DNA of 64,000 nt from Haemophilus parainfluenzae (GTDB lineage: Bacteria > Pseudomonadota > Gammaproteobacteria > Enterobacterales > Pasteurellaceae), in the NCBI RefSeq assembly GCF_014931275.1, contig NZ_CP063110.1, positions 1,410,001-1,474,000 of the forward strand. Direction: 5' to 3'. Below are positions 1 through 64,000 of this stretch, piece after piece. Both the position numbers and the translations under genes were made by a program. Numbering within the stretch: position 1 is the first letter of the stretch; each line of letters opens with the position of its first letter. Under the pieces are notes generated by a model that worked only from the letters and a program-made list of their open reading frames with translations, was not told the DNA's origin and searched no databases.

Positions 1-426
1 GCTTGTCCAGTCAAATAATGCACGCTCGCTTTCTGCAGTTTTCATTTCAACTTCTTGTAAGCCTTTATATTTTTCCAAGGCTTTTTCTAATTGCTCGCCT
101 TGTAAACCTCTACGCACCGCAACATCACGGAAGAAAGGCGTATCATATCGAGCATTTTTCTTAGCAAGAATGATCACTAAATGACTGCAATCATCTAATT
201 GATATTGCATGCCCCAGCTAAAAGGTTTGAGTTTATCGCGTAATGCTTTATTTTGAATAACTAAGAACTTCCACGGCTCAGAACCGACTGAGCTTGGTGA
301 TAAACGAGCAAATTCTAAAATTGCCGCAAAATCTTCTTGGCTAATTTTTTTATTCGGATCGTAATAACGTGTGGAACAGCGATTTTCGAATACTTGAAGC
401 ATTTGTTCGCGTGTAATTTGACTCAT
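1..426 (-). CDS. NAD(P)H-dependent nitroreductase, C-terminal part beyond window
   Basis: Flavin (FMN) nitroreductase of the NfsB/YfkO type, expected to reduce nitro-aromatics and quinones in the cytoplasm with NAD(P)H. The 142 visible codons begin at the ATG at 426 and run off the left edge. Seen: an N-terminal helix followed by the FMN-phosphate-binding segment RCSTRYYDP (about residues 16-24), and the family motif LSPSSVGSEPWKF (about 42-54). A purine-rich ribosome site lies just upstream. A USS at 467-475 sits between this gene and the ElyC-like gene on the same strand. The family is clear; the preferred substrate is not readable. Confidence 0.85.
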   Translation of the reverse strand, partial: MSQITREQMLQVFENRCSTRYYDPNKKISQEDFAAILEFARLSPSSVGSEPWKFLVIQNKALRDKLKPFSWGMQYQLDDCSHLVIILAKKNARYDTPFFRDVAVRRGLQGEQLEKALEKYKGLQEVEMKTAESERALFDWTS

Positions 427-474
427 GTTTTCTTCCTCTTAACATTATCTAATTTGTAATCTTTTGACCGCACT

Positions 475-1218
475 TTAGCGCTCTTTCCAATATCCAATCC
501 ACTCTTTGAGTAATTGCATATTTTTAGTAATTGCGCCACCTTGCGGAATAAAATGCATCATATTGAGTCCGTAACTGTCGGGCGTAATGCCTTCACCTAC
601 ACTTGCAGGTAACACATCAAAGCCTTGTTGTTGGAATAATAATTTTGCACGTTGCATATGCCATTCATTGGTGACTAAAATAATTTTATGAATACCTTCT
701 TTTTCCAATATCTGTTTGGTGAAAAGCGCATTTTCTTTAGTAGTAAGTGCTTTAGGTTCAATCCATTTTGTTGGCACATTAAAGAAGTTTTGAAGTTCTT
801 CTGCGGCGATTTTTGCCTCAATAGCGCCTGTTGGACTTGCCCCTGTAATTAATAATGGCAAGTTCGTTTCTTTTTGTAAGAAAGCAGCATAACGTAAGCG
901 TTCAAGTTGAATACCCGTTGAGGCTAATGGCGCATAAAGCTCTTTGCTATCACGTAAACCACCACCCAGTAAAACGATCGCTTGAGCTTGTTGATAATCT
1001 TGCAGTGTTAAATGATCTTCAGTAATGAGACTGTCTTTAAGTACTTGTGCAGTGTAAGGAATACTTAAAAGATAGAGTAGTGAGAAACCAAGTGCGGTCG
1101 AAATTCGGCTTAATTTTTTAAAATTGAATTTAGCTAGAATAAGTGAAAGTCCCCATAAAATTAAAATATTAAATGGGGGGAGAATCATAGCGGTAATGAG
1201 TTTTTTCAATTCAAACAT
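475..1218 (-). CDS. ElyC/YdcF-family (DUF218) inner-membrane protein
   Basis: A 247-residue DUF218 protein. Two N-terminal hydrophobic helices (about 9-29 and 41-57) precede the periplasmic domain with its hallmark motifs: IVLLGGG (81-87), TGAS (125-128), TTKENA (159-164) and VTNEWHMQRA (182-191). E. coli ElyC, which it resembles in N-terminal layout, affects peptidoglycan assembly and lipid-carrier use; other members are SanA and YdcF. It is the last gene of a tightly coupled unit: its ATG overlaps the stop of the pyruvyl transferase by one base (TAATG). The coupling suggests a role in handling an undecaprenyl-linked glycan rather than a general one; that is inference. Confidence 0.8.
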   Translation of the reverse strand: MFELKKLITAMILPPFNILILWGLSLILAKFNFKKLSRISTALGFSLLYLLSIPYTAQVLKDSLITEDHLTLQDYQQAQAIVLLGGGLRDSKELYAPLASTGIQLERLRYAAFLQKETNLPLLITGASPTGAIEAKIAAEELQNFFNVPTKWIEPKALTTKENALFTKQILEKEGIHKIILVTNEWHMQRAKLLFQQQGFDVLPASVGEGITPDSYGLNMMHFIPQGGAITKNMQLLKEWIGYWKER

Positions 1219-2174
1219 TATTTATCCAATTCAACGAAATCTAGCTCTTTTGTCCATAATTTTGCATAGCTACTATTTTTGCCATAAGAGTTATCGCAAA
1301 CACGATTTGGAATTTCTAACAAGCAAGAGAAAATATGACCATGTAAGCGAGTTGTGGTCACTTTGTCGTTCGATAAGAATACTTGCGCAACACGTTTTAC
1401 AATGCGCTGAGTATAGGCATACCAGAATTGATGGCAGAGATCTTTTAGCCAACTTAAACCAAATTTATTGGCCATTTTACTCATTCGCCAACTTAATGCT
1501 AAAACCACATCATCTTCGGTTGAAAGAATGTCTTCCCAGTCTTTTACATTGCTGTTGGCGGGCAGTTGCGCTAGGATATTTTTCTCTACATCACTTGCTT
1601 CAATATCTTTACGCAAGAAATAAAGTTGTTCACCCGTTGTGCCTTGCTTAGTTTCCATCGTGCCATAAAGCTGATGCGCCATATCCGGTGATAAATAAAC
1701 ATGATCAGAAAATTGTGCAAATAAATTCGCTGTTCTTTCGTCACGAGCCAGTAAATGGCAATCACCGTGGTTACGGAAAAGTGCGGCTGATTTTTGTAGA
1801 TTTTCTTCGTGCTTAAAATAAGCGGTTTGTGGCAACACAATAATGCGATTATTCGGAAAATGCGTCACCATTTCTTCACGGATTTTTTGATGCTGCGGAT
1901 AAAGATCACCAAAGTTACCGCCACCATGTAAAAGGATGGTGGTGTTTGGTGTAATTTTTGCTTTGACTTCTTCAAGATCTAAATCGTATTCACAGCGTTT
2001 TAAGGTCACATTAATGTGGTGATCTTTAAAAAATTGTTCGGTTCCGTGATAAATCAGTAAATCGCCCACGTTCAAATGAAGCGGGTAGTCAAAATAAAAT
2101 ACGTCGTTTTTATCTTTGATCAGTTCGACAATAGGATTCAGTTTGTTTTTTAAATCAATAAGGAGTTGATTCAT
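1218..2174 (-). CDS. polysaccharide pyruvyl transferase family protein
   Basis: A 318-residue member of the polysaccharide pyruvyl transferase family (PF04230), which adds pyruvate ketals from phosphoenolpyruvate to sugars of surface glycans. Seen: NVGDLLIYHG (35-44), LHGGGNFGDLYPQHQ (82-96), VLPQT (113-117) and the late TTRLHGHIF motif (about 275-283), in family order. No signal peptide, so it should act in the cytoplasm or at the membrane face. Its start overlaps the end of the upstream flippase gene by four bases and its stop overlaps the ElyC-like gene, so the three are translationally coupled. No glycosyltransferase is next to it. Acceptor sugar unknown. Confidence 0.82.
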   Translation of the reverse strand: MNQLLIDLKNKLNPIVELIKDKNDVFYFDYPLHLNVGDLLIYHGTEQFFKDHHINVTLKRCEYDLDLEEVKAKITPNTTILLHGGGNFGDLYPQHQKIREEMVTHFPNNRIIVLPQTAYFKHEENLQKSAALFRNHGDCHLLARDERTANLFAQFSDHVYLSPDMAHQLYGTMETKQGTTGEQLYFLRKDIEASDVEKNILAQLPANSNVKDWEDILSTEDDVVLALSWRMSKMANKFGLSWLKDLCHQFWYAYTQRIVKRVAQVFLSNDKVTTTRLHGHIFSCLLEIPNRVCDNSYGKNSSYAKLWTKELDFVELDK

Positions 2175-3694
2175 TTTTTTACTCTTTTCTTTAAATAGCT
2201 AAACAAGAAATTTTTTTCTGCTGTGTTTAATCCGAAGATTAAAATGACACAGATTAATACCATTTCTAAGATGAAAGATTGTCCAATAAATTCCAATAAA
2301 GAATAACTGCGAGTAGTATCGGATATATAGATGATACCTAATAGCAGGCCAAATACTACGCCAACATTCATTAAATATGAGACAAATTCTTTGTGGTTAA
2401 ATTTAATTTTTTTATTAATAAAATATAATCGATAGATTTGTGAGATGACCATCGTACTAAATTTACCCACAAAGGCAAATACTGGATTGTAACCTAGTGT
2501 GAACAAATAATAAGCTAATGGCACCGTACAAAGATCGATTAATGCTACGATGATATTGTATTGTTTTACGGTAGATGTGCCAATCGCTAATGCACTCATC
2601 CAAAATGCCCCTGCCATCGCACTGATCAATAAGCAAGCAATAATAGCTTGTACAAGTTGTTCAGTATATTGCGGAAGATGATCGCCTAGCCAGAATGTCA
2701 GTAAGGTATGGGTGAAATACAATACAGGCGCAGAGAGAATCGCCATTAAATAAAGTGAATATTTTGAAATACCAAGAATTAATTGGCGATTGCGATCATA
2801 ATCTTTTGCCGCATAAGATTGGACTAACTGCGGATTAGCCGCCATTTGGAAATTATTTACAAAGCTGTAAACGGCACCTTCTACTTGTGTTGCAATCGCA
2901 ACAGCGGCATTGACTGCCACACCAAAGAATAAGTTAGACACCATATTCAAGCCTTGGGTCGAACCTACATAAGCAACTTGTCCCATGAGCATCCAACCGG
3001 AAAAACTCACCATTTCTTTGGTTTTGCTTAAATCTTTATATAAGCGGAAACGCGCAGCCTCTTTGAAATAATATTTAGTGAATAACACATAAAGAGAGAG
3101 CACGATTAAACTGACTGAAAGCAATAAGCAGCCATAAGTAATCAACTTATCGTAATGTGTGATGTGGCTTAAGATAAAGACAGAAGTTAGCTTTAAAATG
3201 GTTTCACCTAATCCCAACCAAGCATAGAATCCCATTTTCTCATGTGCAACAATCATGGCATTAAATGGCACCTTGATGATTTCAACAAGGGCAATAATTA
3301 ATGCTAATTGGTAAACGATATTTGCGGCTTGCAAGCGTTCAGCGGGGATCACCAATTTGTGATTTAAAAACCATAAACCTACGGTTTCAGCTAACACGAA
3401 TACGATAAAAATAATGAGTAGGTGATTTAAGATACTAATATTAAAGACTTTATTGACACGTTGAATGTCATTCGAGGCTTTTTCTACGTTAATAAAACGC
3501 TGAGTAGTGGCGGTCATTGTGCCATTAAAAAAGGAAAATAAGACCACGACCCCCATCACAATGTTATAGATACCAAAATCTTCTACTCCCAAAACCTGTA
3601 ATACCACACGAGAGATATACAGCATGGCTCCCATGTTGAAAAGCATTCGGATGTAGAGAAATAGCGTATTTTTTGCAATGGTTTTATTTGACAT
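2171..3694 (-). CDS. Wzx-like oligosaccharide flippase
   Basis: A 507-residue polytopic membrane protein of the polysaccharide transporter (PST/MATE-like) superfamily, expected to flip a lipid-linked oligosaccharide across the inner membrane. About 12-14 hydrophobic segments span the whole length; the N-terminus (NTLFLYIRMLFNMGAMLYIS) and the following VLGVEDFGIYNIV are typical of flippases. I chose the ATG at 3694: an in-frame ATG at 3775 exists, but a good promoter (-35 at 3748-3753, -10 at 3725-3730) would start transcription downstream of it, and the first 27 residues look untranslated. First gene of the flippase, pyruvyl transferase, ElyC-like unit. Confidence 0.83.
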   Translation of the reverse strand: MSNKTIAKNTLFLYIRMLFNMGAMLYISRVVLQVLGVEDFGIYNIVMGVVVLFSFFNGTMTATTQRFINVEKASNDIQRVNKVFNISILNHLLIIFIVFVLAETVGLWFLNHKLVIPAERLQAANIVYQLALIIALVEIIKVPFNAMIVAHEKMGFYAWLGLGETILKLTSVFILSHITHYDKLITYGCLLLSVSLIVLSLYVLFTKYYFKEAARFRLYKDLSKTKEMVSFSGWMLMGQVAYVGSTQGLNMVSNLFFGVAVNAAVAIATQVEGAVYSFVNNFQMAANPQLVQSYAAKDYDRNRQLILGISKYSLYLMAILSAPVLYFTHTLLTFWLGDHLPQYTEQLVQAIIACLLISAMAGAFWMSALAIGTSTVKQYNIIVALIDLCTVPLAYYLFTLGYNPVFAFVGKFSTMVISQIYRLYFINKKIKFNHKEFVSYLMNVGVVFGLLLGIIYISDTTRSYSLLEFIGQSFILEMVLICVILIFGLNTAEKNFLFSYLKKRVKK

Positions 3695-3724
3695 TGTGAA
3701 AATGGAATTAGAAAAATTGGGGGA

Positions 3725-3753
3725 ATTATAGGGGGGATTGGGGTGTGTAGCAA
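3725..3753 (-). promoter_or_regulatory. sigma-70 promoter of the flippase unit
   Basis: On the minus strand TTGCTA (3748-3753), a 17-base spacer and TATAAT (3725-3730). The predicted start near 3718 lies between the two candidate ATGs and decides for the inner one at 3694. Confidence 0.6.
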
Positions 3754-3796
3754 GCATTGTGCAAGTTCTAAGCAATTGTACGGGCGTAGTAAAAAG

Positions 3797-3823
3797 AAAA
3801 GGCTAAATATAATTTAGCCTTTT
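3797..3823. terminator. bidirectional terminator after the SbmA-like ABC transporter
   Basis: Stem AAAAGGCTAAAT / ATTTAGCCTTTT with a 3-base loop, starting 6 bases beyond the stop of the minus-strand ABC gene. A on one side and T on the other allow use in both directions. Confidence 0.75.
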
Positions 3824-3828
3824 GTTAT

Positions 3829-5589
3829 TTAGACGATGCAGACTGCCAAATCCAATTGTTTGTTATGGAATTGATGTAATGTACCACGATGGCCGACACT
3901 TAGAATGATCATATTGGGTAACCGCTCTTTAATTGTTTTATAAAGGAGGTATTCTGTTGGCTCATCAAGTGCTGATGTGGTTTCATCTAAAAAGACCACT
4001 TCAGGCTTCGTCAGTAAAATCCGAATAAATGCCACACGCTGTAATTCACCTGGTGACAAAATTGATTGCCAATCGTTATCTATATCAAGACTATGAAGGT
4101 ATTTATCCAAACAGCAATCCGCGAGTGTTTTTTCCAATTCAGGATGATAAGGATCAATATCTGGATAGCAAATCGCTTCACGTAACGTGCCTTGTGGCAT
4201 ATAAGGACATTGTGGTAAGAATAAACTGGTCACACAAGGATGTTCTACCAGACCCACTGTCTCAAAAGGATAAATTCCCGCCATTGCTTTTAATAGCGAT
4301 GTTTTCCCTGTGCCAGATGGACCTTGAATTAATAAAGCATCACCATTTTTTAATTCAATATTTAAGTTATTAAGCAACAATCTGCCTTGCTCATCTTTAA
4401 TACCAAAATTTGATAATGCAACACGGTTAGAACATTTCATGGGTTGATGAATTTCTAAATGATCTAATTCATCCAACTTAGTCATAAAACCATAAAGACG
4501 ATTTAAACGCGCTTGGTAGAGCGTAAATTCTTCATAGAACAAACGGAAGAAGGAAAGTGCGGTCATTAATCGGTTAAATGCTTGCACAGTTTGGTGCATA
4601 TCGCCCAATTTGATTTGTCCGGTGAAAAAACGAGGCGCTTGCAGCATTAACGGTAAGAGTTTTGCAACGCGCGTGACACTTCCATTAAAGCCGTCTAATC
4701 CCAACATTCTCAACACAATTGCCCAACGGTTATGAATAATTTCGGCAAATTTGTTTTTCAGTAAATGCTGTTCTTGTTGTTCACCTTGATAGAATGCAAT
4801 ACTTTCCGCATTATCTCGCACTCGAATTAAAGAATAACGGTAGTCACCATTGAGTTTTTCTTTATTAAAATTCAGCTTGATTAAAGGGTGACCAATCCAA
4901 ACGGACATTAACGTTGCGAGGATAATAAAGGCATAAATAAAGAAAACAACACCTTTTTCGATATTCAAGCCGAAAAGACTCAACACACCAGAAAGTGACC
5001 AAAGAATGATGGTAAATTCAATGGTAGTCAGAATCGAATTAATCATTCCCCGCACAATTTTAACGGTACTACTGATAAATTCACGTGCATCTTGTTCAAT
5101 ACGTTGATCAATATTATCGGGCAGATCTTTTTCGTATTTGAGGCGATAGTATTTTTTATTTTCTAACCATCGTTTAACAAGGACTTTATTCAAGCTTTCC
5201 AACCAACGGATTTCAAATACTTGTTGCAAGAAATAATCGGCGATGGAGTGGATAACTTGTACCAATACTAAGAGGGCATTCAGTTTTGCAAAGAACCAAA
5301 ACTTATCCGTATCTAATTCCTGCATTGAGCTATAAAGCCCGTTATAGAAAAAAGAGTTGAGTACGCTGAAACGCACTTCTAACAAAATCATGGTAAACAA
5401 CACCAGTAGCATAACGATGATTTTGATGCTGTTACGGCGATTAATCGAAGGGGATGCAATATGCCAAAACTTCTGACCGAATGTGGTTTGTTTGAGTACC
5501 AGTGTCGTCACGCTAAAGCACACAATCACCCAGAAAAGTGCGGTCAAAATCCAGCTTAAACTTGAGTTAAGTTCAGTTTGCCAATTCAT
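3829..5589 (-). CDS. SbmA/BacA-type ABC transporter, permease fused to ATPase
   Basis: A 586-residue half-transporter with an N-terminal ABC_membrane_2 domain (several membrane helices to about residue 330) and a C-terminal ATPase. Walker A GPSGTGKT is at 423-430, the signature LSPGE at 511-515, Walker B VVFLDE at 531-536 and the H-loop GHR at 566-568; the signature has P in place of the usual G. Relatives include E. coli YddA and the vitamin B12/bleomycin/antimicrobial-peptide importers. It lies directly downstream of a TonB-dependent receptor gene on the same strand, separated by a terminator, so it may move the ligand delivered by that receptor; this is inference. A USS lies inside each of the two domains (about 4557 and 5535). 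Confidence 0.85.
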   Translation of the reverse strand: MNWQTELNSSLSWILTALFWVIVCFSVTTLVLKQTTFGQKFWHIASPSINRRNSIKIIVMLLVLFTMILLEVRFSVLNSFFYNGLYSSMQELDTDKFWFFAKLNALLVLVQVIHSIADYFLQQVFEIRWLESLNKVLVKRWLENKKYYRLKYEKDLPDNIDQRIEQDAREFISSTVKIVRGMINSILTTIEFTIILWSLSGVLSLFGLNIEKGVVFFIYAFIILATLMSVWIGHPLIKLNFNKEKLNGDYRYSLIRVRDNAESIAFYQGEQQEQHLLKNKFAEIIHNRWAIVLRMLGLDGFNGSVTRVAKLLPLMLQAPRFFTGQIKLGDMHQTVQAFNRLMTALSFFRLFYEEFTLYQARLNRLYGFMTKLDELDHLEIHQPMKCSNRVALSNFGIKDEQGRLLLNNLNIELKNGDALLIQGPSGTGKTSLLKAMAGIYPFETVGLVEHPCVTSLFLPQCPYMPQGTLREAICYPDIDPYHPELEKTLADCCLDKYLHSLDIDNDWQSILSPGELQRVAFIRILLTKPEVVFLDETTSALDEPTEYLLYKTIKERLPNMIILSVGHRGTLHQFHNKQLDLAVCIV

Positions 5590-5610
5590 TGATTATCCAT
5601 AAAGTAAAAA

Positions 5611-5637
5611 ACGAAAAAAGGGCGAAATGATTCGCCC
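5611..5637 (-). terminator. terminator of the TonB-dependent receptor gene
   Basis: Minus-strand hairpin GGGCGAA-TCAT-TTCGCCC (5620-5637) followed by TTTTTTCGT, 18 bases after the receptor stop codon. It should limit but need not abolish read-through into the ABC gene that starts at 5589. Confidence 0.8.
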
Positions 5638-5654
5638 TCGTATTGTGCGCTCAA

Positions 5655-7838
5655 TTAAAACTCAACTTTCGTGTTGAAGATAAATTCACGTCCATAACCT
5701 AATGCAACAGGGATTAACGTGTTTGTTGCGTTACCAGAGGTGGATGGATAGTAAGTTTTATCTGCTAAGTTTTTACCGTTAAGTTGGAAAGACACTTTCT
5801 TGCCAGAGATTTTGGTATCGTAAGCAATAAAGGCATCATATACCATGGCATGAGGTAATTTGTATGCTTTTGTGTAATCACTGTTATAAGCATGCCAAGA
5901 ACCTAAATAACGAGCACCACCACCAACACGGATGTTACCAAAATCAAATTCACCTACGTTATAAGCTAAGAATAGAGAAGCTTGATGTTTTGGTACACCA
6001 GAAAGTTGTTGATTTACCGCATCAGGATAAAGTTCATTTTCAAGTGATTTTACCTTGGTGTAGGTATAGTTAGCCGCTACGCTTAGACTATCCGTAATTT
6101 GACCATTAAGATCGAATTCCACACCACGAGAACGTTGTTTGCCGACGATATTCAATTGCGCATTTGAACCAGAACCAACAGCCTCAGCTACATTACGTTT
6201 GCTGATATTGAATAATGCTAGTGTTGCATTGAAACCTGAGTTTTCGTATTTTGCACCAATTTCAAAAGATTTACCTTGTTCTGGTTTTAAATCGCCGCTA
6301 ACAGGTGTTGCCACACTCATTTGTGGACGGAAAGACTCAGAGTAGTTTGCAAAGGTCGCAATATGTGGCGTAAATTTATATACGGCACCTAATTGATACA
6401 ATAATTTACCATCGTGCTGATTGGTATTTCCGGTTTTTGTTAGATTTTGACCTTTTTTACAGTTTGCTGCATTTAAGCAATGACGTCCTGCAAATTGATC
6501 AAAGTACTCATAACGTAAACCACCCGTCATGATAAAGTTATCTGTTAAGTAGGCGGTATCTTGAATATAAACACCAACAGTTTTGAGATAGTTATATTGG
6601 TAGGCGTTGCCGTTACCATTTTTATGTTCCGCAACAGGGCTAGTATAGTTTGGATTATCAATATTGATATCAGAATTTGTAATACCTTTGTTATAAATCG
6701 GTCCAAGATCACGAATATTACGCATTGCATCAATACCCGCTACAAAGCGGTTAGCGATATTACCAATACCAAATTCACCAACGATATTTAATGTACCGCT
6801 ATGAACGCGTTGATCGCCTTGTTGCTGTTCAATTGCACGGCGGGCTGTACGTGTTTTAACGTTAACATTTGTAATACGAGCTTGATCGTAGAAATATTTG
6901 TAACGAGCGTAGCTATAACCCGCATTTAATTTCCAACCATCACTTAATTTGTGCTCAATTTTGAAATCAATGTTATCGGTTTTTGCGGTTGTTTCATTAT
7001 TTGGTTCATCTAAACGACGCGATACTGGAATATCCGGTAATGCATTAGTTGCAGTTAAAAGATTAGTACCACGATCAAATGGCTCAAGAATATCTTTGTG
7101 TTCATAAGAAAGAAGCACTTTAGTTTTATCATTTTCCCAAGAAAGAGAGGGTGCGTAAGTCGTGTTTTTCACTTTGCCAAAATTACGCCAGTAGTCTTTT
7201 TCTTGTTTATCATAGATAAAGCGGTAAGCGAAACCATTTCCTAAACCGCCGGTGAAGTCCAATTGTGTTCCCCATAGGCTATGATTACCTAAGGTCCCAC
7301 CAATGACATAACGAGGTGTTTGTTGTGGTTTTTTAGTAATGATATTGACCACGCCACCTGGATCTTGAATACCATAAAGCACAGATGCAGGCCCTTTTAA
7401 AACTTCAACGGTTTCAGTTGTCGCGCTAAAGTTTTTAGCTGGGCCAGCTTGTAAACCGTTACGCATAATCGAGTTGTCACGGTTTCCACCAAAACCACGT
7501 TTCTGAATAGAGTCAAACATACCACCTAATGTATTCGCTTGACTTACACCACTGACATTATAAAGCGCATCAATGAGTGATTCAGGTTTGCGATCTTCCA
7601 ATAGTTTGGTTGAAAGAATATTTACTGTGTTTGGTGTGTCGAATACAGGTACTTCAGCTTTCGATACAACGGATGTCCCGGTTGTTTGATAACCATTTTG
7701 TTTAATCCCCGTATCTTGAACATTGATTTGCTCAAGCACTTCGGTGTTTGTATTTGCGGCTTGTTCAGTTTCTGCAAAAGTAGAAGCGGAGAAACTCGCC
7801 AAAAGTGCGGTTGAAATAAGGCTTAATTTAAATTTCAT
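5655..7838 (-). CDS. TonB-dependent siderophore-type outer-membrane receptor
   Basis: A 727-residue TonB-dependent receptor. Signal peptide 1-22 (cut after ASTFA), a TonB-box-like segment EQINV near 36-40, then a plug domain with [11 protein letters not shown] and [13 protein letters not shown] typical of siderophore receptors (FhuE/FoxA type), then a long beta-barrel ending in F (terminal KVEF). A Cys pair in an outer loop (HCLNAANC) may form a disulfide. The natural ligand cannot be told. Upstream is a sigma-70 promoter with an ATACAAAT...ATTTGTAT palindrome resembling a Fur box and a PurR/LacI-type palindrome in its spacer, so iron control is likely. The SbmA-like ABC transporter follows. 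No periplasmic binding protein or siderophore reductase is nearby. Confidence 0.9.
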
Positions 7839-7883
7839 AATTGTTTTCCGATATATAACCCGATAGATAATAAAAGAGCCGCA

Positions 7884-7912
7884 AGTATAGCGAAAACGTT
7901 TACGTTAATCAA
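7884..7912 (-). promoter_or_regulatory. promoter of the TonB-dependent receptor gene, with operator-like spacer
   Basis: Minus strand: TTGATT (7907-7912), exactly 17 bases, TATACT (7884-7889). The spacer reads AACGTAAACGTTTTCGC, holding the palindrome AAACGTTT (7894-7901). The stretch matches the E. coli PurR consensus at most fixed positions, two mismatches, and is also a generic LacI-family shape. The start codon is about 40 bases downstream of the predicted start site. Confidence 0.65.
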
Positions 7913-7934
7913 TACAAATTATTTTCATTTGTAT
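7912..7934. promoter_or_regulatory. probable Fur box upstream of the TonB-dependent receptor
   Basis: A perfect 8-base inverted repeat ATACAAAT-N7-ATTTGTAT, abutting the -35 of the receptor promoter. The centre (AAATTATTTTCATTT) resembles Fur sites, but the fit to the 19-base consensus is only about 11 of 19, so the call rests partly on the gene's function. Confidence 0.5.
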
Positions 7935-7978
7935 GTATGCTTTATTCAGAAAAAATTTATTCAAATTAAACAGGGGAT

Positions 7979-8013
7979 AAAAAGAAAAATCCCAAGCTAA
8001 AAAGCTTGGGATT
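7979..8013 (-). terminator. terminator beyond the distal tRNA-end repeat
   Basis: Minus-strand hairpin AATCCCAAGCT-4-AGCTTGGGATT followed by TTTTCTTTTT. It sits 7 bases beyond the distal copy of the tRNA 3' end, and is probably the terminator tRNA-Val had before the island inserted. Confidence 0.8.
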
Positions 8014-8019
8014 GTAATA

Positions 8020-8035
8020 TGGTGCGACTAGCTGG
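8020..8035. repeat. distal att copy: 16-base repeat of the tRNA-Val 3' end
   Basis: TGGTGCGACTAGCTGG is identical to 10047-10062. The flanking bases differ on both sides (8019 A versus 10046 G; 8036 C versus 10063 A), so 16 bases is the full perfect repeat. Confidence 0.85.
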
Positions 8036-8076
8036 CAGTTAAATTTTGTTATAAATCAGTTGGATAATATGATTCT

Positions 8077-8093
8077 GGCGTAATTTTGGCGTA
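8077..8093. repeat. GGCGTAATT tandem, left copy (possible integrase arm sites)
   Basis: GGCGTAATTTTGGCGTA, two units 11 bases apart, 42 bases inside the distal tRNA-end repeat. The same 17 bases recur in the same orientation at 9873-9889. Short direct repeats flanking a core site are typical of tyrosine-recombinase arm sites; this is inference. Confidence 0.6.
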
Positions 8094-8314
8094 GTCATTG
8101 TAAACAGTAAACAATAAAAGTGACTTCTTTTGTTTGTGATGTGGCTAATGGCGCATCTAAAAAAGATATATTACTTATCAAAGATATTTAAATAAGAGCC
8201 GATTAGATTGGAAAGTATTAAGCAATAAGGAAGTAAAAGAGCTCTAAAGATTATAGCATAAGAACACTATCAGAAAATGATTTCTTGAAATTAGTGATGA
8301 AATCTAATAAAAGG

Positions 8315-8335
8315 AAACCGCCATAGTAGCGGTTT
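8315..8335 (-). terminator. terminator of the Abi_2 gene
   Basis: Minus-strand hairpin AAACCGC-7-GCGGTTT overlapping the stop codon at 8334-8336, followed by CCTTTTATT. Confidence 0.65.
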
Positions 8336-9074
8336 AGATATGTCTAGGGAGTACAGTTATTTCAGCATCAAATATTTGTTGGTCAAAGAAAATATCTCGT
8401 TGCCAAATTAGAGCTTGTGAAAGCTGACGAAAGATAAACCTTTCAGGCGCAATTTTTTGTAGTGTGGTTTCAAATTTTTTATAGGTTTTTTCTAAATTAT
8501 CCAAAGCGTGTCTGGGTTTTTTTGCGATGCGCTTATTCCATATAATTTCCTGATGATACAGTCTGTTACGAAATCGCATTACTTGCTTCAATGTATTATA
8601 TAACTCTTTAAAATTGCTAAATCTATGGTTAAAAATAGGTTTTAGCACTTTTTGCCAATAGGCAACGTGTTTATTCCTTTTTGGATCATAGTCAAAGAGA
8701 TTGACCCAAAAACCAAAAGTAATATGTGAAATAATGTCATTTTCGTTATATTTTCTTTTACTGCATTCGTTGATCGCTTTTTGTAACTGACGTTTTGATT
8801 CGGCAGTTAAAGGGGCGCTGCTATCCTGTGCTAAGTAATGGAAAAATTTGTATAAGTCATTATTAGGCGCAATATTACGAAGCAATTCACTGATTTCATT
8901 TCGTAACGCAACTTCAATCTCTTGTATTAAAGAAAAGTAAATTCCAGTACGATGTTGTAATGCAGTATATACAGCAATCGCTTCTTTCTGTTTAGTTTTA
9001 TCGTTTTGGTAGAAACAAAATAGATATGCGGTCAACCGACTTTCTGAAATACTTATAATTTGTTTAGAAAGCAT
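8334..9074 (-). CDS. Abi_2 (AbiD/AbiF-like) HEPN-family abortive-infection protein
   Basis: A 246-residue protein of the Abi_2 family (PF07751), HEPN-fold proteins thought to act as RNases that stop growth of phage-infected cells. Seen: FGFWVNLF (120-127), the family hallmark, and the HEPN-type RNRLYH at 169-174 (R169, N170, H174) with the following QEIIWN, where the catalytic R-N-x3-H is expected. No membrane segment. I prefer the ATG at 9074; a TTG at 9092 would add six residues and neither has a strong ribosome site. It has its own terminator and lies in the tRNA-Val island beside a GC-rich gap (9110-9230) that may encode an RNA. Defence or toxin role is inferred from family and context. 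Confidence 0.85.
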   Translation of the reverse strand: MLSKQIISISESRLTAYLFCFYQNDKTKQKEAIAVYTALQHRTGIYFSLIQEIEVALRNEISELLRNIAPNNDLYKFFHYLAQDSSAPLTAESKRQLQKAINECSKRKYNENDIISHITFGFWVNLFDYDPKRNKHVAYWQKVLKPIFNHRFSNFKELYNTLKQVMRFRNRLYHQEIIWNKRIAKKPRHALDNLEKTYKKFETTLQKIAPERFIFRQLSQALIWQRDIFFDQQIFDAEITVLPRHI

Positions 9075-9109
9075 ATTTTTTTCTTTACTCAAATTTTATT
9101 TAGTGTAAT

Positions 9110-9231
9110 AATACTCGAACTGGCAATGGACCCGAAGCCCCGGACATAGGAGCCGGATCGCTTTGTAAAGTGTGAGAATCGTTTTTTTTTGCGGTTCAGG
9201 AAAGGTAAGCTTTTAGCTTGCCTTTTCTTTT
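9110..9231. ncRNA. candidate structured RNA beside the Abi_2 gene
   Basis: An AT-rich gap here contains a markedly GC-rich core (about 9127-9160) with the potential pairing CCGG (9140-9143) to CCGG (9152-9155). It is followed by a T run near 9182-9190 and a hairpin AAAGGTAAGC / GCTTGCCTTT (9201-9223), which has a U-rich tail only on the plus strand. This reads as a plus-strand RNA of about 110 bases, divergent from the Abi gene; a minus-strand leader to the Abi gene is the alternative. An RNA motif named abiF is, from memory, known beside such genes. No match could be tested. Confidence 0.35.
9201..9231 (+). terminator. hairpin terminator in the Abi gap, plus-strand polarity
   Basis: Stem AAAGGTAAGC / GCTTGCCTTT (one G-T pair, 3-base loop) then TTCTTTTATT on the plus strand. 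On the minus strand the hairpin is followed by no U-tract, so it does not look like the terminator of the convergent 126-codon gene, although it begins just beyond that gene's stop. Confidence 0.6.
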
Positions 9232-9610
9232 ATTGGTGTTGTTCTTCTAACCACTTTTTAAAGGTTTCTTTTTTCCATCTAGCTTTCCCTAAGATGTAAA
9301 AATCAGGCTTAGGGAAAGTGCTTTTACCTTCCAAGTCTCTATTAATCAATTCAATATGTGAATCAAATAATCTTGATGATTTATAAAGAGTTTCCCCGAA
9401 TGTGCCACCGGTGTTTCGTAAATAGTGATTAGGTAAGTTGACTAATTCTTGAAATTCATCTGGTGTAATTCCTAAGCGCTTGATAATATCATGCGCTGAA
9501 ATAACATTACTCATTCCGCTCGTTATTTCACTAATCATTTTATCGCTAGTTATGGAAGCTAATTGCGCTTCAATAATAGATTGTTTCACATCTTCAAATT
9601 TTTTTACCAT
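9230..9610 (-). CDS. uncharacterised 126-residue island protein
   Basis: Not recognised. A 126-residue soluble protein with a good ribosome site (AAGGAT, 7 bases before the ATG at 9610). The central segment ISAHDIIKRLGITPDEFQEL (37-56) could be a helix-turn-helix, and the end (YILGKARWKKETFKKWLEE, about 105-123) looks like the last helix of excisionase/AlpA-type DNA-binding proteins. It lies upstream of the candidate RNA and the Abi_2 gene on the same strand, with 156 bases between its stop and the Abi start. It could be a regulator or antitoxin of the Abi gene, or a leftover phage gene; the sequence does not decide. Confidence 0.6.
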   Translation of the reverse strand: MVKKFEDVKQSIIEAQLASITSDKMISEITSGMSNVISAHDIIKRLGITPDEFQELVNLPNHYLRNTGGTFGETLYKSSRLFDSHIELINRDLEGKSTFPKPDFYILGKARWKKETFKKWLEEQHQ

Positions 9611-9667
9611 ATCAATATCCTTAGCTATTTACGTCATACATGAGTTATGACTTCACCATACCAAGTG

Positions 9668-9817
9668 TTAGTTCCTATAAAATAAGACAGAATGCCAAAA
9701 GACTTTACCAAGTACTGAAATATCTTGTAGTTCAGTTATTCCATCCTTGATGAGAGGTTCTACAGAGGCGTCATCAGCAATCACACATACATACGGTATT
9801 TTCGTACTAACCGTCAT
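9668..9817 (-). CDS. possible 49-codon remnant gene
   Basis: A 49-residue minus-strand frame from the ATG at 9815-9817 to the TAA at 9668-9670, with weak ribosome site. Its peptide (MTVSTKIPYVCVIADDASVE... ISVLGKVFWHSV) ends rather like S24/LexA-type repressor tails (xVLGKVxW), but the resemblance is slight. It may be the tail of a lost phage repressor or chance. Confidence 0.25.
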   Translation of the reverse strand: MTVSTKIPYVCVIADDASVEPLIKDGITELQDISVLGKVFWHSVLFYRN

Positions 9818-9872
9818 GTTTTCAACAGTAACTATTTATATCTGCTCGCTTTGGTGTAATTAGACCAAATAA

Positions 9873-9889
9873 GGCGTAATTTTGGCGTA
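9873..9889. repeat. GGCGTAATT tandem, right copy
   Basis: The same 17 bases as 8077-8093, same orientation, 157 bases inside the tRNA end. A third, diverged unit TGGTGTAATT lies at 9852-9861. Together they look like arm-type binding sites of the lost integrase. Confidence 0.6.
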
Positions 9890-10010
9890 ATTAACGACAA
9901 GAAATATACAAAAATAGCTAAAAGTTGGCAATATTTGAGGTTTGAAATTTTGGTGAATGATTAAGTTGATTATATATAAGTAATTGATTTTTGAAATGAA
10001 TTTTAGGAAA

Positions 10011-10040
10011 AGAAAAAGCCAGTAGAAATTTACTGGCTTT
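10011..10040 (-). terminator. terminator of tRNA-Val
   Basis: Minus-strand hairpin AAAGCCAGTA-6-TACTGGCTTT (10015-10040) followed by TTCTTTTCC, 6 bases beyond the CCA end of the tRNA. It lies inside the island and has a different sequence from the terminator beyond the distal repeat. Confidence 0.75.
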
Positions 10041-10046
10041 GATAGG

Positions 10047-10123
10047 TGGTGCGACTAGCTGGACTCGAACCAGTGACCCCCACCATGTCAAGGTGGTGCT
10101 CTAACCAACTGAGCTATAGTCGC
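10047..10123 (-). tRNA. tRNA-Val, anticodon GAC
   Basis: A complete 77-base cloverleaf with encoded CCA. The acceptor stem pairs GCGACTA with TAGTCGC, the anticodon stem CCACC/GGTGG encloses loop TTGACAT, giving anticodon GAC at 10087-10089, and the T arm has GGTTCGAGTCC. It closely resembles E. coli tRNA-Val(GAC) and reads GUC/GUU. Its 3' end is the attachment site of the 2-kb island, and pykA is transcribed divergently from it. Confidence 0.95.
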
Positions 10124-10243
10124 GTAAAAGATGTGGCAGATGATAAACAGTTTTAATGATGAAAACAAGGGGATTTGTTTTAAGTTAAATTTAGCTGCTA
10201 AAAAAATAACCAAAATTTGTTGCAAAAACTCTCAGTGCTTGTT

Positions 10244-10272
10244 TTGATTTTGCGGTGGTTTAAGCGTATAAT
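10244..10272 (+). promoter_or_regulatory. pykA promoter
   Basis: TTGATT (10244-10249), 17 bases, TATAAT (10267-10272), leaving a leader of about 70 bases before the ATG at 10350. Confidence 0.7.
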
Positions 10273-10349
10273 GCGCGACGGTTTTTATCTCGGATGAGCC
10301 GAAATTAAAAAAGCTTTTTTAAATTGTAACTATTTGTGGAGTTTAGATA

Positions 10350-11786
10350 ATGTCTAAAAAATTAAGAAGAACGAAGATTGTATGTACAATGGGTCCTGCA
10401 ACAGACCGCGATAACAATCTTGAAAAAATTATCGCAGCAGGCGCTAATGTTGTGCGTATGAACTTTTCTCACGGTACACCAGACGATCATATCGGCCGTG
10501 CTGAGCGTGTTCGTTCAATTGCGAAAAAATTAGGTAAAACCGTGGCAATTTTAGGTGACTTACAAGGCCCTAAAATTCGTGTTTCTACTTTTAAAGATGG
10601 CAAAATTTTCTTAAATGTTGGCGATAAATTTATTCTTGATGCGGAATTACCAAAAGGTGAGGGTAATCAAGAAGCTGTTGGTCTAGACTATAAAACTCTT
10701 CCACAAGATGTTGTTCCTGGCGATATTCTTTTATTAGATGATGGCCGTGTTCAATTAAAAGTCCTTTCTACTGATGGTGCAAAAGTATTTACTGAAGTGA
10801 CAGTTGGTGGTCCATTATCAAACAATAAAGGGATCAACAAATTAGGCGGTGGTTTATCTGCAGATGCATTAACTGAAAAAGATAAAGCAGATATCATCAC
10901 AGCTGCACGTATCGGTGTAGATTACTTAGCTGTATCTTTCCCTCGTTCAAGTGCAGATTTAAACTATGCGCGTGAATTAGCAAAACAAGCAGGTTTAGAC
11001 GCGAAAATCGTTGCTAAAGTTGAACGTGCTGAAACTGTTGTTGATGAAGCAGCAATGGATGATATCATCCTTGCTTCTGATGTCATCATGGTTGCGCGTG
11101 GTGACTTAGGTGTTGAGATTGGTGACCCAGAATTAGTTGGCGTACAGAAAAAATTAATTCGTCGTTCACGTCAATTAAACCGTGCGGTTATTACTGCAAC
11201 TCAAATGATGGAGTCAATGATCAGCAACCCAATGCCTACTCGTGCAGAAGTTATGGACGTGGCAAATGCGGTATTGGATGGTACTGACGCGGTAATGCTT
11301 TCAGCAGAAACTGCAGCAGGGCAATATCCAGCTGAGACTGTGGCGACAATGGCTCGCGTATGTTTAGGTGCAGAAAAAATGCCAAGCATCAATGTTTCTA
11401 AACACCGTTTAGATCGTGAGTTCAGAGATATTGAAGAATCTGTAGCGATGTCAGCAATGTACGCTGCAAACCACTTAAACGGTATCGCTGCAATCATTAC
11501 ATTAAGCCACTCTGGTCGTACACCATTATTAATGTCACGTATCAGCTCAGGTTTACCAATCTTTGCACTTTCTCGTGTTCAAGAAACATTAAACCGTTGT
11601 GCATTATACCGCGGTGTGACACCAGTTCATTTTGATGGTGAATCTCGTAGCTCTGCGGGCGCAAAAGCAGCGATTAACCTATTAAAAGAAAAAGGTTATT
11701 TAGTTTCTGGTGATGTTGTTTTATTAACACAGGGTGATGAGTCAGAAGGTACAACTAACGTTTGTCGAACTTTAACTGTTGAATAA
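10350..11786 (+). CDS. pykA: pyruvate kinase (type II, PykA)
   Basis: A 478-residue pyruvate kinase: phosphoenolpyruvate plus ADP to pyruvate plus ATP, last step of glycolysis, cytoplasmic tetramer. Seen: MNFSHG (37-42), the catalytic lysine in AKVERAE (K223, with the metal ligand E225), [13 protein letters not shown] (249-261) and ATQMMESM (283-290). Length and the AVSFPRS segment (194-200) match the AMP-activated PykA type of E. coli rather than PykF. Ribosome site GGAG, 9 bases upstream. It has its own promoter and terminator and begins the block pykA, dnaB, alr, pgi, an order also found in Haemophilus. Confidence 0.97.
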
Positions 11787-11810
11787 TCAACATTCATGAA
11801 TAAAAAAGAG

Positions 11811-11836
11811 CGGTGGATTTTTCCACCGTTTTTTTA
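11811..11836 (+). terminator. pykA terminator
   Basis: Hairpin CGGTGGA-4-TCCACCG (11811-11828) followed by a run of seven T, 25 bases after the pykA stop. Confidence 0.85.
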
Positions 11837-11934
11837 TATCTAAAATATTGAAAATATTGACCACACTTTTTTCTTAAAACCACCTCGTATTTGCGGTATC
11901 ATAAGCACAGTTTTTAGTTTAAATTGAAATCCTT

Positions 11935-13341
11935 ATGGCATCACAAAGACAAATCCAATCTCCAGATCAGAAAACTGAACAAGTTAGCATCCCGCCTCAT
12001 TCCACTGAAGCTGAACAAGCCGTACTTGGCGGCATTATGTTGAGTAATCAACATTGGGATGGTATTGCAGAAAGAGTGATTGCTGAGGATTTTTATACTT
12101 TTGCGCATAAAGCAATCTTCCAAACCATGGAAGAATTAATGCGCAACCAAACACCGATTGATTTAATCACCCTTGATCAAGCCCTTAAAGCGAAAGGTAT
12201 TAGTGATTCTGTAGGCGGTTTTGCTTATTTAGCGGATCTTTCTAATAATACGCCAAATGCCATTAATATTTTGGCTTATGCTGAAATCGTGCGTGAAAAA
12301 GCGATTTTGCGTGAGCTTATTGCTGTGGGAAATCGTATCGCAGAAAACAGCTATTCTCCGAAAGGCAAAGACATCAAAATGGTGTTGGATGAAGCCGAGA
12401 GAGAAGTGTTTGCTATTGCTGAAAAACGCAGTTCTTCAACTGAAGGACCACAAAATGTGATCAGCGTGTTGGAAAGTACTATTGCTCGAATTGACACCTT
12501 AAGTAAGCTTGAAAATCATAGCGGTGTGACAGGGGTCACAACGGGCTTTGTTGACTTAGATAAGAAAACAGCAGGTTTACAGCCTTCAGACCTCATCATT
12601 GTCGCTGCACGTCCTTCTATGGGTAAAACCACGTTTGCGATGAACCTTTGTGAAAATGCCGCCATGGCAAGTGATAAGCCTGTGTTGGTATTCAGTTTAG
12701 AGATGCCTGCGGAACAAATCATGATGCGTATGATTGCCTCTCTTGCTCGCGTGGACCAAACCAAAATTCGTACTGGTCAAAATTTGGATGAAACGGAATG
12801 GAGCAAAATTGCCAGCGTGTTTGGGATGTTTAAGCAAAAAAATAACCTTTATATCGATGATTCTTCAGGTTTAACCCCAACAGAATTGCGCTCTCGAGCA
12901 CGTCGTGTGTACCGCGAAAACAATGGTTTGAGCATGATTATGGTGGATTACCTTCAGTTAATGCGTGCACCGGCATTCTCAGATAACCGAACCTTAGAGA
13001 TTGCTGAGATTTCACGTTCTTTAAAAGCCTTAGCGAAAGAATTAGAAGTCCCCGTTGTAGCTCTTTCCCAGCTTAACCGTACTTTGGAACAACGTGCAGA
13101 TAAACGTCCAGTAAACTCAGACTTGCGTGAATCAGGCTCTATTGAGCAGGATGCTGACTTGATTATGTTCATTTATCGTGACGAAGTGTATAACGATAAT
13201 TCTGAAGATAAAGGTGTTGCTGAAATCATTATCGGTAAACAACGTAACGGTCCGATTGGTCGTGTACGTTTAGCATTTAACGGTCAATTCTCACGCTTTG
13301 ATAACCTTGCCGAACAGCGTGAATACAGAGATGATTATTAG
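11935..13341 (+). CDS. dnaB: replicative DNA helicase DnaB
   Basis: A 468-residue hexameric helicase that unwinds DNA 5' to 3' ahead of the replication fork. The N-terminal domain that binds DnaG primase is about residues 20-125; the RecA-like domain has Walker A ARPSMGKT (225-232), Walker B in SMIMVDYLQLM (333-343), SQLNR (379-383) and the distal LRESGSIEQDADLI (397-410). There is no intein, a frequent insertion at this Walker A. Alr follows after 23 bases, so the two are probably cotranscribed. Confidence 0.97.
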   Translation: MASQRQIQSPDQKTEQVSIPPHSTEAEQAVLGGIMLSNQHWDGIAERVIAEDFYTFAHKAIFQTMEELMRNQTPIDLITLDQALKAKGISDSVGGFAYLADLSNNTPNAINILAYAEIVREKAILRELIAVGNRIAENSYSPKGKDIKMVLDEAEREVFAIAEKRSSSTEGPQNVISVLESTIARIDTLSKLENHSGVTGVTTGFVDLDKKTAGLQPSDLIIVAARPSMGKTTFAMNLCENAAMASDKPVLVFSLEMPAEQIMMRMIASLARVDQTKIRTGQNLDETEWSKIASVFGMFKQKNNLYIDDSSGLTPTELRSRARRVYRENNGLSMIMVDYLQLMRAPAFSDNRTLEIAEISRSLKALAKELEVPVVALSQLNRTLEQRADKRPVNSDLRESGSIEQDADLIMFIYRDEVYNDNSEDKGVAEIIIGKQRNGPIGRVRLAFNGQFSRFDNLAEQREYRDDY

Positions 13342-13364
13342 GCAAGAGATAACGGATTAGAAAA

Positions 13365-16153
<2,789 letters not shown>

Positions 16154-16161
16154 TATAAAGT

Positions 16162-16195
16162 AAAAAGAGCGGTCAAAATTGACCGCTCTTTTTTA
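16162..16195. terminator. bidirectional terminator between pgi and the MFS gene
   Basis: AAAAAGAGCGGTCAA / TTGACCGCTCTTTTT, a nearly perfect stem of 15 bases serving two convergent genes. The core AGAGCGGTC is a variant of the uptake signal. Confidence 0.9.
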
Positions 16196-16201
16196 TGTTA
16201 A

Positions 16202-17380
16202 TCAAACTGATTTGACTTTCCACATACAGCCTACGCTGATAAAAATTAGTGCCACAGCGATATAAAAAACAGAGTTGTAATGCCAAATTTCCGCAATAAT
16301 ACCCGCAATAGGTCCTCCGATAATCCAACTGCTTTTTGCTGCATTACTAAATAAGGTGGTGGCAGTGCCCATTTTAGTCGGCATTAAGTCTTGGAAATAC
16401 ACCATGCCAATCGTAGCCGTAATACCGATAAAAATCGCATTAAGCATTTGTAATCCGATAAGCTGCCAAGTTTGCTCTGCGAATAATAAACTTGAATAGA
16501 AGGCGAGGCCTGAAATTAAAGCAATCATCATCAAGCGTTTTTTACTGAAATATTTGGTGAGATAGCCCGCCAAAATCATCACAGGAATTTCCAAGCCTGC
16601 AGCCGTCCCCATTAATGTTCCTGCCAGTTCTTTGTCTAAATGTAATTCATTAATCACAAATAATGGCATATTAATGAGATACATGCTGTTACATGTCCAA
16701 AGTAATAGGTTAGCGATGAACAAGTAAATCACACTTTTTCTTGGTGGCGTATTGTCTAAAACCTCTTGATTTTTAACCGCACTTTGACGAGGAATTTTCG
16801 GCAATAATTTGCTGACACCTGCACACAGTAAAAAGGCAGAACCTGCCACCAAATACATGTAATCAAAGCCCCAGTTTAACGCAATGAAAAAAGAAAGCGG
16901 TGGCCCAACAATCCAAGCCAATGAGATTTGAGTTCGCATAATTGTGGTGAACATCACCGCTTCACGATGACTACTTTCAGCATATTCTCGCGCTAAAGCA
17001 AAAGATTGCGGATTAGCGGATGAACCTAGCCCTAATAGCGTTGTGCCGATAATAATTAACACATAATAATTTCGGCTATAAGCAAAAATCAGACAGCCAA
17101 GCACAGCAATTAAACAGCAAACAATCATCACTTTGCGACGGTCATCTTGCTTATCAGAATATTTTGCGAGAATTTGGCTCAAGATAATGCCAATAATGGC
17201 ATTGACTGAATAGAACAAGCCCACAAAAAAAGGTGAAACTTGAATCTCTTGAGAGAGATATAAACTCAAGGTCGGTGTTTGAAACGCAGAGGCAATTCCC
17301 GTTAAAAAGGCAATCAATAGAAAATTGAACGCCACAATATTGGATGGTGTTGAGTTTTGTTGTTGAACAAACATAGTCAT
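16202..17380 (-). CDS. MFS sugar (efflux) transporter, SetA/SetB-like
   Basis: A 392-residue inner-membrane protein with about 12 predicted helices and the MFS loop YSDKQDDRRK (about 75-84). Overall pattern, length and segments such as LGLGSSANPQSFALAREYAESSHRE (shown in part: ANPQSFALAREY, about 127-138) match the sugar efflux transporter family (SetA/SetB), which export glucosides and lactose analogues. It is downstream of scrK, scrB and a phosphatase gene on the same strand, after an inverted-USS terminator, so a role in sugar movement fits. It could instead import a sugar. Start could be M1 or M3. Confidence 0.75.
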   Translation of the reverse strand: MTMFVQQQNSTPSNIVAFNFLLIAFLTGIASAFQTPTLSLYLSQEIQVSPFFVGLFYSVNAIIGIILSQILAKYSDKQDDRRKVMIVCCLIAVLGCLIFAYSRNYYVLIIIGTTLLGLGSSANPQSFALAREYAESSHREAVMFTTIMRTQISLAWIVGPPLSFFIALNWGFDYMYLVAGSAFLLCAGVSKLLPKIPRQSAVKNQEVLDNTPPRKSVIYLFIANLLLWTCNSMYLINMPLFVINELHLDKELAGTLMGTAAGLEIPVMILAGYLTKYFSKKRLMMIALISGLAFYSSLLFAEQTWQLIGLQMLNAIFIGITATIGMVYFQDLMPTKMGTATTLFSNAAKSSWIIGGPIAGIIAEIWHYNSVFYIAVALIFISVGCMWKVKSV

Positions 17381-17411
17381 TAATTTTAATAAAAGAGCGT
17401 AGTTGGAAATA

Positions 17412-17439
17412 AAAGTGCGGTTAATTTTAACCGCACTTT
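17412..17439. terminator. inverted-USS terminator before the phosphatase gene end
   Basis: AAAGTGCGGTTAA-2-TTAACCGCACTTT, a head-to-head USS pair, 6 bases beyond the phosphatase stop and 32 bases upstream of the MFS start. Confidence 0.8.
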
Positions 17440-17445
17440 CATATT

Positions 17446-18063
17446 TTATTTTGTTGCGTTAGAACGTTTATCTAATTCAGCTTTGATCTTAGCCATATTT
17501 TCTTGCGTGAAGAAATTATCAATATTTTTCCAAACAGAATGATAGCCGTAAGGGCCTTGTTGCATTTCACGTTTGGCTTCATTGAGATCCCAATTTTGAT
17601 AAATCACACGGTAGCTTGCAACAATTAAGCCAGTTCTGTCAGCGCCATGATAACAATGCACTAAAACCGCACCATTTTTTTGGTGTTGTTTGATTTGCCA
17701 CAGAATATCAGCCACTTCATCTGGACTAATTGACCAAGTCAGTAATGGGGTATTAATCAAGTTGATCTTAGTATGACCAAATGCTTGTTTATCATCATTA
17801 CGGTCAAAAAAGCGTAAATTCACAATTGTGTGAATATTCAACTTATTTAATAATGTTTCAGATTGCGGCTCTAATTGCTCACTACGGTAAAATTTATTAT
17901 CAATCTGATATAAATTTTCCTGTTTGCTGATTAGCGTTGCCCAATGTTCTGTATTTTTTGGCGGTTCACTTGGTGTTGTCGTACAGGCGATTAATGAAAA
18001 AGCCGTTAAAGCAAAAAGGACATTTTTGCTCATCTTGTATAAATTGAAATGAGTTTGTTTCAT
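17446..18063 (-). CDS. lipoprotein with dual-specificity-phosphatase-like domain
   Basis: A 205-residue lipoprotein: signal ending in a lipobox SLIAC (C27), then a cysteine-phosphatase domain with the P-loop VHCYHGADRTG (135-145; nucleophile C137, arginine R143, acid-type D142) and a possible general acid region RFFDRNDD (84-91). Such proteins dephosphorylate tyrosine, lipids or sugars; since this one would sit in the periplasm, a phosphorylated periplasmic or extracellular molecule is the likelier substrate. A good ribosome site (AAGG) supports M1 over M11. It starts 9 bases after scrB on the same strand, so it probably belongs to the scr transcript. Substrate not known. Confidence 0.75.
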   Translation of the reverse strand: MKQTHFNLYKMSKNVLFALTAFSLIACTTTPSEPPKNTEHWATLISKQENLYQIDNKFYRSEQLEPQSETLLNKLNIHTIVNLRFFDRNDDKQAFGHTKINLINTPLLTWSISPDEVADILWQIKQHQKNGAVLVHCYHGADRTGLIVASYRVIYQNWDLNEAKREMQQGPYGYHSVWKNIDNFFTQENMAKIKAELDKRSNATK

Positions 18064-18072
18064 AAAAACCTT

Positions 18073-19527
18073 TTAAATATATTGAATAGCCGGTAAATAA
18101 CCGATCATTAAATCTAACGGGCGATTGCTGGTTATTGTATTCTCTCTGTTCTCAATGAAAAATCTTGATGTCATCGCTTTTTCACCGTGATTCAAGAAAA
18201 TTTCAATAATTGAGCGATCAAAGAAGATTTCAACGGTCTGCAAATTTTCAATTTCGCAGAAACGTTTCGTATCGAATTTCTCCATTAATTCGGTTTGTTC
18301 GCTTTGACTGCGATCTAAGCAAATCAAACCATTTTCGTAAGATAGATGCAGTGATTGTCCTTTTTCATTTTGGAAGAAGGTTAAGTCAAAGGCTTGGTTA
18401 TTTACCTCAAATTTAAGATACGCACGATCTAAATTAGCAATATCCGCTTTTCCATTGAGATGAAACGCTGAAAGTGCGGTCAGATTTTCGCATATTTTAG
18501 CAATCGGACGTTGATAAATTTTTGTCCCTTCTAAGCGCAATTCTCTTGGCAAGGTTAAAGCAGAATGCCATTTAAATTTATCTGTTGGGTAAGTTAAATC
18601 AGGCAAACCAATCCAACCGAAAAGCACAGCACAAGTTTGATTATCTAAGCCACCAAACGTTTGTGGTGCGTAGAAATCAAAACCCTGATCTAATTCGCCG
18701 ATATATTCTGCTTCAAAGCTTAAATCCGTTAATTTACCCACAGCATAAGTCGCATGATAATTATTTTGGAATTGATGAGCTTCTCGATCTTTACCTTGTG
18801 GCGACCAAATAAACACATCTTTATCACGGAGCTTCAATAGATCAGGGCATTCCCACATAAACACGTTTTTATTATCAAAAGCAGGCAAGGAAAGCTCACC
18901 TAATAAACGAGGCGTATCTTCAAGATTGTCCATTTCAAAAATAATGGCTGTTCCCGTGAGGTTTTCTCGCTGTGCACCACAGATAAAACGGATTTTTCCG
19001 TCTTCAGTAAAATACGGTTTAGGATCACGAACATGCTCTGTATAACCTTCAGGCGCATTTTCAATTAACGGACGTTTGCTAAGCAATTTTCCATTAAGAT
19101 TGAAAATTGCTAAATTTTGATAAGGCACGCGTTGATTATCACTTGGTCGACGAGTATTGCCGGTATAGAACATGGCCAATTTGTCACCAACTTTCAAAGC
19201 GCCACCAGAATAACAGCCGTGAGACTCAAAAAGCTCGCAAGGAATCAGATCATCTGCTGATTGATAATGTTGGAAGTCTTTCGTGATTAAATGCTTCCAA
19301 TGTTTCATCCCGTGAATTGCATCGAATGGAAACCATTGGTAGAACAGATGATACTTTTCACCATCAAAGATCAAACCATTCGGATCATTCATTAAGCCGG
19401 TTGGTGGGGCAATATGAAAGTGCGGTCGAAAATCGTTGTCTTTTTGCACGGTTTCAGCAATTTCTGCGAGCTCGCCTTTTTCTGCGGCTAGGATGCTTTT
19501 GTATTTGCCATTATTGAAAATAATCAT
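18073..19527 (-). CDS. scrB: sucrose-6-phosphate hydrolase (GH32)
   Basis: A 484-residue GH32 beta-fructofuranosidase without signal peptide, so cytoplasmic: it cleaves sucrose-6-phosphate (made by a sucrose PTS) to glucose-6-phosphate and fructose. Seen: MNDPNG with nucleophile D48 (46-51), the transition-state stabiliser HVRDPK (D168), and the acid-base WECPDL with E226. Length fits bacterial ScrB. It follows scrK with 61 bases between, containing a hairpin. No sucrose PTS permease (scrA) or repressor (scrR) lies in the window. Confidence 0.92.
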   Translation of the reverse strand: MIIFNNGKYKSILAAEKGELAEIAETVQKDNDFRPHFHIAPPTGLMNDPNGLIFDGEKYHLFYQWFPFDAIHGMKHWKHLITKDFQHYQSADDLIPCELFESHGCYSGGALKVGDKLAMFYTGNTRRPSDNQRVPYQNLAIFNLNGKLLSKRPLIENAPEGYTEHVRDPKPYFTEDGKIRFICGAQRENLTGTAIIFEMDNLEDTPRLLGELSLPAFDNKNVFMWECPDLLKLRDKDVFIWSPQGKDREAHQFQNNYHATYAVGKLTDLSFEAEYIGELDQGFDFYAPQTFGGLDNQTCAVLFGWIGLPDLTYPTDKFKWHSALTLPRELRLEGTKIYQRPIAKICENLTALSAFHLNGKADIANLDRAYLKFEVNNQAFDLTFFQNEKGQSLHLSYENGLICLDRSQSEQTELMEKFDTKRFCEIENLQTVEIFFDRSIIEIFLNHGEKAMTSRFFIENRENTITSNRPLDLMIGYLPAIQYI

Positions 19528-19560
19528 CGTGATCGTGCCTCGTTAATGTGATTGGGTCAA

Positions 19561-19583
19561 AAGGTGCAATAATTTGCACCTTT
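19561..19583 (-). terminator. hairpin between scrK and scrB
   Basis: AAAGGTGCAA-4-TTGCACCTTT with a short TTTT tail on the minus strand, 6 bases after scrK stops. It may attenuate rather than end transcription into scrB. Confidence 0.45.
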
Positions 19584-19588
19584 GCTCC

Positions 19589-20515
19589 TTAGTTGGCTAG
19601 GAAGGCTGCTAATTGTGCTTTATTGGGTAGCGCAGACATCGCCCCTTTTGCTGTTGTAGCAAGGGCACCACAAGCATTGGCTTGACGGATAATTTGCACA
19701 AGCACATCATTTTCTTTCCAGTTTGAATGCTGTGAAAGTCCAGCAAGTAGGCCACCAACGAAAGCATCGCCAGCACCCGTTGTATCAACAGGTTGTAAGG
19801 CTTTTCCAGAAATCACATCTTTCTTACCTTCTAAGTGATAGAGTGCACCATCTTTACCTAAAGTCACGATAATCAATTTTTCAGGATAAAGTGCGGTCAC
19901 TTTTTCAAAGGCTTTTTCAAGGCTGTCAGTATTAGTCAAAAGCGTTAATTCTTCTTCAGAGAATTTTAATACGTCAGCCAATGCAACGGCTTCCATGACC
20001 ACGGTTTTCATTTCTTCTAAGCTTGACCAAAGTGATTCACGTAGATTTGGATCAAAAGAGAAGAAACCACCAGCAGCTTTAATACGACGAATTGCTTCAA
20101 AGGTGGCTTCGCGAGATGGATTATTAATCAGCGCAATAGAGCAGCAATGTAGCCATTCACCTTGTTGGAAAGGTGGTAAATCGCTTGCTTGTAAGAACTG
20201 ATCCGCACTTGGGTTTACCATAAAGGTAAAGCTGCGTTCGCCATTATCTAAACCAACCACAACCGTAGAGGTGCGATGTTGCGGATCTAAAATCATATGT
20301 TGTGTATTCACATTTTCCGCATTTAAGGTGTCTTGCATAAATTGGCCAAGGGGATCGTTACCTACGCGACCAATAAAGGCACTTGGACTACCTAAACGTG
20401 CTACGCCAACAGCCACATTTGCAGGGGCGCCACCGGCACAACGTAAATAATGATTTTCACCGTCAGGAATAAGATCGACAACCGCATCGCCTGTTACCCA
20501 GATTTTTTGGCTCAT
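19589..20515 (-). CDS. scrK: fructokinase (PfkB family)
   Basis: A 308-residue ribokinase-family kinase: fructose plus ATP to fructose-6-phosphate. Seen: the glycine-rich CAGGAPANVAVGVARLG (26-42) and the C-terminal DTTGAGDAF (244-252) with catalytic base D250. Fits as the enzyme that uses fructose released by ScrB. Aminoimidazole riboside kinase is a close relative and not excluded, but the neighbouring scrB decides. I see no clear promoter in the 75 bases between it and tyrS, only the tyrS terminator; read-through from tyrS is possible. Confidence 0.88.
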   Translation of the reverse strand: MSQKIWVTGDAVVDLIPDGENHYLRCAGGAPANVAVGVARLGSPSAFIGRVGNDPLGQFMQDTLNAENVNTQHMILDPQHRTSTVVVGLDNGERSFTFMVNPSADQFLQASDLPPFQQGEWLHCCSIALINNPSREATFEAIRRIKAAGGFFSFDPNLRESLWSSLEEMKTVVMEAVALADVLKFSEEELTLLTNTDSLEKAFEKVTALYPEKLIIVTLGKDGALYHLEGKKDVISGKALQPVDTTGAGDAFVGGLLAGLSQHSNWKENDVLVQIIRQANACGALATTAKGAMSALPNKAQLAAFLAN

Positions 20516-20540
20516 ATTATTTTCCCTCTATTGTGGATAT

Positions 20541-20574
20541 CAGTTAAAAAATAACCGCACTTAAAAAGAGCGGT
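20541..20574 (-). terminator. tyrS terminator
   Basis: Minus-strand stem ACCGCTCTT / AAGTGCGGT with one mismatch (20554-20574) followed by TATTTTTTAAC. One arm is a USS, the other a variant. Confidence 0.65.
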
Positions 20575-20590
20575 CATTTTCATAGGTGTT

Positions 20591-21778
20591 TTATGCGATG
20601 GTTACGCGTGCAAACTTACGTTTACCGACTTGGTAAACATTCGTGCCTTTTGGTGCATTGGCTTTCATGTCTTCGACTTTTTCGCCATTGATTTTCACAC
20701 CACCTTGCTTCGCTGAGCGAATCGCTTCAGAAGTAGAAGGAACCAGTCCTGCTTCTTTTAATAAGGTGGCTAAACCAATTTCGCCTTCAAAGGTGAATTC
20801 AGGCATTTCATCCGGCATTGCACCTTTTTGGAAACGGTTAATAAATTCTTGTTCAGCCGCCTCTGCCGCTGCTTCATCGTGGAAACGTGCGATGATCTCT
20901 TTCGCTAATAAAATCTTCACATCACGTGGGTTTTTACCATTTGCTACTTCTGCTTTTAATTCAGCAATTTCAGTGAGTGGACGGAAAGAAAGTAAGTTGT
21001 ACCAATCCCACATTAAGTCATCCGAGATCGACATGATTTTACCGAACATATCGCTTGGTGCATCTGTCACGCCGATGTAGTTGCCTAATGATTTAGACAT
21101 TTTCTTCTCACCGTCTAAACCAACAAGTAATGGAAGCGTAATCGCTACCTGTGGTTTCTGACCGGCTGATTTTTGTAACTCGCGACCAACAAGTAAGTTA
21201 AATTTTTGGTCTGTACCACCAAGTTCCACGTCTGCTTCTAAAGCAACAGAGTCATGGCCTTGTAATAAAGGATAAATAAATTCGTGAATTGCGATAGGTT
21301 GATTGTTACCAAAACGTTTTTTGAAGTCATCACGTTCTAGCATACGCGCTACGGTGTAGTTACTTGCTAAACGGATCATCCCTTCAGTACCCAATTTACC
21401 CAACCATTCAGAGTTGAATACGATTTTCGTTTTTTGTGGGTCTAGAATTTTGTAAATCTGTTCTTTATAGGTTTCCGCATTGCGAAGCACATCTTCGCGG
21501 CTAAGCGGTGGGCGAGTGGTATTTTTACCAGATGGGTCACCGACCATACCCGTGAAATCACCGATTAAGAAATAGACTTCGTGGCCTAATTGTTGGAATT
21601 GACGAAGTTTGTTTAATACCACGGTATGCCCTAAGTGAATATCCGGAGCAGTAGGGTCTGCACCAAGTTTAATTTTAAGTGGGCGATTTTCTTTTAGTTT
21701 TTCGATTAAATCCGCTTCAGAAAGAATCTCATCAGTACCGCGTTTTAGTTCTGCGAGAACGGTATTAATATCAGTCAT
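20591..21778 (-). CDS. tyrS: tyrosyl-tRNA synthetase
   Basis: A 395-residue class I synthetase. The HIGH motif appears as HLGH (48-51, in PDIHLGHTV) and KMSKS follows in [11 protein letters not shown] (about 229-239). An S4 RNA-binding domain closes the protein ([17 protein letters not shown], about 355-371). The lineage is the long-spaced TyrS type (often called TyrZ-like) rather than E. coli TyrS. The gene is downstream of, and on the same strand as, the Fur-controlled RNA gene, whose terminator lies between them. Confidence 0.95.
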
Positions 21779-21852
21779 TCTATTTCCTAATGTTATTTTA
21801 ATATTAAAGGCTACATTATAGAGAATATGGCTGAAATGAAAAGATTGAGATG

Positions 21853-21919
21853 AAAAAAAACGCCTATTTGTGGGGAAATAGGCGTGAAGTTGGAGTGATT
21901 ATCTGTTTGTTTTTGGAAT
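21853..21919 (-). ncRNA. Fur-controlled small RNA (RyhB/HrrF-like function)
   Basis: Predicted RNA of about 67 bases from a near-perfect promoter (TTGACA, 17 bases, TATCAT) to a strong terminator (ACGCCTATTT / AAATAGGCGT, then eight U). Two Fur boxes cover the promoter. No reading frame of any length fits. The unpaired 5' part is A/C-rich with CACUCC and the terminator loop is CCCCAC; both could pair with ribosome sites (GGAG, GGGG), as in iron-sparing RNAs such as RyhB and, in H. influenzae, HrrF. I cannot verify identity to HrrF. It sits between sfsA and tyrS, all on the minus strand. Confidence 0.8.
21857..21885 (-). terminator. terminator of the Fur-controlled RNA
   Basis: Perfect 10-base stem (21860-21869 with 21876-21885), 6-base C-rich loop on the RNA, followed by eight U (complement of 21853-21860). 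It also shields tyrS from upstream transcription. Confidence 0.9.
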
Positions 21920-21925
21920 GGCTAG

Positions 21926-21980
21926 ATGATAACTATTATCAAATACCTTGTCAACAACAAAATGCAAATAATTCTCAATT
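21926..21980 (-). promoter_or_regulatory. strong sigma-70 promoter with two Fur boxes
   Basis: -35 TTGACA (21949-21954), 17-base spacer, -10 TATCAT (21926-21931). Fur box 1, TGATAATAGTTATCA on the minus strand (21927-21941), matches the 15-base 7-1-7 consensus at all but one fixed position and overlaps the -10. Fur box 2, AATTGAGAATTATTTGCATT (21961-21980), lies just upstream of the -35 and has the classical GAGAATTATTTGCA form. Iron-bound Fur would block polymerase completely. Confidence 0.85.
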
Positions 21981-21985
21981 ATTTT

Positions 21986-22702
21986 TTAATCGATGTAAGG
22001 TACACTTTCTGTGAGAGAAAGTGCGGTCGGAATTCCATCTGAAATGTCAAATTTTCCCGCATAAGCATAAGCTTCAACGCCCTGAGATTTTGCGTCTTTT
22101 AAAAGGCGATCATATTCAGGATCTACAAACTCAGCGATTTTAAAACGATCGAAGCCATCATGTAATCCGGCAAAGAGAACAACGGCGCGATGTCCTTGTT
22201 TTTTCATGGCTAAAAGCTCACGAACATGTTTTTGTCCACGAGTGGTAACGGCATCGGGAAACATTCCTAATGTGCCTTTTACAAAGGTGATGGATTTCAC
22301 TTCAACATAACAATCTGTCAAGCCTTCACCTTTAAGTAAGAAGTCGATACGGCTATTTTCTTCACCATATTTCACTTCAGGATAAATTTCATCATACATA
22401 GCGAGTTCTTTGATTTGTTTATTTTGCAAGGCTTCAAAAACTAACTGGTTGGATCTGTGCGTATTAATGCAAACAAGTTGGCCATTTGCTAATTGCGTTA
22501 ATTCCCAACTGTGTGGATATTTGCGAGTTTGGCTATCAGAATGAGAGTACCAAACGGTATCACCTTTTTCACCACAGCCAGTCATTGCACCAGTATTTGC
22601 ACAATGAATGGTGATGACTTCGCCATTTGGTAATTCAATATCAGTTAAAAAGCGTTTATAGCGGCGAATTAATTTTGCGGATTGTAGAGTAGGGAGTTGC
22701 AT
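21986..22702 (-). CDS. sfsA: SfsA family protein
   Basis: A 238-residue SfsA protein. Seen: the N-terminal OB-like part with [15 protein letters not shown] (about 29-43) and a nuclease-like core with DFLLKG (about 119-124), YVEVKS (about 132-137) and [11 protein letters not shown] (about 150-160), where D, E and K residues occupy the PD-(D/E)XK pattern. E. coli SfsA was named for stimulating maltose use and is reported to bind DNA; the real activity is unsettled and a nuclease is plausible. A USS lies near the C-terminus (22020). Confidence 0.9.
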
Positions 22703-22722
22703 AGCTTATTCCTTGTTAAAAG

Positions 22723-22762
22723 AAAGTGCGGTCGAATTTAATGATGAAATTGACCGCACTTT
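22723..22762. terminator. inverted-USS terminator after the SIMPL gene
   Basis: AAAGTGCGGTC and GACCGCACTTT, 18 bases apart with additional pairing (AATTT/AAATT) inside, 31 bases beyond the SIMPL-protein stop. Confidence 0.75.
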
Positions 22763-22793
22763 GTTCTTATAGATGTTTGGTTATATTAAACAA

Positions 22794-23540
22794 TTATTCA
22801 ATGGCATATTCAATAGTGACGACTAAGCGCGCTTTTTTCTCAATAGTGCTAGTGTCGTAGCTACCAGTGTAATCGCTAGAGTCATCGGCATCAGGATTTG
22901 GCGCTTGAATGTAGAATGGCCCTTGTGAAGCGGATTTTAATACGCCAACTTTTACATTACTGGTTTTCGCAAACTCTTCAGCACGAACATGTGCATCTTG
23001 TGTGGCTTTTGAAATTAATTCACGTTTAATTTGTTCAAGATTTTCTAAGTAATAGTTTGGATCACCAAAACTAATGTCTTGGTTGTTGGCAACTAATTGG
23101 TGAATATTGGTGAGTGCTTTTTGTAACTTAGTCAGTTCTTTGGTTGAAATTCTGATTGCTCTTGATGCATCAAAGCCATTGTCTCTACTTTTGGTTTCAC
23201 CTTTTTCATTTTCATAATAGTCAGTATGAGTAGAAACATCTAATTCTGTGATTTCTCGATTTTCATCAGCGAAACCTTGTGCTTTAAGGAAACGAACGGC
23301 TTCATTCAAGTTTTTCTGATTCGCTGCCATTGCATCATTATATGTTGGACCCCAACCGCTTACACGAATAACCCATGTTCCTTGTGTTGAGGTGTAATGG
23401 CTTTCTGCCAAGCCCTTAACTGAAATAGAGCCGGTCTGGCGTAAATTTTTAAATTGATTACCTAAGATAAACGCTGATGCCATCAATCCAACTGCAAGAA
23501 TGATGCCAAAAATAGCGAGATAAGATTTTTTGCTGTTCAT
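22794..23540 (-). CDS. SIMPL-domain (DUF541) protein with N-terminal anchor
   Basis: A 248-residue protein with one N-terminal membrane segment (about 7-27) and a periplasmic SIMPL/DUF541 domain, the family of E. coli YggE. Family signs: ISVKGLAESHY (about 39-49), an AxxNQKNLNEAVRFLKAQG stretch (in part, NLNEAVRFLKAQGF, about 76-89) and the ending IEKKARLVVTIEYAIE (about 233-248). YggE-like proteins are linked to oxidative stress tolerance but their activity is unknown. It stands alone with its own terminator; the 228 bases upstream are AT-rich. Confidence 0.8.
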   Translation of the reverse strand: MNSKKSYLAIFGIILAVGLMASAFILGNQFKNLRQTGSISVKGLAESHYTSTQGTWVIRVSGWGPTYNDAMAANQKNLNEAVRFLKAQGFADENREITELDVSTHTDYYENEKGETKSRDNGFDASRAIRISTKELTKLQKALTNIHQLVANNQDISFGDPNYYLENLEQIKRELISKATQDAHVRAEEFAKTSNVKVGVLKSASQGPFYIQAPNPDADDSSDYTGSYDTSTIEKKARLVVTIEYAIE

Positions 23541-23768
23541 ATAATGTCCATGATGTGGAATAAAAGAGTAGTTATTATAATCTAAATTTTAGGGATGTGG
23601 ATATAAACAATATCTTGATAAGATTAATTTCATGAAAGTTGGTGATTCGATACGGGTTATTAATGTAGTATATGCTTTCGAATTGTTATAACGATAGAAA
23701 AGATAAATCTCAGTGAGTTTAGACTCCAAATAGTTTTTGTTCATTCTATCAGTATGGAAAGGTGTATT

Positions 23769-24110
23769 ATGAAAATCAAGGTGATTTTATTAGGTGTGAT
23801 GGGATTATTGCTATCTAATATTGTGCTAGCTAATCATGAAATTAAATTTGATGATATTTGGAATTTTAAAATTTCCGTTACTGAAATGAAAGGGAATAGA
23901 AAAATTCACTTAACTGGTTTGTTAGGAAATAGTGCAATGGGCATATCAGATAGCAAAATAACAATTCATGATGATGAATTAAATATTGTTTTGTTTGAGA
24001 CATTAGCAAAGGGTAAGTATTCAGGTGATTTGAATAAAGAAATTATCATTGAAAAACCTGTTAAGAAAATTACTTTTGGTTCTGATTATAAAGTTATATG
24101 GCAAAATTAA
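23769..24110 (+). CDS. small secreted protein of unknown function
   Basis: Not recognised. 113 residues: a signal peptide MKIKVILLGVMGLLLSNIVLA (first 20 quoted: MKIKVILLGVMGLLLSNIVL) with a cut after A21, then about 92 mature residues with alternating hydrophobic beta-like stretches and no cysteines. I chose the ATG at 23769 because AAGGTG lies 7 bases upstream; an in-frame ATG at 23754 has no such site and would blur the signal peptide. AT-rich compared with the neighbouring core genes. First of three unrelated small genes without known partners. Confidence 0.6.
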   Translation: MKIKVILLGVMGLLLSNIVLANHEIKFDDIWNFKISVTEMKGNRKIHLTGLLGNSAMGISDSKITIHDDELNIVLFETLAKGKYSGDLNKEIIIEKPVKKITFGSDYKVIWQN

Positions 24111-24211
24111 GCTAGATTCTAACTATTGCATAATGGAATGGTGAGCTAATTTTGACTTGCGCACTTAGCAAAGAAAACTTAGCTTTAACTAAGAAAACAA
24201 ATTAAGTATAT

Positions 24212-24511
24212 ATGATAATGAATGAATTGATTAACATTTACATAAATAATGGATTTAGTTTGTTTAAGCAGGGCGAAAGTATTGTCATTATTCCCACAAA
24301 ATTATCAATTAGGGTTTTAGATATTCTGGAAGGTTTAAATCTTCTTATTCTAGGTGGTGATATATATCGAAAATCAGGTGATGATTTTGAACATACATAC
24401 GATAGCTGGTATTACGATGGTAATGTTCATAGTGAAAGTATTATGGTGGCTAGACAATATTTAGATAATTTAAGGGAGCAAGATTTATATGTGTCCTTTG
24501 TTTTCAAATAA
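24212..24511 (+). CDS. small protein resembling an immunity protein (Imm40-like)
   Basis: A 99-residue cytoplasmic protein. The central segment LLILGGDIYRKSGDDFEHTY followed by DSWYYDG (about 45-71) recalls the ILGGDVY...YDNWYCD pattern I associate with the Imm40 family of polymorphic-toxin immunity proteins; this is from memory and not checked. There is no toxin gene next to it. Either the second or first ATG could start (MIMNE). Strongly AT-rich. If it is an immunity gene, it is an orphan that protects against a neighbour's toxin or a leftover. Confidence 0.5.
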   Translation: MIMNELINIYINNGFSLFKQGESIVIIPTKLSIRVLDILEGLNLLILGGDIYRKSGDDFEHTYDSWYYDGNVHSESIMVARQYLDNLREQDLYVSFVFK

Positions 24512-24692
24512 ATCAAAATAATAAAAATTTTACAAAATACTGAAATCTTCCCGAGTAAACCAGCTTTAAACCCAAATATAGTCTAAATTTCTTGTAAGTT
24601 TAGTTTTATAGTTCATAACTAATTTTTATTTTATGAAAAGTATTGAAAATAGCATAGGTTATTTTTTGTAGCAGAATGACTTATATCATTGT

Positions 24693-25028
24693 TTAGATTT
24701 TTATACTTCCATCAAAGTTAGTGTCAAAACCATCAGTATATTTATCTAAACTTAGTTCAAGTTTATTTTGGATTTCTCTAATCCAAAAAACAAAATTGAA
24801 GAAAATATGAGTGTTTTCAATATTCACCTCAAATATACCGTTGTCTTGATGTGAAATCTGTAATTGTTCTAATATAGAAATAAACTTATCTGTGTTAGAT
24901 CTTATGTCATCTATGTCGGCTTTTCTAAGTTCATTAATAAAATAAATTTCATCATTTATATTAATGATTGTAGGATAGTCCATTAACTCTTTATGCAGTA
25001 ACTCTATCAACATATATTTTTTAGTCAT
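24693..25028 (-). CDS. small acidic protein of unknown function
   Basis: Not recognised. 111 residues, acidic, with no signal peptide or membrane segment; NDEIYFINELRKADIDDIRS (25-44) and NIENTHIFFNFVFWIREIQN (about 69-88) suggest an alpha/beta fold of the kind seen in immunity or DUF proteins. It is AT-rich and convergent with the Imm40-like gene. The 181-base gap between them holds no further frame that I can support. Confidence 0.5.
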   Translation of the reverse strand: MTKKYMLIELLHKELMDYPTIININDEIYFINELRKADIDDIRSNTDKFISILEQLQISHQDNGIFEVNIENTHIFFNFVFWIREIQNKLELSLDKYTDGFDTNFDGSIKI

Positions 25029-25123
25029 GAGGTTGTAATCTGGCTAGTGTATTCATCATACCAAAATCAACCGCACTTTTACCTTCTTAAATTTAAAAAT
25101 TAAAACAAATTCTTGATTTACCA

Positions 25124-25152
25124 TTGACTTTTTGACCTATAGCCCTTATTTT
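25124..25152 (+). promoter_or_regulatory. promoter of the YccA-like gene
   Basis: TTGACT (25124-25129), 17 bases, TATTTT (25147-25152), with a leader of about 43 bases that ends in the ribosome site AAGGAG (25190-25195) before the ATG at 25202. Confidence 0.5.
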
Positions 25153-25201
25153 ACGGATTGATGTTTCATCAACTTTATTCTTTGTAAAATAAGGAGCTTT
25201 T

Positions 25202-25864
25202 ATGCAATCTCGCATTGTTGTTAATTCACAGGAAGAATCACTACTTAGCACACATAAAGTGCTACGTAACACCTATTTCTTATTGGGATTAACGATGGCA
25301 TTTTCGGCAGTTGTTGCTTATATCTCTATGAGCTTAAACTTGCCTTATCCAAATCTTATCGTGTTACTTGTGGGCTTCTACGGTTTACTTTTCGTGACAA
25401 ACCGTTTAGCAAATAGTGCGTGGGGTATCTTGGCTGCATTCGCGTTTACTGGTTTTATGGGGTATACCATTGGACCAATTTTAAACATGTATGTGGCGAG
25501 GGGAATGGAAGACTTAATTATGCTTGCTTTCGCAGGTACAGCAATCGTCTTCTTTGCTTGTTCAGCTTATGTGCTAACAACGAAGAAAGATATGTCTTTC
25601 CTTTCTACTGCAATTTTCTCATTATTTATCGTGTTATTGTTAGGAATCGTGGCAAGTTTCTTCTTCCAAATTCCAGCATTAGCGGTAGGGATCAGTGCAT
25701 TGTTTGTGGTGTTCTCAACAATGACAATCCTTTATGAAACCAGCAATATTATTCACGGTGGCGAAACAAACTACATTCGTGCAACAGTGAGTATTTATGT
25801 GTCAATTTACAACTTATTCATTAGCTTATTAAGATTACTTTCTATCTTCTCAAGTGATGATTAG
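25202..25864 (+). CDS. yccA: Bax inhibitor-1 / YccA family membrane protein
   Basis: A 220-residue integral membrane protein with seven hydrophobic segments. It matches the YccA branch of the Bax-inhibitor-1 family: segments [14 protein letters not shown] (about 39-52), [14 protein letters not shown] (about 84-97) and the family ending with [19 protein letters not shown]. coli YccA is a substrate and modulator of the membrane protease FtsH, protecting jammed SecY. Strong ribosome site AAGGAG 6 bases upstream, own promoter and own terminator. Confidence 0.9.
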
Positions 25865-25882
25865 TCAGTATTAAATTTAAAG

Positions 25883-25909
25883 ACGCTCCTGATTAGGGGC
25901 GTTTTTTTG
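25883..25909 (+). terminator. terminator of the YccA-like gene
   Basis: ACGCTCCT-4-AGGGGCGT (25883-25902) followed by TTTTTTTG, 18 bases after the stop. Confidence 0.85.
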
Positions 25910-25989
25910 TTTTGAACTAATTTTCTTAAGATAAGTCTTAGCATACAGGTTCGCTTGTCGTGCCTATTAATAACTAAATAGGAGTTTTT

Positions 25990-26694
25990 ATGAAATCTTT
26001 AAAATCACTTTTAACATTAACATCACTTGCATTAGCCGTATCTGGTTCTGCATTGGCAACGAATACATCTGTATTACCAACAAAAGAATCAGTCGTAACT
26101 AATTCAAAATCAATGGTTGAAAGTACAAAAGCTGACGTGAAAAATGCGGCAAATGATAAGCTTAAATCAATGACTGATAGTGCGAGTTCAACGAAATCAA
26201 GTGCATTAGATAAAGTTAATACCGCTAAAGAAAAAGCGACTTCCACGAAAGATGCAGTGAAAGATAAAGCAACTTCCGCAAAAGATGCGGTAAAAGAGAA
26301 AGCATCTGTTTTAAAAGAAAAAGCGACAGAGAATAATCAACCGTCCATGAAAGACAAAGCCACTGAAAAATTAAATTCAGTGAAAGATAATGCGAAAGAA
26401 AAAGCGTCTGAGGCAAAAACAAAATCAGCAGATAAAGTAAAAGAAGTGAAAGAAAAAGCGACTTCAACAAAAGAATCAGCAAAAGAGAAAGTGGCTTCTT
26501 CTGCTAAAGTAAATATAAATAAAGCAGATGCAGAAACTCTACAAAAACTTTCAGGTATTGGTGAGAAAAAAGCACAAGCGATTATTGATTACCGTAACAA
26601 AGTGGGCAAAATCAAAAGTGCTGCCGAGCTTTCAAATATTGATGGTATCGGTGAAGCTACAATTGAAAAAATCACCCCATTCTTAACTTTCTAA
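25990..26694 (+). CDS. comEA: ComEA-like protein with long 11-residue-repeat linker
   Basis: A 234-residue secreted DNA-binding protein: signal peptide 1-23 (ending GSALA), a low-complexity helical linker (about 45-172), and a C-terminal helix-hairpin-helix pair (about 174-232) with LSGIGEKKAQ and IDGIGEAT. ComEA binds incoming DNA in the periplasm during transformation; Pasteurella ComE1 also binds fibronectin. The linker is almost wholly Lys, Ala, Ser, Thr, Glu, Asp, with 11-residue units such as KDKATSAKDAV and KEKATSTKDAV, like LEA-type or histone-H1-like tails. H. influenzae ComE1 is about half as long (from memory). No CRP-S competence box was seen upstream. Ribosome site AGGAG. Confidence 0.85.
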   Translation: MKSLKSLLTLTSLALAVSGSALATNTSVLPTKESVVTNSKSMVESTKADVKNAANDKLKSMTDSASSTKSSALDKVNTAKEKATSTKDAVKDKATSAKDAVKEKASVLKEKATENNQPSMKDKATEKLNSVKDNAKEKASEAKTKSADKVKEVKEKATSTKESAKEKVASSAKVNINKADAETLQKLSGIGEKKAQAIIDYRNKVGKIKSAAELSNIDGIGEATIEKITPFLTF

Positions 26695-26712
26695 GAAAAC
26701 ATAGATAAAACT

Positions 26713-26739
26713 GACCGCACTTTATGTGCGGTTTTTTTA
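26713..26739 (+). terminator. terminator of the comEA-like gene
   Basis: ACCGCAC-5-GTGCGGT (26714-26732) followed by seven T; the left arm is a USS. Confidence 0.85.
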
Positions 26740-26803
26740 TTGAAGTAGATCACAAAATTGTAACAAAGTGTGATTTGAGGATTATTTCTTTTTTTATCCT
26801 ATG

Positions 26804-26809
26804 TATAAT
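26804..26809 (+). promoter_or_regulatory. -10 element of the sucA promoter
   Basis: A consensus TATAAT, 35 bases before the sucA ATG. No good -35 is found at 16-18 bases, suggesting an activator-dependent promoter. Confidence 0.4.
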
Positions 26810-26843
26810 GGGCGGACAACATCATGTAATACAAGGGGTAGAT

Positions 26844-29651
26844 ATGCAGCATTACAATGCCTTTGATGAATGGTTGGCTTCAACCGCTTTAGGTGGCTCT
26901 AATCAATCGTATATTGAGGAATTATACGAACGTTATTTAGAAGACCCATCTTCAGTCGATGAAAGCTGGCGTGCCACATTTGATGCATTGCCGAAAACAA
27001 CCGCAGTAGAGCAACCACATTCACCAGTCCGTGATTATTTCCGTCGTTTAGCGCGAGAAAATACAACAGAAGCCGTGACGGTTATCGATCCAGAAGCCAG
27101 TGCAAAATTAGTCAAAGTCCTCCAATTTATCAACGCTTATCGCTTCCGCGGTCATTTAGAAGCAAAACTAGACCCAATCAATTATTATCGTTGGAAAGTC
27201 TCCACCGCACCTGAATTGGATTACCGTTATCACGGTTTTACCGAGCAGGATCTCAATGAAACCTTCAATATTAATCACTACGTCTATCATCGCGATAACA
27301 TCAAGTTAGGTGATTTAGCTGAAATGCTGAAAGAGACCTATTGTGGCTCAATTGGTCTTGAGTTTATGCATGTTCAGGATATGGAGCAAAAAAGTTGGCT
27401 ACAAAGCAAATTAGAAAGCCAATTAAATAAACCGCTCTTTACCAAAGAAGAAAAAATTAATTTATTAAGTGAATTGACCGCTGCAGATGGCTTAGAACGT
27501 TATCTTGGTGCGAAATTCCCGGGGGCAAAACGTTTCTCTTTAGAGGGAAGTGATGCCTTTATTCCATTGATGAAAGAAATTATTCGTCATGCGAGCAAAC
27601 AAGGCGTACAAGATGTGATGTTTGGTATGGCACACCGTGGCCGTTTAAACATGTTAGTAAACGTGCTCGGTAAGAAACCAGAAGATCTTTTCGACGAGTT
27701 TGCGGGTAAACATTCAGGCGAGCGTACAGGTGATGTGAAATACCACCAAGGTTTCTCTTCTGACTTCGCTGTCGATGATCGTCGCGTGCATTTAACCCTT
27801 GCATTCAACCCATCCCATTTAGAAATTGTTAGTCCAGTAGTTATTGGTGCGGTACGTTCTCGTCAAACCAAAAAGAATGATACAGAACGTAATCAAGTAT
27901 TAGCAGTTACTGTTCATGGGGATTCAGCGGTAGCGGGACAAGGTGTTGTACAAGAAACCTTGAATATGTCTAATGCACGTGGTTATACCGTTGGTGGCAC
28001 AATCCGTATTGTGATCAATAACCAAATTGGTTTCACCACCTCTAACCCAAATGATACCCGTTCAACAGAATACTGTACTGATATCGCAAAAATGATTCAG
28101 GCGCCGATTATTCATGTTAATGGTGATGATCCTGAAGCAGTCGCTTTTGCCGCGAGAATGGCGGTGGAATATCGCAATTTATTCAAACGCGATATTTTCA
28201 TTGATCTGATTTCTTATCGTCGCCATGGTCATAATGAAGCGGATGAACCATTAGCCACTCAACCGATGATGTATAGCATCATTAAAAAACATCCAACGCC
28301 ACGTAAAGTCTATGCGGATCGTTTAATTGCTGAAGGGGTGATTACCGAAGAAGAAGCCATTGAAATGATGAATCTCTATCGTGATGCCTTAGATAATGGC
28401 GATCGTGTAGTGAAAGAATGGCGAGAAATGGATATCGCCCAAATGGACTGGTTACAGTATCTCAACTATGACTGGACATCCCCTTACGAAAGTAAATTCC
28501 CACAAGAACGTTTCCAAACTTTAGCGGAGCGTGTCAGTGAATATCCAGAAACCTTGCGTGCTCATCCTCGTGTAGAAAAAATTTATGCTGATCGCCGTGA
28601 AATGGCAAAAGGCGAGAAATTGTTCGATTGGGGTATGGCAGAAACTATGGCATACGCAACCTTATTAGATGAAGGTGCTAATGTTCGTTTATCGGGTGAA
28701 GATGCGGGACGTGGTACGTTCTTCCATCGTCATGCGGTTGTGCATAACCAAAATGATGGTACAGGTTATGTGCCATTAACACATTTACATGCCAACCAAG
28801 GTCGTTTTGAGGTGTGGGATTCTGTATTATCCGAAGAAGCCGTATTAGCTTTTGAATATGGTTATGCGACAACAGATCCAAAAACATTAACCATTTGGGA
28901 AGCGCAATTTGGTGACTTTGCAAACGGTGCACAAATCGTGATTGACCAATTTATCAGTTCAGGCGAACAAAAATGGGGCAGAATGTGTGGTTTGGTGATG
29001 TTATTACCACATGGTTATGAAGGCCAAGGTCCAGAGCACTCATCAGCTCGTTTAGAACGTTATTTACAACTTTGTGCAGAACAGAATATGCAAGTGTGTA
29101 TTCCATCTACACCAGCACAGGTTTACCACATGCTACGTCGTCAATCGATCCGTAAAATGCGTCGTCCATTAATTGGTATTTCACCAAAATCTTTATTACG
29201 TCATCCACTTGCCGTGTCAAGTTTAGATGAATTAGTAAATGGCACATTCCAAACAGTCATTGGTGAAATTGATAACATCGATCCAAAACAAATTAAACGT
29301 GTAGTCCTATGCTCAGGTAAAGTGTATTACGATCTTTTGGAACAACGTCGTGCGAATAACCAAACAGATGTGGCGATTATTCGTATTGAGCAGCTTTATC
29401 CGTATCCACATGAAGATGTGAAAAAAGCGTTAGAGCCTTATGCTCATGTAACGGATTATGTATGGTGTCAAGAAGAGCCATTAAATCAAGGCGCTTGGTA
29501 TTGTAGTAAGCATAACTTTGACAGCTCGCTTCCAGAGCATGTGAAGTTAAAATATGCAGGTCGTCCTGCCTCTGCTTCACCAGCGGTAGGTTATATGTCT
29601 TTACACACCAAACAGCAAAAACAATTGGTAGAAGACGCGCTGACACTGTAA
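26844..29651 (+). CDS. sucA: 2-oxoglutarate dehydrogenase E1
   Basis: A 935-residue thiamine-diphosphate enzyme that decarboxylates 2-oxoglutarate and passes the succinyl group to the lipoyl arm of SucB. The start MQHYNAFDEWLAS at 26844 matches E. coli SucA in position and has AAGGGG 6 bases upstream; an open frame extends 40 codons further but contains the -10 element. Seen: HGDSAVAGQGVVQETLNMS (in part AGQGVVQETLNMS), HVNGDDPEAV of the thiamine site and RHGHNEADEP. SucB follows after 57 bases. Confidence 0.97.
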   Translation: MQHYNAFDEWLASTALGGSNQSYIEELYERYLEDPSSVDESWRATFDALPKTTAVEQPHSPVRDYFRRLARENTTEAVTVIDPEASAKLVKVLQFINAYRFRGHLEAKLDPINYYRWKVSTAPELDYRYHGFTEQDLNETFNINHYVYHRDNIKLGDLAEMLKETYCGSIGLEFMHVQDMEQKSWLQSKLESQLNKPLFTKEEKINLLSELTAADGLERYLGAKFPGAKRFSLEGSDAFIPLMKEIIRHASKQGVQDVMFGMAHRGRLNMLVNVLGKKPEDLFDEFAGKHSGERTGDVKYHQGFSSDFAVDDRRVHLTLAFNPSHLEIVSPVVIGAVRSRQTKKNDTERNQVLAVTVHGDSAVAGQGVVQETLNMSNARGYTVGGTIRIVINNQIGFTTSNPNDTRSTEYCTDIAKMIQAPIIHVNGDDPEAVAFAARMAVEYRNLFKRDIFIDLISYRRHGHNEADEPLATQPMMYSIIKKHPTPRKVYADRLIAEGVITEEEAIEMMNLYRDALDNGDRVVKEWREMDIAQMDWLQYLNYDWTSPYESKFPQERFQTLAERVSEYPETLRAHPRVEKIYADRREMAKGEKLFDWGMAETMAYATLLDEGANVRLSGEDAGRGTFFHRHAVVHNQNDGTGYVPLTHLHANQGRFEVWDSVLSEEAVLAFEYGYATTDPKTLTIWEAQFGDFANGAQIVIDQFISSGEQKWGRMCGLVMLLPHGYEGQGPEHSSARLERYLQLCAEQNMQVCIPSTPAQVYHMLRRQSIRKMRRPLIGISPKSLLRHPLAVSSLDELVNGTFQTVIGEIDNIDPKQIKRVVLCSGKVYYDLLEQRRANNQTDVAIIRIEQLYPYPHEDVKKALEPYAHVTDYVWCQEEPLNQGAWYCSKHNFDSSLPEHVKLKYAGRPASASPAVGYMSLHTKQQKQLVEDALTL

Positions 29652-29708
29652 AAGCGCGGTCGAAATTTCAGTAATTTTTAAAGAAAGAATAATTTAAAGG
29701 AAAATAAA

Positions 29709-30935
29709 ATGACAATTGAAATTCTTGTTCCAGATTTACCGGAATCTGTTGCGGATGCAACTGTTGCAACATGGCATAAAAAAGTTGGTGAGACGGTAAA
29801 ACGTGACGAAGTATTAGTAGAAATTGAAACAGATAAAGTGGTACTTGAAGTACCAGCCTTAAGCGATGGCGTAGTGACTGAAATTCTTCAAGAAGAAGGT
29901 GCAACCGTAGTAAGTAAACAGCTTTTAGGTAAACTTTCTACTCAACAAGCGGGCAATATTTCAACTGAAACAGTGAAAGACAATGAGCCAACACCAGCCG
30001 ATCGTCAAAGAGCAGCCATTGAAAATAGTCACAATAATTCAGCTGATCAAGGTCCAGCTATTCGTCGTTTATTAGCTGAACACGATTTAGATGCAGAGAA
30101 AATTCAAGGCTCTGGTGTGGGAGGCCGTATTACCCGTGAAGATATTGCGCGTGAAGTGGCAAAACGTGATGCTCAAAAAGCAAAACAAGATGTGGCAACA
30201 GAGCAGAATACCATTAGCACCGTGGCATATAGCTCTCGTTCAGAAAAACGCGTACCAATGACCCGTTTACGTAAACGTATTGCGGAACGTTTATTGGAAG
30301 CGAAAAATACCACCGCAATGCTCACTACATTCAATGAAGTGGATATGCAGCCGATTATGAAATTACGTAAAACATACGGCGAGAAATTTGAGAAACAGCA
30401 TGGTGTACGTTTAGGCTTTATGTCTTTCTACATCAAGGCTGTAGTTGAAGCGTTAAAACGTTATCCAGAAGTGAATGCCTCAATTGACGGTGATGATATT
30501 GTGTATCACAACTATTTTGATATTAGCATTGCCGTTTCAACCCCGCGTGGTTTGGTAACACCTGTATTACGCAACTGCGATAAACTCAGCATGGCGGATA
30601 TTGAGAAACAAATTAAGGCACTAGCAGAAAAAGGCCGTGATGGTAAATTAACCGTTGAAGATTTAACAGGCGGTAACTTCACCATTACTAATGGCGGTGT
30701 ATTTGGTTCTTTAATGTCCACACCAATTATCAATCCTCCGCAAAGTGCGATTTTAGGCATGCACGCCATCAAAGAGCGTCCGGTTGCGGTAGATGGTCAA
30801 GTGGTGATTCGTCCGATGATGTATTTGGCATTATCTTACGACCACCGCTTAATTGATGGTCGTGAATCAGTTGGTTTCTTAGTGGCGATTAAAGACTTAT
30901 TAGAAGATCCAACTCGTTTATTATTAGAAATTTAA
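29709..30935 (+). CDS. sucB: dihydrolipoyl succinyltransferase (2-oxoglutarate dehydrogenase E2)
   Basis: A 408-residue E2 core enzyme. One N-terminal lipoyl domain with the lipoylated lysine K43 in [11 protein letters not shown], a peripheral subunit-binding domain (about 115-148, [11 protein letters not shown] and [11 protein letters not shown]), and the catalytic domain with [11 protein letters not shown] (H379, D383). Same order and length as E. coli SucB. Cotranscribed with sucA; no lpd (E3) gene in the window. Confidence 0.97.
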
Positions 30936-30941
30936 GCACAC

Positions 30942-30976
30942 AGGCTTTTCTCTTTTGAGGGGAAAAGCCTTTTTTA
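30942..30976 (+). terminator. sucAB terminator
   Basis: AGGCTTTTC / GGAAAAGCCT (30942-30970) followed by TTTTTT, 7 bases after the sucB stop. Confidence 0.85.
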
Positions 30977-30988
30977 CATTGATGTAAA

Positions 30989-31013
30989 TAAAAGGGCGGG
31001 AACAATGCCCGCC
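30989..31013 (-). terminator. terminator of the cytX-like gene
   Basis: Minus-strand GGCGGG-7-CCCGCC (30995-31013) followed by CTTTTATTT; serves the convergent permease gene. Confidence 0.75.
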
Positions 31014-31036
31014 TTTCTATAGTTAAAATCCGATCT

Positions 31037-32215
31037 TTATTTAGCTATTTTGCGTACTAAGATTGCTAAGATAAAGGTAATGATGATAACAGGGAAAGTC
31101 AGACCTAAATCGGTTTCCCAACCTTTTGCCATAAGGAAACGATAGAGTACGAAGCCGACAAACCAAACGCCGAGTCCAACACTATCAACTGATTTTTTAA
31201 CATCATGCTGTTTGAGCACAAAGAAATCAGCGATAAGCACAGCGATCATTGGCGCGAATACTGAACCAATAAAGAACAAGAAATGTTCGTATTCTGTCAC
31301 TGGTAAGGTTGAGGCTAATATAATGCCCACAATCACGGTAAGTACGGAGATTGGCGTGACTTTTAATTGAGGGAAAATATTGTTTAAACTCATGCCGGTA
31401 GAATAGGCGGGAAGTGCAGTGTTAATCATGGTAGAGGCGATCACAATTAATACGCCGATAACACTTACACCAGCAAGGGAAAGAATTTGTGAGATTTCAG
31501 ATTTACCGGTCACTAATGCTGCACCTAAGCCGAGAGCATACATCCAGCAGCTGGTCGCGGTATAAGTTAGCGTTGAAAGTGCGGTCGTTTTAAATGGTGT
31601 TTCGCTGTTCTTCGTGTGGTCAGATACTACTGGTAACCAAGAAAGTGGCATGACGGCAGCAATTTCTACAGCAGTACCAAATTTAATATTTTGTGCAACG
31701 TCCATGGCAATAAATGGTTTATTAGCTACTTGAATACTTAGCCACAGCATCAGTAAAAACATGGTGACAAGTGAGAGGCTTTTGAAGATACCTAATTTAG
31801 TGAAGCCGAGTAGTAGCCAAAGTATGATGAGTATGCCTAAGCCAAGTGTAAGGAATGGAAAGATGGAAGCATCAGCTGTTTGATTTAAGATAGAAATGAC
31901 TTCAGCCCCCATATAAATCATGACAGCAGTCCATCCCATCAGTTGCATGGCATTGAGTAAAGAGAAAAGGGCAGAACCTTTTTCACCAAATGAAATTTGT
32001 ACCGTTTGCATGGCACTTTTTTGGGTTTTTGCACCGATGTAACCTGCACAGAAAAACATCGAACCACCAATAAAGTGTCCAACGACAATGGCAATTAAAC
32101 CTTGTTGCCATCCTAGTGGCGCAAACCAAGTACCAGTGAGAATTTCTGCCATTGAAATAGCAGCAGTAAACCAAATGAGTGCAATCGCAAGATTGCTTGA
32201 TTTTTTTGTTTGCAT
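31037..32215 (-). CDS. NCS1-family permease, CytX/CodB-like
   Basis: A 392-residue inner-membrane permease with about 12 helices. The N-terminus (LIWFTAAISMAEILTGTWFAP, first part about 14-33) is typical of CytX-type NCS1 transporters proposed to import hydroxymethylpyrimidine or cytosine. It lies on the opposite strand between sucAB and sucCD. No TPP riboswitch was found in its 5' leader (32216-32290), which weakens a thiamine link; cytosine or another base is equally possible. A USS lies inside the gene at about 31580. Confidence 0.75.
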   Translation of the reverse strand: MQTKKSSNLAIALIWFTAAISMAEILTGTWFAPLGWQQGLIAIVVGHFIGGSMFFCAGYIGAKTQKSAMQTVQISFGEKGSALFSLLNAMQLMGWTAVMIYMGAEVISILNQTADASIFPFLTLGLGILIILWLLLGFTKLGIFKSLSLVTMFLLMLWLSIQVANKPFIAMDVAQNIKFGTAVEIAAVMPLSWLPVVSDHTKNSETPFKTTALSTLTYTATSCWMYALGLGAALVTGKSEISQILSLAGVSVIGVLIVIASTMINTALPAYSTGMSLNNIFPQLKVTPISVLTVIVGIILASTLPVTEYEHFLFFIGSVFAPMIAVLIADFFVLKQHDVKKSVDSVGLGVWFVGFVLYRFLMAKGWETDLGLTFPVIIITFILAILVRKIAK

Positions 32216-32354
32216 GTTGTTATCCTTAAAATGGATTGTGATTATTCTAGCTCAGTATATAACTCAATATGTAAAGGGCAAGCCCAGAATTTAAAATAAA
32301 GTGCGGTCAAATTTTTGTTTGTTTCGCTAAACAACATCAAAATAGGAAGGAAAT

Positions 32355-33521
32355 ATGAATTTACATGAGTACCAAGCCAAGCAGCTTTTTAAGCAATATG
32401 ATCTGCCTGTGAGTGAGGGCGTAGTGTGTCAAACAGCAGACGAAGCTGAAATGGCGCTCTTTCAGCTAAATGGCGATGTTTGGATAGCGAAATGTCAAGT
32501 TCACGCAGGGGGACGTGGAAAAGCAGGCGGTGTGAAACTTGTACATAATACCGAAGAAGCGCGTGCTTTTGCGGATAAATGGCTTGGACAACATTTAGTG
32601 ACCTTCCAAACCGATAAAAAAGGCCAACCCGTTAATAGCATTTATATTGAAGAAACTTGCCAGATTGATAAAGAACTCTACTTAGGGGCAGTGATTGATC
32701 GTGCTTCACAGAAAGTTGTTTTTATGGCGTCTTCAGCTGGAGGCATGAATATTGAAGATGTGGCAAGAGAAACACCTGAGCTAATCCATAAAGTCGCTAT
32801 TGATCCTTTGGTTGGTGGAATGCCATATCAAGGTCGTGAATTAGCCTTTAAACTTGGCTTAAGTGGCGAGCAAAATAAGCAATTTTCTGCTATTTTTGTG
32901 AAATTATCGCAGCTTTTTATCGAAAAAGATTTTTCTTTAGTTGAAGTGAATCCACTCGTGGTGACGAAAGAAGGTCACTTAATTTGTCTCGATGCGAAAG
33001 TAGGCATTGATGATAACTCACTTTATCGTCATCCTGATTTGCTAGCCTTACGCGATTTAAGTCAAAGTGATTCTCGTGAAGCAGAAGCTGAAAAATATCA
33101 GCTTAACTATGTCGCCTTGGAAGGTGATATCGGCTGTATGGTTAATGGTGCCGGACTAGCCATGGGAACCATGGATATCGTGAAATTATATGGCGGTAAT
33201 CCAGCAAACTTCCTTGATGTTGGTGGTGGTGCAACGAAAGATCGTGTAGCTGAAGCCTTTAAAATTATTCTCACGGATAAAAATGTGAAATCTGTTTTAG
33301 TGAATATTTTTGGTGGAATCGTACGTTGCGATCTTATTGCTGAAGGGGTCGTTGCGGTGATTCAAGAAATCGGTGTAAAAGTGCCCGTTGTGGTTAGATT
33401 AGAAGGAACCAATGCCCCGCAAGGCAGAGCAATTTTAGCCGAAAGTGGTGTAAATTTAATTGCTGCGCATACTTTACAGGAAGCTGCACAAGCGGCAGTA
33501 AAAGCAGCAAAAGGAGAATAA
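32355..33521 (+). CDS. sucC: succinyl-CoA synthetase beta subunit
   Basis: A 388-residue ATP-grasp subunit of ADP-forming succinyl-CoA synthetase: succinyl-CoA plus ADP and phosphate to succinate and ATP. Starts [12 protein letters not shown] like other Suc[15 protein letters not shown] (about 50-63) in the nucleotide-binding part, [10 protein letters not shown] (about 195-204) with metal ligands and a [12 protein letters not shown] segment near 355. Ribosome site GGAAGGA. Only two bases separate its stop from sucD. Confidence 0.97.
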
Positions 33522-33523
33522 TC

Positions 33524-34393
33524 ATGGCGATTTTAATTAATAAAGAGACAAAAGTAATTTGCCAAGGTTTCACCGGTGCGCAAGGGACATTTCACTGCGA
33601 GCAAGCATTGGCTTATGGCACAAAGTTAGTCGGTGGAATTTCACCGAATAAAGGCGGAACAACGCACTTAGGTTTACCAGTATTTAATACAGTGCGTGAA
33701 GCAGTAAAAGCGACAGGTGCTACGGCAACCATGATTTATGTACCCGCACCATTTTGTAAAGATGCAATTTTTGAAGCCATTGATGCAGGCATTCAGTTAG
33801 TAGTTTGTATTACAGAAGGTATTCCAACATTGGATATGTTGTTAGTGAAGCAAAAATTAAATGAAACGGGTGTCGTTATGATCGGGCCGAATTGCCCAGG
33901 CGTGATTACACCAGATGAATGCAAGATTGGTATTATGCCAGGCAATATCCATAAAAAAGGCAGAGTAGGGATTGTTTCTCGTTCTGGTACGTTGACCTAT
34001 GAAGCGGTACAACAGACAACAGATGAAGGTTTTGGTCAATCTACTTGTGTAGGGATCGGTGGCGATCCTATTCCAGGATCCAACTTCATTGATATTCTAA
34101 AACGTTTCCAAGAAGATCCTGAAACTGAAGCTATCGTGATGATTGGTGAAATCGGTGGCTCAGCAGAAGAAGAGGCTGCTGCGTTTATTAAATCTCATGT
34201 GACAAAACCTGTGGTGGCTTATATCGCAGGCGTGACGGCGCCAAAAGGTAAGCGTATGGGACACGCTGGAGCGATTATCAGCGGTGGAAAAGGAACGGCA
34301 GAAGATAAAATTGCTGCACTTGAAGCAGCTGGCGTGAAGACAGTGAGAAGTCTTGCTGAAATCGGTTCAGCTCTCCGTGAATTGTTGAAATAA
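33524..34393 (+). CDS. sucD: succinyl-CoA synthetase alpha subunit
   Basis: A 289-residue subunit carrying the phosphorylated histidine H247 in [12 protein letters not shown], the CoA-binding Rossmann part at the start ([12 protein letters not shown], about 13-24) and PNCPG (about 123-127). Follows sucC by two bases, so translation is probably coupled. Completes the 2-oxoglutarate to succinate part of the TCA cycle with sucAB. Confidence 0.97.
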
Positions 34394-34408
34394 ACTACTT
34401 AAAAAATT

Positions 34409-34449
34409 GACCGCACTTTGGATTAGTTTTCAAAGTGCGGTCGTTTTTT
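34409..34449. terminator. inverted-USS terminator after sucD
   Basis: GACCGCACTTTG-10-CAAAGTGCGGTC (34409-34442), then GTTTTTT. Confidence 0.85.
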
Positions 34450-34515
34450 ATAACAAATTCTTATAACTACATCTAAATCGGTGTATAATCTCGTCAGTTT
34501 TTTAAGGACAAAATT

Positions 34516-35139
34516 ATGAGCCAATTTTTCTATATCCACCCTGAAAATCCGCAAGCGCGTTTGATTAATCAAGCGGTAGAAATCTTGCGTCAAGGTGGTG
34601 TCATTGTGTACCCGACAGATTCGGGCTATGCCTTAGGCTGTATGATCGGCGATAAACATGCGATGGATCGTATTGTTGCGATTCGTAAATTGCCAGAAGG
34701 GCATAATTTTACGTTGGTATGTAGCGATTTATCCGAGCTTTCAACCTACGCAACGGTGAGCAATTCGGCTTATCGTTTAATTAAAAACAATACACCGGGG
34801 CGTTACACCTTTATTTTAACGGCAACGAAAGAACTTCCACGCCGATTAATGACCTCAAAACGCAAGACCATTGGATTGCGTGTGCCGGATAATCAAATCG
34901 CTTTGGATTTATTGAACGCATTAGGTGAACCGATTTTATCTTGCTCACTGATGTTGCCTGATAATGAACATATGACTTATTCCGATCCAGAAGAGATTCG
35001 TGAATGTTTAGAACGTCAAGTGGATTTAATTATTCATGGTGGCTATTTAGGTCAAGAGCCAACAACGGTGGTGGATTTAACGGAAGAATCGCCAGTCATT
35101 TTACGTGAAGGAAGTGGTAGCACCGCTCCTTTCATTTAA
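34516..35139 (+). CDS. yciO: YciO-family Sua5/YrdC-like protein
   Basis: A 207-residue protein of the Sua5/YrdC/YciO family. The N-terminal strand-loop GGVIVYPTDSGYALGC (about 27-42) and the KxR-type nucleotide-binding residues near RKTIGLRVPD (about 115-124) are present. YrdC/TsaC makes threonylcarbamoyl-AMP for tRNA; YciO is the paralogue, whose own role is less sure. First of a likely run yciO, rluB, cysB (gaps 39 and 12 bases), an order seen in H. influenzae. Confidence 0.88.
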   Translation: MSQFFYIHPENPQARLINQAVEILRQGGVIVYPTDSGYALGCMIGDKHAMDRIVAIRKLPEGHNFTLVCSDLSELSTYATVSNSAYRLIKNNTPGRYTFILTATKELPRRLMTSKRKTIGLRVPDNQIALDLLNALGEPILSCSLMLPDNEHMTYSDPEEIRECLERQVDLIIHGGYLGQEPTTVVDLTEESPVILREGSGSTAPFI

Positions 35140-35178
35140 CTTATTTTAGACGCTTGGGAAAGCGACAAAGGAAAACCG

Positions 35179-36189
35179 ATGAAACCTATTCAAAAAACAG
35201 TCAGACAAGAACGTGAAAAACAAGCGGGAAAGCAACCGCACTTTGAGCGTAAAGAACGTAAAAGTGCGGTCAATTCTGACATCAAATCAACCCCTAAAGC
35301 TAAGGTAGCTAGACCATCGCGTCAATCTACTGTAGAAGGTGAAAAATTACAGAAAGTGCTTGCGCGTGCAGGGCAAGGCTCTCGTCGTGAAATTGAAGCG
35401 ATGATTGCTGAAAACCGTGTGAGTGTCGATGGCAAAATGGCGACTCTTGGCGATCGTATTGATGTACATTCTGGTGTAAAAGTGCGTATTGATGGTAGAA
35501 TCATCAACCTTCAACAAGCACAAAAAGAAGTATGCCGTGTATTAATGTATTACAAACCAGAAGGCGAACTTTGTACCCGCAGCGATCCTGAAGGTCGTGC
35601 AACTGTATTTGATCGTTTACCACGCTTAAATGGCGCAAGATGGATTGCAGTCGGTCGTTTGGATATTAATACTTCTGGCTTATTACTTTTCACGACAGAT
35701 GGTGAATTAGCTAACCGTTTAATGCACCCAAGCCGTGAAGTTGAACGTGAATATTCCGTGCGTGTATTTGGTCAAGTGGACGATGCTATGTTAGCGCGTT
35801 TACGTAAAGGTGTGCAGTTGGAAGATGGTCCAGCCAATTTCAAAGAAATCAAATTTGCAGGTGGTGTTGGGATTAACCAATGGTACGACGTGACCTTAAT
35901 GGAAGGTCGTAACCGTGAAGTGCGCCGTCTGTGGGAATCACAAGGTATTCAAGTAAGCCGCTTAATTCGTATTCGTTACGGCAACATTAAGCTAATGAAA
36001 GGCTTACCGCGTGGTGGCTGGGAAGAAATGGATCTGGAAAACGTCAACTATCTACGTGAGTTAGTGGGCTTGCCACCAGAAACTGAAACCAAATTAGACG
36101 TAACAAAGCCTCGTCGCCGACCAAAATCAGGTCAAATTCGTAAAGCAGTAAAACGTTATACTGAGTTAAGTAAACGCTATAAAAAATAG
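35179..36189 (+). CDS. rluB: 23S rRNA pseudouridine synthase RluB
   Basis: A 336-residue RsuA-family pseudouridine synthase, modifying U2605 (E. coli numbering) of 23S rRNA. A basic N-terminal tail (1-52) is followed by an S4 domain ([20 protein letters not shown], about 56-75) and the catalytic domain with D162 in [15 protein letters not shown]-terminal basic tail ends the protein. The N-terminal tail carries two oppositely oriented USS (35235-35244, 35261-35270) that encode PHFE and KSAV and can form an intragenic hairpin. Confidence 0.92.
35235..35270. repeat. inverted USS pair inside rluB
   Basis: ACCGCACTTT (35235-35244) and AAAGTGCGGT (35261-35270) face each other across 16 bases inside the sequence encoding the basic N-terminal tail. 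Confidence 0.85.
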
Positions 36190-37173
<984 letters not shown>

Positions 37174-37192
37174 AATAGCAAAAATAAAAGGG

Positions 37193-37230
37193 CGGTCAGA
37201 ATTTAAGACGAATTCTGACCGCTCTTTTTT
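37193..37230. terminator. bidirectional terminator between cysB and the MFS gene
   Basis: CGGTCAGAATT-7-AATTCTGACCG with T6 on the plus side; shared by convergent genes. USS-like core. Confidence 0.85.
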
Positions 37231-38293
37231 ATAATAAAAATAAATGCGGCACTAAATTCATGACGATTACTGTCGCAATGGAAAGCAATAATCGGGATGA
37301 GCCAAAGATAAAGCCTCGGTTGGTACCATTATCAAATTTTACTAATAAATTTGCCATCGCTGTTAAAGCATAGACTTCAATCACCGTGAAGATGACCAAG
37401 TAAATATAAGCAGAAACCAAAGAAATATATTTCAACGTAATAAACCAAGGCAGGATAATACCAACAGCTAAGATTGGCGCCACCCATAGTGTTTGTTTAA
37501 TCGTTAAATTAATTTTTCGAGAAAAATAACTTTGTAGCAACACAGTCAGCAAACCATTTACAAAAAGTGCAATGGGGGAGTGTTCCGGCATGCCTAATTT
37601 ATTATCAAACAGGAATGGGAAGATAACAAAGAATGACGTTGCAATGGAAAGTGGAATAAACAGCATCAAATGCACAAGTAAAAACTCTTTGGTGATGATT
37701 TCTTTAATTTGGGCAAAGCGAAATTTCACTAAGGTTTGCGAGGTTTGGATTTGATAAAACGGTTTTACCATTAAAGCAAAGAGAGCCGCTTCCATAGCAA
37801 AGCATACCCAAATCAGTGACTCTATGTGATCGTATTTGATAAATGGAATCACCAACAAAGGCGCAAACATCGACGACATAGAAGTGACTTTCAAATATTT
37901 TCCCTGTAATCGGGTTTTCTCTTTGTATTCTTCACCCGCGAGCACCAATAGGCAGGCTTTCGCATTGGTACCAAACAAACAGCTCCCTAAGCCAAAACAG
38001 GTAGTGGCAATTAAAAGCAGAATATAATTGTCTGCAGAGAGAAAGAAAATATAGGCGATCACATCTAAAAAGCATCCGAGCAACATCATTTTTGCCAGAC
38101 CAAAACGATCGCCCCAGATACCGGCTAAAATCGCTAATGCTTGGTTGCAGAAGAAAAGCAACGAGAGCGAAAAGGCAATTTCGCTGTTGCTTAATCCTTT
38201 TCCTTGTAAATAGATGAAAAATACCGTTTGCATGGAAAAGAATGCAAGGGTAGAAAAGAAACGACGAGTCAGTAAAAGTTTTTGTAAATTCAT
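37229..38293 (-). CDS. MFS transporter
   Basis: A 354-residue membrane protein with 11-12 hydrophobic segments and the MFS loop GIWGDRFGLAKM (about 60-71, counted from the 38293 start), placing it in the drug/sugar-type superfamily; the substrate cannot be read. The ATG at 38293 (MNLQKLLLTRRFF) starts directly before the first helix; an upstream in-frame ATG at 38359 adds 22 residues and has no better support. Downstream of prmB on the same strand with 97 bases between. Could be a multidrug (MdtH-like) exporter. Confidence 0.65.
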   Translation of the reverse strand: MNLQKLLLTRRFFSTLAFFSMQTVFFIYLQGKGLSNSEIAFSLSLLFFCNQALAILAGIWGDRFGLAKMMLLGCFLDVIAYIFFLSADNYILLLIATTCFGLGSCLFGTNAKACLLVLAGEEYKEKTRLQGKYLKVTSMSSMFAPLLVIPFIKYDHIESLIWVCFAMEAALFALMVKPFYQIQTSQTLVKFRFAQIKEIITKEFLLVHLMLFIPLSIATSFFVIFPFLFDNKLGMPEHSPIALFVNGLLTVLLQSYFSRKINLTIKQTLWVAPILAVGIILPWFITLKYISLVSAYIYLVIFTVIEVYALTAMANLLVKFDNGTNRGFIFGSSRLLLSIATVIVMNLVPHLFLL

Positions 38294-38390
38294 TGTTTTA
38301 TTTAAAAAAGAAAAGCACGCGTAAAGAACGCGCGCCAGTAATTTGTTAAGTGCGGTCAAAATTTACGACGATTTTTAACCGCATTTGAGA

Positions 38391-39335
38391 TTAAAAAGAA
38401 TCGTGATATTTCACTAAATCTTCGCGGCTAATGGCAAATACACCTAGACCACCATTTTTTAGTTCAACCCATTCAAACGGTACATCTGGATATTGCTCGA
38501 TGAGGCTCACCATGCTGTTGCCCACTTCACAGATGAGCATGCCATTTGGCGTTAAATAATCTGGTGCTTGTTTTAAAATTTGTTTTGTAATTTCTAAACC
38601 ATCAACACCAGAACCTAAGGCTAATTCAGGCTCATAGTGGAATTCTTCTGGCATATCTGCCAAGTCTTCTTCATCCACATAAGGTGGGTTGGTCACGATT
38701 AAGTCATATTGCTGACCGAAGAGATTTTGGAATAAATCTGATTGAATCGGGAAAACACGATGTTCTAATTGATGGCGCGCAATATTGATTTCTGCCACAT
38801 TTAACGCATCCACAGAAAGATCGACCGCATCTACTTCAGCTTCAGGAAAGGCTTCAGCCGTCGCGATTGCGATACAACCACTACCGGTACAAAGATCTAA
38901 AATACGTTTTGGTTCAGATTTTAAAAGCGGAGCAAATTTATCTTGGATTAATGCACTAATTGGCGAGCGAGGAATAATTGTACGCTCATCCACATAGAAT
39001 TCTAATCCGCAGAACCACGCACTATTCGTTAAATAAGCGACTGGCACACGTTGTTCAATTCGGCTTAAGACTAATTGTACTAAAGTCTCTTTTTCAGAAT
39101 GAGTAAGTTTGCTACCAAATAAATCTTGCGGTAAATCGATTGGTAATTGAAGTCCAGCAAGCACTAATTGAAGACTTTCATCCCACGCATTGTCATGGCC
39201 TTGCCCGTAGTAAATATCAGAACGGTTGAATGTGCTGTATGTCCAGCGTAAAAAATCTTGAATAGTTGTTAATTCACTTGCCACGTTATCTTCTAAAATT
39301 GTCGCAACAAGTTCTTGATTGTGTAAGGTTTCCAT
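38391..39335 (-). CDS. prmB: ribosomal protein L3 glutamine methyltransferase PrmB
   Basis: A 314-residue SAM-dependent methyltransferase that methylates the glutamine of ribosomal protein L3. SAM motif [12 protein letters not shown] (146-157) and the N5-glutamine methyltransferase signature NPPY (216-219). Related HemK (PrmC) is ruled less likely by the longer N-terminus and the MRxx-SYGYGQ-type region [11 protein letters not shown] (41-51) typical of PrmB. The ATG at 39335 has GAGG 6 bases upstream; a TTG four codons earlier was rejected. Divergent from smrB. Confidence 0.92.
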
Positions 39336-39419
39336 TTTCTGCCTCAATAAAAATTTTGGCTAGTTATACCATAGAATAGATGTGCTATCATTAAGCAAAA
39401 TAACAAATTGAGAAAAATA

Positions 39420-39929
39420 ATGACAGAACCAGATGATTTCGATCTTTTTCGGGCGGAAACCAAAGGGATCAAACCCATTAAGCAAGATACCTTTGTGGCG
39501 CCCCGTCAAAAGAGCGGTCAAAAAAAATCTCATTTACGTGATATTCGAGAAAAAGAGGATACGCTTTTCTATTTTTCCGATGAGTATGAACCCTTGCTAA
39601 ATGAACATGATGGTGTCATCAAATATTTACGCGAAGGGGAAGATAGCCATTTATTGAAGCAACTTCGTCGTGGTGATTTTTCACCCGAATTATTTTTGGA
39701 TTTGCATGGTTTAACCCGTGAGCAAGCCAAAATGGAATTGGCAGCACTGTTATTAGCTTGTGAAAATGAGCATGTTTATTGCGCGAGCATCATGACCGGC
39801 TACGGCACGTTTACGTTGAAAAAACAAATTCCACGTTGGTTAGTTCAGCACCCTAAAGTCCGAGCGTTACACCAAGCTCCCAAAGAATGGGGCGGAGAAG
39901 CCGCGATACTCATTTTAGTGGATGTATAA
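39420..39929 (+). CDS. smrB: Smr-domain endonuclease SmrB
   Basis: A 169-residue protein with a C-terminal Smr domain: DLHGLT (94-99) and TGYGT (126-130). E. coli SmrB cleaves mRNA between collided ribosomes; the N-terminal basic stretch (about 24-42) corresponds to the ribosome-binding hook region. ATG chosen at 39420; a TTG 12 bases upstream was rejected. Its divergent neighbour prmB is next to smrB in E. coli too. Confidence 0.9.
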   Translation: MTEPDDFDLFRAETKGIKPIKQDTFVAPRQKSGQKKSHLRDIREKEDTLFYFSDEYEPLLNEHDGVIKYLREGEDSHLLKQLRRGDFSPELFLDLHGLTREQAKMELAALLLACENEHVYCASIMTGYGTFTLKKQIPRWLVQHPKVRALHQAPKEWGGEAAILILVDV

Positions 39930-39931
39930 AG

Positions 39932-39964
39932 AAAAAGTGCGGTCGAAATTGACCGCACTTTTTT
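39932..39964. terminator. inverted-USS terminator between smrB and argS
   Basis: AAAAAGTGCGGTC-6-GACCGCACTTTTT, a perfect head-to-head USS pair serving two convergent genes; it overlaps the argS stop region by two bases. Confidence 0.9.
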
Positions 39965-41696
39965 ACATTTTTTCGATTGTCTTAATACCTAATAACTCTA
40001 AACCCTGTTTTAAGGTTTTCTCTGTAAGAGAAGCGAGTTTTAAACGGCTTAATTTTACGTTTTCATCTTCTGCATTTAAGATTGGACAGTGTTCATAGAA
40101 TGAGGAGAATACACCCGCCAACTCATATAAATAAGCACAGAGCACATGCGGTGTCCCTTCTTTGCCCACCGTTTGAACGGCTTCTTCAAATTGAAGCAAT
40201 TTGATCGCTAATGCACGTTCTTTTTCATCAGAAAGCTGAATTTTCGCTTCTGCAAGTGCGGTTGGATCCACATCTGCTTTATTGAAGATTGAACGAATAC
40301 GCGTGTAAGCATATTGCATATAAGGCGCAGTATTACCTTCAAAGCTGAGCATGTTGTCCCAATCGAATACATAGTCAGTCGTGCGGTTTTTAGAAAGATC
40401 TGCATATTTCACCGAGCCAATACCTACCGCTTCAATAACCGCTGTTTTTTCATCATCAGATAAATTGGTGTTTTTCTCGTTGATTAATACAGTTGCACGT
40501 TCAATCGCTTCATCTAATAAATCTGCTAATTTTACGGTACCGCCAGTACGAGTTTTGAATGGTTTACCATCTTTACCTAACATCATACCGAAGTTTTTAT
40601 GTTCAAGTGAGAAACTGTCTGGTACATAACCGGCTTTACGCGTAATTAACCACGCTTGTTGCATGTGTTGGCTTTGACGTGTATCAGAGAACACTAATGC
40701 ACGATCTGCTTTTAAGGTTTCATAACGATATTTAGCCGCCGCGATGTCAGTAGTGGTATAAAGGAAACCGCCATCTTTCTTCTGAACGATAACTCCCATT
40801 GGCTCGCCTTCTTTATTCTTGAATTCATCAAGATAAACCACTAATGCACCTTCATCTTCAACCGCTAAACCTTGTTTTTTCAGATCTTCAACGATAGCAG
40901 GTAACATAGGGTTATAAAGACTTTCACCCATCACATCTTTTTCGGTCAATGTGACATTTAAACGATCGTAGTTACGTTGGTTTTGTTGCATGGTGATATC
41001 GACTAATTTTTTCCACATTGTGCGGCAATATTCATCTCCACCTTGCAATTTCACTACATAGTTACGGGCTTTTTCAGCGAAAGCCTCATTTTCATCATAA
41101 TGTTTTTTCGCTTCGCGATAGAATGCTTCAAGATCTTGAAGTTCCATTTCGCTTGCGTGTTCATTTTCCATTTTTTCAAGATAAGCAATGAGCATACCAA
41201 ATTGTGTACCCCAGTCACCTACGTGGTTTGCACGAATAACGTTGTGACCTAAAAATTCAAGGGTGCGAACAACAGCATCACCGATGATGGTAGAGCGTAA
41301 ATGACCTACGTGCATTTCTTTCGCAACGTTTGGTGAAGAATAATCAATCACGATAGTTTGTTTTTCATTTGCGCTGACACCAAGATTTTGATCTTTTAAT
41401 GCGGCAGAAACGTTATTTGCTAACCAAGTTGGATTTAAGAAAATATTAATAAAACCTGGACCAGCAATTTCAGTTTTTTCTGCGACATCAGAAAGATCAG
41501 CATGATCTAATACTTTTTGTGCAAATTCACGTGGATTTAAACCTAGTTTTTTAGCAGCAGCCATGATGCCGTTTGCTTGGTAGTCGCCAAATTGTGGTTT
41601 ACCTGATTGGCGAATAAGCGCATCGCATTGTTCATCTGCGCCAGCAGCAATCATCGCTTGTTTAATTTTATCGGATAAAATAGATTGAATATTCAC
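39963..41696 (-). CDS. argS: arginyl-tRNA synthetase
   Basis: A 577-residue class I synthetase. N-terminal additional domain (1-110) recognising the tRNA D-loop, the HIGH motif as HVGH (129-132, in EMHVGHLRS), and a C-terminal anticodon-binding domain rich in helix. It lacks a canonical KMSKS, as usual for ArgRS. Length as in E. coli. A USS lies in the C-terminal part (about 40255). Divergent from the YecM gene, with an 88-base gap. Confidence 0.96.
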
Positions 41697-41784
41697 GGTT
41701 TTTCCTAATCTTGAAATTGAATAATGAAAATAATCGGCTATGATACCGTTGTTTATAGATTTCTCAAAGTAAGAGCAGGAGAAA

Positions 41785-42354
41785 ATGTCAAATTTAATGG
41801 AAAAATCGACCGCACTTTATCAAGAATTGCCTTTATTTCAGGAAAAAATTCAGCAATTAGCCGCCGTTATGAAAGTGAATTTGAATGATTTCCAAATTGA
41901 TCATTTAGCTTTAAGAGCAAATAGTGAAGAAAAAGCAAAAAATTGGCTGACAGAGTTATTAAAGTGCGGTAGAATTTTAAGCGATAATATCGTCAATGGG
42001 CGTCCTATCTATTTGATTGAATTAGATGAGCCAGTTGATTTCATTGGTCAGCCTGTCGATGTTATTGAATTACCGTTTCCTAAAAATAAACAATATCCCC
42101 AAGAAACTTGGGAACATATTGAAATTGTAATGCCGTTTTTATCGCATGAATCTGTTGAGGATTGGGTTAATCGGATTTGCAATACATTTTTATGGAAGGA
42201 ACTAACTCAATTAACCATGAAGGTGAGCGAACCTAAGGTGGAAGGGGAGCAATTGCCCAATCCATCAATTGCAGTGAGTTTTGTTGATAAAACAGAAAAT
42301 CATGTTTGCATAAAGGTTCATCCTTATACAATAAAGAAAATACTCGAGGTTTAG
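41785..42354 (+). CDS. YecM-like VOC-superfamily protein
   Basis: A 189-residue protein matching E. coli YecM, whose fold is that of the vicinal-oxygen-chelate superfamily with unknown reaction. Seen: [15 protein letters not shown] (about 38-52), where the His is a likely metal ligand, and WEHIEIVMP (about 112-120). Ribosome site GCAGGAG 6 bases before the ATG. Two USS lie inside the coding region, at codons about 9-12 (STALYQ) and about 60-62. The lipoprotein gene follows after 4 bases. In E. coli yecM is near argS, as here. Confidence 0.8.
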
Positions 42355-42358
42355 TGTA

Positions 42359-42658
42359 ATGAAAAAAATTACCTTAGCATTAACTGTCTTATTAAGTTTA
42401 GGTTTATCAGCTTGTTCATCTCAATCACAAAAAGATGAAAGCGCTTATAAAGGTCAAGTTATCTTCACCGAATTACAAGGTGATGATGTAAAATTAACCG
42501 TTCGTAAAAACGACTGCTCATACAAACAAGAAGGTGAAACCGAAGTGATCGTTCACAAATACGATTCAACTTTAGTAACTGGTGCTTGTGTGAAAGTATC
42601 TGACAACGGTCAAGGCGTGAAAAACGTTTCTACTTGGTCTCCAAGAAACCCAATCTAA
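42359..42658 (+). CDS. small lipoprotein of unknown function
   Basis: A 99-residue lipoprotein with lipobox LSAC (C19) and a short mature domain of about 80 residues with two further cysteines (C54 region NDCSY and GACVKV) that may pair. Not recognised beyond that. It starts 4 bases after the YecM-like gene and 23 bases before the Pcp-like gene, whose signal peptide is very similar, so the three may be one transcript. Confidence 0.65.
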   Translation: MKKITLALTVLLSLGLSACSSQSQKDESAYKGQVIFTELQGDDVKLTVRKNDCSYKQEGETEVIVHKYDSTLVTGACVKVSDNGQGVKNVSTWSPRNPI

Positions 42659-42681
42659 TTTATTTTTAGAAGGTTAGTTTT

Positions 42682-43146
42682 ATGAAAAAAGTAACAGTAG
42701 CATTAGCTCTTATGATGTCTATTGGTTTGACTGGTTGTGCAAATACCGATGTTTTTAGCGGTGATGTTTACTCAGCAGATCAAGCGAAAGAGGCTCGTTC
42801 AATTAGCTACGGTACAATCGTGTCTGTTCGCCCAGTTAAAATCCAAGCAGATAACAATGGTGTAATTGGTTCTGTTGGTGGCGGTGCTTTAGGTGGTATT
42901 GCCGGTGGTACAATTGGCGGTGGTACAGGTCAAGCTATTGCAACTGTTGTTGGTGCGATTGGTGGTGCCATTGTAGGTAGCAAAATTGAAGAAAAAATGA
43001 GCCAGGTTAATGGTGCAGAGATTGTTATCAGAAAAGATAACAGAGAAGAAATCGTTGTGGTTCAAAAAGCAGATCCAAGCTTCCAAGCAGGTCGTCGCGT
43101 AAGAATCGTTGGCGGTTCATCATTAAATGTTTCTGTTATTAACTAA
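42682..43146 (+). CDS. pcp: Pcp/SlyB-type outer-membrane lipoprotein
   Basis: A 154-residue lipoprotein, lipobox LTGC (C19), with a glycine-zipper 2TM domain (about 60-101, a run of GG and GxxxG spacing) and a short C-terminal domain ([15 protein letters not shown]). This is the layout of H. influenzae Pcp and E. coli SlyB, which stabilise outer-membrane structure. Good ribosome site (AAGGTT). Own terminator follows. Confidence 0.88.
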
Positions 43147-43161
43147 CTAAACGAAAAATAG

Positions 43162-43192
43162 AAAAAAGCGAGCCATTAGGTTCGCTTTTTTT
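43162..43192 (+). terminator. terminator after the pcp-like gene
   Basis: AAGCGAGCC-4-GGTTCGCTT (43166-43187) followed by T5, 19 bases after the stop. Confidence 0.8.
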
Positions 43193-43292
43193 ATGCTTAA
43201 AATCAAAAGAAAGTGCGGTTGTTTTTTGCTTGAAAGTCAAAAATATGATAAAACTATCAATCGTTATTTTCACATCGATAATAGGAAGCAAA

Positions 43293-44120
43293 ATGTCAAA
43301 TTTACAACAAATTATTGAAGCAGCATTTGAAAAACGTGCAGAAATCACGCCTAAAACAGTTGACGCACAAACTCGTGCAGCAATCGAAGAAGTGATCGAA
43401 GGACTAGATAGCGGTAAATACCGTGTTGCAGAAAAAATTGATGGTGAATGGGTTACTCACCAATGGTTGAAAAAAGCAGTATTATTATCTTTCCGTATCA
43501 ATGATAACCAAATCATTGATGGCGCAGAAACTAAATACTACGACAAAGTGGCATTAAAGTTTGCTAACTATACAGAAGAGCGTTTTGCTCAAGAAGGTTT
43601 CCGTGTCGTACCTTCTGCAACAGTACGTAAAGGGGCATACATTTCTAAAAACTGTGTATTAATGCCATCTTATGTAAATATCGGTGCATATGTGGGCGAA
43701 GGTACCATGGTTGATACATGGGCAACTGTTGGTTCATGTGCGCAAATTGGTAAAAACGTACACTTATCTGGTGGTGTAGGTATCGGTGGTGTGTTAGAGC
43801 CATTACAAGCAAACCCAACCATTATCGGCGATAACTGTTTTATCGGTGCACGTTCTGAAGTCGTTGAAGGTGTGATTGTGGAAGATGGTTGTGTGATCTC
43901 TATGGGCGTATTCATTGGTCAATCAACTAAAATCTATGATCGTGAAACTGGTGAAGTGTTCTATGGTCGCGTTCCTGCTGGTTCTGTGGTTGTTTCAGGT
44001 AGCCTTCCATCAAAATGTGGTAAATACAGCTTATACTGTGCAGTGATCGTGAAAAAAGTTGACGCAAAAACTTTAGGTAAAGTAGGTATCAACGAGTTAT
44101 TACGTTCTATTGAAGAGTAA
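43293..44120 (+). CDS. dapD: tetrahydrodipicolinate N-succinyltransferase
   Basis: A 275-residue left-handed beta-helix acyltransferase of the succinylase branch of lysine/diaminopimelate synthesis. Hexapeptide repeats run from about 105 to 215; [13 protein letters not shown] (about 122-134), [15 protein letters not shown] and [19 protein letters not shown] are all DapD. The ATG at 43293 follows AGGAAG and gives the standard start [13 protein letters not shown]; 21 upstream in-frame codons were rejected. A USS lies just before the gene. Confidence 0.97.
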
Positions 44121-44134
44121 TTAAAATACCATAA

Positions 44135-44174
44135 AAAATGACCTCACTTTATATGACAAAGTGCGGTCATTTTC
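44135..44174. terminator. terminator between dapD and tehB with one decayed USS arm
   Basis: AAAATGACctCACTTT and AAAGTGcgGTCATTTT; one arm is a perfect USS, the other has G-to-T (GACCTCACTT), so the stem keeps two mismatched positions. Confidence 0.7.
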
Positions 44175-44191
44175 TTTTTTAAATTAGCGAA

Positions 44192-45052
44192 TTATTTTTT
44201 TCTTGCTAGCATTGTCGCAAATTTTAATTTAATGCGATTGCCGTTTTCATCAGTTTTATGTAATTCGCCCATATTTTCGTTGTATTCTAAGAATTCCCAA
44301 TCTTTGTAGTATTCTTTTAATTCACCTTCCGAGAACGTAAATGAGAAGGCTAATGGACAAGGTACTTCAGGCGTGGACATGGCTGCTACAATTAAGTTAT
44401 AACCACCTGGGTTGGTGTGTTCTTGCATATTCTTAATAATGGCTGGAATACGCTCACGATTTAAGAACATAAATACCACAGTAGATAAAATGAAGTCGTA
44501 GTTTTCTTGAATATTGGCGGTGTTAATATCATAAACAGCGGTCTTAATATTCAAATTTTCTTTATCTTTGGTTTCGTTTAAGAAGGCGATACTGTTTTCG
44601 TTGTGATCCCAAGAGGTTACATCATAGCCTTTTAAACTTAAATAAAGCGAATTACGACCTTGTCCGCAGCCTAAATCTAGCACTTTACAAGGCTTGATAA
44701 TTTTAGCTGCATCAACCACATCACCATGCGTTGTAGTCATATTATATTTTTTGCTGAAGTAATCTTCTTTTGTGCAATAGAAACCAAGCGTACATTCTAA
44801 GTCATCAGAAAGGGCTTCAACTCGGTGCCAGGCTTGTGGCTCAACAAATGGAATATCACTTTCTGGGGTGAAAATATGTTCAGCAATGACATCGCCATTT
44901 TCGGTTAGCTCATAAAACTTAAGTTTACCTTTTAGCACTGTAAGTTTGCCCCAAGTTCCCTCTTTAGTATTGTGTTTTTCTTGGAACATTTTAGGTAATT
45001 TATCTTTTGTCCAAATCGGCATTTGTTTATAGCAGATAAGTTCGTTTGTCAT
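44192..45052 (-). CDS. tehB: SAM-dependent methyltransferase TehB (tellurite resistance)
   Basis: A 286-residue TehB as in H. influenzae: an N-terminal beta-sandwich (1-95, KxTV...HRVEAL) fused to a class I methyltransferase with [13 protein letters not shown] (123-135). It methylates tellurite with SAM; in H. influenzae it also matters for oxidant resistance and heme use. E. coli TehB lacks the N-terminal domain, so the length marks a Haemophilus-type protein. Convergent with dapD, downstream of metG. Confidence 0.92.
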
Positions 45053-45118
45053 AATGAATTCCTTTTAATTTGCGTGATAAATATCTGATTGACATGGTAG
45101 GGTATTTAATTCTATTTG

Positions 45119-45146
45119 GCAATAAAAAAGGCGACCTAAGTCGCCT
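45119..45146 (-). terminator. metG terminator
   Basis: Minus-strand AGGCGAC-4-GTCGCCT (45129-45146) followed by TTTTTTATT, 10 bases after the metG stop. Confidence 0.85.
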
Positions 45147-45156
45147 AAATATTAAA

Positions 45157-47205
45157 TTATTTTACTTGCATACCGGCAGTGACACCGCTATCAGCTGAAA
45201 GTAAGAATAAATCACTTCCGCCAGTACCAGCAGAAAGAATCATCCCTTCCGATACGCCGAATTTCATTTTACGCGGTGCAAGGTTTGCAACCACAATAAC
45301 AAAACGACCTTCTAATTCTTCAGGTTTGTTGTAAGCCGCTTTGATGCCTGAGAACACTTGGCGAGTATGGTCACCTAAATCTAATTCAAAACGTAAGAGC
45401 TTGTTAGATTCTGGTACTGCTTCGCATTTCAGCACTTTTGCCACACGCATATCGATTTTAGCAAAATCGTCAATGGTAATGGTGTCAGCAATAGGTTCGA
45501 CATTTGAAAGAGCGGTCGCTTTTGCCGCTGTTTTTTCTGTCGCTTTGTTTGCTTCAGCGAAAAGTGCTTTAGTTTCTTCTACAACAGCATCAATTTGTTT
45601 TTTCTCTAAACGAGAGAAAAGCGCTTTAAATGGGGTTAATTGATGACCTAATAATGGCTGAGCAATATTATCCCAAGTAAGTTCTGTTTGTAAGAACGCT
45701 TCTGCACGTTCAGCCAGTTTTGGAAGAACCGGTTTTAAGTAAGACATTAATACACGGAAAAGCTCGATGCCCATTGAGCAAACCGCTTGTAATTCGGCCT
45801 CTTTGCCTTCTTCTTTTGCAATTACCCAAGGCGCTTTTTCATCAATATATTTATTGGCTTTATCGGTTAATGCCATGATTTCACGAATGGCTTTGTTGTA
45901 TTCACGGCTTTCATAATAAGCAGCGATTTGTTCAGCTTGTGCCGTAAATTCAGCAAAAAGTGCTTCGTCTTCTAATTTATCTGCTAGTTTGCTCTCGAAA
46001 CGTTTTGCGATAAAACCTGCGTTACGAGAAGCCAAGTTCACTAATTTATTAACGATATCCGTATTGACACGTTGAACGAAATCTTCCAAGTTAAAATCAA
46101 GATCTTCGATACGATCGTTTAATTTTGCTGCGTAGTAATAACGTAAACATTCCGGATCAATGTGATTTAAATAGGTGCTGGCTTGGATAAATGTACCGCG
46201 TGATTTTGACATTTTGGCACCATCTACGGTGACATAACCGTGAGCAAAGACATTGGTTGGTTTGCGGTATTCGCTCCCTTCTAACATCGCTGGCCAGAAC
46301 AGGCTGTGGAAATACACGATATCTTTACCAATAAAGTGATAAAGTTCAGCGTCGCTGTTTTCTCCCCAGAATTCATTAAAATCAATGCCTTCACGATCGC
46401 AGAGATTTTTAAAAGAAGCTATGTAGCCAATTGGCGCATCTAACCAAACATAGAAGAATTTATCTTTTGCACCTGGAATTTCAAAACCAAAATAAGGTGC
46501 ATCACGAGAGATATCCCACTGTTGTAAGCCACTTTCAAACCATTCTTGCATTTTATTTGCAATTTCAGGTTGAAGTGAGCCAGAGCGCGTCCATTCTTTT
46601 AACATGCCTTCAAAAGCAGGTAAATCAAAGAAAAAGTGTTCAGATTCTTTGACGATTGGTGTTGCTCCTGACACTGCAGAACGTGGATTAATTAAATCCA
46701 TTGGGCTATAAGTAGAGGCACAAACTTCACAGTTATCGCCATATTGATCTTCTGCTTTACATTTTGGGCAAGTCCCTTTGACGAAGCGATCTGGCAAGAA
46801 CATATTTTTTTCAGGATCGAATAACTGGGAAATGACTTTCGTTTTAATGAAACCTTTCGCTTTTAATTTATTGTAAATATCGGCCGTGATTTGTTTATTT
46901 TCTTCACTGTGAGTAGAGTGATAGTTATCGAAACTGATATTAAAGCCTGCAAAATCACGTACGTGATCAGCTTTTGCTTTTGCGATTAATTCTTCTGGTG
47001 TAATGCCTAATTTATCGGCATTAAGCATAATTGGGGTACCGTGCGCATCATCTGCACAAACAAAATGAATTTTATTGCCACGCATACGTTGGAAACGTAC
47101 CCAAATATCCGCTTGAATATGTTCTAACATGTGGCCTAAATGAATGGCGCCATTTGCATAAGGTAATGCACAAGTGACTAAAATTTTACGAGGTTGAGTT
47201 GTCAT
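45157..47205 (-). CDS. metG: methionyl-tRNA synthetase
   Basis: A 682-residue class I synthetase: HLGH (22-25), a zinc knuckle with cysteines 146, 149, 159 and 162, KMSKS (331-335), and a C-terminal EMAP-II/tRNA-binding domain (about 580-682) that makes the dimer. Length as in E. coli. Divergent from apbC with 161 bases between. A USS-like sequence without a full match lies near 45510. Confidence 0.97.
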
Positions 47206-47366
47206 TATCTTTCTCTTATTCTTTTTGCAAAAATTGCGAGTATGTTACCCGATTAGTGCGATTTTTTCTAGTTTAGTTATACTTTTAGCTTAACATTTGA
47301 GGTGTAAAAAGGGTAAAATATCCCTGACAAATTTACTCTACTACCTACTACTATTAAAGGAATATT

Positions 47367-48479
47367 ATGGCAACTGCTTTTTCTGAAAATTTAACGGCAG
47401 AACAACAATCTCAAGTTCTGCAAGTTTTCCAACAATTTCAACATCCAAGTTTGCAAAAAGACTTAATCGCATTAAATACTTTGAAGAAAGTAGAAAAAGG
47501 CGGTGACGTATTACGTATTGAATTACAATTGCCTTTTGCATGGAACACTGGCGTGGAGCAAGTGAAACAGCAACTTTCTGATGCGTTATTGAAAGCAACA
47601 GATAGCAAAGAAATCAAATGGGTGGTGAATTATCAAATCGCTACTTTAAAACGTGCGAATAATCAACCCGCTGTAAAAGGCGTGAAGAACATCATTGCGG
47701 TGACTTCAGGTAAAGGTGGGGTGGGTAAATCCTCTGTTTCGGTGAACCTTGCCCTTGCTTTACAAGCTCAAGGTGCTCGTGTGGGTATTTTAGATGCGGA
47801 TATTTATGGTCCATCTGTTCCGCATATGTTAGGCGCCCCACACCAACGCCCAACTTCACCAGATAACCAACATATCACCCCGATTAAAGCACATGGTTTA
47901 TCTGCAAACTCGATCGGTTTCTTAATGGATGAAGATAATGCAACCATTTGGCGTGGTCCAATGGCAAGTAGTGCATTAAGTCAGCTTTTGAATGAAACCT
48001 TATGGGATAGCTTAGATTATTTAGTGATCGATATGCCACCGGGTACAGGTGATATCCAATTAACCCTTTCACAACAAATCCCTGTAACGGGTGCGGTAGT
48101 GGTCACAACACCACAAGACATCGCGTTATTAGATGCGGTGAAAGGTGTATCGATGTTTGAACGTGTATCTGTGCCAGTGTTAGGTATTGTGGAAAATATG
48201 TCTATGCATATTTGTAGCAACTGTGGACACCACGAAGCAATTTTTGGCACTGGTGGTGCAGAAAAAATGGCACAAAAATACAATGTGAAAGTATTAGGTC
48301 AGTTACCGTTGAATATCCAAGTTCGTCAAGATTTGGATGCGGGTAAACCAACAGTGGTTGCTGCACCAGACAGTGAAATTGCGAAATCTTTCTTAGATTT
48401 AGCGGAGAAAGTATCAACTGAGCTTTACTGGCAAGGTTCTGTGATTCCAAGCGAGATTTTATTCCGCGAAGTGAAATAA
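47367..48479 (+). CDS. apbC: iron-sulfur cluster carrier protein ApbC/Mrp
   Basis: A 370-residue P-loop ATPase that carries and donates 4Fe-4S clusters. N-terminal DUF59-like part (1-95), deviant Walker A GKGGVGKS (115-122), switch DMPPGTGD (about 222-229) and the cluster-binding CSNC (about 281-284). Divergent from metG, an arrangement shared by many gamma-proteobacteria. Ribosome site AAGGAA. Confidence 0.95.
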   Translation: MATAFSENLTAEQQSQVLQVFQQFQHPSLQKDLIALNTLKKVEKGGDVLRIELQLPFAWNTGVEQVKQQLSDALLKATDSKEIKWVVNYQIATLKRANNQPAVKGVKNIIAVTSGKGGVGKSSVSVNLALALQAQGARVGILDADIYGPSVPHMLGAPHQRPTSPDNQHITPIKAHGLSANSIGFLMDEDNATIWRGPMASSALSQLLNETLWDSLDYLVIDMPPGTGDIQLTLSQQIPVTGAVVVTTPQDIALLDAVKGVSMFERVSVPVLGIVENMSMHICSNCGHHEAIFGTGGAEKMAQKYNVKVLGQLPLNIQVRQDLDAGKPTVVAAPDSEIAKSFLDLAEKVSTELYWQGSVIPSEILFREVK

Positions 48480-48501
48480 TCACAAAAACATCATAAAAAT
48501 T

Positions 48502-48532
48502 AACCGCACTTTAGGTCATCCAAAGTGCGGTT
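48502..48532. terminator. inverted-USS terminator after apbC
   Basis: AACCGCACTTT-9-AAAGTGCGGTT, then ATTTTTTG on the plus strand; shared by convergent genes. Confidence 0.85.
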
Positions 48533-48551
48533 ATTTTTTGGCTAAATTTGC

Positions 48552-49181
48552 TTATTTTAAATGATCCGCATCATTTATTTTCTCAACGCGAAAACCGTTC
48601 TCATCGTCATAATGTACAACACTAATTGAGGTATTAATGAGCGATACCGATTTATCTTCATCGCGGTGATTTTGCCACGTTGCGCCGTTTAACAAGGCAA
48701 GTAATAAACGCAAGGTATGGCCATGCGACACAATAAGAATATTACCTTGATCGTGGATCTTAATAATATCCTGTAATGCTTTCATGGCACGTTTGCCTAA
48801 TTGTTCGAATGTTTCTCCGCCATTTACTTGAGCTTTGTAATTGGCGGGATCTTTAATTAGCTGTTTAAATTCAGGGTGTTCTCTTAACGTATCAACAACT
48901 TTACCTTCCCAAGAACCAAAATACTGTTCGTTTAAACCTTGGTGATGGAAAAGGGGAATATCACGTTCACCAATAATATGAGAGGCAGTTGCGATAGTAC
49001 GGTTTAATACGCTAGAATAAGCGGCAATGAAAGGAATATGATTAAGTGCCATACCTGTTTTTTTCGCACCATTAATGCCTTCTTCGGTTAAAGGGGAATC
49101 GCCATGACCTTGCATTAAACCCTCCGTATTCCAAACGGTTTTACCATGGCGAATGAAATAAAAAGTCAGCTGTTTTTTCAT
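48552..49181 (-). CDS. histidine phosphatase family protein
   Basis: A 209-residue histidine phosphatase. The catalytic IRHGKTVWN (9-17) has the phospho-histidine in RHG, SSVLNRTIATA (about 56-66) the second arginine, and VSHGHTLRLL the second histidine (about 153-162); the acid is in NEQYFGSWEGK. Close to GpmB/CobC-like enzymes; length supports a phosphatase rather than phosphoglycerate mutase. Located between apbC and the efflux operon on the opposite strand from apbC. Substrate unknown. Confidence 0.8.
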   Translation of the reverse strand: MKKQLTFYFIRHGKTVWNTEGLMQGHGDSPLTEEGINGAKKTGMALNHIPFIAAYSSVLNRTIATASHIIGERDIPLFHHQGLNEQYFGSWEGKVVDTLREHPEFKQLIKDPANYKAQVNGGETFEQLGKRAMKALQDIIKIHDQGNILIVSHGHTLRLLLALLNGATWQNHRDEDKSVSLINTSISVVHYDDENGFRVEKINDADHLK

Positions 49182-49192
49182 TTTGCATATCC

Positions 49193-49227
49193 ATAAAAAA
49201 AATTAAGGAAGCCGAAACTTCCTTAAT
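49193..49227 (-). terminator. terminator of the macAB-outer membrane channel operon
   Basis: Minus-strand ATTAAGGAAG-6-CTTCCTTAAT (49202-49227) followed by T8, 8 bases after the channel gene stop. Confidence 0.85.
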
Positions 49228-49234
49228 CATAATT

Positions 49235-50602
49235 TTAACGAGAGTAATAACCTGCCATTGAGCTATATACGGCATTTTCTGCTTGAATAATGTTGTATTT
49301 CGCATTCAAGATAGAAAGTTGAGAGCTTTTCTCTGTATTTGCCGCGGCGAGCCATTCACGTAATTCAGATACACCCGCATTGTAACGATCACGATAGTAT
49401 TTGGTGATACGTTGGTTATAGCTGTGTGTTTTTTGCAAGTTAGCAAAGGCACTTTGTGCTTGTGTATAGGCGAAGTAGTTGGTATCTACATCATTCAAGG
49501 CTTTAGTAATACTTTGCTCATAGTTTAAACGTGCGGTTTCATAATCTGCCTCAGAGATTTTCACGTTCCATTTTACCGTATTCCAGTTGAGGAATGGTAG
49601 GCTAATGCCGATTAAACCTGTACCAACTGGATTGTGCAATGCATTACCGACTTTGGTGCCACTTGATGTTAAGCTACCGCCTAAAGTGACTTCAGGGAAC
49701 CAACCTTTTTCAGTTGCTTTTGCATTTTTGAATGCATTGCTTAAGCGATATTGATAGCCTTTCACATCAGGACGATTCGCAATCACAGAAACTGGAACGT
49801 TTAAATTTACGCCCACATTTTTCACATTAAGAATGTGTGGGAAGTTGATATTTAATGCTTCTTCTGGTTTTAAGTTCAGTAAGTTACGTAAAGTTTGTTC
49901 TGCAGTTTTACGTTGTGTTTGATAGTTGATCAAGTTGTTACGTGCATTCAATACCGCTTGTTGTGCTTGATCTACACTTGCGCTGTCCGCAACACCTTGT
50001 GATAAACGGCGTTGCATAATGCTGCTAATATCGTTGTAGTATTTAATGCTTTCTTGCGTGGTGCTGATCGCGTCATTCAAGTAGGCAATTTGATAATAGG
50101 TTGTCACAACAGAGTTGATGAGTGACAGTTTCGTTGCTTCTAAATCTTCAGCCGTTGCTTTGTGTGACCATTCGGCGGCATCAGCGGTATCCGCTAAACG
50201 TTGCCATAGATCTAACGTATAACTCACATTTAATGCACCTTTATGACTGATGGTTGAGCTGCCACCTGTTTTTACATTTTTACTTGCAGAAGATTGGGTT
50301 GAACCACTAAATGCAGGAATTAAATTCGCACCTGCAAGGTTTGCATTATATAGAGCGCGGTTTACGGCGACAGACGCTTTGGCTAAATCTTTGTTATTAA
50401 CTAATGCTTGTTCTACTACACGATTTAATTGTGAATCATTGTAAAGTGCCCACCAGTTTTCTTTTACATTAAATTGTTTGGTGATTTCCGCATAATTTTG
50501 GTAATCCTGCTGGCTCGCTTTATAAGAATCGCCGATGTTAGCACAACCCGCTAGAGCAGTTGCCATCGCGATTGCTAAGGTTAATTTTTTCATTTTTAAC
50601 AT
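49235..50602 (-). CDS. TolC-like outer-membrane efflux lipoprotein
   Basis: A 455-residue outer-membrane factor of the NodT/RND type. Lipobox LAGC (C20 from M1, C17 from M4), then two OEP repeats with long helices. The NLNVPVSVIANRPDVKGYQYRLSN stretch (first part NLNVPVSVIANRPDVKGYQ, about 272-290) is the family hallmark. It follows macB on the same strand (84 bases between) and likely forms the outer-membrane channel of the macA-macB pump. M4 (50593) is an equally plausible start. Confidence 0.88.
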   Translation of the reverse strand: MLKMKKLTLAIAMATALAGCANIGDSYKASQQDYQNYAEITKQFNVKENWWALYNDSQLNRVVEQALVNNKDLAKASVAVNRALYNANLAGANLIPAFSGSTQSSASKNVKTGGSSTISHKGALNVSYTLDLWQRLADTADAAEWSHKATAEDLEATKLSLINSVVTTYYQIAYLNDAISTTQESIKYYNDISSIMQRRLSQGVADSASVDQAQQAVLNARNNLINYQTQRKTAEQTLRNLLNLKPEEALNINFPHILNVKNVGVNLNVPVSVIANRPDVKGYQYRLSNAFKNAKATEKGWFPEVTLGGSLTSSGTKVGNALHNPVGTGLIGISLPFLNWNTVKWNVKISEADYETARLNYEQSITKALNDVDTNYFAYTQAQSAFANLQKTHSYNQRITKYYRDRYNAGVSELREWLAAANTEKSSQLSILNAKYNIIQAENAVYSSMAGYYSR

Positions 50603-50686
50603 GGATTTTTTCCTTTCTTTTTAATTAAAGTGCGGTCAAAAATTAGTGAGAATTTTAACCGCTCTTTTGAGTTTTACAAAATTTCT

Positions 50687-52618
50687 TTATTCTCTCGCAA
50701 GGGCGGTAATTGGATCTAATTGTGCTGCACGTTTTGCCGGCATATAACCGAAGATCACACCAATCAGGGTAGAGAAGACCACCGCTGCAACAATTGAGCC
50801 AGTTGAGAATGCCATCGTAAAGTCCGTCATAAATACGTTAAATAGCAGACCGATTAAGCCCGAAAGCAGAATGCCCGTCACGCCGCCAATTAAACAAATC
50901 AACACGGCTTCAATTAAAAATTGTTGCAGAATGTTAAATTGTCTCGCGCCAATAGCCATGCGCACACCAATCTCTTTAGTTCGCTCTGTCACAGAAACCA
51001 ACATAATATTCATTACACCAATACCACCAACGATTAATGAAATAAAGGCGATAGAGGAAATGAGCAATTTCATCGTGCCGGTTGTGCTTTCAATAGTTTG
51101 TTTAATGGTATCGCTATTCATGATGAAGAAATCTTTTTTACCATGACGCATAGTGAGCAATTCAGTAATTCCTTTTTCAGCGACAGTCGTATTCACGGAA
51201 TCATCTACTTTTACGGTAATCGAACCAATTTTTTTGCTGCCCGAAATACGATTCATCACGGTAGTGTAAGGGGCATAGAGATTAAGTGAACTGCTTGCCC
51301 CGCCCATTTGTTTATCAGATACCACGCCAATAATACGTAGTGGACGTTTATTAAACATCACGATTTTGCCGATAGGATTTTCATCAGGGAAAATCGACTT
51401 TTTCGCACTTTCATCGATTAAGGCTACTTGATTGTTATCAGCAACATCTTGAGCAGAAAATAAATTGCCTGATTTTAGTTTTAATCCATCTACATCAAAA
51501 TATTGTTCGCCTACACCTTTTAAACTGGTCGAGGAGAAAGTTTGGTTACCATAAATTAATGTGCCACTTGATGAACTATTTGGTGTCACACTTTGCACAT
51601 AACTTTGTTGATTTAATGCAGTAGCATCATTAATCGTGAGATTTTGCATTTGTTCAGCACGACGATCGCCAAAGCCTGTACCATTAAAAATCGTTATGGT
51701 GCTCGTCCCAATTCCTCGAATATTTTCCAAGATTTTTTGCTGTGAACCATTTCCCAATGCCACGACGGAAACCACAGACGTAATCCCGATAATAATCCCG
51801 AGCATAGTTAAAAGAGAACGCATTTTGTGGGCAATAATCGCACTCACAGACATACGAAAGGCTTCAACAAATTGATCTTTGCTGAACCCAAAGTGCGGTT
51901 TAGATTTGGTTGGATTTTCGACCGCACTTTTTACCGCTTCTTTTTGCGTATCACCAATGATTTCGCCATCTTTAATTTCAATCACGCGATTCGCACTGGC
52001 GGCAATTTCTCGGTCGTGGGTTACCATAATAATAGTGTGGCCTTCTGCGTGTAATTGACGCAGAATTTCCATCACATTTTGACCGCTTTGTGAATCCAAT
52101 GCACCAGTGGGTTCATCGGCTAAAATAATTTCACCGCCATTCATCAACGCACGCGCAATACTCACACGTTGTTGCTGACCACCAGAAAGCTGGCTTGGTT
52201 TATTTTGCCATTTATCGCCTAAGCCCAATTTTTCTAAAAGTTGTTTTGCACGAGAAAGACGTTTTTCTTGCGACATCCCCGCATAAATTGCAGGCAAGGC
52301 GACGTTTTCTGCTGCGGTCAAGCTCGACAATAAGTTATAGCGTTGGAAAATAAAGCCGAATTTTTGGCTACGTAAATCTGAAAGTTGATCTTTGCTTAAT
52401 TCAATGGTTTCTTTCCCATTGATTTTGTAAGAACCACTGGTTGCCGTATCCAAGCATCCGATGATATTCATCAAGGTCGATTTACCGGAACCCGATTGCC
52501 CAATAATCGCGACGAAATCGCCTTTTTCTATATTTAAAGCGACATTCTTTAAAATATGAACACGATTTTCGCCTTCACCGAAGTAACGGTTGAGATCCGT
52601 AATTTCAATAATATTCAT
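50687..52618 (-). CDS. macB: MacB: ABC efflux ATPase/permease
   Basis: A 643-residue MacB with an N-terminal ATPase and a C-terminal four-helix FtsX-like permease with a large periplasmic domain. Walker A GQSGSGKS (40-47), signature LSGGQQQRV (about 145-153), ADEPTGALD (about 166-174); helices at about 265-290 and three near the C-terminus. Exports macrolides, heat-stable toxins or outer-membrane precursors, powered from the cytoplasm through mechanotransmission. In the linker after the ATPase, two oppositely oriented USS (51890-51899, 51921-51930) encode PHF and KSAV. MacA lies 18 bases upstream in the same operon. Confidence 0.95.
   Translation of the reverse strand: MNIIEITDLNRYFGEGENRVHILKNVALNIEKGDFVAIIGQSGSGKSTLMNIIGCLDTATSGSYKINGKETIELSKDQLSDLRSQKFGFIFQRYNLLSSLTAAENVALPAIYAGMSQEKRLSRAKQLLEKLGLGDKWQNKPSQLSGGQQQRVSIARALMNGGEIILADEPTGALDSQSGQNVMEILRQLHAEGHTIIMVTHDREIAASANRVIEIKDGEIIGDTQKEAVKSAVENPTKSKPHFGFSKDQFVEAFRMSVSAIIAHKMRSLLTMLGIIIGITSVVSVVALGNGSQQKILENIRGIGTSTITIFNGTGFGDRRAEQMQNLTINDATALNQQSYVQSVTPNSSSSGTLIYGNQTFSSTSLKGVGEQYFDVDGLKLKSGNLFSAQDVADNNQVALIDESAKKSIFPDENPIGKIVMFNKRPLRIIGVVSDKQMGGASSSLNLYAPYTTVMNRISGSKKIGSITVKVDDSVNTTVAEKGITELLTMRHGKKDFFIMNSDTIKQTIESTTGTMKLLISSIAFISLIVGGIGVMNIMLVSVTERTKEIGVRMAIGARQFNILQQFLIEAVLICLIGGVTGILLSGLIGLLFNVFMTDFTMAFSTGSIVAAVVFSTLIGVIFGYMPAKRAAQLDPITALARE
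51890..51930. repeat. inverted USS pair inside macB
   Basis: AAAGTGCGGT (51890-51899) and ACCGCACTTT (51921-51930) across 21 bases, in the region encoding the linker between ATPase and permease domains. Confidence 0.85.
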
Positions 52619-52636
52619 TAAATTTCTACCGCACTT

Positions 52637-53815
52637 TTAGAACATTCTTGGACCACGAGGCATAGAGCCAACTTGTTCACCATTCGCAACTTGCGACACA
52701 ATGACTTTTTCACCTTCGTTTAAACCCGATTTGATTTCAGTTTTGAAATCATTTTGAACGCCGATTTCAACTTCACGCGGTTCAGATTGATTTTTATCAT
52801 TCAATACATTCACAAAGCTTTTGCCATCACGTTTTTGAATAGCCATATTGGAAACCAATAACACATCCTTGGCGTTGGCAATTTTGATGTTGTTTTCTGT
52901 CGTCATCCCGATGCGTAAAGTACGATCAGGGTTATCAATTAAAACATTAGCGTAATAGTAGATCGCACTGGTTGTGGAGCTGCTTGAGCTACTTAAAGAT
53001 GATGTTGAAGAGCTATCACTTGTCGTGGTATTGGCTGGATCAACAGAATCAATGACGGAGTGATATACGGTTTGGCTATCTGATAAAATAGTAAAGCTGA
53101 CTTCTTGACCTGCTTTGACTTTGGTAATGTCACCTTCCGAAATCTCAGGCTTAATTTTCATTTTACTTAAATCAGCAATGGTCACAATTGTTGGCGTCGT
53201 TTGGTTGGCATTAACGGTTTGACCTTCAGAAACGGGAACTGAAATAACTGTGCCATCCATTGGTGCAGTGATTTTGGTGTAGCCCACATTGGTTTCAGCG
53301 GTATTCACTTCAATTTCAGCTTGTTTGATATTGGCTTCAATGGCTTCCATTTCAGCTTTCGCATTATCAAGCGTGCTTTTAGCCGTATTTACACTATCTA
53401 AAGATGTCGCTTTTTGCGTATAAAGTTTTGATAAGCGGTTATAGCTTGAAAGGGCAACATCGTAAGCGGTTTTCTTCGCTTTTAATTGTGCTTGATAGCT
53501 AACCAATGCCGCCTTTTTGGTATTTAAGGTATTAATTTGGGTTGTGGAATCAATATCAGCGATCATTTCACCTTTTTTGATTTCTTGCCCTAACTTGACA
53601 TAGAGTTTGGTGATTTTACCCGAAGCTTGGGCGCCGACATCGACTTCATTCACGCTTTCAACTGAACCAGAAGCGATAACTGTTTTTTCAACATTACCAC
53701 GTGTAACCGATTCAGTAAGATAAGTGGTTTCTTGCTTGCTATTGCTAGAGAAAAAATAATAAGCCGCACCAGCAGCGACGAGTAATCCGAGTAAAATAAA
53801 AAAGCGTTTTTTCAT
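52637..53815 (-). CDS. macA: MacA: periplasmic adaptor of the MacB pump
   Basis: A 392-residue membrane-fusion protein: one N-terminal helix (5-21), a split lipoyl domain (about 55-85 and 175-210), a coiled-coil hairpin rich in Ala/Lys (about 88-165), and beta-barrel parts. A poly-serine run (about 264-284, TTTSDSSSTSSLSSSSSSTTS, here shortened) sits between barrel strands and is unusual. First gene of the macA-macB-channel operon; a TGAAC-N4-GTTCA palindrome lies 30 bases upstream. Confidence 0.92.
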   Translation of the reverse strand: MKKRFFILLGLLVAAGAAYYFFSSNSKQETTYLTESVTRGNVEKTVIASGSVESVNEVDVGAQASGKITKLYVKLGQEIKKGEMIADIDSTTQINTLNTKKAALVSYQAQLKAKKTAYDVALSSYNRLSKLYTQKATSLDSVNTAKSTLDNAKAEMEAIEANIKQAEIEVNTAETNVGYTKITAPMDGTVISVPVSEGQTVNANQTTPTIVTIADLSKMKIKPEISEGDITKVKAGQEVSFTILSDSQTVYHSVIDSVDPANTTTSDSSSTSSLSSSSSSTTSAIYYYANVLIDNPDRTLRIGMTTENNIKIANAKDVLLVSNMAIQKRDGKSFVNVLNDKNQSEPREVEIGVQNDFKTEIKSGLNEGEKVIVSQVANGEQVGSMPRGPRMF

Positions 53816-53844
53816 AAAGACTTTGTCATCCTAAATAAAAAAAA

Positions 53845-53858
53845 TGAACGTTTGTTCA
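53845..53858. promoter_or_regulatory. palindrome upstream of macA (possible TetR-type operator)
   Basis: TGAAC-GTTT-GTTCA, a perfect 5-base inverted repeat with a 4-base centre, 30 bases before the macA ATG. TetR-family repressors of efflux pumps often use such sites. No regulator gene lies nearby. Confidence 0.4.
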
Positions 53859-54039
53859 GTAAAAGTGTATTTTAAAGGTAAACTTTTCAGTTTGCACGAA
53901 AAATCTTCAAATTAGACTTAAAAATCCTCAAAAATTCAGTCTTAATTTAATGAAAGTGCGGTTAGTTTTGGGATCAAATTCACAACGTCAGACTTTTCGT
54001 ATAGAATGGGGTAATTATTTTCAATTTATTGAGAAATTT

Positions 54040-55713
54040 ATGAGCAATACAGAACACACTCTAGAAAATGCGGAAAATACCCGCACACACAATTTCATTA
54101 CTCAAATTATTGATGAAGATTTAGCTTCAGGTAAACACAAAAGCGTTCATACTCGTTTTCCACCTGAGCCGAACGGCTATTTGCATATCGGTCACGCAAA
54201 ATCGATTTGCTTAAACTTCGGTTTAGCAAAAGAATATAATGGTTTATGTAACCTACGTTTTGATGATACCAACCCAGTGAAAGAAGATGTGGAATATGTG
54301 GATTCCATTAAAGCCGATGTGGAATGGTTAGGCTTTAAATGGGAAGGCGAACCGCGTTATGCGTCTGATTACTTCGATGCACTTTATGGCTATGCCATTG
54401 AGTTAATCGAAAAAGGTTTAGCGTATGTGGATGAACTTTCTCCAGATGAAATGCGTGAGTATCGTGGTACATTAACCGAGCCGGGCAAAAACAGTCCATA
54501 TCGTGATCGCAGCGTAGAAGAAAACTTAGCGTTATTCGAGAGAATGAAAAATGGCGAATTTGCTGAAGGTACATTAAGTCTTCGTGCAAAAATCGACATG
54601 GCTTCACCATTTATGGTCATGCGTGACCCTGTGCTTTATCGTATTAAATTTGCGAGCCATCACCAAACCGGTGACAAATGGTGCATTTACCCAATGTACG
54701 ATTTTACTCACTGTATCTCTGATGCGATTGAGCGTATTACACACTCTTTATGTACATTAGAGTTCCAAGATAACCGTCGTTTATATGACTGGGTGTTGGA
54801 CAATATTAGTATTGAACGTCCATTACCGCATCAATATGAATTTTCACGTTTGAATTTAGAAGGCACGTTAACATCTAAACGTAAATTATTAAAATTAGTG
54901 AATGAAGGTATTGTGGATGGTTGGAACGATCCGCGTATGCCGACGATTTCAGGTTTACGTCGTCGTGGTTATACACCGGCTTCATTACGTGAATTCTGCC
55001 GTCGTATTGGTGTAACTAAACAAGATAACGTCGTAGAGTATTCTGCACTTGAAGCCTGCATTCGTGAAGATTTAAACGAAAACGCACCACGCGCAATGGC
55101 GGTGATTGATCCTGTTCGTGTTGTGATTGAAAACTTTGAAGGCGAAGAAACCTTAACGGCCCCAAATCACCCGAATCGTCCTGAATTAGGTGAGCGTCAA
55201 TTACCGTTTACGAAAGAGCTTTATATTGATCGCGCAGACTTCCGTGAAGAAGCAAACAAACAATATAAACGTTTAGTGTTAGGTAAAGAAGTGCGTTTAC
55301 GTAACGCTTACGTGATTAAAGCTGAACGTGTCGAAAAAGATGCAAATGGAGAAATCACTACAATCTTCTGTACTTACGATCCAGAAACATTAGGTAAGAA
55401 TCCAGCAGATGGACGCAAAGTAAAAGGGGTAATTCACTGGGTATCTGCAGTACATAATCACCCAGCGGAGTTCCGTTTATATGAACGTCTCTTCACCGTA
55501 CCAAACCCAGGTGCAGCGGAAGAAATCGAAAGCGTGTTAAATCCAACCTCTTTAGTGGTAAAACACGGTTTTGTAGAACAAAGCCTCGCAAATGCGGAAC
55601 CAGAAAAAGGTTACCAATTTGAACGCGAAGGTTATTTCTGTGCGGATAACAAAGATAGCCGCCCAGAGCACTTAGTGTTTAACTTAACCGTAAGCTTAAA
55701 AGAAGGCTTCTAA
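54040..55713 (+). CDS. glnS: glutaminyl-tRNA synthetase
   Basis: A 557-residue class I synthetase. HIGH (49-52, in [10 protein letters not shown]), RFDDTNP (about 73-79), and the KMSKS variant TSKRK (about 279-283). Matches E. coli GlnS throughout; ends with [11 protein letters not shown]. The ATG at 54040 starts the usual MSNTEH...[14 protein letters not shown]; a longer frame from 53950 was rejected, and a USS occupies part of that rejected leader. Order glnS, YcgN-like, malQ as in H. influenzae. Confidence 0.97.
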
Positions 55714-55724
55714 TTCTAAACAAC

Positions 55725-55767
55725 AAAGTGCGGTCAAAAATCACGTAAATTTTGACCGCGCTTTTTT
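55725..55767. terminator. inverted-USS terminator after glnS
   Basis: AAAGTGCGGTCAAAA-10-TTTTGACCGCGCTTT followed by TTTA. One arm has a single change from USS (GCGCTT). Confidence 0.85.
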
Positions 55768-55779
55768 ATTGGTTTCACT

Positions 55780-56220
55780 ATGCAATTTGAATCTCATTTT
55801 TGGCAAAAAAAATCGCTCCTTGAAATGACAGAATCCGAATGGGAAGCCTTATGTGATGGCTGCGGAAAATGCTGTTATCGAAAATATATCCAAGGGCGGG
55901 GCAAGCGTGAAAAGCTCTATTACACGCGCATTGCTTGCAATCTATTAGATGTGGAAACAGGGAAGTGTCGTAATTATCCTGAACGTTTTAAAATCGAAAG
56001 TGATTGTACGAAATTAACCAAAAAGAATTTGCCTGATTTTGGTTGGCTGCCGAATACCTGTGCATATCGTTTATTGTATGAGGAGAAACCTTTGCCCGAA
56101 TGGCATCCATTAGTTAGCGGCGATCCTAATTCTGTGAAAAAAGCAGGCATTTTAATTCAAGATGGCATACACGAAGAAGACGTCATTGATTGGTTTGAAT
56201 TTGTCATTGAAACCGAATAA
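55780..56220 (+). CDS. YcgN-family cysteine-cluster protein
   Basis: A 146-residue YcgN family protein. Four cysteines early (C25, C28, C31, C32 in CDGCGKCCYRKY) plus CxxxxxxxxxC-type positions downstream (ACNLL, KCRNYP, DCTK, NTCAYR) recall zinc- or iron-sulfur-binding CxxC(x)nC families. Function unknown. It starts 13 bases after the glnS terminator, so it needs its own promoter or read-through. Confidence 0.78.
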   Translation: MQFESHFWQKKSLLEMTESEWEALCDGCGKCCYRKYIQGRGKREKLYYTRIACNLLDVETGKCRNYPERFKIESDCTKLTKKNLPDFGWLPNTCAYRLLYEEKPLPEWHPLVSGDPNSVKKAGILIQDGIHEEDVIDWFEFVIETE

Positions 56221-56261
56221 TTCTGATTTAGGTGCTTTTTTATTCTCTTCAAACTTCGTTT

Positions 56262-56277
56262 TTTGATTTAGGTCACA
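56262..56277. promoter_or_regulatory. CRP site of the glycogen operon
   Basis: TTTGA-TTTAGG-TCACA, one mismatch to TGTGA-N6-TCACA. Its centre is about 60 bases upstream of the predicted start, the class I CRP position. Supports cAMP control of malQ-glgBXC. Confidence 0.65.
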
Positions 56278-56294
56278 ATTTGCTAGATTGGCAA

Positions 56295-56322
56295 TTGTAT
56301 TTCAACTGTGCTTACCTATAAT
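56295..56322 (+). promoter_or_regulatory. promoter of malQ and the glycogen operon
   Basis: TTGTAT (56295-56300), 16 bases, TATAAT (56317-56322), 36 bases before the ATG of malQ. Confidence 0.6.
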
Positions 56323-56358
56323 ACTTAATAAGTATTATGTAGATATATTATCAGGTGT

Positions 56359-58455
56359 ATGCAAATGACCTCATCCATTAAACAATCCGCTGAAAAACTT
56401 GGCATTTCACTTTCCCATTATGATATTGACGGGCATTTAATTTATGCATCGCCCAGTTCTATTGATTATTTTATCGAGCAGTTGCAATTTCCGCCGAATA
56501 CTGGTCAAAATCAACTGTTCCAAGATGTAATATGTGCCTTTGAAAACGAACCGATTCAGTATGATTTAACCGCGTTTTCTTCTCCTCCTGATGCTTCTTT
56601 GCGTTATCAATTGCTCGACGAGCAAAACCAAATTCAGTTTGAAAAAACAATTCCATATTCAACCGCACTTTCGTTGCCTGCTTTGCCTTTTGGCTATTAT
56701 CGTTTGGTGATTTTTATCGCCCAACAAACTTTCTCGGTTCAAATTTTGGTTTCACCAAGAACAGCGTATCAACCGCCTTTATTAGAACAACAAAAAGCCT
56801 GGGGTGTGAATGTTCAGCTTTATAGCCTACGTTCAAAACATAACTGGGGTATTGGTGACTTTTCAGATTTAGCGTATTTGATTGAGAAAAGTGCCGAACA
56901 TGGCGCGGATTTTGTCGGAATTAACCCGTTACATTTACTTTATCCATCCGTACCAGAATGGGCGAGCCCTTATAGCTCTTCCTCTCGTCGTTGGTTGAAC
57001 TTTATTTATCTTGATGTAACGGCATTGCCAGAATTTAAATTGGCAAAATCAGTACAAAATTGGGTTAACTCTGAGGATATCGCTAACTTAATTCAATCTT
57101 TGCGCGATCAAGATACCGTCAACTACAGTGCAGTAACTGAATTAAAACTAAGCGCACTTGAACAACTCTTTGCCTTTAGTCAACGCAGTAAATCTGCCGC
57201 AATTATCAAACGTCGTGAAGCGTTTGCGGCTTATCAAAAAGAGCAAGGCGAGGCATTGTTTTTACAAGGCTTATTTAATGTTTTAGACAAAATTGAACAT
57301 GCTGATCAACAAGCTGAAGAAAACACTATTGGTTGGTTGGGTTGGCGTGAAGAATGGCAACATCTCACTGCTGTAAAACGCAAAGCATTAATTAAACAAT
57401 ATAAATCGGAAATTGACTTTTTCGCTTGGTTGCAATGGCTAACTGAACAACAATTGAATGACCTAAAACATCTTTGCCAAAAAGTAGGTATGCGTTTAGG
57501 TATCTATGGTGATTTAGCGGTAAATAGCTCACGCGGTAGTGTGGATGTATGGTCGCAACCTGAGCTTTATTGCGTGAAAGCCTCGGTGGGTGCACCACCA
57601 GATCCGCTTGGTCCAGTCGGTCAAAACTGGAATTTACCACCTTACAATCCAAGCCAATTAAAAGCCACAGGCTTTGCCGCAGTGATTACGATGCTTCGTG
57701 CGAATATGCAGCATTTTGGTATTTTACGTATTGATCACGTAATGGGCTTATTCCGTTTATGGTTAATTCCAGAAGGCAAAACAGCGGCAGATGGCCTTTA
57801 TGTGCATTATCCGTTTGATGAGTTGATGGCAATTCTAGCCATCGAAAGCCAACGCAATCAATGTTTAATCATCGGTGAAGATTTAGGTACAGTGCCAGAT
57901 GAAGTGCGGTGGAAATTAAACGAGTTTCGAATTTTCTCGTATTTTGTGTTGTATTTTGCTCAACGTAATCGCCAATATCCACATGCGAATGAATTCCCAC
58001 GTCATGCTTATGCGACGATTGGTACACATGATGTGCCTTCCTTGCAAAGTTTCTGGCATTGTCGTGATTTAGCGTTGTTTGATGAACTCAATATTTTAAA
58101 AGGCGATGTACTAAAAGAAAAATATGATCAGCGGGTCATTGATAAACAAGCCATGATTGATAGCTTGCATCGTGACGGCTATTTACCACCAGATTATCAC
58201 GGTGACGCTTTAAGTATGGCGATGCACGATAATCTTAACCGCCAAATTCATCGCTATTTGGCCAACAGTCAAAGCGCTTTAATTGGTGTTCAATTAGAGA
58301 ACTTAATCGGACAAGAAATTTCATTCAATCTGCCAGGGACTTCAACAGAATATCCAAACTGGCAGAAGAAACTCGGACAATCCTTAGAGCTGATTTTTAA
58401 TGACGAAAACTTAAAGACATTTTTTGCTCAAATTAATCAAGCTCGCAAAGCATAA
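56359..58455 (+). CDS. malQ: 4-alpha-glucanotransferase (amylomaltase)
   Basis: A 698-residue GH77 enzyme that disproportionates maltodextrins. Seen: the N-terminal beta-sandwich domain (1-135), [10 protein letters not shown] (about 168-177), [17 protein letters not shown] (about 209-225), [13 protein letters not shown] (about 453-465) with the nucleophile Asp, and [13 protein letters not shown] (about 506-518) with the acid Glu. Starts the operon glgB-glgX-glgC with gaps of 11, 17 and 16 bases. Linking MalQ to glycogen genes is the H. influenzae order. Two USS lie inside the gene. Confidence 0.95.
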
Positions 58456-58466
58456 AGGAGTATGTA

Positions 58467-60656
58467 ATGACGAAATTAGTCGCCCAATCAGTAATCAATT
58501 CATTTTTTGATGGCAAACAGGCTGATCCTTTTGCAGTATTAGGCATGCATGAAACCCACAATGGTATTGAGATCCGCGCTTTATTACCTGATGCAGATAA
58601 AGTCGAAGTGATTGATAAAGAAACTCAATCCATGGTGGTTGCTTTAGAAAGAGTGGATGAGCGAGGCTTTTTCTCCGCTATTGTGCCAAATGTGAACCAC
58701 TTTTTTGCTTATCAATTTAAAGTGTATTGGGGATCGGATGTGCATCTTATTGAAGATCCATACCGTTTCCATCCGATGATTAATGATTTAGACCAATGGC
58801 TGTTGGCTGAAGGTTCGTTATTACGTCCGTATGAAGTATTAGGTGCACACTTTACCGAATGTGATGGTGTGCCAGGTGTGAATTTCCGTGTATGGGCTCC
58901 GAATGCTAAACGCGTTTCATTGGTGGGTGATTTCAACTATTGGGATGGTCGCCGTCATCCAATGCGTTTCCATCCAGCAAGTGGTGTGTGGGAATTATTC
59001 TTACCAAAAGCTAGCCTTGGTCAACGCTATAAATTTGAATTAATTGATTGCCACGGTAATCTCCGTTTAAAAGCCGACCCTTATGCATTTAGCTCTGAAT
59101 TACGTCCGGATACTGCGTCAGAAATCAGCATGTTGCCAGATGTGGTAGAAATGACAGAGGAGCGTCGTAAGGCGAACCAACGTAACCAACCTATTTCTAT
59201 CTACGAAGTACATTTGGGCTCATGGCGCCGTAATTTAGAAAATAATTTCTGGCTTGATTACGACCAAATTGCCGATGAGCTTATTCCTTATGTAAAACAC
59301 ATGGGCTTTACCCATATTGAGTTTTTACCGATTTCCGAATTCCCATTTGATGGCTCTTGGGGCTATCAACCGATCGGTTTGTACTCTCCAACTAGCCGTT
59401 TCGGTACACCTGAAGGCTTTAAACGCTTAGTCGAAAAAGCACACAAAGCGGGCATTAATGTGATTTTAGACTGGGTGCCGGGGCATTTCCCAAGTGATAC
59501 ACATGGTTTAGTGGCATTTGATGGTACAGCCTTATATGAGCACGCTGACCCTCGTGAAGGCTATCACCAAGACTGGAATACCTTGATTTATAACTATGGC
59601 CGTAATGAAGTGAAAAACTTCTTATCTAGTAATGCACTGTATTGGTTAGAACGCTTTGGTGTGGATGGTATTCGTGTGGATGCGGTAGCGTCAATGATTT
59701 ATCGCGATTACAGCCGTGCTGAAGGGGAATGGATCCCGAATCAATATGGCGGTCGTGAAAACTTAGAAGCTATTGAGTTCTTAAAACATACCAACTGGAA
59801 AATCCATTCAGAAATGACAGGTGCTATTTCTATTGCGGAAGAATCCACTTCTTTCGGTGGCGTAACCCATCCGACAGAAAATGGCGGGCTTGGATTTAAT
59901 TTCAAATGGAACATGGGTTGGATGAACGACACCCTAAGTTATATGCAACTTGATCCAGTTTATCGTCGTTATCATCATGACAAAATGACCTTTGGGATGA
60001 TTTATCAATACAGTGAAAACTTTGTATTACCACTTTCTCACGATGAAGTGGTACACGGCAAATGCTCGTTACTCGGCAAAATGCCGGGCGATGCATGGCA
60101 AAAATTTGCTAACTTGCGTGCTTACTACGGTTATATGTGGGGCTATCCAGGCAAGAAATTGTTATTCATGGGTAATGAATTTGCTCAAGGTCGTGAATGG
60201 AATTATGAAGAAAGTTTGGATTGGTTCTTACTTGACGAAAATCATGGTGGTCCATGGCATAAAGGCGTATTGCAATTAGTTAAAGATTTGAACGGCGTTT
60301 ATCAAAACAATGCACCGCTCTTTGAGTTAGACGGCGAACCTGAAGGATTTAATTGGTTAGTCGTAGATGACGCTGAAAATTCAGTCTTTGCTTTTGAACG
60401 TAAAAGTAGTAATGGCGAACGCATTATCGTGATTAGTAACTTCACACCTGTGCCACGTGAAGGTTACCGTATCGGTGTGAATGCAGCGGGTGAATACGAA
60501 GAAATTTTGAATACTGACTCAATGTATTATCAAGGTTCAAACGTAGGTAATTTTGGCTTGGTAGAAAGCGAAGCGATCGCAAGTCACGGGCGTGACAATT
60601 CGATTAGCGTGACAATTCCGCCATTAGCAACGATCTATTTAAAATATAAAGCATAA
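58467..60656 (+). CDS. glgB: 1,4-alpha-glucan branching enzyme
   Basis: A 729-residue GH13 branching enzyme. N-terminal CBM48 domains (about 10-220), then the catalytic barrel with FDGSWGYQP (about 293-301), [21 protein letters not shown] near 402-422 (nucleophile Asp), ISIAEEST near 456 (acid Glu) and [11 protein letters not shown] near 521. Length matches E. coli GlgB. It starts 11 bases after malQ with AAGGAG upstream. Confidence 0.97.
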
Positions 60657-60673
60657 CAATAGCGAAGAACACG

Positions 60674-62665
60674 ATGTTTAGTATTTATAACAATGGCAAA
60701 CCTTCCCCAATGGGGTATTCGCAAACGCTGGAAAACGGCCTAAAAATTTCAAATTTTGCGCTGTTTTCTAGTGCGGCGGATGCCATTGAACTTTGCTTGT
60801 TCCGTGATGGCAAAGAAAGCCGTTTTGCCATGAGCAGAACCGATGATATTTGGCATGTGGCAATTGAAGGTGTTGAGCTGAATGATGAGTATGCTTTCAG
60901 AATCACAGGCAAAAATGACCGCACTTTAGCCAATCCGCAAAAGTTAATGCTTGATCCTTATGCGAAAGCGGTCACTCATAAACCAGATTTAAGTTCACCA
61001 GAAGCTCGCTCAATTTTCTTGTTAAATGATGAACGAGATAATGCATCAGTTGCGCCTAAAGGTCGTGTTGTGGATGAGCGTTTTGATTGGTCAGGGGATT
61101 GTAAGCCGTCTATTCCTTGGGCTCAAACCATTGTGTATGAACTGAATGTTAAAGGATTTAGCCAATTAAACTCACGTATTCCAGAAAATATTCGGGGGAC
61201 TTATGCGGCTTTAGCACACCCTGAAAATATTGCTTATTTTAAATCATTGGGTATTACCAGCCTTGAATTGCTTCCAGTCAATTTCTTCATTGATGAACCG
61301 CATTTGCAAGAAAAAGGATTACGTAATTATTGGGGCTACAATCCACTAGCCATGTTTGCTTTAGAACCGAGTTACGCAGCTGATCAAAAACAGCCTTTGA
61401 ATGAGTTTAAGAGCATGGTAAAAGTCTTGCATCAAGCGGGCATTGAAGTGATTTTGGATGTCGTATTTAACCATACGGCAGAATCTGAAAAAACATTCCC
61501 AACATTTTGTCAGCGCGGTATTGATGATAAAACCTATTACTGGCAAAACGAGCATGGTGACTACACCAACTGGACAGGCTGCGGCAACATGCTCAATCTT
61601 GCCAATGATGTCACTCGAAAATGGGTATTAGATTGCTTACGTTATTGGGTGACAGAATGCCATGTAGATGGTTTCCGTTTTGATTTAGCCACCGTGCTTG
61701 GTCGTGAAACACCTGATTTCAATCCAAATGCACAATTGTTTGCAGAAATGGAACAGGATGACGTTCTACAACAAATTAAATTAATCGCAGAACCTTGGGA
61801 TATTGGTCATTACGGCTATCAAGTCGGATATTTTCCCGCTTATTTCTCTCAATGGAATGATCGTTTTCGTGATGATATGTGCCGTTTTTGGTTATGGCAA
61901 AGTGGTGAAGTGGGGGCTTTTGCAGAGCGTTTTGCGGGATCTAGCGATATCTTTAACCGCGAAGGTCGATTACCACATGGCAGCTTGAACTTTATTACAG
62001 CCCATGATGGTTTTACGTTGCGAGATTTAGTGAGCTATAACCATAAACATAATGAAGCTAACGGTGAAGAGGGCCGTGACGGACGGAATGAAAACTATAG
62101 TTACAATCATGGAGTTGAAGGTTCTCAACTCGATTTAGCAGATGAATGGCAAAGTGCGGTTGAAAATAACCGTGTTTTATCAGAAAAAGGCTTATTAGGC
62201 TCTTTATTACTGGCAAATGGTGTACCTATGCTGCTTGCCGGAGATGAGTTCGGCAACAGCCAATATGGCAATAACAATGCTTATTGCCAAGATAACGAAA
62301 TTACGTGGTTAAAGTGGGATGATTTTAACCAAACCTTATTTGACTTTACCAAGCAAACCATTGCATTACGAAAAAAAATTCAAAGTTTGCAGCAGGACGC
62401 TTGGTGGTCGGATGAAAATGTCGCGTGGTTGAATTGTGGTGGAAGCCCGATGACCCTAGACGATTGGCATAATCGGGAAAGAAAAGCCTTACAAGTGATG
62501 TTGGATGGTCGCTACCTTTTCTTAATTAATGCAAAAACTGAAGCGCAATCTTTTTATTTACCAAATGGAAGATGGAAAAAGATTGCAGAAATTGGAAACA
62601 GAGTGATTCAACAATGTGATGTGAGTGGTGTGGCATTTGAAGTGTTGGAACATATGGAGGATTAA
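60674..62665 (+). CDS. glgX: glycogen debranching enzyme
   Basis: A 663-residue GH13 isoamylase-type debranching enzyme. NRNYWGYNPLAMF-like motif (LRNYWGYNPLAMFAL, about 215-229), DVVFNHTAE (about 260-268), DGFRFDLATVLGR (about 332-344) with the nucleophile Asp, IAEPWDIG (about 371-378) with the acid Glu, ITAHDGFTLRD. It lies between glgB and glgC, 17 bases after glgB. Confidence 0.95.
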   Translation: MFSIYNNGKPSPMGYSQTLENGLKISNFALFSSAADAIELCLFRDGKESRFAMSRTDDIWHVAIEGVELNDEYAFRITGKNDRTLANPQKLMLDPYAKAVTHKPDLSSPEARSIFLLNDERDNASVAPKGRVVDERFDWSGDCKPSIPWAQTIVYELNVKGFSQLNSRIPENIRGTYAALAHPENIAYFKSLGITSLELLPVNFFIDEPHLQEKGLRNYWGYNPLAMFALEPSYAADQKQPLNEFKSMVKVLHQAGIEVILDVVFNHTAESEKTFPTFCQRGIDDKTYYWQNEHGDYTNWTGCGNMLNLANDVTRKWVLDCLRYWVTECHVDGFRFDLATVLGRETPDFNPNAQLFAEMEQDDVLQQIKLIAEPWDIGHYGYQVGYFPAYFSQWNDRFRDDMCRFWLWQSGEVGAFAERFAGSSDIFNREGRLPHGSLNFITAHDGFTLRDLVSYNHKHNEANGEEGRDGRNENYSYNHGVEGSQLDLADEWQSAVENNRVLSEKGLLGSLLLANGVPMLLAGDEFGNSQYGNNNAYCQDNEITWLKWDDFNQTLFDFTKQTIALRKKIQSLQQDAWWSDENVAWLNCGGSPMTLDDWHNRERKALQVMLDGRYLFLINAKTEAQSFYLPNGRWKKIAEIGNRVIQQCDVSGVAFEVLEHMED

Positions 62666-62681
62666 AACTATGGAGTTTGTT

Positions 62682-63980
62682 ATGAAAAGTGATCTTAATA
62701 AATATGAATTGGTTAAAGATACTTTAGTGCTTATTTTAGCCGGTGGTCGTGGTTCTCGTTTACATGAATTAACAGATAAACGTGCGAAACCTGCATTATA
62801 TTTCGGCGGTAATCGTCGCATTATTGACTTTGCGCTTTCCAACTGTATTAACTCCGGTCTTAATCGCATCGGTGTCGTGACTCAGTATGCTGCTCACTCT
62901 TTGTTACGCCACTTACAAACTGGTTGGTCATTCTTACCGCAAGAGCGCGGTGAATTCGTTGATATGTTACCGGCTCGCCAACAAATTGATGACTCCACTT
63001 GGTACCGTGGTACGGCGGATGCGGTGTATCAAAATATGGCGATTATTCGCAATCACTATCGTCCGAAATACATTTTGATCCTTGCGGGCGACCATATCTA
63101 TAAACAAGATTACAGCGTGATGTTAATGGATCACGTGAAAAGCGGTGCAAAATGTACGGTGGGTTGTATTGAAGTGCCTCGTTCTGAAGCAAGTGAATTT
63201 GGTGTGATGGCAGTAAACGAAAATCTGAAAGTGAAAGCATTCGTTGAAAAACCGAAAGATCCACCAGCAATGGTTGGTAAACCGGATACATCATTAGCGT
63301 CAATGGGTATCTATGTCTTCGATGCTGAATATCTCTATAAAATGCTTGATAGAGAAGTGAATACACCTTGCACATCTCATGACTTTGGTAAAGATGTCTT
63401 GCCAAAATGCTTGGAAGAAGGCGTGCTTTATGCACATCCATTCAGCCGTTCTTGCATGGGCAGAAATACTGAAGGTGAGATTTACTGGCGTGATGTGGGT
63501 ACACTTGATAGTTTCTGGCAATCCAACATCGATTTAGTTTCAGAAAATCCACAATTAGATATTTACGATCAAAGCTGGCCAATCCGCGGTAATCCAGTAC
63601 AGGCTTATCCATCTAAATTCTTCTATAAAAAAGCCAATGTCAAACCGGTGGATAACTCACTTATCGGTGGTGGCTGTGTGATTACTGATGCATCTATTAG
63701 TAATTCTGTGTTGTTTGATAAAATCAAAATTGATGAAGACTCCTCTGTTGATCACTGCGTTGTGTTACCGCAAGTACACATTGGTAAAAATTGTACGTTG
63801 AAAGATTGTATTATTGATCGCCATTGTATTATTCCAGATGGTATGGAAATCGGTGTAGATAAAGCCCTAGATAGTAAACGTTTCCGTGTGAGTTCTACTG
63901 GTAAAGTTGTACTTGTTACATCAGCAATGTTGAAAAAATTGCAGGGTGAAGAAGTCACAAACGAAGAACATTTGGATTAA
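62682..63980 (+). CDS. glgC: glucose-1-phosphate adenylyltransferase
   Basis: A 432-residue ADP-glucose pyrophosphorylase, the control step of glycogen synthesis. GGRGSRL (21-27), the activator-site-adjacent KRAKPALYFGG (33-43), and FVEKPKDPP (about 186-194) are visible; the C-terminus has left-handed helix hexapeptides. The ATG at 62682 has GGAG 6 bases upstream and gives the known Haemophilus start MKSDLNKYEL; an ATG at 62670 adds four residues. Stops 20 bases before the right end; glgA is expected next. Confidence 0.95.
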   Translation: MKSDLNKYELVKDTLVLILAGGRGSRLHELTDKRAKPALYFGGNRRIIDFALSNCINSGLNRIGVVTQYAAHSLLRHLQTGWSFLPQERGEFVDMLPARQQIDDSTWYRGTADAVYQNMAIIRNHYRPKYILILAGDHIYKQDYSVMLMDHVKSGAKCTVGCIEVPRSEASEFGVMAVNENLKVKAFVEKPKDPPAMVGKPDTSLASMGIYVFDAEYLYKMLDREVNTPCTSHDFGKDVLPKCLEEGVLYAHPFSRSCMGRNTEGEIYWRDVGTLDSFWQSNIDLVSENPQLDIYDQSWPIRGNPVQAYPSKFFYKKANVKPVDNSLIGGGCVITDASISNSVLFDKIKIDEDSSVDHCVVLPQVHIGKNCTLKDCIIDRHCIIPDGMEIGVDKALDSKRFRVSSTGKVVLVTSAMLKKLQGEEVTNEEHLD

Positions 63981-64000
63981 AGTGCGGTCAATTTTGACAG

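Follow-up and report, generated by a model that had tools for sequence, protein, structure and literature searches.

Between sfsA and tyrS in Haemophilus parainfluenzae lies a small RNA (sRNA) gene that, judged from sequence comparison, probably encodes a trans-acting, Fur-repressed, iron-sparing regulator, which would block anaerobic respiratory mRNAs under iron starvation. What appears to be new is an sRNA of this type that is unnamed in Rfam and in the open-licence PMC literature searched. The gene, its conservation, its Fur boxes, the conserved unpaired segments, the covarying terminator and the complementarity to target genes were each established by computation, on the window (the whole 64,000-nt stretch of DNA analysed) and on related genomes, which are referred to here by numbers (G) with their fetched loci (L). 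The features of the locus and its surroundings are as follows.

20591..21778, minus strand: tyrS (PF00579), the downstream neighbour, outside the system
21815..21842, minus strand: additional promoter-like sequence (TTTTCA-16-TATAAT), past the terminator and ahead of tyrS, a consensus match only
21977-21853, minus strand: whole sRNA locus in the sequence, from the promoter and upstream Fur box through the terminator
21853..21919, minus strand: predicted sRNA gene of 67 nt, starting at A21919, 7 nt past the -10
21860..21885, minus strand: terminator hairpin of 10 pairs with a covarying stem, followed by a U-run to 21853
21869..21875, minus strand: terminator loop CCCCACA, the proposed second seed, with its complement at napA and some nrfA ribosome sites
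21889..21903, minus strand: seed GAUAAUCACUCCAAC, single-stranded and nearly invariant, with its complement at ribosome-binding sites
21926..21931, minus strand: -10 hexamer TATCAT, from the promoter scan
21927..21941 (21941-21927), no strand assigned: Fur box TGATAATAGTTATCA, 13/14 consensus positions
21949..21954, minus strand: -35 hexamer TTGACA, from the promoter scan
21963..21977 (21977-21963), no strand assigned: second, weaker Fur box TGAGAATTATTTGCA, 11/14, upstream of the -35
21986..22702, minus strand: sfsA (PF03749), the upstream neighbour, outside the system

The initial annotation had described TTGACA, a 17-base spacing and TATCAT, two Fur boxes of which one is near-perfect, and a strong terminator 67 bases past the start. 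The promoter elements are all present on the minus strand, with 11/12 consensus matches in the -35 and -10 jointly, and so are the two Fur boxes. The terminator is also there but not at that distance, as the hairpin begins about 34 nt past 21919 and 67 nt is the full RNA length. The TGATAATAGTTATCA Fur box overlaps the -10 and part of the spacer. Fur boxes were scored as matches out of 14 positions to the 7-1-7 form of the consensus, and the 13/14 box is the sole site with that score in the window, where one other site reaches 12/14. A TGAGAATTATTT-type stretch, resembling the weak upstream box, is visible by eye in the printed loci of many relatives. Scans of 21500-22300 returned three promoters relative to 2.3 expected from shuffles and one terminator relative to 0.8, neither of them above the shuffled level. 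Thus, the case for an sRNA gene rests on the combination of the elements and on their conservation. The combination, a Fur box at a sigma-70-type promoter followed by a short, non-coding RNA with an intrinsic terminator, is that of the functional class proposed here.

Of 140 Pasteurellaceae genomes, 137 matched a 117-nt query spanning the gene; they represent 41 of the 43 genera, and those left unmatched are G014, G097 and G115. The genomes with a match include pathogens of people and livestock, and the query was 100% identical in G001, the nearest genome compared and itself H. parainfluenzae. Using blastn with a 66-nt family query against 394 genomes of the order, we obtained matches in 33, all Pasteurellaceae; among 20 listed of the 361 misses, one belongs to this family (G097). 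The exact seed-plus-loop pattern was found at at least 80 loci in the genomes of 84,980 species, and among the matches listed 79 are from Pasteurellaceae, a family assignment that we assume for part of them, while a single Saprospiraceae metagenome contig among those listed is probably a chance match. The absence from other families is based on the blastn search of 394 genomes and the exact-pattern scan, and a diverged homologue may exist outside the Pasteurellaceae.

We took 91 copies from 89 of 90 fetched loci, dropping L075, in which only the promoter part matches. Within 100 nt of the seed, each of the 91 copies carries a Fur box scoring 12/14 or more (12 in 31, 13 in 47 and 14 in 13 copies); the copies are mutually related, in some cases identical, and so do not represent 91 independent events. 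The same score occurs in 0.27% of random 100-nt stretches of G001 and in 0.8% of shuffled upstream regions. Tandem duplicate copies, each with its own Fur box, were seen in single genomes at L060 and L092. As far as sequence comparison can speak, conservation decides that the sRNA gene is real and confirms what the initial annotation had observed.

The sRNA of the window folds at -12.4 kcal/mol (z -5.9), and none of 200 shuffles was as good. Throughout the family, the seed GRUAAUCACUCCAAC and the loop CCCCACA form two unpaired segments that barely vary. AATCACTCCA is invariant in an alignment of 44 sequences; the extraction of copies had required AATCACTCCA followed by CCCAC, making their presence partly a matter of construction, and a looser scan, with two mismatches and no loop condition, recovered AATCACTCCA in exactly those 89 loci out of 90, which means that the extraction conditions cost none. 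CCCAC is unpaired in the terminator loop in per-sequence folds of 62/62 distinct RNAs, and the longer CCCCAC in 57/62. The 5' stem arm occurs in 49 distinct versions among these RNAs, with compensated changes by which the terminator stem covaries. This covariation was taken from the individual folds of the 62 distinct RNAs because the MAFFT alignment misaligns the terminator stem. Two fixed unpaired stretches together with a compensating stem are thus as expected for a trans-acting RNA that acts by pairing. The suggestion made at the outset, that single-stranded CACUCC and the C-rich terminator loop could block ribosome sites, gains strong support from this conservation and from the complementarity to predicted targets described below. 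Six copies (L024, L027, L098, L099, L100 and L110) have some 25-30 additional nucleotides separating the 5' end from the seed; they include Rodentibacter and H. seminalis (L024, L027, L099, L100).

We scanned seven whole genomes for GGAGTGATTA, the complement of the seed, with the reversed pattern as a control. The seed complement gave 39 matches relative to nine for the control, and 7/39 are the antisense of the sRNA itself. We examined 29 of the other 32 matches, of which 18 lie at gene starts and ten inside or antisense to genes. Fifteen of the 18 start sites belong to fdnG (5; G001, G004, G062, G102, G117), nrfA (5; G001, G015, G029, G062, G117), napB (3; G015, G062, G117), hybO (1; G001) and cysG (1; G102), and the remainder to SirB2-like genes (G004, G062) and a glycosyltransferase-like gene (G117). 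A further GGAGTGATTA lies near 1500 in L196 (G015), about 41 nt upstream of apbC, which encodes an iron-sulfur cluster carrier, placing it in the leader and not at the start.

A looser pattern, GGAGTGATN{0,9}RTG, returned 72 matches in five genomes relative to 23 for the reversed control, eight of the 72 being one repeated G004 sequence. Nine of its ten matches in G001 were examined and 9/9 are at gene starts, those of fdnG, nrfA, hybO, norB, hyfB, ccmD, cysG, pilW and a minor pseudopilin gene. The 13/14 matches examined in G062 comprise nrfA, fdnG, napB, norB, ccmD and ytfE, and also nanE, ssb, kdkA, a SirB2-like gene, a pilin-like gene and two places without a gene start. Target names are NCBIfam or Pfam matches where tested, many of them on N-terminal fragments and mostly below full-length cut-offs, and nanE, kdkA, ssb and the orthologues in other genomes were named by eye. 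A conserved unpaired seed facing the ribosome sites of iron-using genes is another feature of the functional class, found here computationally and not in every genome. The sdh, suc and Fe-S gene leaders initially put forward as targets were right in kind, although those found mostly belong to anaerobic respiratory enzymes. At the start of the minor-pseudopilin-like gene, the 13-nt seed complement GTTGGAGTGATTT is present in two genera (L233 from G001 and L232 from G062, near 1500 in each), and in G001 pilW carries GGAGTGAT at its start. The sRNA might also act on pili or competence.

We then counted the longest run of perfect pairing between the sRNA of each genome and its own leaders, from -20 to +4, with the starts of nrfA, fdnG and napA set by motifs typed from the leaders. 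Runs of at least 8 nt were present in 15/27 nrfA, 16/20 fdnG and 6/16 napA leaders, and of at least 7 nt in 18/27, 17/20 and 10/16. Among 388 background gene starts, called simply from 400 kb of G001 and the window and including the napA of G001, five have a run of at least 8 nt and 17 one of at least 7 nt. Runs fell short of 8 nt in 12/27 nrfA, 4/20 fdnG and 10/16 napA leaders, some of which hold near-matches; several of these nrfA leaders carry one-mismatch versions of the site, such as GGAGTAATTATC and GGAGTTATTATC. The nrfA count covers 27 of 30 loci, without G014, G097 and G115 (no sRNA match), and six further nrfA matches lie outside the set. For fdnG, 20 of 25 were counted, without G014 and G097 (no sRNA match) and G009, G048 and G056 (sRNA not fetched). 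For napA, 16 of 20 were counted, without G097 (no sRNA match), G048 and G090 (sRNA not fetched) and G011 (start not parsed). A DmsA query returned mostly paralogues, and only its napA and fdnG matches were used.

Since nrfA, fdnG and napB had been found through the seed pattern, their counts in the discovery genomes are not independent. napA surfaced independently of that pattern, as the best partner of the loop among the 388 background starts (-16.1 kcal/mol, the next being -12.7; G001). The identity of NapA was confirmed at full length and the napA leaders of other genomes were then compared. When the 5' half of the sRNA was ranked against the same background in G001, nrfA, hybO, ccmD and the pseudopilin gene stood above all 388 starts; fdnG was equalled or beaten by five background genes, hyfB by seven, and norB, cysG and pilW by 23-30.

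Comparison of the leaders between genomes suggests that the two unpaired segments may be used differently at one gene. The nrfA leaders of Haemophilus, Aggregatibacter and similar genomes have 11-14 nt complementary to the seed, reaching 13-14 nt in eight genomes. Those in G004, G007, G033 and G070, which are Actinobacillus-type genomes, hold TTGTGGGGG-type sites with 9-12 nt complementary to the terminator loop. fdnG has a seed site in both kinds of genome, and 11/19 napA leaders show the loop-site core, GTGGGG, ahead of the start. Loop-type sites were also observed before dmsA (G058, where it is listed twice) and acnB (G004). A search with the loop pattern gave 93 matches relative to 40 for the reversed control, about twice as many. 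Thirty loci were fetched, most of them inside genes, and the plausible starts are those of nrfA, dmsA (G058), acnB (G004), a short Tat-type frame (G093) and a few others. The apparent switch of seeds at nrfA would represent target rewiring that arose naturally inside a single sRNA family.

We propose that Fur with bound iron covers the -10 and keeps the promoter closed when iron is plentiful, and that iron scarcity would free the promoter and allow the sRNA to be made. The seed AAUCACUCCAAC or the loop CCCCACA would then pair over the Shine-Dalgarno sequence of its target mRNAs, blocking their translation and sparing iron. The predicted targets encode NrfA, formate dehydrogenase-N, NapA, NapB, hydrogenase-2, NO reductase, CcmD (haem export) and CysG (siroheme synthase), that is, iron- and haem-rich proteins of anaerobic respiration (Fe-S, haem and molybdo-enzymes) and their makers. 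Transcription of the gene, binding of Fur, repression of the targets and any role of Hfq are what we infer from these features. The iron-repressed regulatory RNA that the initial annotation had envisaged is supported in this form by conservation and target complementarity. FNR, ArcA or a lack of cofactor could also lower the same enzymes.

The matches might instead reflect chance likeness to the Shine-Dalgarno sequence, in which case the RNA would be Fur-repressed and have other targets or bind a protein. Part of each target match is the Shine-Dalgarno sequence itself, as the complements contain GGAG and GGGG, and the core GGAGTGAT, expected about once per 64 kb, occurs once elsewhere in the window, at 53057-53064 (plus strand), which is about chance level. 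Several matched genes also lack a clear link to iron (pilW, the minor pseudopilin gene, nanE, kdkA, ssb, the SirB2-like and glycosyltransferase genes), and the excess of the loop pattern over its control is modest. However, the seed match extends beyond the Shine-Dalgarno sequence to 10-14 nt and recurs at the same respiratory genes across genera, its frequency there is far above that at other gene starts (5/388 with at least 8 nt), and nrfA is complementary to the seed in one group of genomes and to the loop in another. We consider chance likeness an unlikely account of these matches.

Comparison of the neighbourhoods bears on a second alternative, that the RNA is the terminated 5' UTR of tyrS, serving as its leader or attenuator. 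The terminator does lie upstream of tyrS on the same strand, and tyrS follows 66 of the 91 copies. It was not found within 700 nt downstream in the other 25, however, and several of these have a convergent gene instead. sfsA lies upstream in 57 copies, both neighbours are present in 38 and neither in six, and because the tyrS/sfsA neighbourhood varies in this way, a tyrS leader is not what is conserved. Between the terminator and tyrS there is also a promoter-like site for tyrS itself, a Fur box before tyrS would have no evident reason, and the seed and loop match respiratory mRNAs. A tyrS leader is thus very improbable, and the preferred reading remains a separate, trans-acting sRNA.

Barely credible in turn is the notion that this sRNA is the orthologue of HrrF or one of the Fur sRNAs JA01-JA04 of Aggregatibacter (RF02729-RF02732), for all that these come from the same bacterial family and have a similar promoter and Fur architecture. 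With Rfam 15 at E values up to 10, positions 21780-22020 gave no match to HrrF (RF02728), JA01-JA04 or the RyhB family, and RF02728 at its gathering cut-off has no match at the locus. The nine matches that the scan at E 10 did return are all far under their cut-offs; the best, PyrG_leader, scores 18 bits relative to 65, and the IsrR model of the cyanobacterial isiA antisense RNA is at chance level, with 10.2 bits relative to 52. HrrF itself matches 97/140 genomes at E 0.001 or better, 62 of them above the cut-off, and its position differs from that of the sfsA-tyrS sRNA in 4/4 genomes compared (G001, G015, G062 and G063). In G001, for example, HrrF is at C1:437169 and the sRNA at C2:287724. 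In G015 (A. actinomycetemcomitans) the sRNA is at C5:133255, with HrrF on C6, JA01 at C5:74676, JA02 on C13, JA03 on C7 and JA04 on C11. The published HrrF locus is between pmbA and hpt, according to the accessible part of PMC4144887. The HrrF identity was rejected from its locus (pmbA-hpt and not sfsA-tyrS), the separate positions and the absent model match, and the JA01-JA04 identity from the location of all four elsewhere in G015 and the lack of a model match at E 10. Whether the sRNA was the HrrF orthologue or new had been left undecided in the initial annotation, and the comparison with the HrrF locus in these four genomes answers that it is not HrrF.

The two RNAs are alike in having a Fur-boxed promoter, which does not discriminate, and in being intergenic and conserved in Pasteurellaceae, whereas the HrrF sequence is otherwise different. 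The conserved core of HrrF (L031-L042) holds GCTCCAAC, whose CTCCAAC also occurs in the seed of the sfsA-tyrS sRNA. HrrF and the sfsA-tyrS sRNA may compete for or share some targets. JA01-JA04 are similar in being Fur-regulated sRNAs reported in Aggregatibacter, and differ in their loci in G015.

RyhB of Enterobacteria provides the closest functional comparison, with a Fur-repressed promoter, a short RNA, an intrinsic terminator and a seed directed against the ribosome sites of iron-using genes, features that are here read from the sequence. The sRNA differs in its seed, in being shorter, and in having candidate targets centred on anaerobic respiration, and among the matches listed it is confined to Pasteurellaceae apart from one probable chance match. 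acnB is a RyhB target and, in G004, a candidate for the loop. The sRNA would thus work like RyhB, and by the Rfam model test does not appear to be a RyhB homologue. FnrS, PrrF, NrrF, FsrA and IsrR are likewise small RNAs that lower anaerobic or iron-using enzymes; FsrA and IsrR have C-rich seeds, and FnrS answers to oxygen, not iron. All five belong to other hosts and have no covariance match at the sRNA locus. The seed string occurs in the full text of one open-licence PMC paper, which is unrelated. The sRNA could also be present without a name in lists of anonymous intergenic transcripts, such as Table 3 of PMC10204968 and the supplements of PMC5156373 and PMC12507848.

A small peptide encoded at the locus, in overlapping ORFs of 54 aa (plus strand) and 22 aa (minus strand), has a negligible probability, as ATG, GTG and TTG are all absent from the RNA of the window (in keeping with the original view that there is no room for a protein), 50/91 copies have none, 32 of the other 41 have a start codon only past the seed, in the linker or terminator, and what is conserved is an unpaired motif and a covarying hairpin.

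An iron-sparing sRNA is consistent with the physiology published for the family, which we cite from the parts of the papers that were accessible. In those Pasteurellaceae that have been studied, anaerobic respiration declines when cells are starved of iron (PMC3091793, PMC5156373, PMC12507848). In A. pleuropneumoniae, the dms, frd, nap, hya/hyb, fdn, tor and nrf products decrease in both RNA and protein, and eight sRNAs are differentially expressed (PMC12507848, accessible part). Predicted targets of the sRNA are among those that fall. An earlier study of the same species also found nrf, fdn/fdx, hydrogenase and dms genes lowered, and its authors, in 2010, held that HlyX and ArcA were not the main regulators and that a RyhB-type sRNA was likely though unproven (PMC3091793, accessible part). 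In A. actinomycetemcomitans 624, the direct Fur regulon has two iron-induced sRNAs, an HrrF homologue and an unnamed one that is bound by Fur, induced by iron restriction and predicted by the authors to target nitrite reductase (PMC5156373, accessible part). For the copy of our sRNA in A. actinomycetemcomitans (L055, G015), the complementary site at the start of nrfA is 14 nt long, and the unnamed sRNA, as far as that part of PMC5156373 describes it, may well be the same RNA.

The strongest evidence against an iron-sparing sRNA at this locus is from H. influenzae 86-028NP, in which, according to the accessible part of PMC4144887, no Fur-dependent sRNA besides HrrF was found. H. influenzae-type genomes do carry the sRNA together with its Fur box, for example at L018 from G063. 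The growth conditions might explain why it was not seen, or such a short RNA might have dropped out of the library. HrrF became known after the 2010 study, and the modABC genes, which are lowered by HrrF, do not fit iron sparing according to its authors (PMC4144887, accessible part).

The sRNA is a specific candidate regulator for the shutdown of anaerobic respiration: it has a Fur box, its predicted targets can be named, and the sites at which it would pair are defined to the nucleotide. We lean, by a little, towards the broader proposal that it is the family-wide iron-sparing regulator suspected since 2010, with two alternative seeds between which targets such as nrfA switch in evolution, and that on iron loss it would close the anaerobic electron-transport chain (formate, hydrogen, nitrate, nitrite, NO and perhaps DMSO).

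Elsewhere in the window, positions 9938-10085 (plus strand) match the Rfam antisense RNA HPnc0260 with 65.1 bits relative to a cut-off of 59. The match overlaps a tRNA gene on the opposite strand (10050-10123), of which it is perhaps a by-product.
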